Shown here: piece after piece, positions 1 through 64,000 of the stretch | How the letters are laid out: each line of letters starts with the position of its first letter | Numbering within the stretch: the stretch's first letter is position 1 | NCBI RefSeq assembly: GCF_900182705.1 | Contig: NZ_FXTP01000005.1 | Location: 62,001 to 126,000 of the forward strand | Direction: 5' to 3' | DNA: 64,000 nt | Origin: Gracilimonas mengyeensis | GTDB lineage: Bacteria > Bacteroidota > Rhodothermia > Balneolales > Balneolaceae | Notes under the pieces: generated by a model | What the model was told of the DNA's origin: nothing | What the model saw: the letters and a program-made list of their open reading frames with translations, nothing else | The model's database searches: none | Made by a program: the position numbers and the translations under genes

Positions 1-974
1 GTGTTCCGGTGGTGCCAATAAACCAGAGTACACCGTCTGAGTCCCTGCGGACCTTCCAATAAATCTCTTTTATCTGGAGGTTGTCTTCTTCGATTCTTTG
101 AATTTTGGCTGAACCGGGAACTTCTCCAAACACACGCCCGTCCGAAATGTAAATAGTGGTTTCTTCATCTCTGTATATATTGTAGATATTAAGGCCATCC
201 AGTACCCGAAATTTCGGCGGCGATACAAGTTCCCACTCCTGAATCTGATACATCTTTCCGACAGAAGATACATTTATCACACCTTGGTCATCCTGAAACA
301 ACGCAAAAAAACTGTTCTCAGCAATACCATTACCAAGGTGGTACTCTTTAATCAACCGGCCATCATAATGCAAATGATACAAGCCGTTATTCGTGGCCGC
401 CCAAATAGTGTTGGTAGAGAAATCTTCGAGTAGCTTGTTTACCCTTCTACTCTGATCATCATCTTTGTTTATGTACTGTGAAAATTGCCCTTCGTGATAA
501 ACGTACAACCCGCCCTGGGTAACAAAAAACATACGCCCGTCAGCCGTTTCATGCATTTGGGTAATATCCAGGTCAGTAAAACCTTCTTCGTTGCCGTAAT
601 GGGTAAATTCACCATTTTTCATCAGCATCACACCGCCATATTCCAGCGAAATCCACATTCCCACTCCTTCTTGAATATGTAGCATAGTGGTGCGGTTATG
701 CGGCATTTCCGGTGTGTTGGAATAGTTAAACACTTTGAAATTAAGCCCGTCAAAACGTACCAATCCATCGTAGGTATTTACCCAGAGATAACCAAGGCTG
801 TCTTGTGAAACCAATCCCACCGTGTTTACCGGCAATCCGTCTTCAATGGTCCAGGTTTGTGCAGTAAGCGTATCCAGTTTTTGTATTATTGGATATTGAA
901 AAGCATTTGCCGAATGAGCCCCAAATGCCCATAGCAAACCCACCGTAAATAATATTACACGTTTCTTATTCATT
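1..974 (-). CDS. Two-component-regulator-type beta-propeller sensor, N-terminal part (runs off left edge)
   Basis: The minus-strand frame starting at the ATG complementary to 972-974 stays open to the window edge, so about 324 N-terminal residues are visible. The protein begins with a signal peptide (MNKKR, then a hydrophobic stretch ending near 'SANA'). It continues with the repeats typical of periplasmic ligand-sensing propellers: 'TIEDGLPVNTV', 'DSLGYLWVNTYDGLVRFDG', and later 'IWAATNNGLYHL' and 'GVLWFIGTTGT'. Such propellers form the sensor half of hybrid two-component systems, LytS-like kinases or diguanylate cyclases in Bacteroidota-like bacteria. The output domain lies outside the window, so the signalling type cannot be stated. 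It lies 62 bp downstream of hpt on the same strand. Confidence 0.85.
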
Positions 975-1036
975 GCCTTTAGTTAAGCAGCCCGTTTGGG
1001 GGATGCTTCAGCCCGGAGAATCAACCCAGACTGTAT

Positions 1037-1603
1037 TTATTTTTCATCATCCAGCACATAAATTTGGGACAGGTTACGTCCTTCCTGAGCGTAATCCAAT
1101 CCATAGCCAAGCACAAAAGCATCCGGGATTTCGAAACCTACATAATCCAATTGCACGTCATGTCTGGTAGCTTCTTTTTTATGAAGCAGCGTACATACAC
1201 TCACTGAAGCGGGGTTTTCTTCCTTCATTCGCTTCACCATATACTGCATACTTAAACCGGTATCCACAATATCTTCAATCAGTATCACATGTCGTCCTTC
1301 AATTTTCGCGTCAATATGCTTGAGCTCCGTAACCTGCCCCGATGATACTTTTTCATCACCATAGCTGCTGAGCTTCATAAAATCCACCTCGCAGGGAATG
1401 GTAACGTGCCGCATGATATCTGCCAGAAAGATAAAAGCCCCATTCAATATGCCAATAAATATCGGACGCTTGCCATCAAAATCTTTATTAAGCTGCCGCC
1501 CCATCTGCGCCAGACGCTCGTCTATTTGTTCTTTGGTGATAAATATCTTAAAAAGCTCTCCGTTACAAGTTACTTTATCGGGCTGATGGAATCTTGAACT
1601 CAT
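1037..1603 (-). CDS. hpt: Hypoxanthine phosphoribosyltransferase
   Basis: This enzyme salvages hypoxanthine and guanine by transferring phosphoribose from PRPP, giving IMP or GMP in the cytoplasm. The 188-residue length is normal. The PRPP-binding signature 'VILIEDIVDTGLSM' sits at about residues 106-119. The substrate loop 'GILNGAFIFLADI' is at about 51-63, and the C-terminal 'FVLGYGLDY' purine-contact region is present. It starts one base after the tilS stop codon, so the two genes are probably co-transcribed. The tilS-hpt pairing is common across bacteria and supports both calls. Confidence 0.95.
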   Translation of the reverse strand: MSSRFHQPDKVTCNGELFKIFITKEQIDERLAQMGRQLNKDFDGKRPIFIGILNGAFIFLADIMRHVTIPCEVDFMKLSSYGDEKVSSGQVTELKHIDAKIEGRHVILIEDIVDTGLSMQYMVKRMKEENPASVSVCTLLHKKEATRHDVQLDYVGFEIPDAFVLGYGLDYAQEGRNLSQIYVLDDEK

Positions 1604-1604
1604 A

Positions 1605-2948
1605 TCAAATTGAAAGATTAATAGTCAAAAATATTTCGGTTTGGGGATGATAACGGGCCTCCTCAGCCACGGCTCCCCACTCGTTGTTTTCTGCCTTCAC
1701 GGGATAGATAATGGCGTAAATAGTACCATCTGATCCGCACAATACCAAAGCCTTTTCCTTTAAATGAGCGGGTATTTTGCGGGATGTCAGATGTTTGGCA
1801 ATGTTTTGGGATCCTGATAAACCTAAAGGCGTAAAGCGATCTCCCTCTTGCCATTCTCGCAAAGTCAGGGGCCATTGCAGCTTGTCTGCGTCTACTTGCA
1901 AATTTGCCGACTGGCTGCGTGAAGATACAAGTTTTAGCGATACCGGGCCCGTCTTAAAATCACTCTCCACTTCACCCCTTTTAAAAGTGTAGCTGATGGA
2001 CGCTTGTTCTTTGTGAGCTTGAATAACAACCTGCCCACGATCTGAAGTTAACCTCAGGTTACCGGCTTCGATTGTTGTACCTGTTTGGATATGTTCAATC
2101 TCTTTCAGCTGCTGCCATTCGCCCCGGGAGAGCGACTGTTCCAGGCCATTTATTTTCAGGATGGTTTTCAGTACCGATGTTTTCAGGTTGTCAGGCAATG
2201 CCGAATATTTTGTCAAGTCGATCATATTCTTTTCAGCCACCTGACCGGCCACCTGTTGCATGGCAGCTTCAAACCGTTCTCCCTGTTCCTGCAGCTTTAA
2301 GATATTTTGTTGCCAGCCCGGAAAAAAACCATCCATTTGCTCAGCAAGCTCATTCCTTAAAAAATTACGGGCATAATCACTTTGCAAATTAGATTCATCC
2401 ACTCGGTATGGAATGACCTCTCCATCGCAGTAATCGAGTATTTGTTGTTTGGTAAAAGGGAGCAGCGGCCGGAAGAGCTCTCCATCCCACACAGACATCC
2501 CCTGCCATGCTTCCGGTGCACTTCCTCGAAGCAGTTTCTGCAAAATGGTTTCTACCTGGTCATCCTGATGGTGAGCCGTTAGGATGGCTGCGGCATCATA
2601 CTCTTCCTTAAAATCCCTAAAAAAACGATAGCGTTGTTTCCGGGCCCAGTTCTGAAAGTTTTCATCCCCGGCATCTTCAGGATTCAAGGGAATCGTACAG
2701 CATTCAAATCCCCACTGAAAAGCCATTTGTTCGGCGAGCTCTTGGTCGAGATCTGAAGCTTCATCACGTTTTCCATAATTCACATGCACAATCAAGGCTG
2801 AAATCTCTAATCTCTTGAGCAAGTACATCAGAGCCATCGAATCGGGACCACCGCTCACTCCCAAAACAAAAAAATCATCTGGCGCAAAGTACTGCCTCCT
2901 TACTTTTTCCAGATGATTTTCTAATTGAGTTAACAGGGACTGAGCCAT
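1605..2948 (-). CDS. tilS: tRNA(Ile)-lysidine synthase
   Basis: TilS ligates lysine to C34 of the CAU-anticodon tRNA-Ile so that it reads AUA codons; it uses ATP and acts in the cytoplasm. The N-type ATP pyrophosphatase P-loop SGGPDS is at residues 32-37, followed by 'LIVHVNYGKRDEAS' and 'LTAHHQDDQVETILQKLLRGS', the usual PP-loop core. The C-terminal region with 'REWQEGDRFTPLGLSG' and 'KHLTSRKIPAHLK' is the TilS substrate-binding domain. At 447 residues it is full length. It sits directly upstream of hpt with a one-base gap. Confidence 0.95.
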   Translation of the reverse strand: MAQSLLTQLENHLEKVRRQYFAPDDFFVLGVSGGPDSMALMYLLKRLEISALIVHVNYGKRDEASDLDQELAEQMAFQWGFECCTIPLNPEDAGDENFQNWARKQRYRFFRDFKEEYDAAAILTAHHQDDQVETILQKLLRGSAPEAWQGMSVWDGELFRPLLPFTKQQILDYCDGEVIPYRVDESNLQSDYARNFLRNELAEQMDGFFPGWQQNILKLQEQGERFEAAMQQVAGQVAEKNMIDLTKYSALPDNLKTSVLKTILKINGLEQSLSRGEWQQLKEIEHIQTGTTIEAGNLRLTSDRGQVVIQAHKEQASISYTFKRGEVESDFKTGPVSLKLVSSRSQSANLQVDADKLQWPLTLREWQEGDRFTPLGLSGSQNIAKHLTSRKIPAHLKEKALVLCGSDGTIYAIIYPVKAENNEWGAVAEEARYHPQTEIFLTINLSI

Positions 2949-2969
2949 GTGATCTAAATCCTGTTGGAA

Positions 2970-4343
2970 TTAATCCCCGAAAGAACCGGCTGGACCCGGA
3001 AATACTACCGGACTTTCAAAACCCTCTTTGGAAACACTAGCCACACCAAAGTAGTAGTTGTCGATTACAACATTTTCCAAAGTGTGTTGGGTTGAGTCGG
3101 CTGGCACATACACGCTTTTTTGCCATTGATTGGCATCCGTCAGGCGCCAGTAAATTTTGTAGCCTGCCAGCTGTGGATTTTCTTCGGAATCCAGCGCTTT
3201 CCATTTCAGCGTGGTGCTCGGGCGAACGGCGCCTTCAATTTCTACATTGGCCGGCGGGCTGGGTGCCCACGACATACCTGCCATTACCACCGCATTTAAA
3301 CCGGTAAGTTTGGCGGCAAAATCGAATTCAACTTCATCCAGCACGTCACCATATTCCACGCCATCCTCGGTTCGTAAATCCTGGTGCTGGCGGTTGTAAT
3401 CTTCATTTGTTTCCATGATACGTACACCCGGGAATCCAGCCTCGTTAAACGGCCGATGGTGCCCGCCTCGTCCAAAACGATCCAGACGATAAATCATCAT
3501 TACATCCAGGTTACGAATGTACAAATCGGCCATTTTATCTACGTAACGTGCCAGGTTGCGCGAAGGCGAATCAACCTCACCACCCGTATAGCGACGGATG
3601 GTTGCTTCCCGCTCTGTTTCCACGTAGCGGGTTCCTTCAGAAAATACGCGGGCGGTAGTATTATCAATCACCTGGTTGATACCCTGTATGTTGCCAATCA
3701 TATCATTATTCAACACACCTTTGATATCCCAGCCTTGTTCTTTGGCATATTCGGCCAGAATCTGTCCGCCAAATAACCCCTGCTCCTCACCGGATAGAGC
3801 AGCATACATTATAGAACCTTCGAACTCATATTGGCTAAGAACCCGAGCGGCTTCAAGCGCACCGGCAACACCGGAGGCATTATCGTTGGCGCCGGGAGAT
3901 TCAGAGGTACCGTCCAACGGATCGGAAACACGCGAGTCAATATCACCACTCATCATAATAAAACGGTTAGGATCGGCTGTGCCTCGCTGAATAGCAATTA
4001 CATTCACTATTTTGGTGGGTTCCGGGATACGCCGGGTGCCCTCAACCACATCACTTACATAAAATACTTCCAGGCAACCGCCACATTCTTCTGAAATGCG
4101 TTCAAACTCTGCTTTTATCCAGCGCCGGGCTGCGCCAATTCCGTGGGTATCAGAAGTAGTATCAGACAATGTGTGACGGGTACCAAAACTCACCAGTTTT
4201 GTGATATCGGCTTCAATACGTTCGGCAGAAGGAGCGGCACCTATCTCGCGGAGCACTTCCGTTTCCATGGTCTGCGACCAGGCGCTGCCTCCCATCAAAA
4301 ACACAAATAATAGGGTAGTTATCGTAGCTTTAAATAATTTCAT
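2970..4343 (-). CDS. Secreted M28-family zinc metallopeptidase with C-terminal fibronectin-III-like domain
   Basis: An N-terminal signal peptide (hydrophobic residues 5-20, ending near 'AWSQ') predicts export. The M28 core is recognisable: 'GANDNASGVA' at about 151-160 holds the bridging aspartate (D154), 'LSGEEQGLFGG' at about 183-193 holds the catalytic/metal glutamates, and 'GGHHRPFNEAGFPGVRIMET' holds a late histidine. The first metal ligand, usually His in a GHxDS motif, reads 'SGDIDS' here, so Asp134 replaces His. Residues after about 365 ('PSPPANVEIEG...TLKWKALDSEENPQLAGYKIYWR') form a fibronectin-III-like module, common in secreted peptidases of this group. The likely role is aminopeptidase-type peptide degradation; the substrate is not evident. 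Confidence 0.85.
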   Translation of the reverse strand: MKLFKATITTLLFVFLMGGSAWSQTMETEVLREIGAAPSAERIEADITKLVSFGTRHTLSDTTSDTHGIGAARRWIKAEFERISEECGGCLEVFYVSDVVEGTRRIPEPTKIVNVIAIQRGTADPNRFIMMSGDIDSRVSDPLDGTSESPGANDNASGVAGALEAARVLSQYEFEGSIMYAALSGEEQGLFGGQILAEYAKEQGWDIKGVLNNDMIGNIQGINQVIDNTTARVFSEGTRYVETEREATIRRYTGGEVDSPSRNLARYVDKMADLYIRNLDVMMIYRLDRFGRGGHHRPFNEAGFPGVRIMETNEDYNRQHQDLRTEDGVEYGDVLDEVEFDFAAKLTGLNAVVMAGMSWAPSPPANVEIEGAVRPSTTLKWKALDSEENPQLAGYKIYWRLTDANQWQKSVYVPADSTQHTLENVVIDNYYFGVASVSKEGFESPVVFPGPAGSFGD

Positions 4344-4362
4344 AAAGATAGAATAAGAGTTA

Positions 4363-4800
4363 TTAGTTATTCTCAGGAGAGGAATCGTCTTGTTGTAGAT
4401 ATTCTTTCAGGTTTTGCTGAAACCGGGCTTGCGCTTTTTGTCCTGCACGATGCCCGAAATAGGCACCCAGCCCACAGGCCACAATCACGGTAAACATATA
4501 GGTAAGTTCGGACTGCCCCAAGCCGGCATCAAAAATCTTTACCCACACCAATGGAGGAATGGCCACCATCAAAGCAAATACATAGGGAGCAGGATTTGGT
4601 CCCTGAAGGCGCCGCATAAAACGACGACCGCTTACGAATACCAGGTTCATATATACCAGGCCAAAACCCAATAGAAAAAGCATTCCGGTGACGCCGGGAT
4701 CACTTATTTTTACTAAAAATTCGGAACTGAGAAGCGTAAAAGCTGCCGATACAATGAATATACCGGAGGTGTAAAATATAAAACGAGGAAGGTTATCCAC
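4363..4800 (-). CDS. Small integral membrane protein of unknown function
   Basis: This 145-residue protein has about four hydrophobic segments: residues 7-25, about 38-58, about 75-90 and about 100-118. The tail is polar and acidic ('EYLQQDDSSPENN'). I recognise no family. It lies between the M28 peptidase gene (19 bp downstream) and the EnvC-like gene, in the same direction, so co-transcription with the peptidase is plausible. Nothing in the sequence points to a transporter or an enzyme. Confidence 0.65.
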   Translation of the reverse strand: MDNLPRFIFYTSGIFIVSAAFTLLSSEFLVKISDPGVTGMLFLLGFGLVYMNLVFVSGRRFMRRLQGPNPAPYVFALMVAIPPLVWVKIFDAGLGQSELTYMFTVIVACGLGAYFGHRAGQKAQARFQQNLKEYLQQDDSSPENN

Positions 4801-4924
4801 GGGAAAAGTTGGCTTTTAGGTTTGATTGTGGCCAAAATTCCTAAAAACAAACCCCAAATGCTAATGCATACATAACTTTTAACGCCTTGCGTAAAGTGTA
4901 CCGTAAAATGGAAGGCTTGCAAGT

Positions 4925-6250
4925 TTACTTAAGCCAGCTCACCGGATTTACGTTTTGGTTGCCATCCCGCAATAAAAAGAAAAGAACTTCGCCTAACTCA
5001 GATTGAGAGGTACCGGATGAGCCAATACGGTCACCTTGACGTAACACCGTTCCCACGCCCACATCAATCTGGCTGAGGTTGCCATATGCGGTGTAATAAG
5101 AACCATGTTTTACGAATACTACATCGCCGTAACCGGGAAGTGGACGAATACGAAATACATACCCATCTGCCACCGCTTTAACAGGCGAACCGGCATCGGC
5201 TACAATATCGATACCGGGATGTTCGGTGATGGTGCCATACAAAGGGTTACGAACGCGTCCAAATTGCTTGGCCACGGTAGTGCTGTTTACCGGCCAGGGG
5301 AGGTCTCCTTTGGCTTTAGCAAATTCGTCTTCAAATACAGCCAATTCTTCATCACTTACAAAATTCGTGGAACGGGCGGCGCTCTCATACTTTTCAACCT
5401 CGCTGGCCCGGCGGGAAGCGTCCGTGATATTCCGGGCCTCTTCGAGACGGCGCAGACGTTCATTTTCGGCGGCACGTAATTCCTCTTCTTCCTCGATCAG
5501 GCTAGAGAAAGTGTTCTCCAGATTCTCTTTCTCCTGCCGGGTCTTACGCAATTCAGATAACCACTCGCTGCGTTCCTGTTTAATTTCTTCAACGGTCTGC
5601 TCCTGCTGTTGCCGTTGGTCTCCCAGCTCTTCTTTTTCCTCCCGGATTTCTCCCAGCACAACCCGGTTCTTCTGATGACTGTCCTCCAGGTTTTCCTTCA
5701 CTTCATCCAGCTCCCGTTTGGTTTCACGGATAGCTTCTGCCTGCTTGGCCTTCTGCTCTTCAAAACGGCGCAGGTAATTGGCGCGCACCACCATCTGGTT
5801 GATGGACTTGGAGGTTAACAGCAACTCCAGGTTTCCGGTCCGTCCATTCTTGTATGCGTAACTGATGATTTTTTTGTAGCTCTCAATCAGATGATTTAAT
5901 TCGGCTTCCCGCACGCTTATTTCTTCTTCGGTGAGACGTATCTCCGCTTCAATCTGAGATTGCTCCTGTTGCAGGGATTTAATTTTATCATCCTGCAAAG
6001 CAATCAGGTTATTCAGCGACTGAAACTGCTCAAAGGATTTATCAAAGCGCTGCTCAGCCTGACGTACCCGCTCCTGATAATTTTTGATACGGGCTTCCAG
6101 CACATTGATTTCAGCCCGGGCATTTTCCTGGCGCTTAAGCAGTTCCTCCCTCTTCTCTTCGTAGGTTGATTGTGCAGAGACCTCCACGGCCGCTAAAGCT
6201 GCAAGCAAGATCATCACACATACTTTCAATAAATAGCTATGAGCTTTCAT
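4925..6250 (-). CDS. EnvC-like coiled-coil protein with degenerate LytM (M23) domain, probable cell-wall amidase activator
   Basis: A signal peptide (to about residue 26) is followed by roughly 250 residues of heptad-rich, Glu/Arg/Gln-rich coiled coil and a C-terminal LytM/peptidase-M23 domain. In the LytM domain the first motif is kept (H-x3-D in 'EHPGIDIVADAG', with 'SPVKAVADG' after it) and 'VKHGSYYTAY' follows. The second H of the HxH pair is Asn ('AYGNLSQI'), and the position usually 'LHFE' reads 'VLFFLL'. Zinc ligands are therefore missing, as in E. coli EnvC, which activates amidases rather than cutting peptidoglycan itself. The start codon overlaps the upstream DUF4292 gene by four bases; TPR, DUF4292 and this gene form one transcription unit seen in related genomes. 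Its likely role is in septal peptidoglycan splitting in the periplasm. Confidence 0.88.
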   Translation of the reverse strand: MKAHSYLLKVCVMILLAALAAVEVSAQSTYEEKREELLKRQENARAEINVLEARIKNYQERVRQAEQRFDKSFEQFQSLNNLIALQDDKIKSLQQEQSQIEAEIRLTEEEISVREAELNHLIESYKKIISYAYKNGRTGNLELLLTSKSINQMVVRANYLRRFEEQKAKQAEAIRETKRELDEVKENLEDSHQKNRVVLGEIREEKEELGDQRQQQEQTVEEIKQERSEWLSELRKTRQEKENLENTFSSLIEEEEELRAAENERLRRLEEARNITDASRRASEVEKYESAARSTNFVSDEELAVFEDEFAKAKGDLPWPVNSTTVAKQFGRVRNPLYGTITEHPGIDIVADAGSPVKAVADGYVFRIRPLPGYGDVVFVKHGSYYTAYGNLSQIDVGVGTVLRQGDRIGSSGTSQSELGEVLFFLLRDGNQNVNPVSWLK

Positions 6251-7023
6251 AATCGTTCAATCTCTACATTCTTGGGGATATCAATGGTCAACTCCGGCAA
6301 CTTTGGGTTCACATCCAGGCTTCGGATTAAAAAGACCACCCGCGAATCTCCATCGGAACTAAAAATCGTGATTTTCCGCGGTAAAATAAATCCATTAAGC
6401 TCACCATAACTTTCGTATTCCAATCTTGAATATGGAGCGGCAGAACGTGGTGGTTGTTCTACCTGCCGTACCTGTCCGCCTTCTTTGCTCAGGTACACCC
6501 GGGCACCATTCTTCAACCGCAGTTGTAGGAAATTATTGTTTTCGAAAACCGCCTGCACCTGCTCCTTCCCCACTTTGAAATTGATGAGATCCAAAATATT
6601 GATAGAGGCCAGTTCATTCAGGCTGGTCATGCGCCCGTCATAAATCGACAGCTTTTGAGCATAATCATCCAGGCGGTTGTAGATCAAAATCGAATCCTGA
6701 TCCACCAGCATCTTCCCGCCTTCGATACCAATACGGTTTTGGATAGTGAGCAGGCTTAGCGCCGTATCTGCCTGAAATTCTATAGTTACCCGGTCGCTGT
6801 TCCCCGGCTCACTCACCAAAGCCCGTCCTTTACCCTCCAGCGTGTTCAGGCTTTCGGAATAATCGGGAATCCTGTTCACCACTTCACCAATAGAAAGACT
6901 GCTTTTGCTATAGTTTTCTTTAGAAACCGAGCGAGAAGTGCTACAAGCGGTAAAGAACAAGACCAATGGTATAAGCGGAAAAAACAGGGATGTGAAAGAA
7001 CGGATTTGCACGTGCTTACCCAT
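6247..7023 (-). CDS. DUF4292-type lipoprotein
   Basis: This 258-residue protein has a lipobox-like 'LVLFFTACSTS' near residues 20-29, predicting a lipid-anchored cell-envelope protein. The body ('LNTLEGKGRALVSEPGNSDRVTIEFQADTALSLLTIQNRIGIEGGKMLVDQDSI' in outline) is the LolA/LolB-like beta fold described as DUF4292. The family's exact function is unknown to me; the fold suggests binding of lipid or an acyl chain. It overlaps the TPR gene by 8 bases and the EnvC-like gene by 4 bases, so the three are translationally coupled. Confidence 0.82.
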   Translation of the reverse strand: MGKHVQIRSFTSLFFPLIPLVLFFTACSTSRSVSKENYSKSSLSIGEVVNRIPDYSESLNTLEGKGRALVSEPGNSDRVTIEFQADTALSLLTIQNRIGIEGGKMLVDQDSILIYNRLDDYAQKLSIYDGRMTSLNELASINILDLINFKVGKEQVQAVFENNNFLQLRLKNGARVYLSKEGGQVRQVEQPPRSAAPYSRLEYESYGELNGFILPRKITIFSSDGDSRVVFLIRSLDVNPKLPELTIDIPKNVEIERL

Positions 7024-8695
7024 TTATTTTAGGTTCAAGATGGGTGCGATCCGGATCTTTTTCGAGGGCCTGCCGCCACCAGTCACGGGCTTCTTCCATA
7101 TTGCCCAGCTTTTCGTTTACATCGCCCATATGCTCCAGTACTTCCGCACTAGCTTCCCCAGTGTCAATAGAAGCTTTGATGAAACGCTGTGCCCGGTCGT
7201 AATCTCCCAGTTTATAATACACCCAACCCACGGTATCCAAGTAAGCTGAATTTTCGGGATTTACTTCGATGGCTTTCAGTGCCAATTCCTTGGCGCGTTC
7301 GAGGTTCTCTCCGCGCACCGATAAGTTGTAGGCGTAATTATTCATGGCGTTGTCATTATCGGGATCGTACCGCAAAGCTAATTCGTACGCTTCGTCTGAG
7401 GCTTCATGGTTCTCAAGGTTGGCCCGAACATCACCCAGTGTACTGTAAATGACGGATTTAAACGGTCTACGTGCAGGAGCCCGTGCTGCTTGCTCCAGCC
7501 AGGGTTCTGCTTTTTTGTTTTGATCGTTCAGCATGTACCCGCTACCGATAAAAAACTGTATAAAGGCATCTTCGGGCACCTCTTCGTTGGCTTTAAGGCC
7601 CACTTCAATTGTCTCCTCGTATTTCTGCTGACTGAGCAATAATTGCAAGCGTTGTCGCCAGGCGATATCATCTCCGGGCAGCAGCTTATTGGCTTGTTCC
7701 AGTTTTTCAAGGGCTATTTCGGGCTCCCCGGCCTGACGGTAATATTCTCCGGATAAAGTAAAAGCAGGACCAAACTCTGGCTCACTTTCCGTAAAAGTGT
7801 CGAAAATGCGCTCGGCTTCTACCCGCAGCTGTATGTTTTGGGGATCCTGTTCTACCCTGGAATAAAAGAAACGGGCGATCTCCATTTTATTTTCCGGCTG
7901 AATCAGCGTATCAGAGATAAAATTGGTCAGCAGAGTTCCGGCACTGTCCCACTGTTGCTCTTCCAGGTAAATAGTGGATAAGGTGATCAGCGATTGTGGA
8001 TCACGGGCATTGCGGTCAAGCGCATCCTTCAGCACTTTCTTGGCTTCGGCTTTTTCACCGGTACGGGAATAGTATTGCCCCAACAAGTTCAGCATTTGCA
8101 GATTATCCGGATCAGCTTCACGGATTCTTTCCAGCTGCACAACGGCAGAATCGGTTGCTGCCAGCGACTCAAAATTCCTGAATTTCATCAACAGCACCTG
8201 CGGGTCTTCCCCAGAGAGTTTTATAATCCGGTCTAATATCTCATTGGACCTTACAAACTCACCATAATCCTTATAGGTATCAGCCAGCATGTACAATCCC
8301 TCAAAATCATTGGGATGATATTCCAGCAGAGTATTCAGCTGCTCCAGGGTGGCCTGATTGCGACCGGCACTGCGATAAATCTCGGCCAGTTTCAGCCGGT
8401 ACCATTTGCTTTCCGGATCGGCTTCAACGGCTTGCTTTCCATATACCGCCGCATTCGGTAAGTCATTTAAAGACAGATAGGTATCGGCCAGGGCATAACT
8501 CACGCCCGGGGGCTGATCAAGGTTACGATAGGCTTCCAGCAATAACTCCCTTGCTTCCTCATAAGCCTCGTTTTCAAAAGCTTCCAGGCCGTTTATATAT
8601 GCCGATTTCCCAGAATAATCATTGTTCTGTTGAACCTGAGCAGGTAACAGCTGTGGAATAATAAAGAGTGCGAATAGTAAAAAATAGTTTCTCAT
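7016..8695 (-). CDS. Secreted tetratricopeptide-repeat protein
   Basis: The protein has about 559 residues from the second ATG (8695), which gives a clean signal peptide ('RNYFLLFALFIIPQLLPAQ'); the first ATG at 8704 adds three residues. After it come many 34-residue TPR units with the usual W/L-G-Y-A-P pattern, for example 'SYALADTYLSLNDLPNAAVYGKQAVEADPES' and 'YLDTVGWVYYKLGDYDRAQRFIKASID'. TPR arrays are protein-binding scaffolds, and no catalytic domain is visible. Being first in a unit with a DUF4292 lipoprotein and an EnvC-like protein suggests an envelope-assembly role, but that is inference from context only. Confidence 0.85.
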   Translation of the reverse strand: MRNYFLLFALFIIPQLLPAQVQQNNDYSGKSAYINGLEAFENEAYEEARELLLEAYRNLDQPPGVSYALADTYLSLNDLPNAAVYGKQAVEADPESKWYRLKLAEIYRSAGRNQATLEQLNTLLEYHPNDFEGLYMLADTYKDYGEFVRSNEILDRIIKLSGEDPQVLLMKFRNFESLAATDSAVVQLERIREADPDNLQMLNLLGQYYSRTGEKAEAKKVLKDALDRNARDPQSLITLSTIYLEEQQWDSAGTLLTNFISDTLIQPENKMEIARFFYSRVEQDPQNIQLRVEAERIFDTFTESEPEFGPAFTLSGEYYRQAGEPEIALEKLEQANKLLPGDDIAWRQRLQLLLSQQKYEETIEVGLKANEEVPEDAFIQFFIGSGYMLNDQNKKAEPWLEQAARAPARRPFKSVIYSTLGDVRANLENHEASDEAYELALRYDPDNDNAMNNYAYNLSVRGENLERAKELALKAIEVNPENSAYLDTVGWVYYKLGDYDRAQRFIKASIDTGEASAEVLEHMGDVNEKLGNMEEARDWWRQALEKDPDRTHLEPKING

Positions 8696-8751
8696 AGAAC
8701 ACATAACGCTAAGTATAACGGTATAGCGCCTTTTTTGCTTATTTCATTCAT

Positions 8752-8783
8752 AAAAAAAGAGCCGGAAATCAATCCGGCTCTTC
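8752..8783 (-). terminator. Intrinsic terminator of the DUF4397 repeat gene
   Basis: Read on the minus strand, a perfect 10-bp stem (arms 8773-8782 and 8757-8766, AAGAGCCGGA/TCCGGCTCTT) with a 6-base loop is followed by a run of seven T. It lies 31 bases beyond the stop codon of the secreted repeat protein and upstream of the TPR gene, so it separates the two transcription units. Confidence 0.9.
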
Positions 8784-8813
8784 TAACATTAGGAGAATAA
8801 AAAGTGGGGAATT

Positions 8814-12056
<3,243 letters not shown>

Positions 12057-12082
12057 TCAAGAAAAAATTTGAAATAATTCTT

Positions 12083-12090
12083 TAGCTTTG
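12083..12090 (+). promoter_or_regulatory. Possible -7 promoter element of the arginine leader transcript
   Basis: TAGCTTTG fits the TAnnTTTG -7 consensus described for Bacteroidota-type sigma factors. It lies 15 bases before the leader ATG at 12105, which would give a very short 5' UTR. No well-spaced -33 TTTG is present: the TTTG at 12068-12071 is too close. The call therefore rests on one element and its position. Confidence 0.4.
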
Positions 12091-12104
12091 TTTACATTAG
12101 AGCC

Positions 12105-12176
12105 ATGCAAACGAACAGCATAAATAGAATTAATTTTACGCCAACACCACTCCGGCGGATTCCGCGGCGGCGGTAA
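12105..12176 (+). CDS. Arginine-rich leader peptide of the arginine biosynthesis cluster
   Basis: A 23-codon ORF starts with ATG at 12105 and ends with TAA at 12174-12176. Its last seven codons encode R-R-I-P-R-R-R, five of them CGG, and an AGA lies further upstream, so six of 23 residues are arginine. It sits about 110 bases in front of the first gene of a long arginine operon and overlaps a region able to form alternative hairpins. This is the classic design of an attenuation leader: when charged tRNA-Arg is scarce, ribosomes stall on the CGG codons and change downstream folding. No leader of this sequence is known to me; the function is inferred from codon content and position. Confidence 0.75.
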   Translation: MQTNSINRINFTPTPLRRIPRRR

Positions 12177-12259
12177 GCATATAACTATGTCGCTATCTCA
12201 GCGGCACCCACCTCGACAAAACCGCTCAATTCTATTATAACTTTTCCCCGACAGGGAAA
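12170..12259 (+). promoter_or_regulatory. Candidate arginine attenuator (mutually exclusive hairpins after the leader ORF)
   Basis: Four short segments can pair in competing ways. The Arg-codon end GCGGT (12170-12174) pairs with ACCGC (12221-12225). GTCGCT (12189-12194) pairs with AGCGGC (12200-12205) around a 5-base loop. AGCGG (12200-12204) pairs with CCGCT (12222-12226). The second and third stems share an arm, so a ribosome parked on the Arg codons would decide between them. A T-rich tract (12227-12245) follows the third stem. A further small hairpin TTTCCC/GGGAAA (12243-12259) lies 26 bases before the GNAT start codon and could act on translation. Whether control is transcriptional or translational is not clear from the sequence. 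Confidence 0.55.
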
Positions 12260-12285
12260 TTCCATAAAGATCTCACTCAACCATC

Positions 12286-12936
12286 ATGTCTGTTCAAATC
12301 CAAGTTGCTTCCGAAAAGCATAGCACTTATGCCGAAGAAATCACGCTAATGATTGAAACGGCTGCACGCCAGCGCGGCACCGGTATTGCAAAACGTGATC
12401 CGGAATACGTCAAAAAGAAGCTGCGTAACGGTAACGCCATCATCGCTTTAGACGGCAACAAGCTGGCCGGCTTCTGCTACATCGAGGTGTGGGAAAACAA
12501 AAAATATGTAGCCAACTCGGGATTGATTGTACACCCCCACTACCGCGGCATGGGGCTGGCCAAAAACATCAAAGCCAAGGCGTTTGAGCTCTCCCGTAAA
12601 AAATATCCCGGCTCCAAATTATTCGGGATTACCACCAGCCTTCCCGTCATGAAAATCAACTCGGACCTTGGCTACAAGCCCGTCACCTTTTCTGAGCTTA
12701 CCCGTGACGAGACCTTCTGGGATGGTTGCCAAAGCTGCCCCAATTATGACATCCTTACCCGTAATGAGCGCAAGAATTGTTTGTGTACCGGCATGATGTA
12801 CGATCCCAATCAACCCAATAAAAAACCCAAGGCTGAGCGTGAGAAAAACATTGCCAAATATTACCGGTGGGTGAAAATGAAAACCAACAAGTACCTGAAG
12901 AAACTGAATCCCATGAGCATGTTTTTTTCCATTTAA
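12286..12936 (+). CDS. GNAT-family acyltransferase opening the arginine cluster (probable glutamate N-acyltransferase step)
   Basis: The 216-residue protein has the GNAT acyl-CoA-binding motif 'HPHYRGMGLAKNI' at about residues 83-95, preceded by the beta strand 'KYVANSGLIV'. The C-terminal third is unusual for GNATs: it holds four cysteines (C148, C151, C165, C167 in 'GCQSCPNY...NCLCTG') that could bind a metal, and a basic tail. No argA or argJ of the usual kinds is in the cluster, so this gene is the natural candidate for N-acylation of glutamate. Acetyl versus succinyl donor cannot be told from this sequence. Its position directly behind the arginine leader supports the role. Confidence 0.75.
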   Translation: MSVQIQVASEKHSTYAEEITLMIETAARQRGTGIAKRDPEYVKKKLRNGNAIIALDGNKLAGFCYIEVWENKKYVANSGLIVHPHYRGMGLAKNIKAKAFELSRKKYPGSKLFGITTSLPVMKINSDLGYKPVTFSELTRDETFWDGCQSCPNYDILTRNERKNCLCTGMMYDPNQPNKKPKAEREKNIAKYYRWVKMKTNKYLKKLNPMSMFFSI

Positions 12937-12958
12937 ACACTATGAATTTTAATAGACC

Positions 12959-13063
12959 GTCATTGCAAGGAGCCAAAAAGCGAAATCCTAAATATTTCAT
13001 GGAGATCGCTACGTCGAATACCAGCACAGGCTTAGTCTCAACATCCATACTCCTTGCGATGAC
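12959..13063 (+). repeat. Imperfect palindromic intergenic repeat between the GNAT gene and argG
   Basis: The outer arms GTCATTGCAAGGAG (12959-12972) and CTCCTTGCGATGAC (13050-13063) are inverted repeats matching at 13 of 14 positions. The middle holds 'GGAGATCGCTACGTCG', a phrase familiar from dispersed palindromic repeats in many bacterial genomes. The unit fills most of the 154-bp gap before argG. It may be a REP/MITE-like element, and its RNA could form a long hairpin inside the operon transcript. There is no coding potential. Confidence 0.65.
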
Positions 13064-13090
13064 ACAAACTCATTCAAATTCCATTCAATC

Positions 13091-14293
13091 ATGACTGAAA
13101 AGAAAAAAGTTTTACTCGCCTTTAGCGGCGGACTCGATACCAGCTACTGCGCCATATGGCTGGCTAAAGAAAAAGGCTATGACGTGCACACCGCAGCCGT
13201 AAATACCGGTGGTTTTGATGCCGAAGAAACCGAAGCACTGGCTGAAAAAGCCCAAAAGCTCGGCATTCAAAATCACGTAATGTTGAATGTGGAAGAGGAA
13301 TTCTATCAAAAGGGCATTAAATATCTGGTATTTGGGAATGTGTTGAAAAACCACACCTACCCACTATCGGTAAGTGCCGAGCGGGTATTCCAAGCCGTAG
13401 CTATTGCTGAATATGCTAAAGAAATTGGCGCCGATGCCATCGCTCACGGAAGCACCGGGGCCGGGAACGACCAGGTTCGTTTTGATTTAGTGTTTAATGT
13501 GATGGCGCCCGGTGTGGAGATCATCACCCCTATTCGTGATCAAAAACTGAGCCGTGAAGAAGAAGTGGAATACCTGAAGGAAAACGGCATCGATCAGGAA
13601 TGGGCCAAAGCCAAATATTCCATCAATCAGGGATTGTGGGGCACCTCCGTCGGCGGCGCCGAAACGCTGACTTCGCACCAGGGACTTCCCGAAGATGCCT
13701 GGCCTACTAAAGTAACCGCCACCGATTCGAAAAAAGTGGAATTGGAATTTAAACAAGGCGAGTTGATTGGCATTGACGGCCAGCAATTCAGCCCGGTTCA
13801 GGCCATTAAAGAACTGGAGAAGATTGCCTCTCCATATGGCGTTGGAAGAGACATTCACGTAGGCGATACCATTATTGGAATTAAAGGTCGTGTGGGATTT
13901 GAGGCAGCTGCGCCAATGATCATCATTAAATCACACCAGCTGCTGGAGAAACACACGCTGGGCAAATGGCAACTGCACTGGAAAGATCAACTCGCCGACT
14001 GGTACGGCATGTTGATGCACGAGGGTCAGTATCTCGACCCCGTGATGCGCAACATTGAAACCTTCCTGGAAGACACGCAAGAGACGGTATCCGGCAAGGT
14101 ATTTGTGAAACTGGAGCACAAACGATTTGAGCTGGAAGGCATCGAATCAGACCATGATTTAATGGCTTCCAAATTTGGCCAGTACGGCGAGATGAACAAC
14201 GCCTGGAGCGGCGAAGATGTGAAAGGCTTCACCAAAATTCTGGCCAATTCTATGCTCATCCAAAAACAAACCCAAAACCAGACCAATGATTAA
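13091..14293 (+). CDS. argG: Argininosuccinate synthase
   Basis: ArgG joins citrulline and aspartate with ATP to give argininosuccinate, the penultimate step of arginine synthesis. The ATP pyrophosphatase loop 'AFSGGLDTSYC' lies at about residues 9-19. Further family stretches are 'AHGSTGAGNDQVRFD' and 'SINQGLWGTSVGG'. At 400 residues it is full length. The argC start lies 8 bases inside its 3' end, indicating translational coupling. The next enzyme, argininosuccinate lyase (argH), is not found in this window. Confidence 0.95.
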   Translation: MTEKKKVLLAFSGGLDTSYCAIWLAKEKGYDVHTAAVNTGGFDAEETEALAEKAQKLGIQNHVMLNVEEEFYQKGIKYLVFGNVLKNHTYPLSVSAERVFQAVAIAEYAKEIGADAIAHGSTGAGNDQVRFDLVFNVMAPGVEIITPIRDQKLSREEEVEYLKENGIDQEWAKAKYSINQGLWGTSVGGAETLTSHQGLPEDAWPTKVTATDSKKVELEFKQGELIGIDGQQFSPVQAIKELEKIASPYGVGRDIHVGDTIIGIKGRVGFEAAAPMIIIKSHQLLEKHTLGKWQLHWKDQLADWYGMLMHEGQYLDPVMRNIETFLEDTQETVSGKVFVKLEHKRFELEGIESDHDLMASKFGQYGEMNNAWSGEDVKGFTKILANSMLIQKQTQNQTND

Positions 14294-15251
14294 AGTCGGA
14301 GTCATAGGAGGCGCGGGATATACCGCCGGAGAACTGCTCAGAATTTTATTGCATCACCCCAAAGCGGAATTGAAAAGCGTGGTGAGCCGCAGTCACAGCG
14401 GGGAGTTTTTGTACAAAGCCCATCCCGACCTGAACGGAGATATCGATCTGAAATTTGATGCAGAACTGAACCAAGATGTAGACGTGGTATTTCTGTGCAT
14501 GGGGCACGGGAATTCCAGAGGTATTGTAGAAAGCGGGGTGATTCCCGAATCGGCCAAAATTGTAGATTTGAGCACGGACTTCCGCCATAAAGAAAGTAGT
14601 AACGGATTTGTATATGGCCTGCCGGAACTGAACCGCGAGGATATCAAAGAAGCAGACAAAATTGCCAACCCCGGCTGCTTTGCCACCTGTATTCAGCTTA
14701 CGCTGTTGCCCTTGGCGGATGCGGGATTGATTAACCAAGACGTGCACGTAACTGCCATCACTGGAAGCACCGGGGCGGGACAAAATCCCACGGCTACCAC
14801 GCACTTTAGCTGGCGCAGCCACAATGCCTCCATCTACAAACCACTGACTCACCGCCACCTGAAAGAAATCAAAGAAAGCCTGACGCAGCTGCAGGATGAT
14901 TTCAGCAACCAAGTGCACTTTATTCCTATGCGCGGAGCGTTTACCCGTGGAATTTTGGCGGTTTCCTATCTTCCCACAGATAAATCACTTGAAGAAGTAC
15001 AGGATTTATTTGAAGCGTATTACGCAGATCATCCCTTCGTGCATCTCTCGGATGAACCGCTGGATGTGAAGCAAATTGTAGGCACCAACAAAGGCTTGCT
15101 GCATCTGCAAAAAGAAAATGGCCAAATCCTCATTACCGGTGTGATTGACAACCTGGTGAAAGGGGCCTCGGGACAGGCCGTGCAAAACATGAATCTCATC
15201 TTTGGACTCGACGAAACGGAAGGACTCACTCTTAAATCAACCGCATTTTAA
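14286..15251 (+). CDS. argC: N-acetyl-gamma-glutamyl-phosphate reductase (or N-succinyl equivalent)
   Basis: ArgC reduces the N-acyl-glutamyl-phosphate made by ArgB to the semialdehyde with NADPH. The protein has an N-terminal Rossmann motif ('VGVIGGAGYTAGELLRIL'), the catalytic cysteine in 'ANPGCFATCIQL' (about residue 134), and the family stretch 'TGSTGAGQNPTATTHFSWR'. At 321 residues it is normal. It overlaps argG by 8 bases and is followed two bases later by proC. The acyl group used may be succinyl rather than acetyl, given the features of the argF' gene in this cluster. Confidence 0.93.
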   Translation: MIKVGVIGGAGYTAGELLRILLHHPKAELKSVVSRSHSGEFLYKAHPDLNGDIDLKFDAELNQDVDVVFLCMGHGNSRGIVESGVIPESAKIVDLSTDFRHKESSNGFVYGLPELNREDIKEADKIANPGCFATCIQLTLLPLADAGLINQDVHVTAITGSTGAGQNPTATTHFSWRSHNASIYKPLTHRHLKEIKESLTQLQDDFSNQVHFIPMRGAFTRGILAVSYLPTDKSLEEVQDLFEAYYADHPFVHLSDEPLDVKQIVGTNKGLLHLQKENGQILITGVIDNLVKGASGQAVQNMNLIFGLDETEGLTLKSTAF

Positions 15252-15253
15252 TC

Positions 15254-16063
15254 ATGGCTAAAAAACACGACATCGCAATTATTGGAGCCGGAAACCTGGG
15301 TATCGCCATCGCAAAAGGCATTGCCGGGGCCAAGTTGGCCAAACCCAAAAACATGTATCTGACCCGCCGGCACCTGGAGAAACTGGCCGACTTAAAGAAG
15401 CAGAAGTTCAACGTGCTGGCTAATAATATTGAAGCCGTACAAAACGCGGAATATGTGTTCTTATGTGTTCAACCCAAGCAGCTGCCTGATGTGCTGAAAG
15501 AAATCAATCCGGTGTTGGATCCTGAAAAACATGTACTGATTTCCACGATTACCGGGGTTGAAATCCCTACCATTGAGCAGCACCTGGAAACGACGATGCC
15601 CATCATCCGGGCCATGCCCAATACGGCTACGGCAATCCAGGAATCGATGACCTGCATGTGTACTAAGAACGCCAGCGAGGATCAGGTAAAAGAAGTGAAG
15701 ACCTTTTTTGAGGCCCTGGGCGAAACGCTGGTGATTGATGAGAACCTGATGAAGGCCGCCACCGTGCTTGCGGCCAGTGGTATTGCCTTTTTCCTGCGGT
15801 ATATTCGTGCGGCTACCCAAGGTGGAATTCAGCTGGGATTCCATGCGGAAGAGGCCCAGAAGATTGCCATGCAGACGGCCCGCGGCGCTGCCTCATTGTT
15901 GGTGGAGGGCGAAAATCACCCCGAAACGGAAATTGATAAAGTAACCACGCCCCAGGGCTGCACCATCGCCGGACTGAACGAGATGGAACACCAGGGCCTC
16001 AGCTCGGCCGTCATCAAAGGATTGATGGCTTCCTATGAAAAAATTAACAACATCACCCAATGA
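15254..16063 (+). CDS. proC: Pyrroline-5-carboxylate reductase
   Basis: ProC reduces 1-pyrroline-5-carboxylate to proline with NAD(P)H. The N-terminal dinucleotide fold 'IAIIGAGNLGIAIAKGIAG' (about residues 7-25), 'RAMPNTATAIQESMT' and the C-terminal 'TPQGCTIAGLNEMEHQGLSSAVIKGL' are the diagnostic ProC blocks. The length of 269 residues fits. It is embedded between argC and argD, overlapping argD by 4 bases, so proline and arginine synthesis from glutamate are co-expressed here. This linkage makes sense because both routes pass through glutamate semialdehyde chemistry. Confidence 0.93.
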   Translation: MAKKHDIAIIGAGNLGIAIAKGIAGAKLAKPKNMYLTRRHLEKLADLKKQKFNVLANNIEAVQNAEYVFLCVQPKQLPDVLKEINPVLDPEKHVLISTITGVEIPTIEQHLETTMPIIRAMPNTATAIQESMTCMCTKNASEDQVKEVKTFFEALGETLVIDENLMKAATVLAASGIAFFLRYIRAATQGGIQLGFHAEEAQKIAMQTARGAASLLVEGENHPETEIDKVTTPQGCTIAGLNEMEHQGLSSAVIKGLMASYEKINNITQ

Positions 16064-17190
16064 ATTTATTTGAAGTTTACCCCCTCTTAGACGTTGAGCC
16101 GGTTAAAGGCAAAGGCCACTATGTGTATGATAAAGAAGGTACCAAGTACCTGGATTTTTATGGCGGTCATGCCGTAATTTCCATCGGGCACGCCCATCCG
16201 CATTATGTGGAACGCGTGAATGCACAGCTCAACGACATCGGTTTTTATTCGAATTCGGTACCCATCAGCATACAGAAGGAACTGGCCAATAAACTGGGCA
16301 AGCTGTCGGGTTACGACGACTGGAGCCTGTTCCTGTGCAACTCCGGTGCCGAAGCCAACGAAAACGCACTTAAGGTAGCCTCAGCCCACAATCAGCGGAA
16401 GAAAATCCTTGCTTTCAAAGGAGCATTCCATGGACGTACTTCGCTGGCTGTGGCTGTTACCGACAAGCCCAGCATCGTATTTCCGGTAAATGAAGGGGCG
16501 GAGGTATTGCGCTATGAAATGGAAGATTTTGACGGTGTGGAAAAAGCGTTGAAGCAGGAAGATGTAAGCGCCGTCATTATTGAAGGCATTCAAGGCATCA
16601 GCGGCATTCATGCTCCTTCTGAAAAATTTCTAAAGCATCTGCGAAAGCTCTGTAATAAAACGGATACCGTACTGATTTTGGATGAGATTCAATCCGGCTT
16701 TGGCCGCGCCGGTACCTTTTTTGCCCATCAGTTGTTTGGGGTTGAACCGGATGTGATTACCATGGCCAAGGGCATGGGCAACGGATTTCCCGTGGCGGGC
16801 GTGTTGATTCATCCCAAATTTGAAGCCTCATTCGGGATGCTTGGAACTACCTTTGGTGGCAACCACCTGGCCTGCGCTGCCGCCTTAGCCGTACTGGAAG
16901 TGATAGAACAGGAAAACCTGCTGCAAAACTCTAAAAATGTAGGAACCTATCTGGGCGAGCAATTGAAGGAAGTACCTAAGGTGAAGGAAATCCGTCAGTT
17001 TGGGTTGATGATTGGCCTGGAGTTTGACCAGCCCGTAGCCGACTGGCGTAAGAAGTTGCTGTATGAGCACCATATTTTTACCGGCTCCTCGTCCAATCCG
17101 AATGTACTGCGGCTGCTGCCTCCACTTTCTGTTACTAAGGAAGAGTGCGATATGCTGGTGGGGGCGTTGAAGAAAGTGGTTAGTGATTGA
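16060..17190 (+). CDS. argD: N-acylornithine aminotransferase
   Basis: This PLP enzyme converts N-acylglutamate semialdehyde to N-acylornithine using glutamate. The class-III aminotransferase signature 'LILDEIQSGFGRAGTFFAHQ' ends 16 residues before the PLP lysine, K237 in 'ITMAKGMGNGFP'. 'NSGAEANENALKVA' binds the phosphate of PLP. At 376 residues it is slightly shorter than the usual ~400 but all blocks are present. It overlaps proC by 4 bases and ends the first tightly packed part of the cluster; the next gene is 374 bp away, past a large palindromic repeat. Confidence 0.93.
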   Translation: MNLFEVYPLLDVEPVKGKGHYVYDKEGTKYLDFYGGHAVISIGHAHPHYVERVNAQLNDIGFYSNSVPISIQKELANKLGKLSGYDDWSLFLCNSGAEANENALKVASAHNQRKKILAFKGAFHGRTSLAVAVTDKPSIVFPVNEGAEVLRYEMEDFDGVEKALKQEDVSAVIIEGIQGISGIHAPSEKFLKHLRKLCNKTDTVLILDEIQSGFGRAGTFFAHQLFGVEPDVITMAKGMGNGFPVAGVLIHPKFEASFGMLGTTFGGNHLACAAALAVLEVIEQENLLQNSKNVGTYLGEQLKEVPKVKEIRQFGLMIGLEFDQPVADWRKKLLYEHHIFTGSSSNPNVLRLLPPLSVTKEECDMLVGALKKVVSD

Positions 17191-17260
17191 AGCTCTGATG
17201 TTGAACCGGGATTAAATGCTTAAAAATGGAATAAGGAAAGATGTTAAACTCTACCAGTAA

Positions 17261-17430
17261 AAGTCCTCCCTTGAGGGAGGTGCCGGGTTTTGACTTGTCA
17301 AAACACGCGGAGGGTGTTAGTGCCAAAGGACCAATTGTCGAAAGTGAACGATAATGCCTTTGGTGCCAACACCTCTCACATTCAATGCGGGAACAGCCGC
17401 ATTGAATGATCTCTCCTCAAGGAGAGACTT
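17261..17430 (+). repeat. Large fold-back palindromic repeat between argD and argF'
   Basis: The 374-bp gap between argD and argF' holds a nested palindrome of about 170 bp and no gene. The outer arms (17261-17280 and 17411-17430) are inverted copies with three differences. Inner arms 'GTGTTAGTGCCAAAGG' and 'CCTTTGGTGCCAACAC' are also near-inverted. Two perfect hairpins lie inside: GTTTTGAC/GTCAAAAC (from 17287) and a 12-bp stem CATTCAATGCGG/CCGCATTGAATG around 'GAACAG' (about 17379-17408). This is probably a dispersed intergenic repeat. It may attenuate or process the operon mRNA at this point. The flanks 17191-17260 and 17431-17564 show nothing recognisable. Confidence 0.75.
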
Positions 17431-17564
17431 AATACTGGCTTGAATCATTTGTAGGATTCGATTACATAATTGAGACTTATAGTGAACAACAAAATTCAAA
17501 CTGACCACACCCCACCGGCCTCTGGGCCGAATCGTTAATTCTGTACTAAAACCTTATTGAAACC

Positions 17565-18518
17565 ATGAACTCATTCCTGTCTATAAACGATGTTGAAAAC
17601 CTGCCGGCGCTGGTGCAAGAGGCGCTGGAGATCAAGAAGAACCCGCATGTATATTCGGATTTGGGACGGCAGCGATCGATGTGCCTGATCTTTCTGAATC
17701 CCAGTTTGCGGACACGATTGAGTTCACAGAAAGCCGCCTTTAACCTGGGTTTGGATACGGCCGTGCTGGATGTCGGCAGTCAGGGGTGGAACCTCGAATT
17801 TGCCGATGGTGTGGTGATGGATGGCGATAAAGCCGAACACATAAAAGAAGCAGCTGCCGTCATCAGTTCCTATTTTGATGTGGTTGCCATTCGCGCTTTT
17901 GCCAAGCTGCAGGATCGCGAGGAAGATTACAGCGAACAGGTGATGTCGGCCTTCAAGGAATACTGCCCCGTACCGGTTATTAACATGGAATCATCGACCG
18001 GGCACCCGCTGCAGGCTTTTGCCGACCTCATCACCATAGAAGAACATAAAAAAGTGGAAAAGCCCAAAGTGGTGTTGACCTGGGCGCCGCATCCCAAAGC
18101 ACTGCCGCAGGCGGTTGCAAACTCCTTTTCGCAATGGATGCAGGCGGCGAATTTTGACTTCACCATCACCCATCCTGAAGGCTATGAGCTGGCCGATGAA
18201 ATGGTGGGCAATGCCAAGGTAGAATACGATCAAGCTAAAGCTTTTGAAGGCGCTGATTTCATCTACGCCAAAAACTGGTCCAATTATAAAGACTATGGAA
18301 AAGTAGTAAGCAAAGACTCAAACTGGATGGTCACCCAGCAAAAAATGCAGCTTACCAACGCAGGAAAGTTTATGCACTGCCTTCCGGTCCGCCGCAATGT
18401 GGTGGTAGAAGGCGCCGTGCTGGATAGCGACCAAAGCATCGTGATTCCCCAAGCGACGAACCGAATTTTTTCAATGCAAACCGTAACCAAAAAAATTCTC
18501 GAAAGTACTCATTCATGA
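17565..18518 (+). CDS. argF': N-acylornithine carbamoyltransferase (N-succinyl specificity favoured)
   Basis: The enzyme carbamoylates the delta-amino group of N-acylornithine instead of free ornithine. It has the family's altered carbamoyl-phosphate motif 'NPSLRTRLSSQKAA' (about residues 45-58), the block 'DGVVMDGDKAEH' (81-92), 'TGHPLQAFADLITIEE', 'YAKNW' and 'HCLPVRRN'. This pattern fits the Bacteroides/Xanthomonas enzymes rather than ordinary ArgF. Residue 90 is Ala. As I recall from work on this family, Glu at the equivalent site gives N-acetylornithine specificity, and Pro, Ala, Ser or Val gives N-succinylornithine specificity. Ala90 thus favours the succinyl form. The argB start overlaps its stop by 4 bases. 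Confidence 0.9.
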   Translation: MNSFLSINDVENLPALVQEALEIKKNPHVYSDLGRQRSMCLIFLNPSLRTRLSSQKAAFNLGLDTAVLDVGSQGWNLEFADGVVMDGDKAEHIKEAAAVISSYFDVVAIRAFAKLQDREEDYSEQVMSAFKEYCPVPVINMESSTGHPLQAFADLITIEEHKKVEKPKVVLTWAPHPKALPQAVANSFSQWMQAANFDFTITHPEGYELADEMVGNAKVEYDQAKAFEGADFIYAKNWSNYKDYGKVVSKDSNWMVTQQKMQLTNAGKFMHCLPVRRNVVVEGAVLDSDQSIVIPQATNRIFSMQTVTKKILESTHS

Positions 18519-19279
18519 AATCCATAAAAGTCATTAAAGTTGGCGGAAAAGTTATTAACAACGAAGACCGGCTGGATGCTTTCCTAAAAGCACTCAGACA
18601 ACTGGAAGGCCCCAAAGTATTGGTGCATGGCGGGGGCTCGGTAGCTTCTACCATGGGCGAACGTCTGGGCATCAAACCCAATATGAAAGACGGACGCCGT
18701 ATCACCGATGACGACACGCAGGAAGTCATCACCATGGTGTATGGCGGACTGGTGAACAAAAATATTGTAGCCAAACTACAGGCCTTGGGTTCTGATGCCG
18801 TCGGGCTTTCAGGTGCTGATGTGAACCTCATCTCTGCTAAAAAGCGAAACCCCGAACCCGTGGACTATGGCTGGGTTGGAGATATTGAGCAGGTACGCAC
18901 CGACTGGCTGCTGGAGTTCTTGCGGAATGATGTGATTCCCGTACTGGCCCCGCTCACGCACGACGGCAAAGGGAATATCCTGAACACCAATGCTGATTCC
19001 ATTGCATCATTTACGGCTTCTGCTTTGGCTGAGTTTTCTTCTGTAGAACTGATGCTCTGCTTTGAACAAGCCGGCGTTATGAAAGATGAAATTATGCTGC
19101 CCGGATTAAATCCCGATTTATATGAGGAGTTAAAGTCCGAGAAAGTCATCACCGACGGCATGATTCCTAAAATAGACTTGGGCTTTGCCGCTTTGAAGCA
19201 AGGAGTTAAGCATGTAACCATCCGCAGCTTTGATGCATTGCAGGAAGAGAAAGCCGGGACAGAGCTGCGGTTAACGTAG
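18515..19279 (+). CDS. argB: N-acetylglutamate kinase family (N-acylglutamate kinase)
   Basis: ArgB phosphorylates the gamma-carboxyl of N-acylglutamate with ATP, and is usually the step controlled by arginine feedback. 'VIKVGGKVI' at the N-terminus, 'KVLVHGGGSVASTMGERLGI' (about residues 30-49), 'GLSGADVNLISAK' and 'NTNADSIASFTASALA' are the amino-acid-kinase blocks. The 254-residue length is the short form, without the N-terminal helix found in arginine-sensitive hexameric enzymes, so direct feedback by arginine is less likely. That fits with control through the leader. It overlaps argF' by 4 bases. Confidence 0.93.
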   Translation: MKSIKVIKVGGKVINNEDRLDAFLKALRQLEGPKVLVHGGGSVASTMGERLGIKPNMKDGRRITDDDTQEVITMVYGGLVNKNIVAKLQALGSDAVGLSGADVNLISAKKRNPEPVDYGWVGDIEQVRTDWLLEFLRNDVIPVLAPLTHDGKGNILNTNADSIASFTASALAEFSSVELMLCFEQAGVMKDEIMLPGLNPDLYEELKSEKVITDGMIPKIDLGFAALKQGVKHVTIRSFDALQEEKAGTELRLT

Positions 19280-19596
19280 TTTCGTTAAGTAAACCTCCAA
19301 GGTTTTTAAAACCTTGGAGGTTTGACTGAATCTCCCAGCCTGGAATCAAGACCTGACAGGTCTGTGCTTGGCAAGAAGTAAAACTGTGATAGCTGTGATG
19401 ATTTTGATCGGTTGAGATGATAGATACGTAAATCACAGTGCATCATATAAATCACACTCATCACAGTTAAAACGAATAGGAACCAGAGGTTCCGGCAGGC
19501 ATTCTGAACGGGACGTTCGGAATGAGTACTAAAATTTGTAGCTAATATTAACTCTGGAAGGGTTCAGAACCCTTCCAGGGTTGTAAAAAATCACTC
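19280..19596 (+). repeat. Gene-free stretch with several short palindromes between argB and the argE-type gene
   Basis: No gene is seen in this 317-bp gap. It holds AAACCTCCAAGGTTTT / AAAACCTTGGAGGTTT (19291-19323, 16-bp arms, a possible terminator just after argB), AGACCTGACAGGTCT near 19350, and inverted copies of ATCACAG-type words between about 19385 and 19470. Near 19501 there is ATTC-GAACG / CGTTC-GAAT, and at 19554-19578 CTGGAAGGGTT / AACCCTTCCAG. Such strings of palindromes are typical of intergenic repeat clusters in this bacterial group. The deacylase gene downstream may have its own promoter as a result. Confidence 0.6.
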
Positions 19597-20664
19597 ATGA
19601 ACACCATCGAAGAACTTACTGAACAAGCCATTGAGCTGTTGAAAAAGCTCATTTCCATCCAGTCGTACAGCGGCGAAGAGGATAAAACCGCCGACCTGTT
19701 GTCGAACGTACTGGAGGAATTTGGCTTCAACCCAGAGCAGAAGGGAAACAATGTTTGGGCCTATGGCGGAGACATCAACCCCGACAAACCAACACTGCTG
19801 CTAAACTCCCATCACGATACGGTGAAGGCCTCTCAAAAGTGGACTAAAGATCCCTTCACCCCAACCCTGGAAGACGGCAAGCTGTTTGGACTTGGAAGTA
19901 ACGATGCAGGTGGCCCGCTGGTGAGTTTGCTGGCTACATTTGTTTATTTGTCGGAGCGAGAGCAACCATATAACCTGGTGTTTTTGGCTTCCGCTGAAGA
20001 GGAAACCTCTGGCAAAAAAGGTGTGCCTATTGTACTGCCTGAAATGGTGGATATTGACCTGGCCGTAGTAGGCGAACCAACCTCCATGGATCTGGCTGCT
20101 GCAGAACGCGGACTGGTTGTGCTGGATTGTATCAGCCATGGTAAAAGCGGCCATGCTGCCCGTGGGGAGGGCGAGAACGCTATCTACAAAGCCATGAAGG
20201 ATATTGAGTGGTTCCGGAATTTTGAGTTTGAGAAAGTGTCGGAGGTACTGGGCGCCATCAACATGACGGTGACCATCATCGAAGCCGGGACGCTGCACAA
20301 CGTAGTTCCAGATGAATGCCGTTTTGTAGTGGATGTGCGACCTAACGAGTTTTATAGCAATGAAGAGGTGGTAGAAAGCATCCGCCAATATGTGGATTGC
20401 GAGGTGAAGCCCCGTTCGTTGAATTTAAATGCCTCCGGTATTTCGCTGGATCACCCCGTGGTTAAAAAAGCGGAGTCATTAGGTATCCGCACTTACGGAT
20501 CTAAGACAATGTCGGACCAAGTGCACATGCCTTTTGACAGCATCAAGATGGGCCCTGGCAATACGCATCGCTCACATACTGAAGACGAGTTTATTTATTT
20601 GGATGAAATTCGTGAGGGAATAAAGACGTATGTGAAACTTTTGGATGGGCTGGAGATTGAGTGA
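19597..20664 (+). CDS. argE: M20-family deacylase, ArgE-type (N-acylornithine or N-acylcitrulline deacylase)
   Basis: M20 metallo-amidohydrolases remove the acyl group late in the pathway. The metal motif 'LLLNSHHDTVKAS' (about residues 67-79), 'GLGSNDAGG' (bridging Asp, about 107-115), 'SAEEETSGKKGV' (catalytic Glu pair) and the late histidine in 'PGNTHRSHTEDEF' are all present. At 355 residues the protein has the usual catalytic plus dimerisation domains. Because carbamoylation here precedes deacylation, the expected substrate is N-acylcitrulline rather than N-acylornithine. It is a relative of ArgE, LysK and DapE, so the symbol rests mainly on context. Confidence 0.85.
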   Translation: MNTIEELTEQAIELLKKLISIQSYSGEEDKTADLLSNVLEEFGFNPEQKGNNVWAYGGDINPDKPTLLLNSHHDTVKASQKWTKDPFTPTLEDGKLFGLGSNDAGGPLVSLLATFVYLSEREQPYNLVFLASAEEETSGKKGVPIVLPEMVDIDLAVVGEPTSMDLAAAERGLVVLDCISHGKSGHAARGEGENAIYKAMKDIEWFRNFEFEKVSEVLGAINMTVTIIEAGTLHNVVPDECRFVVDVRPNEFYSNEEVVESIRQYVDCEVKPRSLNLNASGISLDHPVVKKAESLGIRTYGSKTMSDQVHMPFDSIKMGPGNTHRSHTEDEFIYLDEIREGIKTYVKLLDGLEIE

Positions 20665-20726
20665 TTAGTTTTTAGTTGTGAGTTGTGAGTTTTGAGTTGC
20701 TTTGGTTCGAATAGGTTGGTTCCCCC

Positions 20727-20816
20727 CCCCAATGATCTTTTGAAGTTGCACTTCAAAAGTAAAAGCCCGGCAAGGTTGTACCTTGCTATGTATGCTACTG
20801 CCCTCCCTGATTTTTT
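20727..20816 (+). repeat. Hairpin-rich direct repeat, copy 1 (left of VapBC)
   Basis: The unit begins 'CCCAATGATCTT' after a C9 tract (20722-20730). It contains TTTTGAAGT-TGC-ACTTCAAAA (a perfect 9-bp stem) and GCAAGGT-TGT-ACCTTGC, and ends near 'TATGTATGCTACTGCCC'. A second copy lies at 21746-21840 on the other side of the VapBC pair. Further hairpins follow (AGCAGC/GGCTGCT and GTCCCT/AGGGAC) up to about 20880. The gap 20665-20965 holds no convincing gene. Confidence 0.8.
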
Positions 20817-20965
20817 AGCAGCTCTACGGCTGCTTCAAAATCGGTCCCTCCAAAGGGACACAGGCTCTGTAACGGACAACCCAACTTTTATTCTAAGCTG
20901 TATTTTAAGCATCCACCTCGACAAAAATTTTGCAGCATTTACCATTCTTTAAGCACAATATTGCC

Positions 20966-21358
20966 TCACTCCAATAAATTCATCCCCTTCAGCCGGGAAG
21001 CCTTTTTATCGAAAGTGTAGGTAACGGCTGCGTGAATATTCTCGTTTAGTTGATTTATTAAACAATCTTCGAAATCAGCATTCGATTTCTTGTAAGTATT
21101 AAGTGCCTTGAAAATAGATTCGGCTTCCTGGAAAACAATCTCTTTCGACTGGAGTAGAATTTCAAAAGTAGATATTAACTCTTCTTTCTTGTAATTGTAT
21201 ATATAATCCAAAACCCACCACACTTCTGTTACGACTACAAGGTTTACAAAAAATTGATCATTTCCAATTCCCTTGAAAAGACTCAACGCTTTTTGATATT
21301 GCTCTTCATCATCTCTGAGCAAATAGCGAAGTAAAATATTGGTATCGATACCCTTCAT
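20966..21358 (-). CDS. vapC: VapC-type PIN-domain toxin ribonuclease
   Basis: This 130-residue PIN-domain protein is the probable toxin of a type II toxin-antitoxin pair; such toxins cleave tRNA or rRNA. The acidic metal-binding set is complete: D5 in 'GIDTNILLRYLL', E45 in 'VVVTEVWWVL', D95/D98 in 'NADFEDCLI' and D117 in 'TYTFDKKA'. Its start overlaps the antitoxin gene by 4 bases, the usual antitoxin-first order on the minus strand. The pair is inserted between argE and xseB and flanked by direct repeats. Confidence 0.88.
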   Translation of the reverse strand: MKGIDTNILLRYLLRDDEEQYQKALSLFKGIGNDQFFVNLVVVTEVWWVLDYIYNYKKEELISTFEILLQSKEIVFQEAESIFKALNTYKKSNADFEDCLINQLNENIHAAVTYTFDKKASRLKGMNLLE

Positions 21359-21609
21359 TGAGACTTAAATTTATCACGAACATACTCAGCAAGTTTTTCA
21401 TCCATTTCTTCCTGGGATAAGGGTTTCTGTCCGGGTCTATGCAGCTTACCCGCAGCTTCAAGTATGGATTTTTTCGAAGTTGACATTTTAACATCACCTT
21501 CGGCCTCAATATCAAAATTGATTTTATCACCGGGTTTAAGGTTCAGTTTATCTCTAATTTTTTTGGGGATCGTTACTTGTCCCTTGGATGTAAGCGTGGC
21601 GGTAGGCAT
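21355..21609 (-). CDS. vapB: VapB-type AbrB/SpoVT-fold antitoxin
   Basis: The 84-residue protein begins with the SpoVT/AbrB swapped-hairpin DNA-binding domain 'TATLTSKGQVTIPKKIRDKLNLKPGDKINF' (in outline). An acidic, probably flexible C-terminus follows ('PLSQEEMDEKLAEYVRDKFK') that would wrap the toxin. It is expected to neutralise the PIN toxin encoded right after it and to repress its own promoter in the gap 21610-21745. Confidence 0.88.
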   Translation of the reverse strand: MPTATLTSKGQVTIPKKIRDKLNLKPGDKINFDIEAEGDVKMSTSKKSILEAAGKLHRPGQKPLSQEEMDEKLAEYVRDKFKSQ

Positions 21610-21745
21610 AATGTCTCCTCTAATTCTTACTGCTTGTAAGGAATTTGGTCAATTTAAGCTTCAATTGCAATGCTACAGCTGTTCAGTGAGCTGTGAACAG
21701 CAATCAGTTACCACCAGATAGACTCTACTGTAAGCCTAAAACTTC

Positions 21746-21840
21746 CCAATGATCTTCCAGAGATCTTTTGAAGTTGCACTTCAAAAGTAATAGCCCCGCA
21801 AGGTTCCACCTTGCTATGTATGCAACTGCCCCGTGATTTT
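21746..21840 (+). repeat. Hairpin-rich direct repeat, copy 2 (right of VapBC)
   Basis: This is a copy of the unit at 20727-20816 in the same orientation: 'CCCAATGATCTT', then 'GATCTTTTGAAGTTGCACTT', 'AGCCCCGCAAGGTTCCACCT' and 'TGCTATGTATGCAACTGCCC'. It carries a short insert ('CCAGAGATCTT') relative to copy 1. It lies in the gene-free stretch 21610-21954; the rest of that stretch contains the presumed VapBC promoter on the minus strand and the leader of xseB, with no further recognisable element. Confidence 0.8.
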
Positions 21841-21954
21841 AAGTAACGCTCAAGTAGCCCAAAAAACCACAAATTCTAAAACATGCCTTTTTCCTAAAAA
21901 ACCGGTATCCTTGGATGATATTAAATTGTAGAAATTACCTTTTAGCAAAAATTA

Positions 21955-22158
21955 ATGGCAGAAAAGGAACGACTTAGCTTTGAAGAAGCTTTAAAACAAT
22001 TGGAATCTATCGTTAATCAGCTTGAACAGGACGACATAACTTTAGAGGATTCCGTGAAATTATACGAAGAGGGCGTGAAGTTATCCCGGTTTTGTACCGA
22101 GACACTCGAGCAAGCTGAACTTCGTATTGAACAGGTGAATGAAGCTAACACAGAATAA
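21955..22158 (+). CDS. xseB: Exodeoxyribonuclease VII small subunit
   Basis: The 67-residue protein has the compact helical-hairpin sequence of XseB: 'LSFEEALKQLESIVNQLEQ', then 'TLEDSVKLYEEGVKLSRFC'. XseB binds in several copies to XseA to form exonuclease VII, which degrades single-stranded DNA. No xseA gene is in the window; instead dxs follows after 6 bases. The xseB-dxs pairing is seen in many bacteria and supports the call. Confidence 0.93.
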   Translation: MAEKERLSFEEALKQLESIVNQLEQDDITLEDSVKLYEEGVKLSRFCTETLEQAELRIEQVNEANTE

Positions 22159-22164
22159 CGACTT

Positions 22165-24090
22165 ATGGAGTTCGATAATCCTACCCCCGGGCCCTTACTT
22201 GCAGAAATAAACAGTCCCGCTGATCTGAAAAAATTGAAGCCGGAACAGTTGCAGGATGTTTGCGACGAGCTCCGTCAGTTTATTATTGATACCGTATCTG
22301 TGCACGGAGGACACTTTGGTGCCAGCCTTGGCGTAGTGGAATTGACCACCGCCCTTCATTATGTATATGACACGCCCGAAGACCTCCTGGTTTGGGATGT
22401 GGGGCACCAGGCCTATGGCCACAAAATTTTGACCGGACGCCGCGATCAGTTTCACACCAATCGTAAGTACGGCGGACTTTCCGGTTTCCCGAAACGTACC
22501 GAAAGCGAATATGATACCTTTGGCGTGGGGCATTCCAGTACTTCCATTTCTGCAGCTTTGGGGATGGCCGTTGCCCGTGACCTGGACAAATCCGACAAAA
22601 AAGTAGTAGCTGTTATTGGTGACGGAGCTATGACAGCCGGTTTGGCTTTTGAAGCCATGAACAATGCCGGAGCTATGAACAGCGATATCCTTGTTATCCT
22701 GAATGATAACAATATGTCGATAGACCCGAATGTGGGAGCCCTTAAAGAATATCTGGCTGATATCACTACCAGCAAGACCTTTAACAAGATGCGGGATGAA
22801 GTGTACGATATGCTCGGGCACTTCAAATCCGCCGGCGATAAAATGCGTAAAGTGGCATCGAGACTTGAAAAAGCCATGACGGCTGCTCTCACTCCTGGTT
22901 CTTTGTTCCGTGCTTTAGGTTTTAAGTATTACGGACCTGTAGATGGACACGATGTGGACGGGCTTCGTAAAATGATGGAAGACTTGCGCGATGTGAAAGG
23001 TCCCAAGCTGTTACACACCGTGACAGTGAAAGGCAAAGGCTTTGCTCCTGCCGAACGTGAGCAAACAAAATGGCACGCATCCAGCAGTCCTTTTGACAAG
23101 ATTACCGGAAAATCCCTGGCCGAGCCGAAAAATGACGACAAGACCGAACTGCCTCCAAAATATCAGGATGTATTTGGTGAAGCCCTGGTAGAATTGGCTG
23201 CTAAAGATGAAAACATTGTAAGCATGACGCCTGCGATGCCCAGTGGTTCCAGTTTGTGGCCGATGATGAATACCTTCCCTGACCGGGCATTCGACGTCGG
23301 TATCGCCGAACAACATGCCGTTACTTTTGCAGCCGGATTGGCCGCCGAAGGCAAAAAACCTTTCTGCGCTATTTACTCTTCCTTCCTGCAGCGCGGATAC
23401 GATCAGCTGGTACACGATGTAGCCATTCAGAAATTGCCGGTGGTATTCTGTATTGATCGGGCCGGACTCGTTGGAGCTGATGGTCCTACCCACCATGGAG
23501 CGTATGATATTTCCTTTATGCGGGCTATCCCGAACATGATTATCTCCTCGCCCTTGAATGAACAGGGACTGCGCGATATGATGTACACGGCTTCCCGTTA
23601 TGACGAGGCATCCTGGGCCATCCGTTATCCACGGGGCAGAGCGACTGGAATGGATACCAAAGACAAATTTGAAGACATAGAAATTGGCAAAGGGGTTTGC
23701 CTGCGCGAAGGCGAAGGCGTTGCCATCCTGAGTTTTGGTCCTATTGGCAAATATGCCATGGAAGCGGCAGATACCCTTGCGGAAGAAGGCGCTCACATTG
23801 GGTATTACGACATGCGTTTCGCCAAGCCTTTGGATACCGATTTACTTGATGAAATTTGTGAACGCTACGATCACATTATCACCCTTGAAGACGGAGCACG
23901 CATGGGCGGATTTGGCAGTGCCGTGGCTGAATACATTGGAGAAAAAGTAAAACGGCCTACCCTCAAAATAATGGGCATCCCCGACCGTATAATAGAACAT
24001 GGAACCCAAAGAGAGCTACATGCCGAAATCGGCATAGATGCAAAGGGTATCCTCGAACAAGTGAGACCTTTAATTACAGTTAACGCATAG
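22165..24090 (+). CDS. dxs: 1-Deoxy-D-xylulose-5-phosphate synthase
   Basis: Dxs condenses pyruvate and glyceraldehyde 3-phosphate, using thiamine diphosphate, to start the MEP isoprenoid pathway; its product also feeds thiamine and pyridoxal synthesis. The 641-residue protein shows 'GGHFGASLGVVELTTALHY' at the N-terminus and 'DVGHQAYGHKILTGRRDQF'. It also has the ThDP/Mg motif 'GDGAMTAGLAFEAMNNAG', then 'NDNNMSIDPNVGAL', the transketolase pyrimidine-binding block 'DVGIAEQHAVTFAAGLA', and the C-terminal domain. It is complete, with nothing unusual. Confidence 0.96.
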   Translation: MEFDNPTPGPLLAEINSPADLKKLKPEQLQDVCDELRQFIIDTVSVHGGHFGASLGVVELTTALHYVYDTPEDLLVWDVGHQAYGHKILTGRRDQFHTNRKYGGLSGFPKRTESEYDTFGVGHSSTSISAALGMAVARDLDKSDKKVVAVIGDGAMTAGLAFEAMNNAGAMNSDILVILNDNNMSIDPNVGALKEYLADITTSKTFNKMRDEVYDMLGHFKSAGDKMRKVASRLEKAMTAALTPGSLFRALGFKYYGPVDGHDVDGLRKMMEDLRDVKGPKLLHTVTVKGKGFAPAEREQTKWHASSSPFDKITGKSLAEPKNDDKTELPPKYQDVFGEALVELAAKDENIVSMTPAMPSGSSLWPMMNTFPDRAFDVGIAEQHAVTFAAGLAAEGKKPFCAIYSSFLQRGYDQLVHDVAIQKLPVVFCIDRAGLVGADGPTHHGAYDISFMRAIPNMIISSPLNEQGLRDMMYTASRYDEASWAIRYPRGRATGMDTKDKFEDIEIGKGVCLREGEGVAILSFGPIGKYAMEAADTLAEEGAHIGYYDMRFAKPLDTDLLDEICERYDHIITLEDGARMGGFGSAVAEYIGEKVKRPTLKIMGIPDRIIEHGTQRELHAEIGIDAKGILEQVRPLITVNA

Positions 24091-24092
24091 AT

Positions 24093-24743
24093 TTGAAACA
24101 CTTATTATTACTCCTCTGCACAGCCAGTGCACTTTTTTTGACATCCTGCCTCAACACCGACACCCCCGATAGCTACAGAGTAGTAGAAGGAGTGGTTCTG
24201 CATAACGGTGCTCCTGTTACTGATGCAGGCGTCCATATTCGCAATCATTTTGACCCCGGTGGCTTTGTGGATGGAGAAAACAATGCCGTTAAAATTCAAT
24301 TTGAAACCAGTATTCCGGAATATTTTATTGGTGAACTCTATCGGTATCAAACCAGCGAGCCTTTTGCAACTTTCTTCTCAGACAGCCTGACTGTAGGCGA
24401 ATACACGCTTACCGTACCAGACTCTCTACTCAGCAATGGTATTTTTGCTTACACCATCCGCACGGAAAGAAGCCAGGGTGTCAGCAGTTTAGTGGTCATA
24501 AACAAACCGGATTCTCTGCTCCCCGGCACTCGCCCGTTTACCAACACTACGGCAGAAGGTGAATTTGCCCTCAGCCCCATTCCTATTGGTTTTGGCGATT
24601 CTTTTCAGTCTGAACAAAGGGGTTCTTTTGAGATCACCGACAGCCTGGAGTTTATAATCACGGCCGGCGATTCTATTTTTGCTACACAGAAAGTAGAAGT
24701 GAAGCCTAATACCGATAACTTTTTCGAGATTGCCGGAAACTAA
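24093..24743 (+). CDS. Lipoprotein of unknown function
   Basis: The ORF starts with TTG at 24093, two bases after the dxs stop. It encodes a clear lipoprotein signal ('KHLLLLLCTASALFLTSC') with the lipobox cysteine near residue 19. The mature part is rich in beta-type, acidic sequence ('VVEGVVLHNGAPVTDAGVHIRNHF', later 'GEYTLTVPDSLLSNGIFAYTIR'), reminiscent of carboxypeptidase-regulatory or Ig-like modules in surface lipoproteins. No enzyme motif is seen. It sits between dxs and queA in the same direction. Confidence 0.7.
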   Translation: MKHLLLLLCTASALFLTSCLNTDTPDSYRVVEGVVLHNGAPVTDAGVHIRNHFDPGGFVDGENNAVKIQFETSIPEYFIGELYRYQTSEPFATFFSDSLTVGEYTLTVPDSLLSNGIFAYTIRTERSQGVSSLVVINKPDSLLPGTRPFTNTTAEGEFALSPIPIGFGDSFQSEQRGSFEITDSLEFIITAGDSIFATQKVEVKPNTDNFFEIAGN

Positions 24744-24761
24744 GAGCTTATTTATAAGGGA

Positions 24762-25763
24762 ATGAATTTTACCCTCTCTGATTTTGATTACGACTTGCCC
24801 GAAAAACTAATTGCCCAAGCCCCGGCTTCGCCACGCGACCACGCCAGGCTGTTGGTGTACAACCGGGAAACCGGTACCATCACCGATGATTATTTCTACA
24901 ACCTTGGAAAGTATCTCCCCAATGAAACCACACTGGTGGTGAACAACAGCAAAGTGGAGAAATGCCGCCTGCTGTTTGATGACGGGAAAAGGGAATTGTT
25001 TGTGACCTCCGTGCGTAACAATAACACAGTGGAAGCGATGGTGCGCCCTGGCAAAAAGTTTAAGCTGGACCGGGAAGTAGAGCTGGCAGAAGGCATCACC
25101 GCAAAAGTCACCAATATTGCCGATGATGGCATCCGCACGGTCATTCTTTCTTGTGATGTGGACGACCCAAAGCTGGAACCTTACAAGCACACACCATTCC
25201 CTCCTTATATCGAGCAGAATGAATCCCTGTCAGAGGAATACCAGACGGTGTATGCCAAAGATCTGGGCAGCAAAGCAGCCCCCACGGCCGGACTGCATTT
25301 CACGGATAATCTGCTGGAAGATTTGAAGAACGCCGGCGTCCGAAAATCGGAAGTAACCCTGCATGTGGGCCTGGGAACCTTTGCGCCGGTTAAAACCGAA
25401 GATATATCCGAACACAACATGCATAGCGAGTGGTACCAGCTGGGGGCTTTTACTTGTGAAGAACTAAATGAGGCAAAGCATATCACAGCAGTAGGGACAA
25501 CCAGTGTTCGTGTGCTCGAATCAGCGGCAAAAGAGCCGCGGGGTTTTCAGCCCGAAAGTCGGGATACCGATATTTTCATCACTCCCGGCTATAAATTTAA
25601 AGCCACGGATGCGCTCATCACCAACTTCCACCTACCCAAAAGCACCCTGCTGATGCTGGTCTCCGCTTTCATGGGATATGAGGAAATGAACCGCCTGTAC
25701 CAGCACGCCATTGAGGAAGAATACCGCTTCTACTCCTTTGGAGACGCCATGCTGATTCTCTGA
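24762..25763 (+). CDS. queA: S-adenosylmethionine:tRNA ribosyltransferase-isomerase
   Basis: QueA transfers and isomerises the ribosyl part of AdoMet onto preQ1 at position 34 of GUN-anticodon tRNAs, giving epoxyqueuosine. The N-terminal 'FDYDLPEKLIAQAPASPRDHARLLV', 'KAAPTAGLHFT', 'VTLHVGLGTFAPVKTEDISEHNMHSEWY' and 'ITNFHLPKSTLLMLVSAFMG' are hallmark QueA blocks. The 333 residues make it complete. It is the last protein gene before the tRNA-Arg gene and the genomic island. Confidence 0.96.
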   Translation: MNFTLSDFDYDLPEKLIAQAPASPRDHARLLVYNRETGTITDDYFYNLGKYLPNETTLVVNNSKVEKCRLLFDDGKRELFVTSVRNNNTVEAMVRPGKKFKLDREVELAEGITAKVTNIADDGIRTVILSCDVDDPKLEPYKHTPFPPYIEQNESLSEEYQTVYAKDLGSKAAPTAGLHFTDNLLEDLKNAGVRKSEVTLHVGLGTFAPVKTEDISEHNMHSEWYQLGAFTCEELNEAKHITAVGTTSVRVLESAAKEPRGFQPESRDTDIFITPGYKFKATDALITNFHLPKSTLLMLVSAFMGYEEMNRLYQHAIEEEYRFYSFGDAMLIL

Positions 25764-25879
25764 GCTCTGCTTCAATTTTTTGCTGTTTCTAAGTGCAGGT
25801 CTTCTTATATTTGATGCCCTTTTGAAACAGACATTCGATCAATGTTCACCCTTCAGTGTTCCTTGTATAATGTTCAACT

Positions 25880-25953
25880 GCGCCCGTAGCTCAACCGGAT
25901 AGAGCGTCTGACTTCGGATCAGAAGGTTGAGGGTTCGAATCCTTCCGGGCGTA
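25880..25953 (+). tRNA. tRNA-Arg (anticodon TCG)
   Basis: A full cloverleaf can be drawn. The acceptor stem GCGCCCG/CGGGCGT has a G-T first pair. The D arm begins 'TAGCTCAACCGGATAGAGC'. The anticodon stem TCTGA/TCAGA encloses loop CTTCGGA (anticodon TCG). The T arm is AGGGTTCGAATCCTT, and the discriminator is A. CCA is not encoded. The last 13 bases including the discriminator region recur at 54557-54569, marking this gene as the insertion site of a genomic island. Confidence 0.95.
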
Positions 25954-25954
25954 C
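25942..25954 (+). other. Left attachment site (attL) in the 3' end of tRNA-Arg
   Basis: CTTCCGGGCGTAC covers the 3' acceptor arm of tRNA-Arg and is repeated exactly at 54557-54569. Beyond the repeat the two loci differ (GATTTA versus AAATAT). The repeat lies within a tRNA 3' end, the favourite target of tyrosine integrases, and the region between the copies carries such an integrase. Confidence 0.75.
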
Positions 25955-25961
25955 GATTTAT

Positions 25962-26010
25962 GAGCCGTTAAGTAACTATTTTTGTTAACTTAACGGCTCT
26001 TCTATTTTTT
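25962..26010 (+). terminator. Intrinsic terminator after tRNA-Arg
   Basis: The 12-bp stem GAGCCGTTAAGT (25962-25973) pairs with ACTTAACGGCTC (25988-25999) and is followed by TTCTATTTTTT. It lies 8 bases beyond the tRNA and, given the attL position, is supplied by the island. The original chromosomal terminator is probably the one at 54576-54615. Confidence 0.85.
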
Positions 26011-26129
26011 GGACCGGCCAACATATGGCAAACATTTTCCTTTTCCTGCTCTATTTTGCACAGATTAAGCTTTTCTTATCAAGTTCTCTATTTGTGTCAG
26101 AAACAGTCCAAATTTCCATCCATTTTAGA

Positions 26130-26148
26130 GGGTACAAATAAGGGTACA
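26130..26148 (+). repeat. Short direct repeat near attL, possible integrase arm-binding site
   Basis: GGGTACA occurs twice 12 bases apart (26130-26136 and 26142-26148) in the otherwise gene-free left end of the island (26011-26270). Tandem short repeats close to an attachment site are the usual form of arm-type integrase sites. No matching pair was found near the right end. The rest of this stretch is A+T-rich with no recognised element. Confidence 0.4.
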
Positions 26149-26270
26149 TAAGAGGATCTTTTATAGTAAAATAGGCCGAATACAGAAACAATTTACTGTA
26201 ATTATTTTTGCTTCCTTAAAATTGATTACCTACCTTCTTGCAGAAACACATTACTGCACAATTATACTCG

Positions 26271-26852
26271 ATGAAACTAAAAGAAATAGCTGAAATATCC
26301 TCGGGGTATTCTTTCAGGTCTAAGATCAAACATGATCCGGCTGGTGAGACGAAGGTCATCCAGATGAGTGACATGGACAAGTATGAAGGAATCCTTGTCG
26401 ATAAGCTGCAGAGGCTGAGTAACTTTGACCCAAGGAGTAGTCGTTATTTTCTGGAGGCTGGAGATGTCATTATGATCAGCAAGGGCTACAATATTGATGC
26501 TTTTGTAATACCTAAAGGCTTGGGGCGAGTAGTGACGGTAAATAGCTTTTTGGTAATGAAACCCAATCAGAACAAAATTTACCCTGATTATCTTGCTTGG
26601 TTTTTAAATTCAAAGCGCACGCAATACTTTTTCAGGCAGATGGCAGCGGGGACTGATATACCTAACCTCTCAATCAAGGCACTGGAGTCTTTGGATGTCT
26701 ATTTGCCCTCTATGAATGATCAATATTTGATCTCCGACATAGAGAGACTAAAAAAACGGGAAGTGTATCTGCATCAGAAAATTACGGATAAAAAAGAGCA
26801 GCTTGTAGATGAGTTGCTCCAAAAGAAGTTTGATAAACTTAAATCTAAATAG
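26271..26852 (+). CDS. Half-size HsdS-like protein with one target-recognition domain
   Basis: About 193 residues from the ATG at 26271; an upstream in-frame ATG at 26238 adds 11 residues that do not resemble the family. The opening 'MKLKEIAEISSGYSF', then 'YFLEAGDVIMISKG' and 'VTVNSFLVMKPNQNKIYPDYLAWFLNS', are typical of a type I specificity target-recognition domain. It is followed by one coiled-coil spacer ('KREVYLHQKITDKKEQLVDELLQKK'). A normal HsdS has two such halves. It could act as a dimer, compete with the full HsdS downstream, or work with the DUF2188 gene as a separate regulator. It opens the type I restriction operon. Confidence 0.75.
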   Translation: MKLKEIAEISSGYSFRSKIKHDPAGETKVIQMSDMDKYEGILVDKLQRLSNFDPRSSRYFLEAGDVIMISKGYNIDAFVIPKGLGRVVTVNSFLVMKPNQNKIYPDYLAWFLNSKRTQYFFRQMAAGTDIPNLSIKALESLDVYLPSMNDQYLISDIERLKKREVYLHQKITDKKEQLVDELLQKKFDKLKSK

Positions 26853-26866
26853 TCGAGGAGAAACCC

Positions 26867-27094
26867 ATGGCAAAGAAACAGAATATTGATGTCTCACCTT
26901 CTGGAGATAATTGGCAAGTCAAAAAACATAATGCCAGTAGAGCGTCAAAAGTATTTAAAACACAGAAGCAGGCTATAGAATATGGCCGGGAATTAGCTAA
27001 AAAGAATAAAAGTGAGCTCTATATAAAGAATCGAAAGGGACAGGTTAGGGATGCAAATTCTTACGGCAAAGACCCCCACCCTCCAGAAGGATAA
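26867..27094 (+). CDS. DUF2188-family small protein
   Basis: The 75-residue protein matches the DUF2188 pattern: 'NWQVKKHNASRASKVFKTQKQAIEYGRELAKKN', 'SELYIKNRKGQVRDANSYG' and 'DPHPPEG'. It is basic and probably cytoplasmic, possibly nucleic-acid binding; the family's function is not established to my knowledge. A purine-rich ribosome-binding site (GAGGAGAAA) precedes the ATG. It lies 14 bases after the half-HsdS gene and 41 bases before hsdM, so it belongs to the restriction operon. Confidence 0.82.
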   Translation: MAKKQNIDVSPSGDNWQVKKHNASRASKVFKTQKQAIEYGRELAKKNKSELYIKNRKGQVRDANSYGKDPHPPEG

Positions 27095-27135
27095 ACAATC
27101 AAACAAGAAACTAACAGAAATTAACAGTTACATAG

Positions 27136-28632
27136 ATGTCTAACTACAAACCATCCCAACAAGAAATTAACAACGCATTATGGTCGGCCTGCGATACGTT
27201 TCGTGGCGTGGTTGACCCTTCGGAGTACAAAAACTATATCCTGGTGTTTCTCTTCCTTAAGTATTTGAGCGATGTATGGAAAGACCGGTATGACGCCTAC
27301 AAAAAAGAATATGGAGATGATGAGGAGCTTATTCGGCGCCGGATGAAGCGAGAGCGTTTTGTACTGCCGGATGATTGCACCTTCGATTACTTGGTTGAAA
27401 ACCAGAATGCTGAAGATCTTGGCGACCGAATTAATAAGGTCTTGGAAAAAATTGAAGAGGCTAACTATGAGAAGCTGGAAGGAGTATTCCGTAATGTGGA
27501 TTTCAACTCAGAAGGAAATCTCGGTAAGACCAAAGACCGGAACCGTAGGCTTAAAAACCTGATCAACGATTTCCATAAGCCGGAGCTGAATTTCCGCCCA
27601 TCAGTAATTGGTACAGAAGATATTATTGGAAACGGGTACATGTATCTGATTGAGCGATTTGCTTCGGATGCCGGTAAGAAAGGCGGTGAGTTCTACACCC
27701 CTCATGAAGTTTCTCAGCTTTTGGCAAAGCTCATAAAACCACAGCCCGGAGATCGTATTTGTGACCCGGCGATTGGTTCCGGTTCATTGGCGATTACGGT
27801 AGCTGAAGAAGTGGATGGAAAAGATTTTCGCATATACGGACAGGAAAGTAATGGTAGCACGTGGGCATTGGCTAAAATGAACATGTTCTTGCATGGTATG
27901 GATGCTGCGGATATTCGCTGGTGTGATACGCTGAACAGCCCGGACTTAGTGGAGAAAGATCAGCTTATGACTTTCGATGTGGTGGTGGCCAATCCTCCGT
28001 TCAGTTTGGATAAGTGGGGTAAAGAGGAAGCCAAAGATGATCCTTACAACCGATACAAAAGAGGGATTCCTCCCAAGAGTCGTGCAGATTACGCATTCAT
28101 CCAACACATGATTGAAACGGCCAAAGACGAGAACGGAAAGGTTGGGGTGATTGTCCCACATGGTGTGCTATTCCGTAGTGGAGCCGAAGGACGTATTCGG
28201 GAGGCGTTGATCAAAGAAAATCTCTTGGAGGCCGTGGTTGGGTTGCCAGAGAATCTCTTCTTTGGAACCGGTATACCGGCAGCTATACTAATCTTCAATA
28301 AAGCTAAAGAACGAGAAGAGGTGCTCTTCATCGATGCAAGCAAAGGCTTTGAAAAAGGGACCCGCCAAAACAAGCTGAGAGATGAGGACATAGAGAAGAT
28401 CGTTTCCACTTTTGAGCAATTTGAGACGGTGGATAAATACTCGTATGTGGCCTCTCCTGATGAGCTGAAAGAGAATGATTACAATCTGAACATTCCCCGT
28501 TATGTGGATACCTTTGAGCCGGAGGCAGAGGTGGATATTGCAGAGGTTCAGGGGGAAATTGAAGAATTGGAGACAGAGCTGACCCACGTTCGAAAGCAGA
28601 TGGATGAATATTTGAAAAAGCTGGGGGTATAG
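27136..28632 (+). CDS. hsdM: Type I restriction-modification N6-adenine methyltransferase subunit HsdM
   Basis: HsdM methylates adenine in the sequence chosen by HsdS, using AdoMet. The protein has the HsdM N-terminal helical domain ('LWSACDTFRGVVDPSEYKNY...LFLKYLSDVW'), the AdoMet motif 'DPAIGSGSLAI' at about residue 210, and the N6-adenine catalytic motif NPPF at about residue 285. 'GGEFYTPHEVSQLLAKL' precedes the AdoMet motif as in all HsdM proteins. At 498 residues it is complete. The start of the next gene (RhuM) is one base after its stop. Confidence 0.96.
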   Translation: MSNYKPSQQEINNALWSACDTFRGVVDPSEYKNYILVFLFLKYLSDVWKDRYDAYKKEYGDDEELIRRRMKRERFVLPDDCTFDYLVENQNAEDLGDRINKVLEKIEEANYEKLEGVFRNVDFNSEGNLGKTKDRNRRLKNLINDFHKPELNFRPSVIGTEDIIGNGYMYLIERFASDAGKKGGEFYTPHEVSQLLAKLIKPQPGDRICDPAIGSGSLAITVAEEVDGKDFRIYGQESNGSTWALAKMNMFLHGMDAADIRWCDTLNSPDLVEKDQLMTFDVVVANPPFSLDKWGKEEAKDDPYNRYKRGIPPKSRADYAFIQHMIETAKDENGKVGVIVPHGVLFRSGAEGRIREALIKENLLEAVVGLPENLFFGTGIPAAILIFNKAKEREEVLFIDASKGFEKGTRQNKLRDEDIEKIVSTFEQFETVDKYSYVASPDELKENDYNLNIPRYVDTFEPEAEVDIAEVQGEIEELETELTHVRKQMDEYLKKLGV

Positions 28633-28633
28633 A

Positions 28634-29662
28634 ATGAGTGAAATGCAGGACGAACGTTATGGAGAGTTTTTGATCTATAATTCACCTGACGGTGAAGCAG
28701 ATATAGAGGTTAGACTCGAAAATGAGTCTCTGTGGATGTCACAGCAGCAGATGACCGAACTGTTTCAGACAACCAAGCAAAATATAAGCCTCCATATTAA
28801 GAATATTTATCAGGAAGAAGAGCTTGAAGAAGAGGCAACTGTCAAGGAATACTTGACAGTTCAAAATGAGGGAGATCGCCAGGTCAAAAGGCCCATCAAG
28901 TATTACAATCTTGATATGATTTTGTCTGTTGGGTACCGTGTTCGGTCAGCAATAGGAACGCATTTTAGAAAGTGGGCCACTGAGCGTTTAAGAGAATATT
29001 TGGTGAAAGGCTTTGTGATGGATGATGATCGCCTGAAACATCCCGGTGGATGGGATTATTTTGATGAGCTGCTGGAACGCATCCGGGATATTCGGGCCTC
29101 TGAAAAGCGGTTCTACCAAAAGGTGAAAGATATTTATGCGCTAAGCGCCGATTATGATTCTAAATCTAATGCGGCCCAACTCTTTTTTAAAAAGGTACAG
29201 AATAAAATGCTGTGGGTAGTTACAGGACAAACAGCTGCTGAGTTGATTGTTGGGCGTTCAGATACTGGGAAACCGAATATGGGGTTGACTTCCTGGAAAG
29301 GCAACAAAGTGCGAAAGCAAGATGTGGATACGGCAAAGAACTACCTCAAAGAAGATGAGATTAGTGAGCTGAACCGCATTGTAACCATGTATCTCGATTA
29401 TGCCGAAGATCAGGCAAGACGGCGAAAGGCGATGTATATGAAAGATTGGGAAGATCGCCTGGATGCCTTTCTCGAGTTTAATGAACGTGATATTCTGGAT
29501 CATGCAGGGAGCTTAAAAGCCTCCGTCGCTAAGAAACTGGCCGGTGAGCGGTATGATGATTTCAACAAAAAAAGGAAACAACTGGAAGCCCGAAAAGCGG
29601 ATGAAGAGACCCTGGAAGAACTGAAGCAGATTGAAGAGAAAGCGAGAAAAAAGAATGAGTAA
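28634..29662 (+). CDS. RhuM-family protein inside the type I RM operon
   Basis: This 342-residue RhuM-type (virulence RhuM / DUF4145-neighbour) protein has 'LWMSQQQMTELFQTTKQNISLHIKNIYQEEEL', 'ATVKEYLTVQNEGDRQVKRPIKYYNLDMILSVGYRV' and 'FRKWATERLREYLVKGFVMDD'. The first of these reads like a winged-helix or HTH segment. The C-terminal half is helical and highly charged, with no nuclease or Fic motif. RhuM genes are often found between hsdM and hsdS, but their role is unknown. A second RhuM domain occurs two genes downstream, fused to Fic. Confidence 0.85.
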   Translation: MSEMQDERYGEFLIYNSPDGEADIEVRLENESLWMSQQQMTELFQTTKQNISLHIKNIYQEEELEEEATVKEYLTVQNEGDRQVKRPIKYYNLDMILSVGYRVRSAIGTHFRKWATERLREYLVKGFVMDDDRLKHPGGWDYFDELLERIRDIRASEKRFYQKVKDIYALSADYDSKSNAAQLFFKKVQNKMLWVVTGQTAAELIVGRSDTGKPNMGLTSWKGNKVRKQDVDTAKNYLKEDEISELNRIVTMYLDYAEDQARRRKAMYMKDWEDRLDAFLEFNERDILDHAGSLKASVAKKLAGERYDDFNKKRKQLEARKADEETLEELKQIEEKARKKNE

Positions 29663-29697
29663 ATCAGTAAGAAAAAATCAAGTCTTAAGTTATTAGT

Positions 29698-30969
29698 ATG
29701 ACATCAGGTAAAAAATATATTGGTCCATCAGTAAAAAATGTTCCTGATGAGTGGAAAATTGCTCCATTGGGAGAATGTATTATGGGTAGTGGCAAATATG
29801 GTATTAATGAATCAGCATCTGAATACGATCCTCAAAAACCTCGATACCTAAGAATTACTGATATAGATGATTACGGGAATCTTAAGCAGGAAGGGAAAAA
29901 ATCTGTTGAAAGCGAACAGTATTCAAAATATTTATTAGAACTGGGAGATATCGTTTTTGCCAGAACAGGTAATACTGTTGGTAAAACATATCTGCATGAA
30001 ATAGATAATGGGGAATTGGTTTATGCAGGCTACCTAATTAAGTACAAACCTGATGCAAATACTCTAAGACCTAAATATCTTAAATTATATACAGATACTG
30101 CATACTATAGAAATTGGATTAATACCATTTCACAAAGAAGTGGTCAACCGGGGGTTAATTCAAATGAGTATAGGAAAATGCCCATACTCTTACCCCCTCT
30201 TGAAGAACAAGATATAATTTTAGGAATTATCACTTTTTGGGACGAAGCCATCTCCAAAACAGAGAAGCTCATCCAGGCCAAGAAGCGGTATAAGAAAGGC
30301 CTCATGCAGCGGCTGCTCTCCGGCAAGGTTCGGTTTCCGGAGTTTGAAGGGGAAGATTGGGCTGAGGTGAGGTTGGGTGAGGTATTTGATAGAGTAACAG
30401 AAAAAAATGAATCTGATACAGTTAAAAATGTATTAACGATTTCCGCCCAAGACGGTTTGGTTAGTCAGACTGATTACTACAATAAATCAGTAGCCAGTAA
30501 AGACTTGTCTAACTACATCGTTATAAGACAAGGTGATTTTGCTTACAACAAAAGCTATTCAGAAGGATATCCGTTAGGAGCCATTAAAAGGCTGGATGAT
30601 TATGAAAAGGGTGTTTTGTCTCCTTTATATATATGTTTCAGATTAACCTCAGATAATGTGGATAGTGATTTTATAGCTCACTTCTTCGAATATGGAGGTT
30701 TGGACCATGGCATTTATAAGATTGCAAGAGAAGGAGCCCGTAACCACGGCTTACTGAATGTTAGCGTGAAGGACTTTTTTGAAATCGATATCACATTACC
30801 TCAATATGAGGAGCAAAAAAAGATAGCTTCAATATTAAACAAGGCGATGAAAGAGATTGAGCTGTTAGAGGTACAACTTGAAAAGTATCAACAGCAGAAG
30901 AAGGGTTTGATGCAGCAGTTATTGACGGGGAAAGTGAGGGTGAAGCATATAGATACCGGCACTAACTAA
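29698..30969 (+). CDS. hsdS: Type I restriction-modification specificity subunit HsdS
   Basis: HsdS reads the bipartite target for both methylation and cleavage. Two target-recognition domains, each followed by the conserved spacer helix, are seen in 423 residues. The first half ends 'QAKKRYKKGLMQRLLSGKVRFPEF' and the second 'EKYQQQKKGLMQQLLTGKVRVK'. The internal duplication sets TRD spacing and so target spacing. The TRDs differ strongly, implying an asymmetric recognition sequence. The stop codon is immediately followed by the RhuM-Fic start at 30970. Confidence 0.94.
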   Translation: MTSGKKYIGPSVKNVPDEWKIAPLGECIMGSGKYGINESASEYDPQKPRYLRITDIDDYGNLKQEGKKSVESEQYSKYLLELGDIVFARTGNTVGKTYLHEIDNGELVYAGYLIKYKPDANTLRPKYLKLYTDTAYYRNWINTISQRSGQPGVNSNEYRKMPILLPPLEEQDIILGIITFWDEAISKTEKLIQAKKRYKKGLMQRLLSGKVRFPEFEGEDWAEVRLGEVFDRVTEKNESDTVKNVLTISAQDGLVSQTDYYNKSVASKDLSNYIVIRQGDFAYNKSYSEGYPLGAIKRLDDYEKGVLSPLYICFRLTSDNVDSDFIAHFFEYGGLDHGIYKIAREGARNHGLLNVSVKDFFEIDITLPQYEEQKKIASILNKAMKEIELLEVQLEKYQQQKKGLMQQLLTGKVRVKHIDTGTN

Positions 30970-31980
30970 ATGGATATGAGTGATCAAAAAGATATCATTA
31001 TTTATGAGTCTAAAGAAGGATATACCAAACTGGAAGTAAATCTTCAGGAAGAGACCGTATGGCTTACTCAGGAGCAGCTTTCACTTCTTTTTAACAAAGA
31101 TGTACGAACCGTTTCGGAGCATATCACAAATATTTATGAGGAAGGAGAACTGGATAAAAAACCAACTATCCGGAAATTCCGGATAGTTCGGAAAGAGGGT
31201 AACCGGCAGGTTAAAAGGAATATTCAGCATTATAACTTGGATGTCATCATCTCAGTGGGTTATCGTGTGAAATCTATTGAAGGTACACGATTTAGAAAAT
31301 GGGCTACGAATATTTTAAAGCAACACCTTATTGAAGGGTACACGCTGAATCAAAAAAGATTGAAGGAGAAAGCCTCAAAGTATGAAGAACTAAAAGCGGC
31401 ATTAAAGCTGATGGAGAAAGCGGCCCGCTCCAAAGAATTGGAGCCAACGGAGGCAGAGGGCTTGCTGAAGGTGATTTCGGATTTTAGTTACTCCCTTGAC
31501 ATGTTGGATCGCTTCGATCACGAACAGTTGGATTTGCCGGAGGTTGGAAGTACTGATCGATGGAAAATCACCTACAAAGACGCACGTAAGGCCATAGAAA
31601 CTCTTCGTAAAAGAACACAGGCTAGTGAACTGTTTGGACGAGAAAAAGATAAGTCACTAAGAGGTTCCATTGGGGCTATATACCAATCATTTGATGGGAA
31701 AGATGTGTATCCAACGGCTGAGATAAAAGCAGCTCACCTTTTATATTTTTTGGTTAAGAATCATTCCTTCAGTGATGGTAATAAGCGAATTGCCGCCTAT
31801 CTTTTTCTGCTTTTCTTACAGCATAATGGTCTTCTGTATACCGAAGAAGGATTGAAACGAATTTCAGACTCAACACTCGTTGCATTGACCTTGATGGTGG
31901 CAGAAAGTAATCCCTCAGAGAAAGAAATGATCGTCAAAGTTATTGTGCATTTACTTCAAGCCGGAGACCACAATGAATAA
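30970..31980 (+). CDS. RhuM-Fic fusion protein in the type I RM operon
   Basis: The N-terminal ~130 residues are a RhuM domain like the one encoded at 28634 ('EETVWLTQEQLSLLFNKDVRTVSEHITNIYEEGEL', 'IISVGYRVKSIEGTRFRKWA'). After a helical linker comes a Fic/Doc domain with the active-site motif 'HSFSDGNKRIAAYLFLLFL' (His at about residue 265). Fic proteins move AMP or other phosphate-containing groups onto target proteins. The motif has DGNKR, nearer to Doc and death-on-curing proteins than to HPFxxGNGR enzymes. No obvious inhibitory (S/T)xxxE(G/N) helix was identified. It overlaps hsdR by 8 bases, so it is co-translated with the restriction subunit. Confidence 0.85.
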   Translation: MDMSDQKDIIIYESKEGYTKLEVNLQEETVWLTQEQLSLLFNKDVRTVSEHITNIYEEGELDKKPTIRKFRIVRKEGNRQVKRNIQHYNLDVIISVGYRVKSIEGTRFRKWATNILKQHLIEGYTLNQKRLKEKASKYEELKAALKLMEKAARSKELEPTEAEGLLKVISDFSYSLDMLDRFDHEQLDLPEVGSTDRWKITYKDARKAIETLRKRTQASELFGREKDKSLRGSIGAIYQSFDGKDVYPTAEIKAAHLLYFLVKNHSFSDGNKRIAAYLFLLFLQHNGLLYTEEGLKRISDSTLVALTLMVAESNPSEKEMIVKVIVHLLQAGDHNE

Positions 31981-34900
31981 CTCATCCTACTTAGAAGACA
32001 AAGACTCCCAACTCCCGGCACTTCGACTGCTGCAACAGTTGGGCTATACCTACATCTCCCCGGAGAAAGCCCTGGAGATGCGGGATGGACTGCTCACCCG
32101 GTTTGTACTCACGGATATCCTGGAAGATCAGCTATCCAGCATCAACAGAATCGAATACAAAGGGGAAACGCTGCCCTTTCCGCCACCGGCTATCAGTAGA
32201 GCCGCTTACGATCTTCAGCAGCAGCCGGACGAAGGTTTAGTGAAGACCAATGAGAAGATTTATGATTTGCTTACGCTGGGTAAAAGCTATGAGCAGGTTG
32301 TTAAGGGAGATAAAAAGAGCTTTCCGTTTAACTATGTGGACTGGGAGCATCCGGAGAATAATGTCTTTCACGTAACGGATGAGTTTGAGATTAAGGGAAA
32401 GCATAAGGTTCGCCGGGTCGATATGGTCCTTTTTGTGAACGGGATTCCCTTTGTGGCCATCGAGAACAAACGAAGAGATAAAAAGAATGCTCTCGATGAG
32501 GCTATCTCCCAACATCTACGCAATCAGAACAAAGAAGAAGTGCCCGGTTTTTTTCACTTCACCCAAATGCTGATCGCTTCCAGCGTGAATGAGCTTTCGT
32601 ATGCGGCTACTGATACAAGCAAGAAGTTTTGGTCGGTCTGGCGAGAGGAAGAGAATATTGAAGACAAAGTAAAAGAGCTGATCGCCAAGCCGGACGATTC
32701 AACGGAATGGATGGATCGTCTCAAAGCTCATTACTACGAACGCCCACAGACAAAAGAGAAAAAGCGAGAGCCCACCAAACAGGATGTAAACCTATATAGC
32801 CTTTGTCGCCCCGACCGATTACTTGAGCTCACACGGAATTTCACGGTGTTTGATAACAATACCCGAAAGATTGCCCGGTACCAGCAATATTTTGGGGTAA
32901 AGCGTATGATGAACCGTGTTCGTCAGACGGATGAAGACGGAATTCGCAAAGGCGGTGTGATATGGCACACTCAGGGAAGTGGGAAGTCCATTACCATGGT
33001 ATTCATGTCCAAAAACCTGGCAGTAGCCGATGATATTTCATCCCAACGTATCATCTTGGTAACTGATAGAACAGATTTGGACGATCAGCTTAAGAAGACA
33101 TTCAGAAGCTGCGGTAAGGATATCATCCAGGCAAAAACCGGCAGGCACCTTGCCGAGCTGATTAAAGATCCGGGCGTTGAAAATATCTCCACGATCATCA
33201 ATAAGTTTAACGCTGCGCTTAATCAAAGGAACTTGGTCAATGAGTCCCGCAATATTTTTGTATTGATTGACGAGTCGCACCGCACCCAGTACGGAATGAT
33301 GCATGCGGAGATGAGAAAGATACTACCTAATGCCTGCTACATCGGTTTTACGGGTACACCTCTCATGAAAAAAGAGAAGAGCACAGCCGCCAAGTTTGGC
33401 GGTATCATTGATTCGTATACGATGGATCAGGCGGTGAAGGACAAAGCTGTAGTGCCGATCATCTACGAAGGCCGGGCAGCAAAGCTGGATACCTGGAAAG
33501 AGAAGCTGGACCGAGAATTTGAACGGGATATGGAAGGCATGTCGGCAGATCAGGTCTCCGACTACAAACGCCGGTACTCCACGTTAAACAAACTGCTCAC
33601 GGCTCAACTGGTGATTGAGGAAATTAGCAAAGATATTACCGATCACTTCCTTAAAAACCTTAAGGGAACCAAATACAAAGCGCAACTGGCTGTGCCCGAT
33701 CGCAAAACAGCTGTACGCTACTATCGTTACTTCAAAGAGCGTGGACAGATTAATGCCGAACTCGTTATTTCTCCCCCTGACACGCGGGAGGGACATGACG
33801 ATACCTATGATGATCCGAATGACGAGGTGCAGGTATTCTGGAAGCAGATGATGGACCGATTTGGGAATAAAGAGACTTACGAAGACAGTATCATTAATCT
33901 ATTTAAGTCAGACAGCCGGGAGGTGGAGCTTATCATTGTCGTTTACAAACTCCTCACCGGTTTTGATGCACCCAATAACACGGTGCTGTATATGGCTCGA
34001 TATCTGGATGAGCATAACCTGTTGCAGGCTATAGCCCGTGTGAACCGTTTGTTTGAAGGTAAAGATGTCGGGTTTGTTATAGATTATGTGGGAATTCTTG
34101 GCACGTTAACCGATGCGATCAATACCTATTCGGCCTTGAGTGGCTTTGAGCAGCAAGATTTAATGGGAACAGTTACCCCCATGAAAGAAGTGGTCGAGTC
34201 TCTACCTAAATTGCATAAAGCCTTGTGGGATGTCTTCAAGGAATGTGAGGACACGAATGATAATGAGGCGATGGAGCGGTTTCTGCGGCCCGATGATATT
34301 CGGGATGACTTCTATGAAAAGCTATCCAATTTCGCCCGAACCCTACAAGCAGCCTTTTCAGCGGATAAATTGTTTGACTATATCGACGAATCAGACATTA
34401 AACGGTACAAGAAAGACCTGAAATTCTTTGAAAACCTGCGTCGCTCTGTCCGAATTCGTTACGGAGAGGCCATTGACCACCGAGAGTATGAAGATCGGGT
34501 CCAAAAAATGCTAGATTCTTATGTGGGCACAGAGGGAATCGATCAAATTGTGGAGCCTATAGATATTTTCAGCGACGAATTCTTTGAGATGCAGGATGAG
34601 CAGTCTAAACGCTCTGATGCCTCCAAAGCCGATGAAATAGCCAGTAAGACCAAGAAGGTGATTGAAGAGCGCATGGACGAAGACCCGGCCATGTACCGCA
34701 AGTTCTCGGATATGATAGAGGAAACCATACAAAAGTTCTTACACGACCGTATCTCCGAGAAAGAATACCTCGAAAAGGTTAAACAAATTAAGCAGGGTGT
34801 ACAGCAGGGGATTTGGGATGGAACCCCGAATGAGCTGAAAGAACGTCCGGTAGCCCGTTCCTTCTACAATACCATCAAAACAGAGATGGAGGAATTCTTT

Positions 34901-35161
34901 GAGGAGGCATATATGGCGGTTGAACCAGAAAAACGGGAAGATTTCTACACCACGGCTGGAATTGAATTGGAGAAAATCATTGAAAGTCTAACCATTGTAG
35001 ACTGGGAGACCAATCCGGACGTGAAGAACAACATGTTCATCGCCATTGAAGACTACATGATAGAGTTATTTAGAAAATTGGACCTTAAACGGGATTTTGA
35101 TGTCATCGAACGCATTGCAGAAACCATCATCAAGTCAAAACAAAAACATAGCTCACGATAA
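31973..35161 (+). CDS. hsdR: Type I restriction endonuclease subunit HsdR
   Basis: HsdR is the ATP-driven DNA translocase and nuclease of the complex. The ATG at 31973 is preferred because it begins at 'NNSSYLEDKDSQ', while the in-frame ATG 30 bases upstream lies deep in the Fic gene. The N-terminal PD-(D/E)xK nuclease shows 'RVDMVLFVNGIPFVAIENKRR' (about 147-166). The SF2 helicase shows Walker A 'TQGSGKSITMV' (about 332) and DEAD-like 'DESH' (about 433), then 'GFTGTPL' and 'VVYKLLTGFDAP'. At 1062 residues it is full length. It overlaps the YgjP-like metalloprotease frame. Confidence 0.95.
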   Translation: MNNSSYLEDKDSQLPALRLLQQLGYTYISPEKALEMRDGLLTRFVLTDILEDQLSSINRIEYKGETLPFPPPAISRAAYDLQQQPDEGLVKTNEKIYDLLTLGKSYEQVVKGDKKSFPFNYVDWEHPENNVFHVTDEFEIKGKHKVRRVDMVLFVNGIPFVAIENKRRDKKNALDEAISQHLRNQNKEEVPGFFHFTQMLIASSVNELSYAATDTSKKFWSVWREEENIEDKVKELIAKPDDSTEWMDRLKAHYYERPQTKEKKREPTKQDVNLYSLCRPDRLLELTRNFTVFDNNTRKIARYQQYFGVKRMMNRVRQTDEDGIRKGGVIWHTQGSGKSITMVFMSKNLAVADDISSQRIILVTDRTDLDDQLKKTFRSCGKDIIQAKTGRHLAELIKDPGVENISTIINKFNAALNQRNLVNESRNIFVLIDESHRTQYGMMHAEMRKILPNACYIGFTGTPLMKKEKSTAAKFGGIIDSYTMDQAVKDKAVVPIIYEGRAAKLDTWKEKLDREFERDMEGMSADQVSDYKRRYSTLNKLLTAQLVIEEISKDITDHFLKNLKGTKYKAQLAVPDRKTAVRYYRYFKERGQINAELVISPPDTREGHDDTYDDPNDEVQVFWKQMMDRFGNKETYEDSIINLFKSDSREVELIIVVYKLLTGFDAPNNTVLYMARYLDEHNLLQAIARVNRLFEGKDVGFVIDYVGILGTLTDAINTYSALSGFEQQDLMGTVTPMKEVVESLPKLHKALWDVFKECEDTNDNEAMERFLRPDDIRDDFYEKLSNFARTLQAAFSADKLFDYIDESDIKRYKKDLKFFENLRRSVRIRYGEAIDHREYEDRVQKMLDSYVGTEGIDQIVEPIDIFSDEFFEMQDEQSKRSDASKADEIASKTKKVIEERMDEDPAMYRKFSDMIEETIQKFLHDRISEKEYLEKVKQIKQGVQQGIWDGTPNELKERPVARSFYNTIKTEMEEFFEEAYMAVEPEKREDFYTTAGIELEKIIESLTIVDWETNPDVKNNMFIAIEDYMIELFRKLDLKRDFDVIERIAETIIKSKQKHSSR

Positions 35162-35870
35162 TTTGCAGACGGTTGATTATGGTACCACCACCCTTAAGTT
35201 TAATCTGACCTACTCTAACCGAAAAACGTTAGAGATTGCGGTATATCCGGACCAGACTATTTGGGTCACGGCCCCGGAACAGGCTGAAATGGAGAAAATT
35301 CATGACAAAGTGCGCAAGCGTGGGCGGTGGATCGTCAAACAATTAAAGTATTTCAACCGATTTGACCCGCTGGGAGATCACGACGAGTATGTGAGTGGAG
35401 AGACACATCGCTATTTGGGTAAGCAATACCGGTTAAAAGTCATACAAACAAAGGGAGATCAGCCTGAATCCGTTAAACTAAAAGGCGGATACTTCCAGAT
35501 TTGGTCTAACAAAAAGGGCGATAAAGACCATGTTAAGCAGCAGTTGGATAGCTGGTACCGGGAGAAAGCAGAGAAAAAGTTTGACGAAAGGCTGGTCGCT
35601 TGCCTGGAAACAGTAAAAAAGTATGACATTAAACGCCCCCAACTCCAAGTGTATAACATGGAAAAGCGCTGGGGAAGTTACACCTCCTCCGGCAAGGTGC
35701 TTCTCAATCCCGAATTAATCAAACACCCGGTATACTGCATTGATTACGTGATCATACATGAGTTATGTCATACAAAACAGCCTCACCACGACAAGGAATT
35801 TTACCGTTTGTTAAACAAAGTGCTCCCTGACTGGCAACGGCGTAAGCATAAGCTGGAGCGGTTTAAATAG
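35097..35870 (+). CDS. YgjP/SprT-like zinc metalloprotease (M48-type) at the end of the RM operon
   Basis: The family sequence starts at about 'TTLKFNLTYSNRKTLEIAVYPD'. A TTG at 35163, just after the hsdR stop, may be the true start instead of the ATG at 35097, which overlaps hsdR by 65 bases. The zinc motif 'HELCHTKQPHHDKEFYRLL' gives HExxH (H at about 221) and a third ligand six residues on. 'NMEKRWGSYTSSGKVLLNPELI' is the typical block before it. Homologues regularly end type I RM operons; whether they trim the complex or serve another role is unknown. Confidence 0.88.
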   Translation: MMSSNALQKPSSSQNKNIAHDNLQTVDYGTTTLKFNLTYSNRKTLEIAVYPDQTIWVTAPEQAEMEKIHDKVRKRGRWIVKQLKYFNRFDPLGDHDEYVSGETHRYLGKQYRLKVIQTKGDQPESVKLKGGYFQIWSNKKGDKDHVKQQLDSWYREKAEKKFDERLVACLETVKKYDIKRPQLQVYNMEKRWGSYTSSGKVLLNPELIKHPVYCIDYVIIHELCHTKQPHHDKEFYRLLNKVLPDWQRRKHKLERFK

Positions 35871-35916
35871 CCATGTATGACAAAATAAGGGCAATTTTGT
35901 TATACTAAATGGCCTT

Positions 35917-36273
35917 TTACTGATCCTTTCCTCTGAACTGGTTAACCAATCTATGCATATTGATTTCCTTCTGTTTTAAGTGCAAAAGTGACTCGATTTT
36001 AGCCAAACTCAGGCTATGAAGGTCTCTAGTCGTCAACATTTGTTGATTGCTTTTACCTGCTTCGTATGGCATTCGCAGCATCTCACCTTCACTGCATGTA
36101 ACAACATGACCGGGTAATTGAGCGCAAAGGTCATACAATTTTTGGATGAGCTGAAATTTCTTTAGCCTCCGTTTGTATGACATTCGGCACCTGTCACTAC
36201 AGTATTTTGCATCACTTCGCTTTGATGCAGTGCTTTGCCCACATGCTAAACATTTAGAGGCTGCATTGTTCAT
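35917..36273 (-). CDS. Small zinc-ribbon protein of the island replication module
   Basis: The 118-residue protein has an N-terminal zinc-binding pattern 'CLACGQSTASKRSDAKYCSDRC' (four cysteines in C-x2-C...C-x3-C form) followed by a basic stretch 'RMSYKRRLKK' and a helical tail. Such small zinc-ribbon proteins commonly lie next to Prim-Pol/helicase genes in integrated elements of this group. Its function is unknown; nucleic-acid binding is a reasonable guess. It converges with the metalloprotease gene across a 46-bp gap holding a small hairpin (ACAAAAT/ATTTTGT, about 35880-35900). Confidence 0.7.
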   Translation of the reverse strand: MNNAASKCLACGQSTASKRSDAKYCSDRCRMSYKRRLKKFQLIQKLYDLCAQLPGHVVTCSEGEMLRMPYEAGKSNQQMLTTRDLHSLSLAKIESLLHLKQKEINMHRLVNQFRGKDQ

Positions 36274-36354
36274 ACTTGTTCGGAATAGAAGTGAAATTAA
36301 ATATCAGTAGAGTAAGTAGAGGGTGTAGGTCCATACTGGCATTTACATTTATTT

Positions 36355-38580
36355 TTAAGCCTGAACATGCTCTACACCCTCTACATCATCTACGTGATCA
36401 TGGGCTTTGGGCCGGAAGCCACGCCAGTGAACTCGCCCATTAGAGTGATACTTTACGAAGCCTCTTTCCTCAAGCCTTGGGTTCAGCTTATTGTTTGAAA
36501 AGGGTACAAGACCGTTGTCACTACACCACATCTCATAAGTATGGCGGAACTCTTTGTTACTGCAGCTGTGTGTAACCCCTTCCTCGCAAGCTTCCTGCAA
36601 AAATGAGGACAGAATATCCATCTCCCCTCGGTATTTTAAGGTCTCTCGCCCCACAGATTCCGGGACCATTAATTTCCTTCCGTTTTCTTTCCACTCTTCA
36701 AAGCCTTCAAGCGCCCAGTTAAACACACCGGACAAATCCTTTTTCAGCTTTTCTTTTAATTCGCCATCCCGTTCTTTTTCGGAAAAGGTTCTACCAAACT
36801 TTATCAATCGAAGTCGTCTCCAGATCCCATCGTCGGTCCCAGTTATTAGTGGCTTATGGTTGCCAAACAACCAAAGCGTATGGGTTGGGGTAAAGTCGAA
36901 AAACTCTTGCCGAAGGAATCGGGCTGATATGGTATCCCCACCGGTGAGGTTTTTAACTTGGGCTTCGTCTAACTTTTTACCCTCTTGCACCTCGGATAGC
37001 AGCACAAAACGCTGGCCTTTCAATCGGGCCACATCATTGGGGATACCTGCATACCCATTGCGATCCATGATCATTTCGTTTTCGCCTTTACAAGCATACT
37101 CTCCAAGCATCTCCATGATGACTTCTACAAAGGTGGACTTTCCATTTTTCCCCTTTCCAAACAAAAAGAACAAACACTGTTCGGTTGTGAGGCCAGTCAT
37201 AGAGTACCCGACCGCCTGTTTCAGGAAATTGGCCATCTCTTGGTCGCCATTCATAATTTGTAAGACAAACTCTCTCCATCGCAGCCCATTTGCATTGGAA
37301 TCAAAGTTAAAGGCTAACTTTTTGGTGATGTAGAGATCGGGATTGTGCGTTAGCTTCCTACCATTTTTAAGGTCATAGGTTAGATTTTCGAGTGTAAGCT
37401 TAAGGGGGTATTGGTCTAAATCCTTTCCGCTTACTTTAACTCTCTTGTCTGTCTTTGCGAGGTTAAGAAAAGCATTAAGACTGGTACCCTTAGCTGATTT
37501 CTTTGCATGACGTTTCTTTTCTTTGGCAAGGTCTTCATCTTCAATGTCGCAAGCTTCGTCATACAATTCTTCAATCATCTTCTTGGCGTAGCTGGTAACG
37601 ATCAGCTCTTTGGGATCTCTCTTCCATCGGGTGCCGTCCCAAACCAACCAGCATTCGCTATCGGTGTCAAAGCAGACTACATCTGCATAACGCTCAACAA
37701 ACTCATTGGCATTGCCAAACTCAGTGTCCCATAGGCCGTATTCTATTTCGTTAGCATTAAGTGATGTCATACTACCTGTTGATGAATTTGGATCACGGCT
37801 GGCACTTCCGGCAATCACCTGGACTTCTGAGCTATCTAAAGGTGGGCTACAACGTTTAGCATTGATATCAAGGAGTTCTGATTCAATTTGTATGCGATTA
37901 GCTCCCTTTTTCCGGAGAAGAACGCCAAGTTCAAACAGTGTATTATTCCGTTCTCCTTCTGGAATAGGATCAGTGGAACTTAAACTGTGTTTTTTATCCT
38001 CTTTCTTTTGCTTAGTGGCAGGTTTGTTTAACGCTTGAATGAGTTTTTCTGGAAAAGCTTTGATCTCATCGAGTCCAATGAGCCAGTCATAAGTTTGTCC
38101 CGATTGATGCAAACAGCCAGGAGCGACTATATATCCGCCGTCTGTCTTGATATCCAGTCCATCACCAAGCTTTCCATTACTGTTTTTGATCTTTCCTTGA
38201 CCGGGATACCGGTAGTAGAAATGATTACCTCCACCTCCTGTAATAATAGTAGTGGTTTGCGTAAAATTACCGAGCCTCTCTTCCAATTCATCGAGCGACT
38301 TCTCTCCTCCATGGCGAGGATCTACATCTAAAACGACTAAGTTTGATAGCTCTCCACAAACAATACCAATATTAGCTTCCGGCCAACTCCGCCACCATTC
38401 CCTGACTTGATTTGGGTTGTTGGTTGCATTGTTGGGCCAGTCGCTAATTCGAGGGTGTTTACCTTGACTTCCACATGACCTACCACAGGAACACCCGTCG
38501 TTTTCCTGGGGAGTGTGAAGCGGAATAATGTGAAATCCTTTATCAACGAGATCTAATGCTGTGTTTAATGTGCTGCTCAT
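36355..38580 (-). CDS. Prim-Pol primase / D5-like SF3 helicase replication protein
   Basis: The N-terminus is a bifunctional primase-polymerase (AEP) domain: 'GKHPRISDWPNNATNNPNQV', 'ANIGIVCGELSNLVVLDVD' with catalytic D85 and D87, and 'GGGGNHFYYRYPG'. The C-terminal half is a D5/SF3 helicase with Walker A 'FGKGKNGKSTFVEVI' (about 475-489), 'RLKGQRFVLLSEVQEGKKLDEAQVKNLTGGDTISARFL' in outline, and 'WLFGNHKPLITGTDDGIWRRLRLIKF'. At 741 residues it is a complete initiator/primase/helicase of the kind carried by phages, satellites and plasmids. It suggests the island can replicate after excision. It is the third gene of the minus-strand module. Confidence 0.92.
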   Translation of the reverse strand: MSSTLNTALDLVDKGFHIIPLHTPQENDGCSCGRSCGSQGKHPRISDWPNNATNNPNQVREWWRSWPEANIGIVCGELSNLVVLDVDPRHGGEKSLDELEERLGNFTQTTTIITGGGGNHFYYRYPGQGKIKNSNGKLGDGLDIKTDGGYIVAPGCLHQSGQTYDWLIGLDEIKAFPEKLIQALNKPATKQKKEDKKHSLSSTDPIPEGERNNTLFELGVLLRKKGANRIQIESELLDINAKRCSPPLDSSEVQVIAGSASRDPNSSTGSMTSLNANEIEYGLWDTEFGNANEFVERYADVVCFDTDSECWLVWDGTRWKRDPKELIVTSYAKKMIEELYDEACDIEDEDLAKEKKRHAKKSAKGTSLNAFLNLAKTDKRVKVSGKDLDQYPLKLTLENLTYDLKNGRKLTHNPDLYITKKLAFNFDSNANGLRWREFVLQIMNGDQEMANFLKQAVGYSMTGLTTEQCLFFLFGKGKNGKSTFVEVIMEMLGEYACKGENEMIMDRNGYAGIPNDVARLKGQRFVLLSEVQEGKKLDEAQVKNLTGGDTISARFLRQEFFDFTPTHTLWLFGNHKPLITGTDDGIWRRLRLIKFGRTFSEKERDGELKEKLKKDLSGVFNWALEGFEEWKENGRKLMVPESVGRETLKYRGEMDILSSFLQEACEEGVTHSCSNKEFRHTYEMWCSDNGLVPFSNNKLNPRLEERGFVKYHSNGRVHWRGFRPKAHDHVDDVEGVEHVQA

Positions 38581-38591
38581 TGTTATCCCTC

Positions 38592-38876
38592 CTACCGGTA
38601 AGCTTTTATCATGTTATCACGTAAAAACTTTTCGATACCTTCACGAGGGTAAAGGATGACTCTCCCTTCTCTTGTATAAGGGATTTTACCCTCATCCCGG
38701 TAATTCTGAATGGTTCGGCGGGAAACATTCATCATTTCCATTACTTCATCGGTGCTTAGCCAATCCTTTTTAGTATTGGCGTAGGCAGGAAGCTGCTCTT
38801 TAACAGCCTCCTTTACCGCCGAAGCAATTTGGTTGAGGGTATTTTCATCCAATTGTATGGTTATAGAACTCTTCAT
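38592..38876 (-). CDS. Helix-turn-helix (MerR/excisionase-like) DNA-binding protein
   Basis: The 94-residue protein has a C-terminal winged-helix/excisionase-type domain 'WLSTDEVMEMMNVSRRTIQNYRDEGKIPYTREGRVILYPREGI' in outline. A short helical segment precedes it. It resembles the small HTH proteins in Bacteroidota mobile elements that serve as excisionases or promoter regulators. Its place between the integrase side and the primase gene fits control of excision and replication. The DNA target is not visible. Confidence 0.88.
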   Translation of the reverse strand: MKSSITIQLDENTLNQIASAVKEAVKEQLPAYANTKKDWLSTDEVMEMMNVSRRTIQNYRDEGKIPYTREGRVILYPREGIEKFLRDNMIKAYR

Positions 38877-38951
38877 AGTGAACTTGAATTTTATTGTTAG
38901 TAATTAAGTGCACTTGAAGGTATTGGGTGAAGGTTAAACGCCCCACTCGGT

Positions 38952-39866
38952 CTATGAGCTAATGTTCTCGCTGAGCAAGCTTAATTCATTGTAGATTTTG
39001 TCGCGATGTCTTCTGGCCCTATCGGCAAGAACTTTAGGTTCATCTGGGAAATCTTCAGGTTTCAATCCTAAGGCATTCAATTCAGATTCAATGATGCTAT
39101 GTGCTTCTTTATGAGAGTATCTACTTTTCTCTACTAAGGAATTGAAACGAAGCTTAATAGCGGGATCTACTAAATGCCCCATATTAAGAAGGTTACTGAG
39201 GTCCTTATCTATTACCCGATCAAGTGAAAATTCAAATCCATCCCAATTTCTGGTCACAAAATCCTCACAACTTGGAAATGACCCTTGTTCAAATAAACAG
39301 CGCATAGCACATGACATGCCAAGGTGTTGAGCGAATAGCATACAAAGTTGATCCAAGAGACTTTCAACATTAGACAAGACTTCCGTAATGAAATCATTGT
39401 AACTCCCAAAAGGATGGCCAATTTTATCTGCTTTGAACTTCGAAAAGTTCAAACCTTTTTTAGTGCAGTCAATGCCTAAAGCATAAAGGTAGTTTTCCCT
39501 GACCTCTTTCCATATCTTTAGAATCCTAAGAAGTTGAACTGCGTTTTTCTCCTCAAGTTCAGCTTCTTTTGTTTCAAATACACCAATTGCATTGTCAAAA
39601 ATATTTCTGATTTCTTGAAATTTAATGCTACAACGTTCATAAAGAGTGTTCTTGTGTTCTTCGGCAGCTTGGACAATTAACAAGTAGCTATTCCCATGAT
39701 CACCGCTATTATACCTTTCAATATCTTGTTTGAAATTTAGCCAATTCTTCTCGAATGATTTATAGTATTTGTTGTCATCCGTTGGAGTAAGTGAGAAATA
39801 ACCGTCTATGGAGTTTTTAATTTCTTGTTCTGTAGGGATGTAATTAACTAGTTCTTTAGGTTTCAT
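38952..39866 (-). CDS. Unknown 304-residue protein between the HTH gene and the integrase
   Basis: I do not recognise a family. The protein is soluble, mostly helical and charged ('FKQDIERYNSGDHGNSYLLI', 'FETKEAELEEKNAVQLLRILKIWKEV'), with several cysteines in the middle ('LFAQHLGMSCAMRCLFEQGSFPSCEDF'). No signal peptide, membrane helix or known catalytic motif is evident. It starts 23 bases after the integrase stop and ends 75 bases before the HTH gene. This is a position where elements often hold anti-phage or accessory genes, so a defence or superinfection role is possible but unproven. Confidence 0.7.
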   Translation of the reverse strand: MKPKELVNYIPTEQEIKNSIDGYFSLTPTDDNKYYKSFEKNWLNFKQDIERYNSGDHGNSYLLIVQAAEEHKNTLYERCSIKFQEIRNIFDNAIGVFETKEAELEEKNAVQLLRILKIWKEVRENYLYALGIDCTKKGLNFSKFKADKIGHPFGSYNDFITEVLSNVESLLDQLCMLFAQHLGMSCAMRCLFEQGSFPSCEDFVTRNWDGFEFSLDRVIDKDLSNLLNMGHLVDPAIKLRFNSLVEKSRYSHKEAHSIIESELNALGLKPEDFPDEPKVLADRARRHRDKIYNELSLLSENISS

Positions 39867-39889
39867 GATTTGTATCGTTTTTTTAAGGT

Positions 39890-41122
39890 TTAGTTAAAAA
39901 GTTCTTCTACCGTCTCGTCTAAGTGGTCTTCACCAAGGGATTCGAGGTAATTCATAGTGGTATCTACACTGGAGTGACCCAGCATGTCTTTTATATCCAG
40001 CAGTCTTACATTTTTCTTGTTAGCCAGCTGGGCAAAAGAATGGCGGGCAATGTGAGTGGTAATGTTTTCATTGATCTCCGTTAAGCTCCTTATGTCTTTG
40101 AGGTACTTGTTGACCAAGGCTGTCTTCGAGGAGATCTGTTTGGATAAAAAGTTCTTATCACTGTAATCCTTACGATTGTCTAAAAGTGGGAATACAAAGT
40201 GATTGGGCTTTGGCTTTCCTTGGCCTCGGTAGTGGTTAAGAATCTGAAGGGCTTGGTCTGTGAGCTTCAGGTAAATTCGCTTTCCGGTTTTTCTCATATC
40301 ATAATCGAGATACCCATCTCTTACCGAGCTCCATGTCAGTGTAACCGCATCTCCGAAACGCATTCCCCGACAGTAGTAGGCAAATAGAAAAATATTCTTG
40401 GAGTCGAAAATTCGAGTCCCCGGCTTTAGCTCAAGATTTTCAATAGCTCTAATCTCATTCTGAGTAAGTTTCGATTTTGTGACCGGTTCAGAAGGGATTT
40501 TATAAATTCGGAAAGGGTACATATCGGCAGCTATCTTGCCCTCATTGATGGCAACATTGAATACCCTTTTGATCTTCTTCATATTGTTACCTACGGTATT
40601 TATTGCATTCCCGTATTCCGAAATCAGGTACGTTTCAAAACGACGAAGGAACTGTACATCAATGTCATCAAAGTAGATTCTCTTTTTCGGCCAGAAGTCC
40701 CTGAGTTTATTTAGCACGGTTCCATAGTTCTTGTACCTCTGTAGTGACCCTTGCTGTTTGAACCCGGTTCTTAACTCTTCGGCAAAGCTTAGAAATTCAA
40801 CTCGCCCTGTTTTCTTAATCCCATCTAAAGATCCTGTCTCAAGAACCTTCTGCATTAAGTCTATATCAGCTGCCGGTTTGAATTGCTTTAGCTCCAGAAT
40901 TAATGTGTCGCAGTCCAGTTTCTTAACTCGCAGGTAGCGATTGATCTTGTCGTGGCGAGGGTGTGACTTTCGCACGACCTGTTTTTCTTGGTTCCAATGC
41001 TCTTTCTCTATGTCGATATCCAATCGTACATATCGAGATTCCCTTTCATGGGTGAGACGGAGATATAGTGGGTTACCATTCTTGTTCTTGCGAGACTTTA
41101 AATAGTATGAAAGTGTGGTCAT
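39890..41122 (-). CDS. Tyrosine recombinase (phage/ICE-type integrase)
   Basis: Integrase of the Bacteroidota SAM-like type, 410 residues. The N-terminal arm-binding domain is 'LSYYLKSRKNKNGNPLYLRLTHERE', followed by the core-binding SAM-like domain and then the catalytic domain with R255 ('CRGMRFGDAVTLTW'), H357-x-x-R360 ('THIARHSFA'), H383 ('LGHSS') and the nucleophile Y392 ('MNYLES'). All catalytic residues are present, so it should be active. It presumably inserted the island into tRNA-Arg, although it lies about 13.4 kb from the right attachment site and 15 kb from the left one. Confidence 0.95.
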   Translation of the reverse strand: MTTLSYYLKSRKNKNGNPLYLRLTHERESRYVRLDIDIEKEHWNQEKQVVRKSHPRHDKINRYLRVKKLDCDTLILELKQFKPAADIDLMQKVLETGSLDGIKKTGRVEFLSFAEELRTGFKQQGSLQRYKNYGTVLNKLRDFWPKKRIYFDDIDVQFLRRFETYLISEYGNAINTVGNNMKKIKRVFNVAINEGKIAADMYPFRIYKIPSEPVTKSKLTQNEIRAIENLELKPGTRIFDSKNIFLFAYYCRGMRFGDAVTLTWSSVRDGYLDYDMRKTGKRIYLKLTDQALQILNHYRGQGKPKPNHFVFPLLDNRKDYSDKNFLSKQISSKTALVNKYLKDIRSLTEINENITTHIARHSFAQLANKKNVRLLDIKDMLGHSSVDTTMNYLESLGEDHLDETVEELFN

Positions 41123-41275
41123 ATCAGTACGTCTAATTATCGATGTTGTTATGCAGTAAAGCTTACTGTATATTTACAAAGAAGCAAGAGGTTTCTCTAA
41201 AAAATCTCTGAAAATAGATTTTCGCCCTTTAAGGAAGCCTAAAGGCATTAATTCAAACGAAAAACCAAGATTGGA

Positions 41276-41521
41276 ATGGAACTATATAAAAGACTTGAAC
41301 TGCCAGATCCCAAATTTAAGCGTCACGATTACATCACCGACCACAAAGGACAATCCTTTGAAATACGATTTTTCGAATGGGATTTTGAAAGAGAGGAATA
41401 CTACTATTTTCCAATGCCGGACACTTTTGCAGGGAAGATTTATGAAGGGGATGCTAAGTTAACTGATCCTCCTAAGGATACCAGTATGGTTGTGTATGAG
41501 TTGTTGTTTGGAGAGAAATAG
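41276..41521 (+). CDS. Small hypothetical protein upstream of the McrB-like gene
   Basis: This 81-residue ORF fits neatly in the gap between the divergent integrase and the mcrB-like gene. Its sequence is acidic and aromatic ('FEIRFFEWDFEREEYYYFPMPDTFAGKIYEGDAK'). I recognise no family. Its protein-like composition and position argue for a real gene, but no functional clue is visible. Confidence 0.5.
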   Translation: MELYKRLELPDPKFKRHDYITDHKGQSFEIRFFEWDFEREEYYYFPMPDTFAGKIYEGDAKLTDPPKDTSMVVYELLFGEK

Positions 41522-41615
41522 AGATGCATTTATATCAGCATATACAACAGAATTTAAAAGACTCCTATTGCCATAGTTTTTTAATAAATTGTTTATTCCT
41601 TATGATTTAGTAAGA

Positions 41616-44600
41616 ATGAAGCAAATACTGATAAGAATGAATGATGAAGATCAAAAATTTACGTGGGTACAAACACATAAAGAACTGGTTGAGTATCTTA
41701 AGGATAAAGAGGATGACCAAGAGGTTTTAATAAAATTACTTAGTGATGCAGGTATTACTGGCTTGCATGATGAGGAGATAAAGGGGACCCGAAAAGATTT
41801 AGAAGAAATAGATCCGTTTACCTTTTTCTGCTTTATAAATAAATATCCCAGAAGGAGAATCAAGATACTCCAGAATATTGCTGATCAATTAGACATCACT
41901 ATCCCAGAAGATGACTTAGGTGTACCCTCAGCACAGGGCCAAAAAGTAATGATGTTTCCATTCAGTTATGATCGTAAGGATAACGAGATTTCAGCATTGT
42001 GGAGGTTTTTCTTTGATGCATTACTTGATAGCATAGATGATTTCCAATTCAGTGAAATTCTTAATCAGTATGGCGTTGGACCAGTTAAAATAACTGAGGC
42101 ACTATTTTACATTGATCCGGAAAACTATTTTCCAATTAATGGCCCGACCAAACCTTACCTAAGAAGTGTTTTGGAAATAGAGCCAACCTTTGAAAGCTAC
42201 ACGGAATATCAAGCCATATTAGAAGAAGTACGCCAAAAAACAGAAACTCCTTTTTACGAGCTCTCCCACATTGCTTGGGAATGGAATAATAGATACAAAG
42301 CAATGATAGAAAAATGGGAAAACTTACAACAAGATTACAAAGTGCATCGGAAAGAAAACGGTTTGGTTGATGAAATTTATAAATGGGAAGCCGTTCAGCA
42401 TTTTCAGGATACTTTTGATCTTGAAGCTGATGATTTTGCTGCGAACCTTAAAGATGCCATTTCAAAATCTTACAACCTCGTTTATCAAAACTCAAAAGGT
42501 TTTATAATCAAGGCCGCTACCTACTTTCCGGAAGAGGTACGGAAGATGTTCCGCCTCCTTTATAATGAAGAAGAATCTCTGGAGCAACGGCTCTTGGATT
42601 TTGAGGGGCAGGCAGAGGAATTAGTCCCAAAAGTATCTGAAGCTCACGGTAAAGAACTGAATCATCAGCAGGATGAGCGGACCCTCTCCTTTTATCTGAC
42701 GATGCGATTCCCGGAACAATATCCCATATATAAAGACGACGTCTACCAATATTTGCTGTCAGAAGTAGCCAACCAGGAAAGTAAAAGTGCTGGAGAGAAA
42801 TATCTTCATTACCTGGAACTGGCTGGGGAGTTAGTTCCCACTATTGAAGAAGATCAAGAGCTTGTAAAAACAGTTCGGAATCAGCTCAGCGAGGACTGCT
42901 ATACCGGCGAACAAAAGTGGCTGATCTTTCAGGATATTCTTTGGGTGAATATGCGGGGAAACACAGAGTCAAATTATTGGCTGTTTCAGGGTAATCCTTC
43001 CGTATTTGATATTGAACAATCATTAAAGGATGGAGCCTTAAGTAGTTGGAGGGTAAATGCGCATAAAGATAAAATTAGGCCGGGCGATAAAGTGATCTTG
43101 TGGGTATCCGGTAATAAGCGTGGATGTTACGCTTTGGGTGAAGTAGAATCTGAGGTCCAAGAAAATACAGCCAAAGAAGATGAGCTCCCCTACTATAAGG
43201 AACATGATAAAGAAAACGGCTTTGATCAGGTTGAGTTAAAAATTACCCATAACCTTGCAAATAATCCCATTACCTACGATCAGATCAAGAATGTTCCGGA
43301 GTTGGCAGATCTAAAAATTGGAAATCAGGGAACTAACTTTTCGGCAACAAAAGAAGAGTATGATGCTTTGTTAGCTACAGCCAAGGTAAAGCTCAATACA
43401 AAAAGATATTGGTTGTACTCACCGGGCCCCAATGCAAATAAGTGGGAGGAATTTCACTCTGATGGAGTTATGCGATTAGGTTGGGAGGATTTGGGAGACC
43501 TTGCTCAATATGATTCAAAAGATGAGATAGTAAAAGCACTTCAAGATTTATTTGATACAGATAGCTCTAAGAAGAATGATGCTACTGCCAATTGGGAGTT
43601 TCTTCATGAAATAAAAATTGGAGATGCTGTTATAGCTAAGAAAGGACGAAGCGAATATATCGGATATGGGATAGTGGAATCCGAATATTTCTATGAAGAG
43701 TCTCGCGATAATTTTAAATCAACACGAAAGGTTAACTGGTTTAAAAAGGGATCTTGGGAAGAGCCAAAAGGAGATAATGTTGTAAAGACTTTAACTGATA
43801 TCACTCCTTATCCTGATTATGTAGCTCGCATCAAAAAAATTATGGGAATAGAGGAAAGTAAAATGCTTAAAAAAGAAATAAACTACCCACTCAACACCAT
43901 TTTCTATGGCCCTCCGGGAACTGGTAAAACATATAATACCATTAAGCGGGCTGCTGAAATTGTGGAAGACCGAAGGATCGAAAATTATGTGGAAGCAAAA
44001 GAGATATTTAATGACCAGCTGGGAGAGACCATCGAATTCATCACCTTCCATCAAAACTATAGCTACGAAGATTTTATTCAGGGATTGAGACCTGATATTG
44101 AAAACAGTCAGCAGCTTACCTTTGAACGTACTGACGGTATTTTTAAGAAATTGGCTGATAATGCTTTAAAAAACTGGAAAGCGTCCAGATCTCCTCAAAC
44201 AAAAAAGCAATCATTTGAACGCGTTTTCAATGAATATATCCAGCCTCTTGTGGAAGGAGAAGTGGAAGAGCTTGAAGTACAGATGAAGCGAGTATCCTAT
44301 TACATTACAGCGGTAACGGATAAATCGATAGAATTTAGAAAGTCCAATGGTGCAACTTCTCACACATTGAGTATTAATACATTGCGGAAAATGTATGAGG
44401 CTGAGTCAGTATTAGAGATACAGGGTCTTTCATCTTACTACTCACCATTATTGGAGGAACTCCTGGACATTGGGAAGTCTCCCGGTGAGACGGAGCAAGT
44501 GGATCTTAAAAACTATGTGATCATTATTGATGAAATTAACAGGGCAAATATCTCAAGAGTTTTTGGTGAGCTAATTACACTTATAGAACCTGATAAGCGC

Positions 44601-45038
44601 CTTGGCCGAGAATTACATATTCCAGCTAAACTACCATCCGGCGAATCATTTTCTGTACCAGAAAACCTTTATATCATTGGTACGATGAACACGGCTGATA
44701 AGTCTATTGCACTGTTAGATATTGCACTACGACGCCGGTTTGATTTTGAGGCGATGTATCCAGAGTATATCATCGAAGATCAGCAGATCTACGATGTCGA
44801 TGTTTTGAAAATGATCAATGAGCGCATCATAAAACTAAAGGGGCACGATTTTCAGATTGGTCACAGCTATTTTATGGATGAGGAGCTCAGCCTAAAGAAA
44901 CGAATGAACCGGAAAGTAATCCCTTTACTACTGGAATATTTTATGAACGATGAGAAGGAGGTTAAAGATATCCTGAGTCATGCTGGACTTGAAGTAGAGG
45001 ATAATAGCTGGCCGCTTCGAATTACAGGCAAGAAATGA
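41616..45038 (+). CDS. McrB-like AAA+ GTPase of a modification-dependent (type IV) restriction system, with EVE-like domain
   Basis: The ATG at 41616 is preferred; an in-frame ATG at 41589 adds nine residues. The N-terminal ~440 residues match no family I can name ('PVKITEALFYIDPENYFPINGPTKPYL' is a recognisable block of McrB-like proteins). Next comes an EVE/PUA-like module ('YWLFQGNPSVFDIEQSLKDGALSSWRV...RPGDKVILWVSGNKRGCYALGEV'), then a second related module ('RYWLYSPGPNANKWEEF...GYGIVESEYFY'). The C-terminal AAA+ domain has Walker A 'FYGPPGTGKTYNTI' near residue 765, 'VIIIDEINRANISRVFGELITLIE' and 'IIGTMNTADKSIALLDIALRRRF'. EVE domains bind modified bases. It drives the McrC nuclease, whose gene overlaps it by 4 bases. 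Confidence 0.92.
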   Translation: MKQILIRMNDEDQKFTWVQTHKELVEYLKDKEDDQEVLIKLLSDAGITGLHDEEIKGTRKDLEEIDPFTFFCFINKYPRRRIKILQNIADQLDITIPEDDLGVPSAQGQKVMMFPFSYDRKDNEISALWRFFFDALLDSIDDFQFSEILNQYGVGPVKITEALFYIDPENYFPINGPTKPYLRSVLEIEPTFESYTEYQAILEEVRQKTETPFYELSHIAWEWNNRYKAMIEKWENLQQDYKVHRKENGLVDEIYKWEAVQHFQDTFDLEADDFAANLKDAISKSYNLVYQNSKGFIIKAATYFPEEVRKMFRLLYNEEESLEQRLLDFEGQAEELVPKVSEAHGKELNHQQDERTLSFYLTMRFPEQYPIYKDDVYQYLLSEVANQESKSAGEKYLHYLELAGELVPTIEEDQELVKTVRNQLSEDCYTGEQKWLIFQDILWVNMRGNTESNYWLFQGNPSVFDIEQSLKDGALSSWRVNAHKDKIRPGDKVILWVSGNKRGCYALGEVESEVQENTAKEDELPYYKEHDKENGFDQVELKITHNLANNPITYDQIKNVPELADLKIGNQGTNFSATKEEYDALLATAKVKLNTKRYWLYSPGPNANKWEEFHSDGVMRLGWEDLGDLAQYDSKDEIVKALQDLFDTDSSKKNDATANWEFLHEIKIGDAVIAKKGRSEYIGYGIVESEYFYEESRDNFKSTRKVNWFKKGSWEEPKGDNVVKTLTDITPYPDYVARIKKIMGIEESKMLKKEINYPLNTIFYGPPGTGKTYNTIKRAAEIVEDRRIENYVEAKEIFNDQLGETIEFITFHQNYSYEDFIQGLRPDIENSQQLTFERTDGIFKKLADNALKNWKASRSPQTKKQSFERVFNEYIQPLVEGEVEELEVQMKRVSYYITAVTDKSIEFRKSNGATSHTLSINTLRKMYEAESVLEIQGLSSYYSPLLEELLDIGKSPGETEQVDLKNYVIIIDEINRANISRVFGELITLIEPDKRLGRELHIPAKLPSGESFSVPENLYIIGTMNTADKSIALLDIALRRRFDFEAMYPEYIIEDQQIYDVDVLKMINERIIKLKGHDFQIGHSYFMDEELSLKKRMNRKVIPLLLEYFMNDEKEVKDILSHAGLEVEDNSWPLRITGKK

Positions 45039-46408
45039 TCAACCTATTCGAATATCAAAATAAGGCGGACCTGACCGATGGAATGGAGGGTCTGGAAGAG
45101 TTTCTGGATGGGATCTGGAATCAAAGGGAGAAGAGCGGCTACTACTATGGTAATGAAGAGGAAGAAGATGAGAAAATTGAAGCCCAGCGTTTCCTTCAGT
45201 TTCTTCATCGTACTGATGAGATTAAGTCGAATAAGTATGTGGGTGTAATTCACTTTCAAGGGCAGAAGATCAATCTACTACCTAAGATTTTCTTTGATGA
45301 TAATCGTGAAGTCAGCAAACACGATATCAATGCCATCCAGCAGCATATTCTATGGTGGCTTAGCTACTGCCGCAAGATCAAATTCCCAAGCTATCAAACA
45401 TCATTAGGGGCCGAGAAAAGTGACTTTTTTGAAGTACTCATCTACCTGTTTGCTAAGTATACTCGGGAGCTGCTTGGGCATTCTATTTATCAACAGTATC
45501 AAGAAGTCCGGCGTGAAGTACAGTTTGTCCGTGGTCGGCTGGACATAGAACGTTACATTAATCAGAACCTATCAAAGGGACGCTGGCATAAGGTGAACTG
45601 CATTTACGATCCGTTTGTGCTGGATAACCGGTTCAATCAGATTATAAAGTATGTGACTAACTTATTGTTTCATCAAACACAAAACGATGAATCTAAAAAG
45701 TACTTGCGCGAGATTCTATTCACCCTTGATGATGTTTCGGATATCCCCGCCTCAGCAGAAGAGTGTAAATCAATACAGTTCAACCCTGCCTTTGCTGAGT
45801 TTGAAACCGTGCGTGACTACTGCCAGCTTTTCCTGGATCATGCGGTATCCTTTGACTATAAGAATGACTTAAAGCTCTTCGCTTTCCTGCTCCCAATGGA
45901 GTACCTGTTTGAGGATTTCATTTACGGGTTTATCGAGAAAGAAGTGGATGGCATTAAAGCCATAGCACAGTCTTCATCTACCCATTTGGACCACGATAAA
46001 ACATTTGCTTTGAAGCCGGATTTAATTCTGAAAACAAAGGAAAAGCAGATTATCGCAGATACTAAATACAAAATGGTCTACAATGATCAGGATGATCCAA
46101 AGAAAGGAATATCTCAATCTGACTTGTATCAGGTATTAGCGTATGCAGTTAGATTTAAGATCGACGAGATAGCCCTACTGTATCCCGATCAACTATCCAA
46201 TTACCATGAAGAAGTAACAGGGTTTATTATTCGCGATGAATTTGCCGACCAAGTAGATGTGAACATCAAAGCTTATCAGTTGCCTATTATAAACAGAGCA
46301 ATGTTTGAAGGGCAGTGGAAAAGAGGTAAAAAATTGGATGAAATATTTGCAGATGCGGCAGAAAAGCTTCGTAGAAGGGTTGACTATCTATTCACCTCAT
46401 CTATTTAG
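45035..46408 (+). CDS. mcrC: McrC-like nuclease subunit
   Basis: McrC is the nuclease partner of the McrB GTPase and cuts DNA bearing modified cytosines. In 457 residues it shows the N-terminal block 'VGVIHFQGQKINLLPKIFF', the central 'EVRREVQFVRGRLDIERYI', and the C-terminal PD-(D/E)xK site: 'ALKPDLILKTKEKQIIADTKYK', with Asp at about 328 and Lys at about 343. It overlaps the mcrB-like gene by 4 bases, so the two subunits are made together. It converges with the AbiEii pseudogene across 12 bases. Confidence 0.92.
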   Translation: MINLFEYQNKADLTDGMEGLEEFLDGIWNQREKSGYYYGNEEEEDEKIEAQRFLQFLHRTDEIKSNKYVGVIHFQGQKINLLPKIFFDDNREVSKHDINAIQQHILWWLSYCRKIKFPSYQTSLGAEKSDFFEVLIYLFAKYTRELLGHSIYQQYQEVRREVQFVRGRLDIERYINQNLSKGRWHKVNCIYDPFVLDNRFNQIIKYVTNLLFHQTQNDESKKYLREILFTLDDVSDIPASAEECKSIQFNPAFAEFETVRDYCQLFLDHAVSFDYKNDLKLFAFLLPMEYLFEDFIYGFIEKEVDGIKAIAQSSSTHLDHDKTFALKPDLILKTKEKQIIADTKYKMVYNDQDDPKKGISQSDLYQVLAYAVRFKIDEIALLYPDQLSNYHEEVTGFIIRDEFADQVDVNIKAYQLPIINRAMFEGQWKRGKKLDEIFADAAEKLRRRVDYLFTSSI

Positions 46409-46420
46409 AGTAATATTGTT

Positions 46421-47217
46421 TTATAACTTCTGAATTAAATTTGAACTAATATTTTCAAATGCTTTATCCTGCTCATACTCAACTTCAGGTCTAAGCAAAG
46501 CCATAATATCCCCTGTAAACTCCTCGTCTTTCATTTTCTCTTCCAAATTCATTTCAAACTCCCGTGCTGAGGGAGCTTTATTCTCTTCCTTATTCATATA
46601 TGCATGAAAACACTCAATGATTTTGTCGACGTCCAGATCAAGATTCTCTATGGCATAATGTAAGTCAAATAAATCACGTCCTTTTTTACGCTGATATAAT
46701 GCCCTGAGTTTTGTACCTATAAGCTCTTCCGGCTGGTAAGTCGTTACTTCTGCACTCCCTTGATACCAAGGATTATCCACTGAAACGTTTCTTTCTGTAA
46801 CCCCAACACATTGAAGTGTTCCCGTGTATTGATTTCAATTTTTACCCGCATGCTTGGCGGAGGACTTACCTCAGTCTCAAACTGATAGTAAACTGTGCAA
46901 TTATGCTCATTCAGTTTTACTTGCCGGTCATCTTTCCCACCCAAGAATATTAATTGATCCCGAATAGCTTCAAGCATGGGTTTGGCAGGACCAGAATGTA
47001 GCTGTACCAAATCGATATCTTCAGAATACCTTGCCTGTGGATTCAAGAATAATTTATGGAGAGCTGTCCCGCCTCGGAATGCAAGGTTTTCCTTTAAATA
47101 GTCATTGGAAAATATCTCTACAACGGCTCTGGAAATAACCAAATCCTGTTCAATCTGTGAAGATTCAGTCCAAGGGGCTACGGATCGCCATGCATCTATA
47201 TACGCTTTAGGGATCAT
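46421..47217 (-). pseudogene. AbiEii-type nucleotidyltransferase toxin, frameshifted
   Basis: The first reading frame (47217 to 46744) encodes an AbiEii/AbiGii nucleotidyltransferase with 'LAFRGGTALHKLF' (G49-G50) and 'YSEDIDLV' (D67, D69), then stops after an off-pattern tail. The rest of the domain continues in another frame, from about 46800 to 46421 ('SVDNPWYQGSAEV...ELIGTKLRALYQRKKGRDLFDL'). The break is at the C4 run 46801-46804 (G4 on the coding strand). One extra base there restores 'REHFNVLGVTERNVSVDNPWYQ'. This could be a true inactivation, a slippery or phase-variable tract, or a sequencing slip. Its antitoxin gene overlaps it by 4 bases. Confidence 0.88.
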
Positions 47218-48029
47218 AGTTCGTCAATCTCTACATTCGTGTTTGGTATTATTTTCCAACGGTTTGGTGTTTTTTGGTTTTCACTGTCTGTTTTGGGATT
47301 TAGCTGAGCTGGGTAGTATTTCCGGTTGTCTAATACACTATGTATGGCATCAGCCAGTGTGGTTTCCTGAAGAACCTCATCAAACAAATAACCCAAGCGT
47401 TGAAGGGTTGTGGTTTGAGGGAAATCCTCTGCGGCTTTTGCCAGTGGGTCTGGTTTCAGCTCAAAGACTAATTCAGCCAGAACCGTGGTAGCCCGGTTTA
47501 TGCCCCCAATACGGTCTGAGTAAAAGATTAAATCAAGAGCCGTTAATGCTGGACTCGAAATATTTATGTACCCTGCATCTGTTTTCTGCTGAGTTACAAA
47601 ATCAGCATTCCAACCTTTTTTCAAGCAAAAGACAATAGATTGTGGCCTGTTTTTGATCGGTCTTAAATAAGGAGGCTCAGAGACCACGAATTGTGTTTGC
47701 GGCTGTTGATGCGCAGCTCCATGATACATAGCTGCGGTTAGCAGGCCTACATAATAATCCCGTTCCAGAAATTTCATCAGATCATCAATGAAATAGCCTA
47801 ATGGAAGAGTTTGGAGGGATGCGTATTCCGGAGGGATGATTAGGTAGAAATTCTGCCTAAGTCTTGATATTCGTTCTTTATCGGTTAAACGTTGAATAAC
47901 TTTTTGATAGGCTTCATCAGATAAGTTGAACTCTGCAATGATTTCATCCCCGGTAAACGTATATCGCCCTCTGCTTCGGAGTTGGTCTAAGTAGCGGCTA
48001 AGGTATTCGTATGTGTTCCCGTTGTTCAT
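47214..48029 (-). CDS. AbiEi-type antitoxin
   Basis: The protein has about 271 residues from the ATG at 48029, which begins 'NNGNTYEYLSRYLDQLRSRGRY'; an ATG at 48047 adds six residues. The N-terminal winged-helix ('FTGDEIIAEFNLSDEAYQKVIQRLTDKERISRLRQNFYLIIPPEY' in outline) is followed by the AbiEi family domain ('DYYVGLLTAAMYHGAAHQ', 'NISSPALTALDLIFYSDRIGG'). AbiE systems are type IV toxin-antitoxin pairs that can stop phages by killing or arresting the host. The antitoxin appears intact although the toxin frame is broken. Confidence 0.9.
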   Translation of the reverse strand: MNNGNTYEYLSRYLDQLRSRGRYTFTGDEIIAEFNLSDEAYQKVIQRLTDKERISRLRQNFYLIIPPEYASLQTLPLGYFIDDLMKFLERDYYVGLLTAAMYHGAAHQQPQTQFVVSEPPYLRPIKNRPQSIVFCLKKGWNADFVTQQKTDAGYINISSPALTALDLIFYSDRIGGINRATTVLAELVFELKPDPLAKAAEDFPQTTTLQRLGYLFDEVLQETTLADAIHSVLDNRKYYPAQLNPKTDSENQKTPNRWKIIPNTNVEIDEL

Positions 48030-48083
48030 TTTAGTTTTCAACTGCATTACTGGACGGAATTCATCCAGTTATGCAGCTAAGAA

Positions 48084-48275
48084 CTAAAAAAGGTTGGTTA
48101 AATACAACCATCTTCTATTTGAGTCCGGATATTTTACATACATGGAGTTTCCATTTGATATCTGATTTCGAATCTCAGTGGCCAGTTCCAACACATCACT
48201 TCCCTCACCTTGTCTCATTACTTTAGTTAAAGCATTTTCACCAACATTTTGCTGAAGGTTTACAATATATCTCAA
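48084..48275 (-). CDS. Possible small hypothetical protein upstream of the AbiE pair
   Basis: A 63-residue ORF with protein-like composition ('KVMRQGEGSDVLELATEIRNQI') fills the 285-bp gap between the antitoxin gene and the acetyltransferase gene without overlapping either. No family or start signal supports it, so it may be a spurious ORF or a gene remnant. Confidence 0.3.
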   Translation of the reverse strand: MRYIVNLQQNVGENALTKVMRQGEGSDVLELATEIRNQISNGNSMYVKYPDSNRRWLYLTNLF

Positions 48276-48332
48276 TTCTTGATTGCAGTTTTAAGACTAT
48301 CTTTCACCGGTTTCAAAAAAATAATTTGCGAT

Positions 48333-48902
48333 ATGACCGAAAAAGAAAAAATGCTTGTGGGTAGGTTATACGATCCGTCTGACAGTCAATTGGTAAGGAT
48401 GAGACTTCATGCTCGTCGTATGACAAGTCAGTTTAATCAGGTACCTGCAAATGACAAAAGCATGAGAGGTCAAATTTTGAAGTCTTTATTTAAAGTTACC
48501 GGGGAAAAGATTTACATAGAGTCTAATTTCAGGTGTGATTATGGAGTGCATATTACAGTTGGCGAGAATTTTTATGCCAATTTTGATTGTGTGATCCTCG
48601 ATGCTGCTGAAGTGACAATAGGCAATAATTGCTTAATAGGTCCTCAGGTTGGAATCTACACTTCGACCCATCCCCTAAATCCCAAAGAAAGAAGCAGTGG
48701 ACTAGAATTAGCAAGGCCCGTAACCATCGGAAATAACTGTTGGATAGGAGGGCATGCAATCTTAAATCCTGGAGTGACCCTGGGTCACAATGTAGTTGTA
48801 GCTTCAGGTGCTGTTGTTACAAAAAATTTCGGGGATAATGTAGTGATCGCAGGTAATCCTGCCCGGGTTATCAAAGAGATTGCTCCCAATGCTGATTACT
48901 GA
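48333..48902 (+). CDS. maa: Maltose/galactoside O-acetyltransferase-type hexapeptide acetyltransferase
   Basis: The ATG at 48333 gives the family-typical start 'TEKEKMLVGRLYDPSDSQL'. The open frame extends 28 codons further upstream, but those do not match. Left-handed beta-helix hexapeptide repeats run through 'GVHITVGENFYANFDCVILD', 'EVTIGNNCLIGPQVGIYTSTHP', 'PVTIGNNCWIGGHAILNPGV' and 'NVVVASGAVVTKNFGDNVVIAG'. The enzyme acetylates sugar hydroxyls from acetyl-CoA, possibly to detoxify excess sugars. It is 189 residues and complete. It is the only plus-strand gene between the AbiE pair and the redox cluster and faces the latter head-on. Confidence 0.93.
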   Translation: MTEKEKMLVGRLYDPSDSQLVRMRLHARRMTSQFNQVPANDKSMRGQILKSLFKVTGEKIYIESNFRCDYGVHITVGENFYANFDCVILDAAEVTIGNNCLIGPQVGIYTSTHPLNPKERSSGLELARPVTIGNNCWIGGHAILNPGVTLGHNVVVASGAVVTKNFGDNVVIAGNPARVIKEIAPNADY

Positions 48903-48924
48903 TTTATCTTGCCTAATTCGCAAA

Positions 48925-49665
48925 TTACTTAGCGAATAACCCGTTACGGCTGAAGGGTGCATTTTCATCCAAAACAAAGAAGACCAAATCAGCATCATCA
49001 TGGCTTTTTATGTTAATCAGCTGATCTTTGATGACAATGGAGTCGCCTTTTTCAACAATCACACCTGAATTTCCGATGCTACCGCTTCCATGAAATACAT
49101 ACAACAGACCGGTTTTACCATTCAGTTCCGGTGTTACAAGATTAAGGCCTTTCTCAAGTAATGCATCATAAAACAAAACCTCACTTCTGAAAATCATAGG
49201 TGCTTGTGAGCGTTCATGTCCCGCTAAAAGGCGCCAGGTATTAAGGCTGGAGGTTTCTTTCGGTTCCAGAAACTGAATACTGGGTTTGAGGCCGTCGGCT
49301 TTGGGCCGAATGAATATCTGGAGCATTTCTACGGTATCCTCATCCTCAGGAACACCTTCTTCATGATAGATCCCACTTCCTGCGTTCATTAGCATAAAGT
49401 GCTTGCTATGAATTCCGAGATCGTTTCCGTCGCTGTCTTTATGATGCATGGTTCCTCTTCTTAGTTAAGAGAGGATCTCTTCATTTTGATGCATGTGCAT
49501 TGGGACTAAAGCTCCGCCCTCTAGGGTAGCATGTTCCAGCCGCCCGATCTGTGCAAGTCCGTGATCATTCAACTCTTTGAATGGTTTGCCAAGCGGCAGG
49601 AACCTCGATGTAAAAGGTCCCCACCTGACGACTCGTCTCTTATTTGCTTTGGTAATGTGTATCAT
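48925..49665 (-). pseudogene. Pirin-family protein interrupted by an in-frame stop codon
   Basis: Pirins are cupin-fold iron proteins, some with quercetinase activity. The N-terminal part (49665-49468) ends '...PMHMHQNEEILS', followed by TAA (49465-49467). The same frame then continues 'LRRGTMHHKDSDGNDLG...AGSGIYHEEGVPEDED' to 48925. The family has a hydrophobic or aromatic residue (usually Y, F or V) at this point, and a single base change from TAC or TAT explains the stop. The metal-binding histidine pattern H-M-H...E and H-x-D is otherwise intact. It is the last gene of the FNR-box-controlled redox operon. The break may be recent or a sequence error. Confidence 0.85.
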
Positions 49666-49675
49666 GATAAAGTTC

Positions 49676-50080
49676 TCAAGAAGCTGTTTGAACTATATTT
49701 TTTACTACCTCAGGTTGTAGGTCATCATTCAGCTTATGAAATGTATAATAGGACAATCCAAGAATAGCCAACATGACAAGCGGAGTGATGACAGCTGAAG
49801 CAGGGTCACTTTGTGCAGCATGCGCAATACTCCCTGAGATCATGTTGATGGAAAATCCGGCATAAACCCATTCTTTAAGGCGACCGTAAAAAGGAGTTAG
49901 TAACATCAGAACACCAAGGTATTTAGCGATACCCAATTCCACACGGAAATAATCCGGGAATCCTAAGTGCTGAAACGTTTGAGCCATCTCAGGACTAGTG
50001 AAATACATGGTTGCACTGAATAACATCATTGCGCTAAATAGAAGGGTAGAAATCCAGTAGGTAATTTTTAGTTTTTTCAT
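49676..50080 (-). CDS. DoxX-family membrane protein
   Basis: The ATG at 50080 gives a clean 134-residue DoxX-like protein; the longer frame to 50125 adds 15 polar residues. Four hydrophobic helices are visible: 'YWISTLLFSAMMLFSATMYF', 'VELGIAKYLGVLMLLTPF', 'EWVYAGFSINMISGSIAHA' and 'ITPLVMLAILGLSYYTF'. DoxX-like proteins sit in the inner membrane and are linked to quinone, thiol or sulfur-redox stress. It is part of a minus-strand operon with VOC, YceI and NAD(P)-binding proteins. Confidence 0.88.
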   Translation of the reverse strand: MKKLKITYWISTLLFSAMMLFSATMYFTSPEMAQTFQHLGFPDYFRVELGIAKYLGVLMLLTPFYGRLKEWVYAGFSINMISGSIAHAAQSDPASAVITPLVMLAILGLSYYTFHKLNDDLQPEVVKNIVQTAS

Positions 50081-50131
50081 AATAATAGTAGAAAGTGTTG
50101 TCTTTGAGTAATTATTTAAGTTCACAGATGA

Positions 50132-50632
50132 TCAATCATCCAACTCGCTTAGAAGATCTTTCAGATCCAGAGGTTTGGTAACCATTTTCACCGAGCCATC
50201 TTTATCGTACTCCCATTCTTTTTGTGGGCGGTCCCGGTATAGTTCTACTCCATTTCCATCTGGATCCTGAAGATAGATTGCTTCAGAAACTCCATGGTCA
50301 CTGGCTCCGCCAATAGGGTACTCTTTGTCAATGAGTCTTTTAAGTATGACCGCTAAGTCTTTCCGGGTCGGATACAAAAATGCCGTATGATACAAACCCG
50401 GGCTATTTCGAGGTGCAGGAGAGCCGCCATGGCTGTGCCAGGTGTTCAACCCGATATGATGGTGGTAGCCACCTGCAGATAGAAATGCGGCCTGTTCTCC
50501 ATACATAGTGGTTAACTCAAAACCTAGCAGATCGCGATAGAACCCAAGGGCTTTATCAAGGTCAGAAACTTTCAGGTGTACATGTCCGACACGGGTTTCT
50601 GATGGAGTAGTATATGTATTATCAGTGCTCAT
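50132..50632 (-). CDS. VOC-family (glyoxalase/extradiol dioxygenase-like) protein
   Basis: In its 166 residues the vicinal-oxygen-chelate fold is shown by 'VGHVHLKVSDLDKALGFYRDLLGFEL', 'HHHIGLNTW', 'LYHTAFLYPTRKDL' and 'SEAIYLQDPDGNGVELYRDRP'. The metal-site positions H18, H57-59 and E131 look intact. This sequence type resembles CatE-like catechol-2,3-dioxygenase homologues of Bacillus that help remove catechols and quinones. That fits the neighbouring quinone-oxidoreductase-like gene. The substrate is inferred from context only. Confidence 0.88.
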   Translation of the reverse strand: MSTDNTYTTPSETRVGHVHLKVSDLDKALGFYRDLLGFELTTMYGEQAAFLSAGGYHHHIGLNTWHSHGGSPAPRNSPGLYHTAFLYPTRKDLAVILKRLIDKEYPIGGASDHGVSEAIYLQDPDGNGVELYRDRPQKEWEYDKDGSVKMVTKPLDLKDLLSELDD

Positions 50633-50738
50633 GGTTAGATCTAATTAAGTGTGGTTTTGAGGTTCAGTGAAAAAACATAGTTGGATTCAATTGGAGTAAA
50701 AGGTCATAAAGATTCACCCTCATGGCCCTGGTCATCTA

Positions 50739-51320
50739 TCAGCTATCTTGCTTGGTAAATTCACCATCGGCTTTAATTTGCACCTTATTGCTGATCATGG
50801 GTGGGGGAAAGCCATTGCCGAGGTCAAAGTCTGAGCGATCGATGGTTCCGGTAATTTGAATGCCGGCTTTAAGGGCTCCATAGGTCATTTCATTCTGAAC
50901 TTTTCCACGGTAGACCATATGTACCTTTACTTCTTTTGTGATGCCGTGTAAGGTCAGGTTACCGGTGAGTGCATAGGAGTTTTTCGCTAACTTTTTAATG
51001 CCGGTGCTTTTGAATGTCATGGTCGGGTACTTTTCAACATCAAAGAAGTCCGCACTTTTAAGGTGATCATTGCGCTGATCTACACGGGTTTCGATGGACG
51101 CTGTTTGTACAATGAGTTCTACTTGCGCATCACTGAAGTCATCCTTCGAAGAAGTAATGTTGACTTTATAGTCGCTGAAGTAACCTGGAACATCAGCTAT
51201 ACCCAAGTGAGTTACAGTAAATCCGAGCTTTGAGTGAGCCGGGTCTTCAACCCAGACATCCTGAGCAAAAACGCTCGCAGGCACAATTAAAAGAGATAGT
51301 ATAAAGGTTAATTTTTTCAT
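50739..51320 (-). CDS. Exported YceI-family lipocalin-like protein
   Basis: This 193-residue protein has a signal peptide ('KKLTFILSLLIVPASVFAQ'). The YceI beta-barrel pattern follows: 'DPAHSKLGFTVTHLGIADVPGYF', 'SIETRVDQRNDHLKSADFFDVEKYPTMTFKS' in outline, and 'GNLTLHGITKEVKVHM'. YceI proteins bind long polyprenyl chains such as quinones in the periplasm. A cytoplasmic-type paralogue without signal peptide is encoded at 53771. The gene lies 43 bases behind the quinone-reductase-like gene in the same operon. Confidence 0.92.
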   Translation of the reverse strand: MKKLTFILSLLIVPASVFAQDVWVEDPAHSKLGFTVTHLGIADVPGYFSDYKVNITSSKDDFSDAQVELIVQTASIETRVDQRNDHLKSADFFDVEKYPTMTFKSTGIKKLAKNSYALTGNLTLHGITKEVKVHMVYRGKVQNEMTYGALKAGIQITGTIDRSDFDLGNGFPPPMISNKVQIKADGEFTKQDS

Positions 51321-51363
51321 GGTTGTATTAGGTTTAGTATTAGGTTACAGTAAATTGTTTTAA

Positions 51364-52221
51364 TTAACGGGTGGTCATTTTGTCGATAAAACTTTGCATA
51401 TCAGTGGGTGTGCGACCAAGTAATTTTTCCAGGTGATCAAACGAGAAGTCTAAGGCTCCGTCAGAAAAGGTCTCTGCAGTCATCAAGCTCATAGCTGCTT
51501 GTTCTTCTGTTATCTTAAGTCCTTGCAAAGCCTCTGCAAAGTAGGGGACTGAAATATCCGAGTAGGAGACCTTTTTGCCGGCTGCTTTACTTAACATATC
51601 AGCAATCTCGGCAAGTGTATATGACTTGCCGGATGTAATCTCGTAGGTCTTGTTTTTGTGCTGATCTTTATCCTGAAGACCGTTGGCTAATGCCTCAGCC
51701 ATCTCAGAACGAAGTGCCAGGTTGATAGGTTTACCGGAAGATGGGAATACCCACTGTCCTGTTTTAAGTGCATCTCCCAGAAACAATGGCAGGAACTCCA
51801 TATAAAATGTATTACGATAGATCGTGTAAGGAATGCCTGATTGTTTTATTAGTTTTTCAGTTGAAGCATGATCTGGAGATAGCGGGCTTAATTTTTTGTC
51901 AGCCTTAATAATACTGGTGTAAAAGATGTGGTTTACGTTGGCGTCCTTAGCAGCTTCAACGACATTTTCATGTTGCTTAACGCGTCCATCAAGAGTACTG
52001 GAGGAAATCAATAGCAAGGTATCAACACCTTGCATGGCATTTTCAATGGAGGCATAATCGGTATAGTCTCCAATTCTAAGCTCTATGCCTTTTGCTTTCA
52101 GTTCTGTTCCTTTTTGCTCACTGCGAACGAGTCCGGCAATGTTTGCATCGGGATCCTTCTCAAGTAGATAATTGATGGTTTGAGATCCCAATTCTCCGTT
52201 TGCTCCGGTTACAAGTATCAT
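51364..52221 (-). CDS. NmrA/QOR2-like NAD(P)H:quinone oxidoreductase
   Basis: This 285-residue atypical short-chain dehydrogenase starts 'ILVTGANGELGSQTINYLLEKD' (Rossmann glycine motif). 'IGDYTDYASIENAMQGVDTLLLISSS' and 'VEAAKDANVNHIFYTSI' follow, then 'YTIYRNTFYMEFLPLFLGDAL' and a C-terminal helical domain. These match the YtfG/QOR2 group, which reduces quinones two electrons at a time and limits redox cycling. The next gene begins 37 bases upstream (52259). It acts in the cytoplasm. Confidence 0.88.
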   Translation of the reverse strand: MILVTGANGELGSQTINYLLEKDPDANIAGLVRSEQKGTELKAKGIELRIGDYTDYASIENAMQGVDTLLLISSSTLDGRVKQHENVVEAAKDANVNHIFYTSIIKADKKLSPLSPDHASTEKLIKQSGIPYTIYRNTFYMEFLPLFLGDALKTGQWVFPSSGKPINLALRSEMAEALANGLQDKDQHKNKTYEITSGKSYTLAEIADMLSKAAGKKVSYSDISVPYFAEALQGLKITEEQAAMSLMTAETFSDGALDFSFDHLEKLLGRTPTDMQSFIDKMTTR

Positions 52222-52258
52222 AAGTCTAATTTTTTAGTGTTAACGTTCTATTGGCTTT

Positions 52259-52921
52259 TCAGTGGAGTATCTTCCAGCCGGCGTGCCATTTATAATTATT
52301 TTTAATGGTGAGTTGTATCAGCAGAAGTTGCATGCGTTCAAGAGTTCCACTCACCGTCAGATCACCGGCAATTATTGGATTGAATCCTGCGGTCTCTACA
52401 AGTTCACTTACTATTATTAAGGCCTCCTCGTCATCACCGGCAATAAAGGCATCGGTTTGCTTCCCATCGATGACTGGCTGCTCAAAATCAGCAGCGAAGG
52501 TTGTGTTAAAGGCTTTAATCACCTTAGAGTGAGGGAGCCACTCTTGCAATTCTTCAGCCGCACTGGTATCAGGCCTGGTTGTTAGCTTTTCGAAATCTTC
52601 ATCTACCGGATTTGCTATACTGATCACTACTTTTTGAGTGGCAACATCTCTGATCTTGTCAGTCAGCTCTTTTTCGACTTCATGTGGGACAGCAAGAATA
52701 ATAATGTCAGCTTCCCAGCTGGTTTCGTGAGGACAGCTCATGAAATGGGTATCAGCTTCAGGGTGTTTATCACGAATTTGTTGTGAAAGCTCACCTAATT
52801 GCTTTGGGTCTGAGTCAAATAGTAGGAGGCGATAGTTACCACCGGCAATGCTTTTTGCAATGGCAGAACCCATTGAGCCTCCGGCACCAAGAATGGCAAC
52901 CGTTTGTTTGGTAATAGACAT
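52259..52921 (-). CDS. NAD(P)-binding oxidoreductase of the F420-dependent NADP reductase-like family
   Basis: In its 220 residues an N-terminal Rossmann fold 'VAILGAGGSMGSAIAKSIAGGN' is followed by 'DIIILAVPHEVEKELTDKI', 'VVISIANPVD' and 'KVIKAFNTTFAADFEQPVIDGKQTDAFIAGDDEEA' in outline. The family includes F420:NADP oxidoreductases, but many members in bacteria without F420 use other partners, so the substrate is unknown. It is the first gene of the redox operon. Its promoter region carries an FNR-type palindrome 92-105 bases upstream of the start. Confidence 0.85.
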   Translation of the reverse strand: MSITKQTVAILGAGGSMGSAIAKSIAGGNYRLLLFDSDPKQLGELSQQIRDKHPEADTHFMSCPHETSWEADIIILAVPHEVEKELTDKIRDVATQKVVISIANPVDEDFEKLTTRPDTSAAEELQEWLPHSKVIKAFNTTFAADFEQPVIDGKQTDAFIAGDDEEALIIVSELVETAGFNPIIAGDLTVSGTLERMQLLLIQLTIKNNYKWHAGWKILH

Positions 52922-52989
52922 ATTGGACTTTCGTTTACAATTGAATAATTATTTCAATGCAAACTTACCGGTCATGGGTCTTGAAACCA

Positions 52990-53026
52990 TTGATATCTGT
53001 TAGTAAAAACTCTTGATATATATCAA
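52990..53026 (-). promoter_or_regulatory. FNR/Crp-type double operator of the redox operon
   Basis: TTGATATATATCAA (53013-53026) is a perfect TTGAT-N4-ATCAA palindrome. A second TTGATAT (52990-52996) lies 23 bases away and is part of the same cassette. The identical arrangement (TTGATAT, 23-base step, TTGATATATGTCAA) occurs at 54378-54414 upstream of the other YceI gene. In both cases the palindrome centre is about 97-98 bases from the start codon. The Crp/Fnr gene lies between them. Confidence 0.75.
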
Positions 53027-53044
53027 TGAATGTGCAAACAAAAT

Positions 53045-53065
53045 TCTCTTTCTGTTGAAAAGAGA
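53045..53065 (-). terminator. Probable terminator of the Crp/Fnr gene
   Basis: On the minus strand the stem TCTCTTT/AAAGAGA with a 7-base loop is followed by ATTTTGTTTG. It lies 5 bases beyond the stop codon of the regulator gene and ahead of the FNR-type operator. The stem is short, so efficiency is uncertain. Confidence 0.5.
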
Positions 53066-53069
53066 CAGA

Positions 53070-53645
53070 TCAACGATTATAACTTCCACGTACTCTACTA
53101 AGTGTTTCCGGGCTAACTCCAATATAAGAGGCTATCAAATGTTGGGGGACCCTATTAAGGAAAGCTGGACTTTCAGCGATCAAGCGTTCATATTTTTCTT
53201 CCGCAGTAAGTCCCAGGGCATTTTCAACGCGACGCTGCAGAGCTACATAAGCATTTTGTACAATAATGCGATGATAGCGTTCATAAGGGGGAACTTGTTC
53301 AAGAAGCATTTCATGATTCTTTCGGTCCAGTATTAGCAGTTCACTATCTTCAAGTACTTCGATATTTAAACGTGTGGGTTTACCTGTAAAGAAACTTTGG
53401 AGATTGGCCATCCACCAACCTTCAAAAGCAAAGCGAATCACACGTTTATTTCCAGACATATCTAAAGAGTAGGAGTACAGGGCCCCTTTTTCAACAAAAG
53501 CTAATTCTCTGCAAACATCCCCCTCTTGAAGCAAGAATTGCCTTTTGAGCATACGCTTTGGGCGAAAACTATGTTTGCACAGCTCCCATTCTTTGTCACT
53601 TAAAGTAACATGTTCCTGAAGGCTCTTTTTTAGCTGTTCATACAT
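53070..53645 (-). CDS. Crp/Fnr-family transcription regulator of the redox cluster
   Basis: The ATG at 53645 gives a 191-residue protein of normal form; a longer frame to 53684 adds 13 residues. The N-terminal cyclic-nucleotide-binding-like barrel has 'KRQFLLQEGDVCRELAFVEKGALYSYS'. It lacks the clustered cysteines of oxygen-sensing FNR (only C23 and C45 in this region) and lacks a clear cAMP-phosphate cassette, so the signal is unknown. The winged helix ends 'RVPQHLIASYIGVSPETLSRVRG'. E180-T-L-S183-R184 equals the E-x-x-S-R code that in E. coli FNR reads TTGAT half-sites, and such boxes flank the gene on both sides. Confidence 0.92.
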   Translation of the reverse strand: MYEQLKKSLQEHVTLSDKEWELCKHSFRPKRMLKRQFLLQEGDVCRELAFVEKGALYSYSLDMSGNKRVIRFAFEGWWMANLQSFFTGKPTRLNIEVLEDSELLILDRKNHEMLLEQVPPYERYHRIIVQNAYVALQRRVENALGLTAEEKYERLIAESPAFLNRVPQHLIASYIGVSPETLSRVRGSYNR

Positions 53646-53708
53646 TAGAAAAGACTTTAGCTTGTGGTGAAATCCTGTGATCAAAAATGTACACCGAATT
53701 GCAGTAAA

Positions 53709-53744
53709 TAAAAAAGCGGATACCCTTTGAAAGAGTATCCGCTT
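53709..53744 (-). terminator. Intrinsic terminator of the cytoplasmic YceI gene
   Basis: On the minus strand, the perfect 10-bp stem AAGCGGATAC/GTATCCGCTT (arms 53735-53744 and 53714-53723) runs into TTTTTTATTT. It lies 27 bases after the yceI stop codon and before the Crp/Fnr gene, so the two are separate transcripts. Confidence 0.9.
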
Positions 53745-53770
53745 GGGGGATCAACAACAAATTGCTGTAA

Positions 53771-54310
53771 TCAGCTTTGAACGAACTGAACGTTTAACTG
53801 CAATTTAACCTGGTCACCAACAACAACGTTTCCGGCTTCTGTTACAGCACTCCATGTAAGACCGAAGTCTTTGCGGTTGATAGATCCACTAATTTCAAAA
53901 CCGGCTTTGGTTTGGCCGTATGGATCAACAACAGTTCCGCCGTGAACCACATCCAAAAGTACCTTTTTGGTTACATCACGAATGGTCAGGTCACCGGTTA
54001 CTTTATATTCTCCGTCTTTGATCTTTTCGAAATTCACTGATTCAAATTTCAGTTGGGGAAATTCTTCTGCATTGAAGAAATCATCCGACTTCAGGTGCTG
54101 ATCCCGGTCTTCATTGTTGGTCGATATACTGTCGATATCAGCGCTAAAGGTAGCTTTAGCCTTTTTGAAATCGTCACCATCGGTTTCAATCGTTCCGTCA
54201 TAAGAACCGAAGCTTCCGGTGACAGTCGAAATAACCAGGTGTTTTACTTTGAATTGCACTTCAGAGTGAGTGGGATCAATTTTCCACAAAGTTTTTGTTG
54301 AAGTAGTCAT
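53771..54310 (-). CDS. YceI-family protein without signal peptide
   Basis: The 179-residue protein has the full YceI pattern ('IDPTHSEVQFKVKHLVISTVTGSFGSYDG', 'DIDSISTNNEDRDQHLKSDDFFNAEEFPQLKFES' in outline, 'GDLTIRDVTKKVLLDV') but no export signal, so it is probably cytoplasmic. It likely binds isoprenoid or quinone-like lipids. It is transcribed alone, with a strong terminator behind it and the second FNR-type double operator in front. Confidence 0.92.
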   Translation of the reverse strand: MTTSTKTLWKIDPTHSEVQFKVKHLVISTVTGSFGSYDGTIETDGDDFKKAKATFSADIDSISTNNEDRDQHLKSDDFFNAEEFPQLKFESVNFEKIKDGEYKVTGDLTIRDVTKKVLLDVVHGGTVVDPYGQTKAGFEISGSINRKDFGLTWSAVTEAGNVVVGDQVKLQLNVQFVQS

Positions 54311-54377
54311 GGTATTGGGGATTTGATGTTATTCATTATGTTCAGGAATAACATAAGGGGGTATTGAACCAACACCA

Positions 54378-54414
54378 TTGATATAAGACAGGAATTAATC
54401 TTGATATATGTCAA
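54378..54414 (-). promoter_or_regulatory. FNR/Crp-type double operator of the yceI gene
   Basis: TTGATATATGTCAA (54401-54414) matches TTGAT-N4-ATCAA except for one base of the second half. A further TTGATAT (54378-54384), preceded by ACCA as at the other promoter, lies 23 bases away. The spacing of motif to motif and motif to start codon equals that at 52990-53026, so the two promoters share one regulatory design. Confidence 0.72.
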
Positions 54415-54556
54415 TAGAGTATCTAACAGAAGAACATTTTTCCGGCAAACAAAACTTTCATTTACCTTCTCTTTGTTCACTTAACAGAAATATAGAATCC
54501 ACGTTAGATCATGAATAACGTGCATTTAAACGAAATAGAGCGAAGACTTTTGCTTT

Positions 54557-54569
54557 CTTCCGGGCGTAC
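54557..54569 (+). other. Right attachment site (attR): duplicated tRNA-Arg 3' end
   Basis: CTTCCGGGCGTAC is identical to the tRNA-Arg end at 25942-25954. It is not part of a complete tRNA here (the upstream bases do not form a T arm). A terminator hairpin follows 6 bases later, as expected for the original chromosomal sequence downstream of the tRNA gene before the island inserted. Confidence 0.72.
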
Positions 54570-54575
54570 AAATAT

Positions 54576-54615
54576 AAAGCCACAAGATACTGATAAACAG
54601 AATCTTGTGGCTTTT
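54576..54615 (+). terminator. Strong hairpin after attR, probably the original tRNA-Arg terminator
   Basis: AAAGCCACAAGAT (54576-54588) pairs with ATCTTGTGGCTTT (54602-54614) around a 13-base loop, followed by a T-rich tract. No complete gene ends just upstream on the plus strand. It is best explained as the tRNA-Arg terminator displaced by the island. Confidence 0.75.
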
Positions 54616-54970
54616 ATGTTTTGGGGATTGGACAATATTTGATAAACATTTTCCCCTCGTTCCCAACCACCCGGTTGGGGATGCCACTCCGGACCTCCCG
54701 GTCCGCGATATGCTACAGACAACATCCCCGCTCAATTTTTGATTAAACATTACTTCCCTTCACCCACCGGGGTAAAAATTCTTCTCTATTATTACACCTT
54801 TTCCCCGGGTTGCCCGATCCCGATCATCGCCCCAAATTAACACCCCAACGGGCTTACCCAAGGTTACCTGCGTTTTTGACTGCTACGGAGTCGTAAAGCT
54901 TTATAATCCATGCGGTTCCATAATTGGCAGCCACAAAAAGATCTCAAACCCAATAATCATCCTAAAAAAA
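54616..54970 (+). repeat. Gene-free stretch with small hairpin repeats
   Basis: Within this stretch, CCCAACC-ACCC-GGTTGGG (54662-54679) and GGACC-TCCC-GGTCC (54691-54704) form two neighbouring hairpins of a kind repeated in intergenic DNA of related genomes. The rest, up to the GIY-YIG gene, is C-rich, with no convincing ORF or promoter. Confidence 0.55.
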
Positions 54971-55240
54971 CTAACCCTTTGCCATTAAACGTGCTATCAA
55001 CGCTTCCTTCTGCTTTCGACTTAGCTGCTTAATGGCGTATTCGCGTTTGCAGGCTTCGGATTGATTGGGCTGTTCTTCGAGATATACCAGTTCTTTGGGA
55101 GGAAATGCCCGCAGGTATTTGGCTCCCTTACCGCTGCAGTGATCCCGCCATCTGTTAATCACATGGTTGGTACAGCCGGTGTACAGACTGCCGTTTCCAC
55201 AGCGGATGATATATACAAACCAGGAAACTTCTTCGTACAT
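54971..55240 (-). CDS. GIY-YIG nuclease-domain protein (UPF0213-like)
   Basis: The 89-residue single-domain GIY-YIG protein has 'WFVYIIRCGNGSLYTGCTNHVINRWRDHCSGKGAKYLR' in outline, with the paired YIIRC/YTGCT form of the motif. The catalytic Arg follows in 'NRWRDH', and the late Glu lies in 'LVYLEEQPNQSEACKREYAIKQL'. Such stand-alone proteins are common and may act in DNA repair or processing; the substrate is unknown. It lies just outside the island's right end. Confidence 0.9.
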   Translation of the reverse strand: MYEEVSWFVYIIRCGNGSLYTGCTNHVINRWRDHCSGKGAKYLRAFPPKELVYLEEQPNQSEACKREYAIKQLSRKQKEALIARLMAKG

Positions 55241-55411
55241 ATGCTATTCTGTTTCGCTTTAAGACCTCCAACGGGATCAACTTAATCCGAGGGGGCGTTG
55301 CTTTGGGAACAATTCCGTTAAGTATATAAAATCACATTCCTTAAAACACAGATTTCCTCACAAAAATAATCCGTGGAATCCCACAATCCACAAAATCCGT
55401 GATTCCAACCC

Positions 55412-56113
55412 TTAGCCCTCAAAAAACGCTTTCACCTCTTTCCGGTAGGTTTTGCCAATGGCTAACTTCTTGTCCGCCACCTTAACCTGCCAGGACTCAT
55501 ATTCCTGCAAATAATCGGCATTGATGATGGTAGAACGATGAATACGAATGAATGAGCCGGGAAGGAATTCTTCCATGAGTTCGCTTAGACTGTGGTCCAC
55601 TATCACTTTTTCATCTTGCATAAACACCTCCGCATAATTCCCGGAAGCCGTAATGTAACGGATATCAGCAGAGTCCAGTTTTAGCATCTTGGTTCCGTTT
55701 TTTAGCAACAAGGCAGAAGCTTTGGCATCAAGCTGAGGACCGGGTTGGACAGCCTGCCGTTTATGCTCCAGCACACGCATCACCGCCTTGTAGAACCTGG
55801 GAAACTCGATGGGTTTTAAGAGGTAACCGGCCGCCTCATGATCGTAACTCTCCACCGCATACTCATCATAAGCCGTTGTAAAAATAACAGTCGGCGGATT
55901 CTTCAACGCCTTCAATAACGACATCCCATCCATATCCGGCATGTTGATGTCCAGGAAAATAAGATCCACCTGCTGCTCTTTTAAATAAGAAGCGGCTTTA
56001 AGCGGAGAGGTGAATGTTTCCATCAGTTCAAGCTCCTCAATCTTATCCACGTAATGCCTGATCACATGATGGGCCCGAGGTTCGTCGTCTACAGATATGG
56101 CTTTTAGTTTCAT
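55412..56113 (-). CDS. LytTR-family response regulator
   Basis: The protein has 233 residues. The receiver domain has the acidic pair D9-D10, the phosphoacceptor D55 in 'LIFLDINMPDMDG', T in 'VIFTTAY' and K in 'GYLLKPIEF'. The C-terminal LytTR DNA-binding domain shows 'DIRYITASGNYAEVF', 'SFIRIHRSTIINADYL' and 'KLAIGKTYRKEV'. It is encoded 4 bases overlapping with its sensor kinase. Its target genes are not evident, but the secreted aspartic protease transcribed divergently from the kinase is a candidate. Confidence 0.95.
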   Translation of the reverse strand: MKLKAISVDDEPRAHHVIRHYVDKIEELELMETFTSPLKAASYLKEQQVDLIFLDINMPDMDGMSLLKALKNPPTVIFTTAYDEYAVESYDHEAAGYLLKPIEFPRFYKAVMRVLEHKRQAVQPGPQLDAKASALLLKNGTKMLKLDSADIRYITASGNYAEVFMQDEKVIVDHSLSELMEEFLPGSFIRIHRSTIINADYLQEYESWQVKVADKKLAIGKTYRKEVKAFFEG

Positions 56114-57339
56114 CGGCGGGGTAGTTTTAATATCACCTCATGTTGTTGCTGGTTAGACAGGATATCCAAATCAAAGTCATCTTCATAATACAAGGCCAGT
56201 AACTTTTTGGTTTGAGCCGTCCCGATCCCGGAAACACCGGCTTCCTGTTTTGAGGGATGATTGCTGTTACAAACCGTCAAAATGATATAGGTTTCTGTGA
56301 TGTTAAGTTTCATCTCCACGAAGGAAGGCCTTTCATAGCTTATGCCATGCTTGAATGCATTTTCCACAAAGTTAATCAGGATCATCGGGGCGATTTGCGC
56401 CGAATGCAGATCACCGCTTATCTCCATGTTGATATCTACGGATTCCGGATTTAATCGCAATTTCTGTAATTCCACATAACGTTTTATGTACTCCCATTCT
56501 TCTCTCAGCGGAACCAGTTTTTTGGTGCTATGGGTTAATGAGTATCTCATCAAACCGGTTAGGTTCTGTAGCCCATCCGCAAGGGCTTCGTTCTTACTTT
56601 CAAGCGCCATGGAGTACAGGTTATTCAGCGTATTGAAAAAGAAATGAGGCCGAAGCTGAGCCCTTATCAAGGCAAGTTCCGATTGCATATGATCGGCTTC
56701 CTCCAGTTCCTGATACCTGTATAAAAACTGAGTCGTCGTTTGTGCCAGAAAAGCCACCAACACGATCAAAAAATAGACCGCAAACAGAGAATCAGAAAAT
56801 GAACTAAAAGTGCCAAACCTGAATACCGTGGTGGAAGGCTGAGTGGTTAGAGCTGAAGCTGTCGTTTGGCTGGTTGTCGGTTCAGTGTTAAGCATCACTC
56901 CGGCAAACACCACAATGACCATATGAATAATAGCAAAACCAAGCCAGCCCGTAGTCAATGCAAGCAGCTTCTTTTTAAGGGCGCTTTGATTTCTTTTGAA
57001 GAACATAAAATAGGAGACAAACCAACCTGTGAGATACAGCCCATACACAATGCCATGCCAAATCATTTGATTAGTTTGAGAAGACTGTGCATCGTTGCTG
57101 CTTCCAAAGCTGGAAGTAACTTCGGAATTCATTGTATCCTGAAAAACAGAACCGGCAGCAGTATCCGGCGAAGAAGAATACCCGCGAAGGATATAAGCTT
57201 CAGATTCTGAAGAAATGGGAACACCCTCTAACACCATATAATTGATGAGCTCATAATTTCTAATTGCCAGGGTTGTGATAACCACCACCGCCACAATATG
57301 GATCAGAATTTCGGCCAGTTTTGGTATCCGGGGATTCAT
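56110..57339 (-). CDS. LytS-type sensor histidine kinase
   Basis: The 409-residue protein has four membrane helices: near residues 8-30, about 93-112, about 126-150 and about 180-205. After them comes the His_kinase domain with phosphoacceptor His in 'QLRPHFFFNTLNNLYSMAL' (near residue 230), then 'SLTHSTKKLVPLREEWEYIKRYVELQKLRL' in outline, the N box 'APMILINFVENAFKHGIS', and a late 'GVSGIGTAQTKKLL'. A polar periplasmic loop lies between helices 1 and 2, rich in Ser and Gln. It pairs with the LytTR regulator that overlaps its 3' end by 4 bases. Confidence 0.94.
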   Translation of the reverse strand: MNPRIPKLAEILIHIVAVVVITTLAIRNYELINYMVLEGVPISSESEAYILRGYSSSPDTAAGSVFQDTMNSEVTSSFGSSNDAQSSQTNQMIWHGIVYGLYLTGWFVSYFMFFKRNQSALKKKLLALTTGWLGFAIIHMVIVVFAGVMLNTEPTTSQTTASALTTQPSTTVFRFGTFSSFSDSLFAVYFLIVLVAFLAQTTTQFLYRYQELEEADHMQSELALIRAQLRPHFFFNTLNNLYSMALESKNEALADGLQNLTGLMRYSLTHSTKKLVPLREEWEYIKRYVELQKLRLNPESVDINMEISGDLHSAQIAPMILINFVENAFKHGISYERPSFVEMKLNITETYIILTVCNSNHPSKQEAGVSGIGTAQTKKLLALYYEDDFDLDILSNQQQHEVILKLPRR

Positions 57340-57656
57340 GCTAAAAGTTCAATGTACATGCTGTGTTTTATCGTAAGCGTTGAAGTAACACCGTTAAGAG
57401 AGTCAGTAATGTTGATTTCATCAAACTTATACATCGGTTTTGTGTGTCATTCATTTAAAGGTAGAGAGCAGGCCGTTCAGGATTAAATAGAACATCCGAA
57501 CGGCGCTTTATATCATGTGAACGGCACCCCTACGCATTCAGCCAATAAATGTTAACACTCAAAAGTCAAAGGAATGCTTTCGGATGTAAAATTTTTTGAG
57601 TGAAATGCTGGAGGTTATTCTTGGTGAAAACATTAAATATTCACCAGGTACACACT

Positions 57657-58928
57657 ATGGATATTAGTAATTATTTACTGCTACTGCTTATTTGGACGCT
57701 GGCTTTTGGAGTAATCCGGGGACAAGAGAAATCAAGCAAAGAGAAACTGGTTGATCGTATCGTCCAAAGCATAAATAACCAGTCTATGGAAGGCTTGAAG
57801 CCCTATTTATCGGACGATTTTGTTATTTCAGGCAGATATAGTCCCATTTCATTGAAAATCCTGGAACAGCTTATTCTTCAATTAAACGAACAGGTAAATG
57901 ACTATACCTGGATCAAGTCCGAAGAAACGCTTGATGGTTCAGTGACACATTTTTACCGCTTCGATTATGAGGGGATGGGGGAAAGACAGATGTCGTTTTC
58001 AGTCAATGAAGACGGTAAAATCACAGAAATGGAGCTGGTGAATATGAAAGTAAAGACCCTGGAGGAAGAACCGGAGGTAATTAAACCCACAGAAAAGGTC
58101 ATAGAGATTCCCTTCCGGTTAAAAGAAAAACTGCTGTTAGTAGATGCGACAATCCAAGGAGAAAGAAAGACCTTCCTGTTTGATTCCGGATCTCCACGAT
58201 TGATTCTCAATCAACAGCATTTTAGTACTGAAGCAACAGATTCGGGAGCAACCAGATTCAGCTCTGTGGAGGGAGTACATAGACACATCAACAGCCTAGA
58301 TATTATTGAGCTGCCGGATTTCAATTTCCATGGCATCCGGATGAAGAACCAGCAAGTGCTCACCGCAGACCTTTCTCATTTAGAGGCTACTTTGCACACT
58401 CCCATTGTCGGCTTAATCGGGTACGAAATCTTTGAAGGCTACGATGTGCTGTTTAATTATGGACAACAAAAGCTGATACTCATTTACCCGGATCAAACCA
58501 AAAACTTTATAGCCGCATTAAGTGCGCAGCTATCCGTCTCCGTTATCCCCTTCAAGTTAGAAAGTCATCTCCCTCTGTTTGAAGCCTCGGCTTCAGGCCG
58601 GCAATTTACTTTGGGTTTGGATAGTGGTGCCTCCTCAAACCTCCTGTCACTTAATTTGATTGAACCGTTGGAAGGATCAGTCTCTGAACTGCACCACACC
58701 GAGCTTTCCGGAGCGGATACAAATGAACAAATGGTTACCAAAGGGGTTCTGGATGAGATCGGCATTGGCGACATTTCCTATTTCAGTGTACCCACGATCT
58801 TTAAAGATATCACAAACCTGAAAAAAGCCTACGGAGATGAGCTGGAAGGATTGGCAGGATATGAACTTTTAAGCCGGCAGGTATCGTTGATTTCCTATTC
58901 GGAAAATACCCTGTATCTCTTTAAATAA
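57657..58928 (+). CDS. Secreted two-lobed aspartic protease (retropepsin-like/clan AA)
   Basis: The ATG at 57657 gives a signal peptide ('ISNYLLLLLIWTLAFGVIRG'); the frame is open from 57600, but the extra 19 residues look non-coding. An NTF2/DUF3887-like domain ('DRIVQSINNQSMEGLKPYLSDDF') comes first. Two aspartic-protease half-sites follow: 'FLFDSGSPRLIL' (Asp near 176) and 'LGLDSGASSNLL' (Asp near 321), each with a later hydrophobic Gly flap. Having both in one chain suggests an internal pepsin-like pseudodimer. It is divergent from the LytS/LytTR pair. The 317 bp between them (57340-57656) hold no recognised element besides presumed promoters. Confidence 0.85.
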   Translation: MDISNYLLLLLIWTLAFGVIRGQEKSSKEKLVDRIVQSINNQSMEGLKPYLSDDFVISGRYSPISLKILEQLILQLNEQVNDYTWIKSEETLDGSVTHFYRFDYEGMGERQMSFSVNEDGKITEMELVNMKVKTLEEEPEVIKPTEKVIEIPFRLKEKLLLVDATIQGERKTFLFDSGSPRLILNQQHFSTEATDSGATRFSSVEGVHRHINSLDIIELPDFNFHGIRMKNQQVLTADLSHLEATLHTPIVGLIGYEIFEGYDVLFNYGQQKLILIYPDQTKNFIAALSAQLSVSVIPFKLESHLPLFEASASGRQFTLGLDSGASSNLLSLNLIEPLEGSVSELHHTELSGADTNEQMVTKGVLDEIGIGDISYFSVPTIFKDITNLKKAYGDELEGLAGYELLSRQVSLISYSENTLYLFK

Positions 58929-59042
58929 AGTGTAGCAGTCGGCAATGACATTCCGGTAAGGGCCGCCATGAAAAATATCTACTGCTAATTTACTAAGCAG
59001 GTTAAATGCTAACATAGTATCAATCTTAAAACGGGAATCTAC

Positions 59043-60020
59043 GTGACTAAAAAATGTGCTTTACTACCCTTATGCTTTCTTTTGCTTTTGATACCGGCAT
59101 TGTGCTTTGCCCAGATCACTCCTGGTGATAAAGGGTTCAGGGAATACACCATCGAAGCTCCCAATGATACCATCAACTTTTATCTATATGCTCCAAGGGA
59201 TCTTCAGAAAGATCATCTTTTCATTCATATTGACGGCTCTTATCCGGCTCCACTCTGGATAGAAACCAATCCCTGTTGCTCCACGATGGATCCTTTTAGC
59301 TATAATTTGATTCCCGATAATTATGCCTACGTTGTTATCTCAAAACACGGATTTCCATTCAGCGACAAAGAAGATTTTACGGTTCCATCAAATTATTGGG
59401 AAAAGAATACACTGGATTTTCGGGTTGAGAGGGTTAACCGGGTGATCAAATATATTCAGCAAGAGATTTTTCAACCAGAAAATATCGTATTGGTAGGCAC
59501 CTCACAGGGGACGGATGTAGCTGCAAAGTTAGCTACTCTAAATAAAGATGTAACGCACCTTGGATTTTGGGCAGGAGGAGGACTCCCCCAACTTATGGAA
59601 TTCATCATGTTTGTAAGGAAGGATGCTATTGCAGGAAAAATTTCGGAAGTCGAGGCTACAAAACGAATTGATTCCCTTCTGGTGCAGTTTGAACGGATGT
59701 TCCAGGATCCATCGCCACATAAAATGTGGGATGGAAATAGTTATCTCAGCTATGTGAGTTTTTCTGAACCTCCCGTTCAACACCTTTTAAAACTTGATAT
59801 CCCGATATATGTGGCGGTAGGCACCCTGGATAAAAATGTGGCTGTTGAAAATTCCTACATCATCCCCGTTGAATTTATCCGTCACAGAAAAAAGAACCTT
59901 ACCTTTCGACAGTTTCCAAACTATGATCACAATTTCATAGAAATAACCGAAACCGGACAAGAAATCGACCAGTTTGATACGGTGACCAAAGATTTCATTC
60001 AATGGCTGGAAGAGCACTAG
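59043..60020 (+). CDS. Secreted alpha/beta-hydrolase-like protein
   Basis: The start is GTG at 59043. The signal peptide 'CALLPLCFLLLLIPALCFAQ' is clear. The hydrolase fold is suggested by the nucleophile elbow 'IVLVGTSQGTDVAAKLA' (G-x-S-x-G), the earlier oxyanion region 'LFIHIDGSYPAPLW', and the late 'DIPIYVAVGTLDKNV...FPNYDHNFIE' with Asp and His candidates for the triad. It is 325 residues. Its substrate is unknown; an esterase or peptidase role in the periplasm is likely. It follows the aspartic protease gene by 114 bp. Confidence 0.82.
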   Translation: MTKKCALLPLCFLLLLIPALCFAQITPGDKGFREYTIEAPNDTINFYLYAPRDLQKDHLFIHIDGSYPAPLWIETNPCCSTMDPFSYNLIPDNYAYVVISKHGFPFSDKEDFTVPSNYWEKNTLDFRVERVNRVIKYIQQEIFQPENIVLVGTSQGTDVAAKLATLNKDVTHLGFWAGGGLPQLMEFIMFVRKDAIAGKISEVEATKRIDSLLVQFERMFQDPSPHKMWDGNSYLSYVSFSEPPVQHLLKLDIPIYVAVGTLDKNVAVENSYIIPVEFIRHRKKNLTFRQFPNYDHNFIEITETGQEIDQFDTVTKDFIQWLEEH

Positions 60021-60056
60021 TCCGGCATAATAAGTACCGAAATGTGCGGATAGTGC

Positions 60057-60560
60057 TTAGGCTTCATTCTTCTTAAAAATCCGATTCCCAATCTCCCGCT
60101 CTTTCCGCACCAAGAATGAGCCCTGACCGCGCTGGCGGACAAACCTGCATGTGCGTCCGCAAGCATAGAACAGCAAAAAAGCCAATAGCGTAGCGCCAAT
60201 GGTCGCTATAGGCTGTTCGGCAAGATTTTGATAAACGGCCTGGAAAAAAGCTACGCCTTCATTCAACATATCCATTACGCGATCCATCGCTTGCCCGCCA
60301 TATCGCTGATGAAAGTCTGCCGCTGTTTGCGTGTTATAATCCTCAATTACCATGCTGATGTAGCTTAACTTCTCAGGCCAGGCGGCAAGCTTATGGTACA
60401 CCTCCGACAAAGAACCAAATCCTGTAGCAAGTTTATCCAAAAAAGAATCCGGTGCGGCTAAAACAATGAGGGCAACCACTCCGGCTGCAATTTTAAATAC
60501 AAATTCCAGCACAAACAGAAGCGGATGTACGGTAAATCTATATATAGGAGAAGTTTTCAT
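60057..60560 (-). CDS. Membrane protein of unknown function
   Basis: The 167-residue protein has a hydrophobic N-terminal region ('PLLFVLEFVFKIAAGVVALIVLAAP') and a second helix ('PIATIGATLLAFLLFYACG') separated by an amphipathic loop of about 80 residues. A basic tail follows ('RTCRFVRQRGQGSFLVRKE'). I recognise no family. It converges with the hydrolase gene. Confidence 0.6.
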   Translation of the reverse strand: MKTSPIYRFTVHPLLFVLEFVFKIAAGVVALIVLAAPDSFLDKLATGFGSLSEVYHKLAAWPEKLSYISMVIEDYNTQTAADFHQRYGGQAMDRVMDMLNEGVAFFQAVYQNLAEQPIATIGATLLAFLLFYACGRTCRFVRQRGQGSFLVRKEREIGNRIFKKNEA

Positions 60561-60695
60561 AGAGCGCCGGTAAGGTTTTGAGATTCATATACTGCTGCTT
60601 TTAGCGAATCGGGTAACAAGATAGCTTAAGCTTTCACTTTAAAAAACTTTGAGTACGTGATTGCCTTCTATATCTACTCAAAAGCCTGTTTTCAA

Positions 60696-61046
60696 TCAAT
60701 CCAAGGTAATGAACACAGAAGTGCGAGGCCCATTATTCACGGCCCGGCTGATATGTCCCCGGCCAGTGGTGTCTTCCACCAGCACAATGTCTCCGGTTGA
60801 GAATCGCCGTACGGTTCCATCTCCTATTTCTACATCTACGGCACCATCCAGCATGATGATATATTGCCGGCGGGGCGCATTGTGCCAATCATAATTATAA
60901 TCGGGATCGGTGCGACGGAAGATGATACCCGTGGCATCCAATCGCTCTGAAAGGTGTCCGATGTCGCCGGCATCTTCCAGTTCTATTTCAAAATCCTCGA
61001 AATGTGATTCGTTGTCTGCGCCGGTGTAGATTCGGGTGATGGTCAT
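60696..61046 (-). CDS. Small cupin-domain protein
   Basis: The 116-residue single-domain cupin has the first motif 'YDWHNAPRRQYIIMLDGAVDVEIGDG' and the second 'FSTGDIVLVEDTTGRGHISR'. Metal ligands are H (DWHNAP), Q or E and a late H (GRGHIS), so a metal site is plausible though not canonical. The function may be sugar or small-molecule binding or oxidation. It is a single gene, with gaps of about 110-135 bp on either side. Confidence 0.85.
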   Translation of the reverse strand: MTITRIYTGADNESHFEDFEIELEDAGDIGHLSERLDATGIIFRRTDPDYNYDWHNAPRRQYIIMLDGAVDVEIGDGTVRRFSTGDIVLVEDTTGRGHISRAVNNGPRTSVFITLD

Positions 61047-61157
61047 TGCTCTAAGTTCTGTTTAAACATTTAAAAAAAACATATCTCCCTGAAGTGACTT
61101 ATAAAACCTAAAAAGCACTTCGGAGATTCCTTTTATTCAAACGAAGCATAGAATTTT

Positions 61158-64000
61158 TCACTCAGCTCTTTTACCAAACATAGAGGGAACATTGGTAAGC
61201 TTGGCAATGGCACCAAAAATTGCAATTAGTGACGTTACAATGGCCACTATTTCATTTAGATATTGTTGTTGGGTAAACAATATAAACAAGAAAAGTCCGC
61301 CCATAACAAGCAGAATAAAGGTGCGGTATCTTGCCCAGCTGCTTTTGCTTTCAACTTCAGATTTAATTGCTTTAAGAGCACTTTCGTCAAAAGTATCGAG
61401 AATAAATTGCCGGAAGGTGGCCCTGTCCGTACATTCCTTCGCAGCTTTTTCTTGCTCTTGATCCTCCTCTTTTTTCTTATTTACTGCCTCTTCATCGTCA
61501 TCATAAAAATAAAATTGTGTGAGTATCAGATGTTCTGACCCATTTTGGGATTTGTTGTTATCACTGCCATTTTTCAATCCGTCTTGGGATTTGTCTTTAT
61601 GCTTGTCCTTGCTCTTGCCCTTTATCAATCCCTTCTTGAATAATGCATTAATTACGCCGGTATTTTTAGTATTGATGATTCCATCTTCGGCTAAATCATA
61701 CAACAAATATTGCTCATTTTTATCCAGACTCACAAACCTTTTTTGAAATTTCATCCTTGTTTTAAGCTTTTTGTTACAGGCTTCCTCCCTTTCTTCATCA
61801 GTAAAACAAATCGGTTTATAATAAGTGTCAAAGGTTGACAGGAACTCTAATAAACTGCTATAAAGATCTATTGTCTCTGGTACTTCTTCTGTTTTGTCTA
61901 TTTCACTTTCCTGATTTTGAAGTTCTTCTTTTTGCCCCCCTTTACTTTCCTGCTCTTTTACTTTTCCTGATTTCTCAGTCTTTACCATATACTCCTTTTC
62001 TTTTGCTCTTTCCGCCTCCTCAATCAACAGTAACGGACTTTGTTTACAAATAACCGTAATTTTCTTCTCTTTATATGAAGACAGGAGCTCTTTCATTGCA
62101 ATGGCATCTTCTTTGGATATCTCTTCAAATGAGGCTGGAAAGTTAGATACCCGTATTTCCCTTATCTTTTCATCTTCATCTGATTTGGGATTTCCTGCAT
62201 AACTACTCCACTCCACTTGTTTTACTTCTGTAGAACTTACATCGTTAGAAAACGCCTCTCCTGTCACATCTACTAAAAAGAGCCTTAAAGGGGCATCTGT
62301 TACTTTTTCCATCTTGCACTCCCAATCCCAATCCTCCATTTTCTGGATCTGAACTTTGAACAACCTTTTTTTAACTCTTCTAAAAATTTTTATGGCTCCC
62401 AAAAGTAGTACCAAAAGTGCCAGCAGCGTAAAAACCATACCTCCAAAGTTTTTATTTAGCCATGTTCCAACGCTGGCAAAGTTAAGCCTTGTTAATTCCG
62501 GATTATGAGTTACCCTGTTTTTAACGGTCCTTGTTACTTCCTGCATACCCATAAAAAGGGTTCTTTCCTTATATGCCCGAAAGGCATTATCCATTTCGTG
62601 ATCAAACTCACTAAAGGAATAGAATACAGGCTGACCTGCCATAGAGTATTCCGGCAATATCTTCTTTTTGAACATGTAATTGCCCTTTCCTTCGCCCATA
62701 TTCATCCTTTTGCTGTGGATGTTTGCTAGGGTTTGGAATTTATTGGCACAGAGCTCCTCACCAAGCCATGCTATATATTCTTTGTTGGCAATCTCCTTTT
62801 TATTCAACAACTCCGCAGTCTTTATTTCTTTTAACTTGTTTAGAGTAAAGGTTTCCCGGTTATACGAATAATTGAAGATCAGAAGTGGGATCAGCACACA
62901 AAGAAAGAAAACAACTCCCCAACCCTGCTCATATTTCAGCTGTTTTTGCATTGAAATAGGACGTAACCAACTATCGTAAGATGGCGGCTTATGTTTTAAA
63001 TATGCTTTCAGATACACCACTCCCATAAATAACAAAATCAATAAAATAATGATGGATATAGTAATCCGGATGACTCTTGAAAACACTCCGAGTTGTGTAC
63101 TTTTATCCCCTATTAGTACCAAGTAAAAAGGCAACTCCTCGTGGAGACGAGAAAAAGAGGCCGCCGATTGACTTCCATGGTATGAGATAGAAGTGTAACC
63201 CAGGTTATTATTATGGATACGCTGGCGAACTGCTTCTGTATCTTTTACTTCTTCAAAAAAGTTCTCATTTAGGTTCTTATCTGAATCTGAATGAAAGTGT
63301 ACCAGTCCGCTTTTATCAATTACACTAAACTGATAGCCATATGGAAGCACTGTATCATACAGCGAATACAATTTGCTGGTAATACCAAATATTCTATTGC
63401 TACATTTTTGCTTTCGGGTGATAACCGCCAGTTGTTGCCCCGTATTGTAAGACACAATAGATTCCAGAAACATCTGTGCTGAAGGGCAACCACCTGTTTT
63501 ATACCCCGTTTCCTGAAACAACCTGTCTACATAGCCCCGGTTTTTTACGTTAAATTTTGGAGTACGATGCTTTCTAACTGTCCATTTTTTTTCTTGTGCA
63601 CCACTTGAATCAATCACAAAATAATCTTCCAGGAATGGGTAGGTCCAAAAAAAGTGCTCGTGATTGTTGGCTTCATCAAATGGCGAATGTGCCTCATTAC
63701 TATCACTCATGTTCTCAGCTCCGGCTGCTTCCATCCTCACCAAAAAATCAGCGATATCATAATACTCTTCAGCAAAGGTTCCTTTTATTTCTGCTTCTAA
63801 GTATTCAAGAGATTCCTTGTTCTGTACCTCAGACATATTGAATACATACAAAAAATAAATAACGATCGTAAGCAAAGAGGTCAGGCTGATGATCGAAAAA
63901 TATGCCAATACTATATCCCTGGTATTTACTTTTTCCTGATCATTAATAGTATTCAATTTTATAAGAGGCAAGGCCAGCAATACCAATACTGAAACTACCA
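61158..64000 (-). CDS. Large membrane protein with Cache-like extracytoplasmic domain (start beyond right edge)
   Basis: The frame is open to the window end; the leftmost start candidate inside is only a TTG, and hydrophobic codons ('VVSVLVLLALPL') continue past it, so the N-terminus lies outside. After helices near the start comes a ~250-residue extracytoplasmic part. Its stretches 'YGYQFSVIDKSGLVHFHSDSD' and 'YTSISYHGSQSAASFSRL' look like a double Cache sensor domain. Further membrane helices follow ('ITISIIILLILLFMGVVYLKAYL', 'GVVFFLCVLIPLLIFNY', 'MVFTLLALLVLLLGAI'), then a long soluble region with Lys/Glu-rich low-complexity segments. A final helix pair ('TFILLVMGGLFLFILF', 'IVAIVTSLIAIFGAI') ends it. 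No kinase, cyclase or receiver motif is seen, so the output is unknown. Confidence 0.75.
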   Translation of the reverse strand, partial: VVSVLVLLALPLIKLNTINDQEKVNTRDIVLAYFSIISLTSLLTIVIYFLYVFNMSEVQNKESLEYLEAEIKGTFAEEYYDIADFLVRMEAAGAENMSDSNEAHSPFDEANNHEHFFWTYPFLEDYFVIDSSGAQEKKWTVRKHRTPKFNVKNRGYVDRLFQETGYKTGGCPSAQMFLESIVSYNTGQQLAVITRKQKCSNRIFGITSKLYSLYDTVLPYGYQFSVIDKSGLVHFHSDSDKNLNENFFEEVKDTEAVRQRIHNNNLGYTSISYHGSQSAASFSRLHEELPFYLVLIGDKSTQLGVFSRVIRITISIIILLILLFMGVVYLKAYLKHKPPSYDSWLRPISMQKQLKYEQGWGVVFFLCVLIPLLIFNYSYNRETFTLNKLKEIKTAELLNKKEIANKEYIAWLGEELCANKFQTLANIHSKRMNMGEGKGNYMFKKKILPEYSMAGQPVFYSFSEFDHEMDNAFRAYKERTLFMGMQEVTRTVKNRVTHNPELTRLNFASVGTWLNKNFGGMVFTLLALLVLLLGAIKIFRRVKKRLFKVQIQKMEDWDWECKMEKVTDAPLRLFLVDVTGEAFSNDVSSTEVKQVEWSSYAGNPKSDEDEKIREIRVSNFPASFEEISKEDAIAMKELLSSYKEKKITVICKQSPLLLIEEAERAKEKEYMVKTEKSGKVKEQESKGGQKEELQNQESEIDKTEEVPETIDLYSSLLEFLSTFDTYYKPICFTDEEREEACNKKLKTRMKFQKRFVSLDKNEQYLLYDLAEDGIINTKNTGVINALFKKGLIKGKSKDKHKDKSQDGLKNGSDNNKSQNGSEHLILTQFYFYDDDEEAVNKKKEEDQEQEKAAKECTDRATFRQFILDTFDESALKAIKSEVESKSSWARYRTFILLVMGGLFLFILFTQQQYLNEIVAIVTSLIAIFGAIAKLTNVPSMFGKRAE

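Follow-up and report, generated by a model that had tools for sequence, protein, structure and literature searches.

The window analyzed here, a 64,000-nt stretch of DNA from the 4.67 Mb genome of Gracilimonas mengyeensis (G000), carries a cluster of arginine biosynthesis genes on the + strand. Its first gene codes for a GNAT acyltransferase (12286-12936) and is followed by argG (13091-14293), argC (14286-15251), proC (15254-16063), argD (16060-17190), argF' for an N-acyl-ornithine transcarbamylase (17565-18518), a short form of argB (18515-19279) and a gene for an argE/dapE-type deacylase (19597-20664), an order that a preliminary description of the locus had listed correctly. The closest structure to the argF' product is a transcarbamylase, PDB 1js1 (E 1e-116), which we take to be the Bacteroides succinylornithine enzyme. 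Residue 6 of ArgB aligns with residue 25 of 2bty, presumably the arginine-sensitive T. maritima enzyme, and residue 5 with residue 5 of 1gs5, presumably the E. coli enzyme. By this alignment the protein is indeed a short form, as had been described, without the N-terminal extension of 2bty; in ArgB of the 2bty type, this extension confers arginine feedback.

A leader ORF rich in arginine codons

Upstream of GNAT lies an ORF of 23 codons (12105-12176, + strand) encoding MQTNSINRINFTPTPLRRIPRRR, with 109 nt between its stop codon and the GNAT start. Codons 17-23 (12153-12173) read CGG CGG ATT CCG CGG CGG CGG, which confirms from the sequence the earlier reading of a peptide ending in R-R-I-P-R-R-R with CGG for all five arginines of that stretch; the sixth arginine of the ORF, at codon 8, is encoded by AGA. 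A weak candidate for a -7 promoter box of the TAnnTTTG type, TAGCTTTG, may be located 14 nt before the leader ATG (12083-12090, + strand), the consensus being the one given in the accessible part of a paper on Flavobacterium psychrophilum (PMC9723704).

The GNAT gene is present in 43 of 92 Balneolaceae genomes. According to the preliminary description, an arginine leader associated with the arg cluster would be refuted if orthologous leaders held no conserved Arg-rich ORF. Of 42 Balneolaceae loci, 40 have such an ORF ahead of the cluster: all 30 loci L005-L034, the window included, and 10 of the 12 loci L115-L126. It begins 149-247 nt upstream of GNAT, and its presence supports the proposed association. 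No leader was seen before the GNAT-argG genes of G036 and G089, two genomes of 1.5-1.8 Mb in which the GNAT start codons are not surely located, and G081 was left out with a GNAT match that is a fragment.

The leader ORF at 12105-12176 is genuine and under selection. Among 25 leaders, CGG accounts for 98 of 149 Arg codons, compared with a CGG share of 21% in 35 ORFs of the window and 11% in the loci of 20 relatives. The last 30 nt of these leaders contain 121 Arg among 250 codons in the coding frame, versus 24 and 0 in the other two frames. In the leaders of 66 nt (n=15), Arg is found at codons 19 and 20 in every case and in all but one at codon 21; drift is seen at codons 3-5 and 10-14, and CGG, CGA and CGC swap for each other at codons 15, 16 and 19. 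CGG is fixed at codon 20 (15/15) and nearly so at codon 21 (14/15), which RNA pairing could equally account for. An upstream ATG-initiated ORF with at least five Arg in eight codons occurs at 11 of ~21 GNAT genes versus 2 of ~274 other genes, and one with at least four Arg in eight codons at 19 versus 8. The sample behind these counts comprises the window and 20 Balneolaceae loci with 295 ORFs of at least 200 aa, and some of the loci are near-copies, for example four with an identical leader peptide. Two of the eight background ORFs were inspected, both lying upstream of unrelated genes. As in amino-acid attenuators, a short ORF rich in codons for the amino acid of the pathway thus stands before the operon, and on comparative evidence a putative arginine-sensing leader peptide ahead of the arg cluster is well supported.

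The leader also tracks the arg genes, since in the MAG G437 (Balneolales) the GNAT gene (L037) is isolated ahead of an unrelated gene and lacks an upstream leader, and another argG of the same MAG (41% identical to that of the window) is preceded by the Arg leader MKNNILHIAQIANRRIRRRRSVYTPPGGCLIAV (MKNNILHIAQIANRRIRRRR...); its placement in this MAG may be a binning error. Seven genomes of the family have no GNAT and only a distant argG (29-32% identical). An Arg-rich ORF lies upstream of it in one of them (G067) and in none of the other six, which counts against a general rule. Short ORFs with the common C-terminal pattern C-T/I-A/V-C-L/R-x-T-x-x-W-K/R were observed upstream of the distant argG at L292, L293 and L296, and one of these, MRNSFRKRKRRRDLCTACLPTGAWK, is Arg-rich. 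In the GNAT-less genomes G021, G013, G019, G020 and G041, one of which belongs to the window's genus, argG and argC were not found by these searches either, and these organisms are probable arginine auxotrophs.

Helices P1 and P2

Two conserved helices overlap or follow the leader ORF, which is likewise a feature of amino-acid attenuators. The long-range helix P1 joins AATAGAATT within codons 7-9 of the ORF (12123-12131, + strand) to AATTCTATT, 51 nt past the stop codon (12228-12236, + strand). The hairpin P2 (12188-12194 with 12200-12206, + strand) starts 11 nt past the stop. For the P1 search, the swap tests, the P3 and tail analyses, the codon and terminator counts and the P2 distances, the near-copies L012, L014, L015 and L017 as well as L034, which contains N letters, were dropped from the 25-leader sets.

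In the P1 search, the best helix between nt 10-36 and the region after the stop was taken for each leader; a helix in 25 of 25 is therefore found by construction, and the weight for P1 rests on the constancy of its place and on a swap test. In all 25 distinct leaders, P1 has a position of 18-22 in the leader, or 11-12 where the leader is of the longer g19 type, and its partner lies 42-62 nt past the stop, with changing sequences such as TAGAATTGA/TCAATTCTA, TAGGATC/GATCCTA, ATAGTATTGA/TCAATACTGT, TAACATTGTTCG/CGAACAATGTTA and AAAGTATA/TATACTTT. When 5' and 3' segments were exchanged among the species and the mean best-helix scores compared, the leaders' own mean was 18.66, against 13.90 in 2000 permutations (sd 0.57, max 15.72). 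Taken leader by leader, the P1 score was matched by at most two of 50 shuffles in 18 of the 25 and by more than two in the other seven. A swap scan of region pairs gave z 9.3 for P1, a value that is biased because the 3' arm was picked by complementarity, and at most 2.8 for any other pair.

Covariation was scored on an alignment of 20 leaders (A2), from which the five g19 leaders with a longer ORF (L027, L028 and L030-L032) were left out; these are part of the 25 leaders of the P1 search and swap test. L023 is out of register in A2 and was scored there as unpaired. P1 is paired in 87.8% and shows two-sided changes in four of its nine pairs, and P2 is paired in 89.2% with two-sided changes in all seven. 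The covariation score of the whole structure was 0.376, a value reached by none of 500 shuffles (0.199 there). When the partners were offset by 1-3 columns, pairing fell from 84.1% to 28.8-41.9%. Of five measures taken on the whole structure, three exceeded every one of the 500 shuffles; the number of pairs with two-sided changes was reached in 62 of 500 and that of further pair types in 79 of 500. RNAalifold predicts P1 and P2 unprompted, P2 begins 6-13 nt past the stop across leaders, and the predicted fold of 12096-12285 is more stable than those of its dinucleotide-shuffled versions (z -2.27; 5 of 200 were as low).

In 8 of 19 relatives, each a member of the window's genus, a covariance model, R1, found a single copy per genome, located at the arg cluster. 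Seven of these eight leaders were used to build the model, and the remaining one, from G022, is itself a near-copy of a leader used for it. Two members of the genus gave no match: G021, in which argG and argC were not found, and G027, which is 83% complete. Among 27 sources, R1 matched the window and none of 26 loci outside the training set, the five g19 leaders included. P1-like covariation was not seen in the g3 genus (p 0.063), in Flavobacteriaceae (p 0.88) or in Lewinella (p 0.55), where P1-like arms scarcely vary.

The preliminary description had missed P1, the best conserved long-range helix, and had proposed three mutually exclusive pairings. Stems that do not covary would have refuted its idea, and P1 and P2 do covary. 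All three can form in the window: GCGGT 12170-12174 with ACCGC 12221-12225 (P1b, + strand), GTCGCT 12189-12194 with AGCGGC 12200-12205, and AGCGG 12200-12204 with CCGCT 12222-12226. The second corresponds to P2 and covaries; the first and third do not. P1b forms mainly in the window's genus, in 67.5% of the alignment cells and with zero two-sided changes, and the third pairing, considered as a conserved antiterminator, is paired in 52.3%, below the 53.9 average of the shuffles. The search for conserved helices that compete with P1 gave none, and the idea of a set of mutually exclusive hairpins is not supported. Two further candidates were rejected: pairing of the Arg codons with the 5' arm of P2 as a 1:2 helix (79.8% pairable, no covariation, possibly an effect of composition) and a hairpin within the Arg codons (90% paired, no covariation).

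Output of the leader

Leader peptides are habitual in this group: within the family and order, hisG has a His-rich ORF in front of it at 12 of 18 loci (L226-L229, L231-L237 and L242; an example is MKDALLHIHHLSLDVHHAHRGHHHIHVH), and trpE has a WWW ORF, in leaders of the NWWWP type, at 17 of 20 (L244-L246, L248-L251, L253-L259 and L261-L263). The trpE loci devoid of a WWW ORF are L247, L252 and L260, with L252 belonging to the window's own genome, and no clear Leu leader was found in 13 scanned regions upstream of leuA. A P1-like helix signal is moderate in the trp leaders (p 0.0045) and absent in the his leaders (p 0.12).

A single rule for terminators was applied to these leaders. Intrinsic terminators were found in 16 of 16 trp leaders (L249 omitted, as its peptide is that of L244) and in one of 11 his leaders (L237 omitted as close to L236), the other ten lacking them; terminator-like sites were called in 4 of 25 Balneolaceae arg leaders, in one of ten from the g3 genus and in four of the 30 tested from other lineages. 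The arg cases from Balneolaceae are a strong one, L019 (-15.5 kcal/mol), and three weak g19 leaders (-6.1 to -7.5 kcal/mol). The 16 trp cases would speak for a classical trp-type attenuator at the arg cluster as well, with P3 or P2 as an intrinsic terminator that the scans missed. A P3 hairpin (TTTCCC-CGACA-GGGAAA, 12243-12259, + strand) does fold in 18 of 25 arg leaders. However, it is missing from its place in seven and weaker than -3.2 kcal/mol in three more, so that it was rejected as a universal terminator; neither P2 nor P3 of the window has a U-tract behind it, and the rule that identifies every trp leader tested picks out few arg leaders. We therefore regard this explanation as improbable. 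Exclusive terminator and antiterminator helices with an intrinsic terminator, the classical form, were not found at the arg leader: a terminator/antiterminator switch is not supported because a scan of 11900-13100 gave no terminator-like site on the + strand and no conserved competitor of P1 was identified. The arg leader looks like a classical attenuator in its sensor and unlike one in its actuator.

Between P3 and the GNAT start, a pyrimidine-rich, G-poor stretch (12262-12285, + strand) could be a Rho-loading region. In the tails before GNAT, C minus G averages 7.0, compared with 1.1 (sd 4.3) upstream of 268 other ORFs, and 9.7% of these background regions are as extreme; the C-rich, G-poor composition suggests such a role.

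Based on these findings, we propose that the leader is a cis-acting, arginine-specific, ribosome-mediated attenuator with a non-intrinsic output, to which we assign a probability of about 0.74. Transcription would start just upstream of the leader, and the speed of the ribosome across the CGG run would report the charging of Arg-tRNA. When arginine is short, a ribosome would presumably be parked on 12153-12173 and those behind it would queue over codons 7-9. The stalled ribosome would keep the RNA out of its default fold, in which P1 probably closes the leader with P2 inside, and with this fold blocked transcripts would extend into GNAT-argGC-proC-argD-argF'-argB-argE. When arginine is plentiful, the leader would be cleared, P1 and P2 would form and most transcripts would fail to reach GNAT; Rho-dependent termination or RNA decay is a likelier cause of this loss than an intrinsic terminator. 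The genes would accordingly be on when arginine is scarce. A further point stands against an attenuator: P2 starts 11 nt past the stop, outside the usual footprint of a ribosome stalled on the Arg run.

The leader peptide might also act at the level of translation, through ribosome access to the GNAT start or through coupling. In five g3 loci, GCCGUACG directly before the GNAT AUG could form 8-10 bp with the Arg codons, and for rbfL, an Arg-sensing leader of S. aureus, the available excerpt describes an action on translation (PMC13009471). At the window, however, the region before GNAT is nearly unpaired in the predicted fold, and in a swap test no leader segment paired clearly with the GNAT start region (z at most 2.2), which makes a translational output unlikely. 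Direct binding of arginine or of a protein to the RNA, with the ORF being incidental, would agree with the conservation of P1 and P2 and with P2-like loop motifs (UACGU; AGGUGAGUCC) seen by eye in some other lineages. The Arg enrichment lies in the coding frame and comes with some synonymous variation, and no Rfam family was matched; at gathering score no cis-regulator was obtained, the window giving only a tRNA and 20 related loci giving 0 matches, so that an Rfam riboswitch or T-box was rejected and this type of control appears very unlikely. That the ORF serves to make an independently functional small protein or arose by chance, as the few Arg-rich ORFs before other genes might suggest, is scarcely credible in view of its near-constant position, of Arg codons that are kept while the remaining peptide drifts, of the helix arm within it, and of its absence from five loci with clear ArgR matches.

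Leaders and ArgR across the phylum

Arginine control in bacteria is usually told as repression by ArgR, and repressors had been named as the usual explanation in the preliminary description. This explanation fits the family poorly: no ArgR match (PF01316) was found in any of 92 family genomes, that of the window included, and a control search returned matches in 9 of 14 named genomes, Bacteroides among them. Across 392 genomes of the phylum, GNAT was found in 169, ArgR in 126, both in 7 and neither in 104. Under independence, ~54 co-occurrences would be expected, by an arithmetic that is not corrected for kinship, and two of the seven observed are doubtful ArgR matches (G120, E 1.6e-7; G140, E 1.1e-5). 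In five sampled genomes with clear matches to both (G293, G300, G388, G391 and G419), the repressor lies just upstream of GNAT and in the same orientation, 296-347 nt separating the end of its domain match from the GNAT match, and no significant Arg ORF is present (shuffle p 0.58 to 0.98).

Among 77 loci outside Balneolaceae, an Arg-rich ORF at p<=0.03 was found in 20, with ~2 expected, and was absent in 57; many GNAT loci there have neither ArgR nor an Arg leader. A significant leader is absent from all 13 loci that represent other families within the window's class, and ArgR is also missing there, one doubtful match apart; the leader and ArgR therefore do not explain all genomes. We see even odds that, in many Bacteroidota/Balneolota without ArgR, Arg-codon leaders take the place of argR, with the sensor shared and the output step diversified into a terminator in Marinifilum, Arg-codon pairing with the GNAT start in the g3 clade and a terminator-less P1/P2 in the window's group. 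This broader reading is weakened because the 13 same-class loci lack both regulators.

Several observations were made at these more distant loci. In Marinifilum (L063), a classical terminator with a U-tract comes after the Arg leader MKSIIYTESRRHLRSNC... (9651-9761), and a second ORF of 46 aa with FRRRWFR, also present in related loci, lies between leader and GNAT. In the g3 clade (L117, L119 and others), the stretch before the GNAT start reads GCCGTACG. At L117, L119, L120, L122 and L123, GCCGUACG stands directly before the GNAT ATG and is complementary to the Arg codons over 8-10 bp; 0, 0, 5, 6 and 18 of 500 shuffles, respectively, were as good, and this complementarity was not seen in L115, L116, L118, L121 and L124. 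Judged by base pairing, it looks like translational control of GNAT in that clade. Hairpin loops behind the Arg leader resemble, by eye, AGGUGAGUCC in L152, L143, L146, L142, L200 and L066 and UACGU in L074, L080, L180 and L201, and neither type has an Rfam match. In G114, G238 and G269 (L173, L193 and L198), the GNAT match falls within an open frame of 588-630 aa and GNAT is possibly fused to another enzyme. L090, L172 and L151 share a similar short ORF before GNAT, MNxKxxHxTSxSR..SPEVRxL, with only two or three Arg, which could be a different kind of leader.

T-boxes bind the tRNA itself and need no leader ORF. Arginine T-boxes (named in PMC1262725) share with the arg leader, as proposed here, the sensing of arginine tRNA charging at the RNA level; the arg leader gave no Rfam match. 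With the trpL and hisL attenuators, of which trp and his versions are present in the window's family, the arg leader shares a short ORF with a run of cognate codons and subsequent conserved helices before a biosynthetic operon. It differs from them in that the cognate amino acid is arginine, that an intrinsic terminator was not found, and that its long-range helix starts within the ORF, upstream of the regulatory codons.

The nearest described case among the papers compared is orf34-speF of Salmonella (PMC6386406), in which, in the excerpt available, a short ORF senses arginine through successive Arg codons, the hairpin immediately behind its stop codon matters, and Rho and RNase G take part; unlike the arg leader, it controls ornithine decarboxylase, and its sequence and phylum are unrelated. 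The S. aureus uORF rbfL likewise senses arginine supply through Arg codons, as far as its excerpt goes (PMC13009471), but it has two of them, its stalled ribosome blocks the downstream start and it lowers a biofilm regulator under limitation. For F. psychrophilum, from the same broad phylum, clues to leader-peptide attenuation before amino-acid operons are given in the accessible part of PMC9723704, where pheA and hisG, but not arg, are among the conserved 5' elements named; its supplements may list arg. In 2010, Naville and Gautheret knew of leader peptide systems demonstrated only in Proteobacteria and Actinobacteria, with the atypical ermC leader as the exception (excerpt of PMC2965389). 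Among the matches listed by our search of the open-access literature, no description of an Arg leader of an arginine biosynthetic operon was found.

Rules of termination and initiation are little known in the host group, and the trp leaders of the same family, which do bear terminators, provide a contrast by which the output mechanism of the arg leader can be tested directly. A whole family is without an ArgR match, and many of its members have an arginine-reading leader instead. Together with the five genomes in which the repressor stands just upstream of GNAT, this offers a natural case in which one type of regulator may stand in for another.
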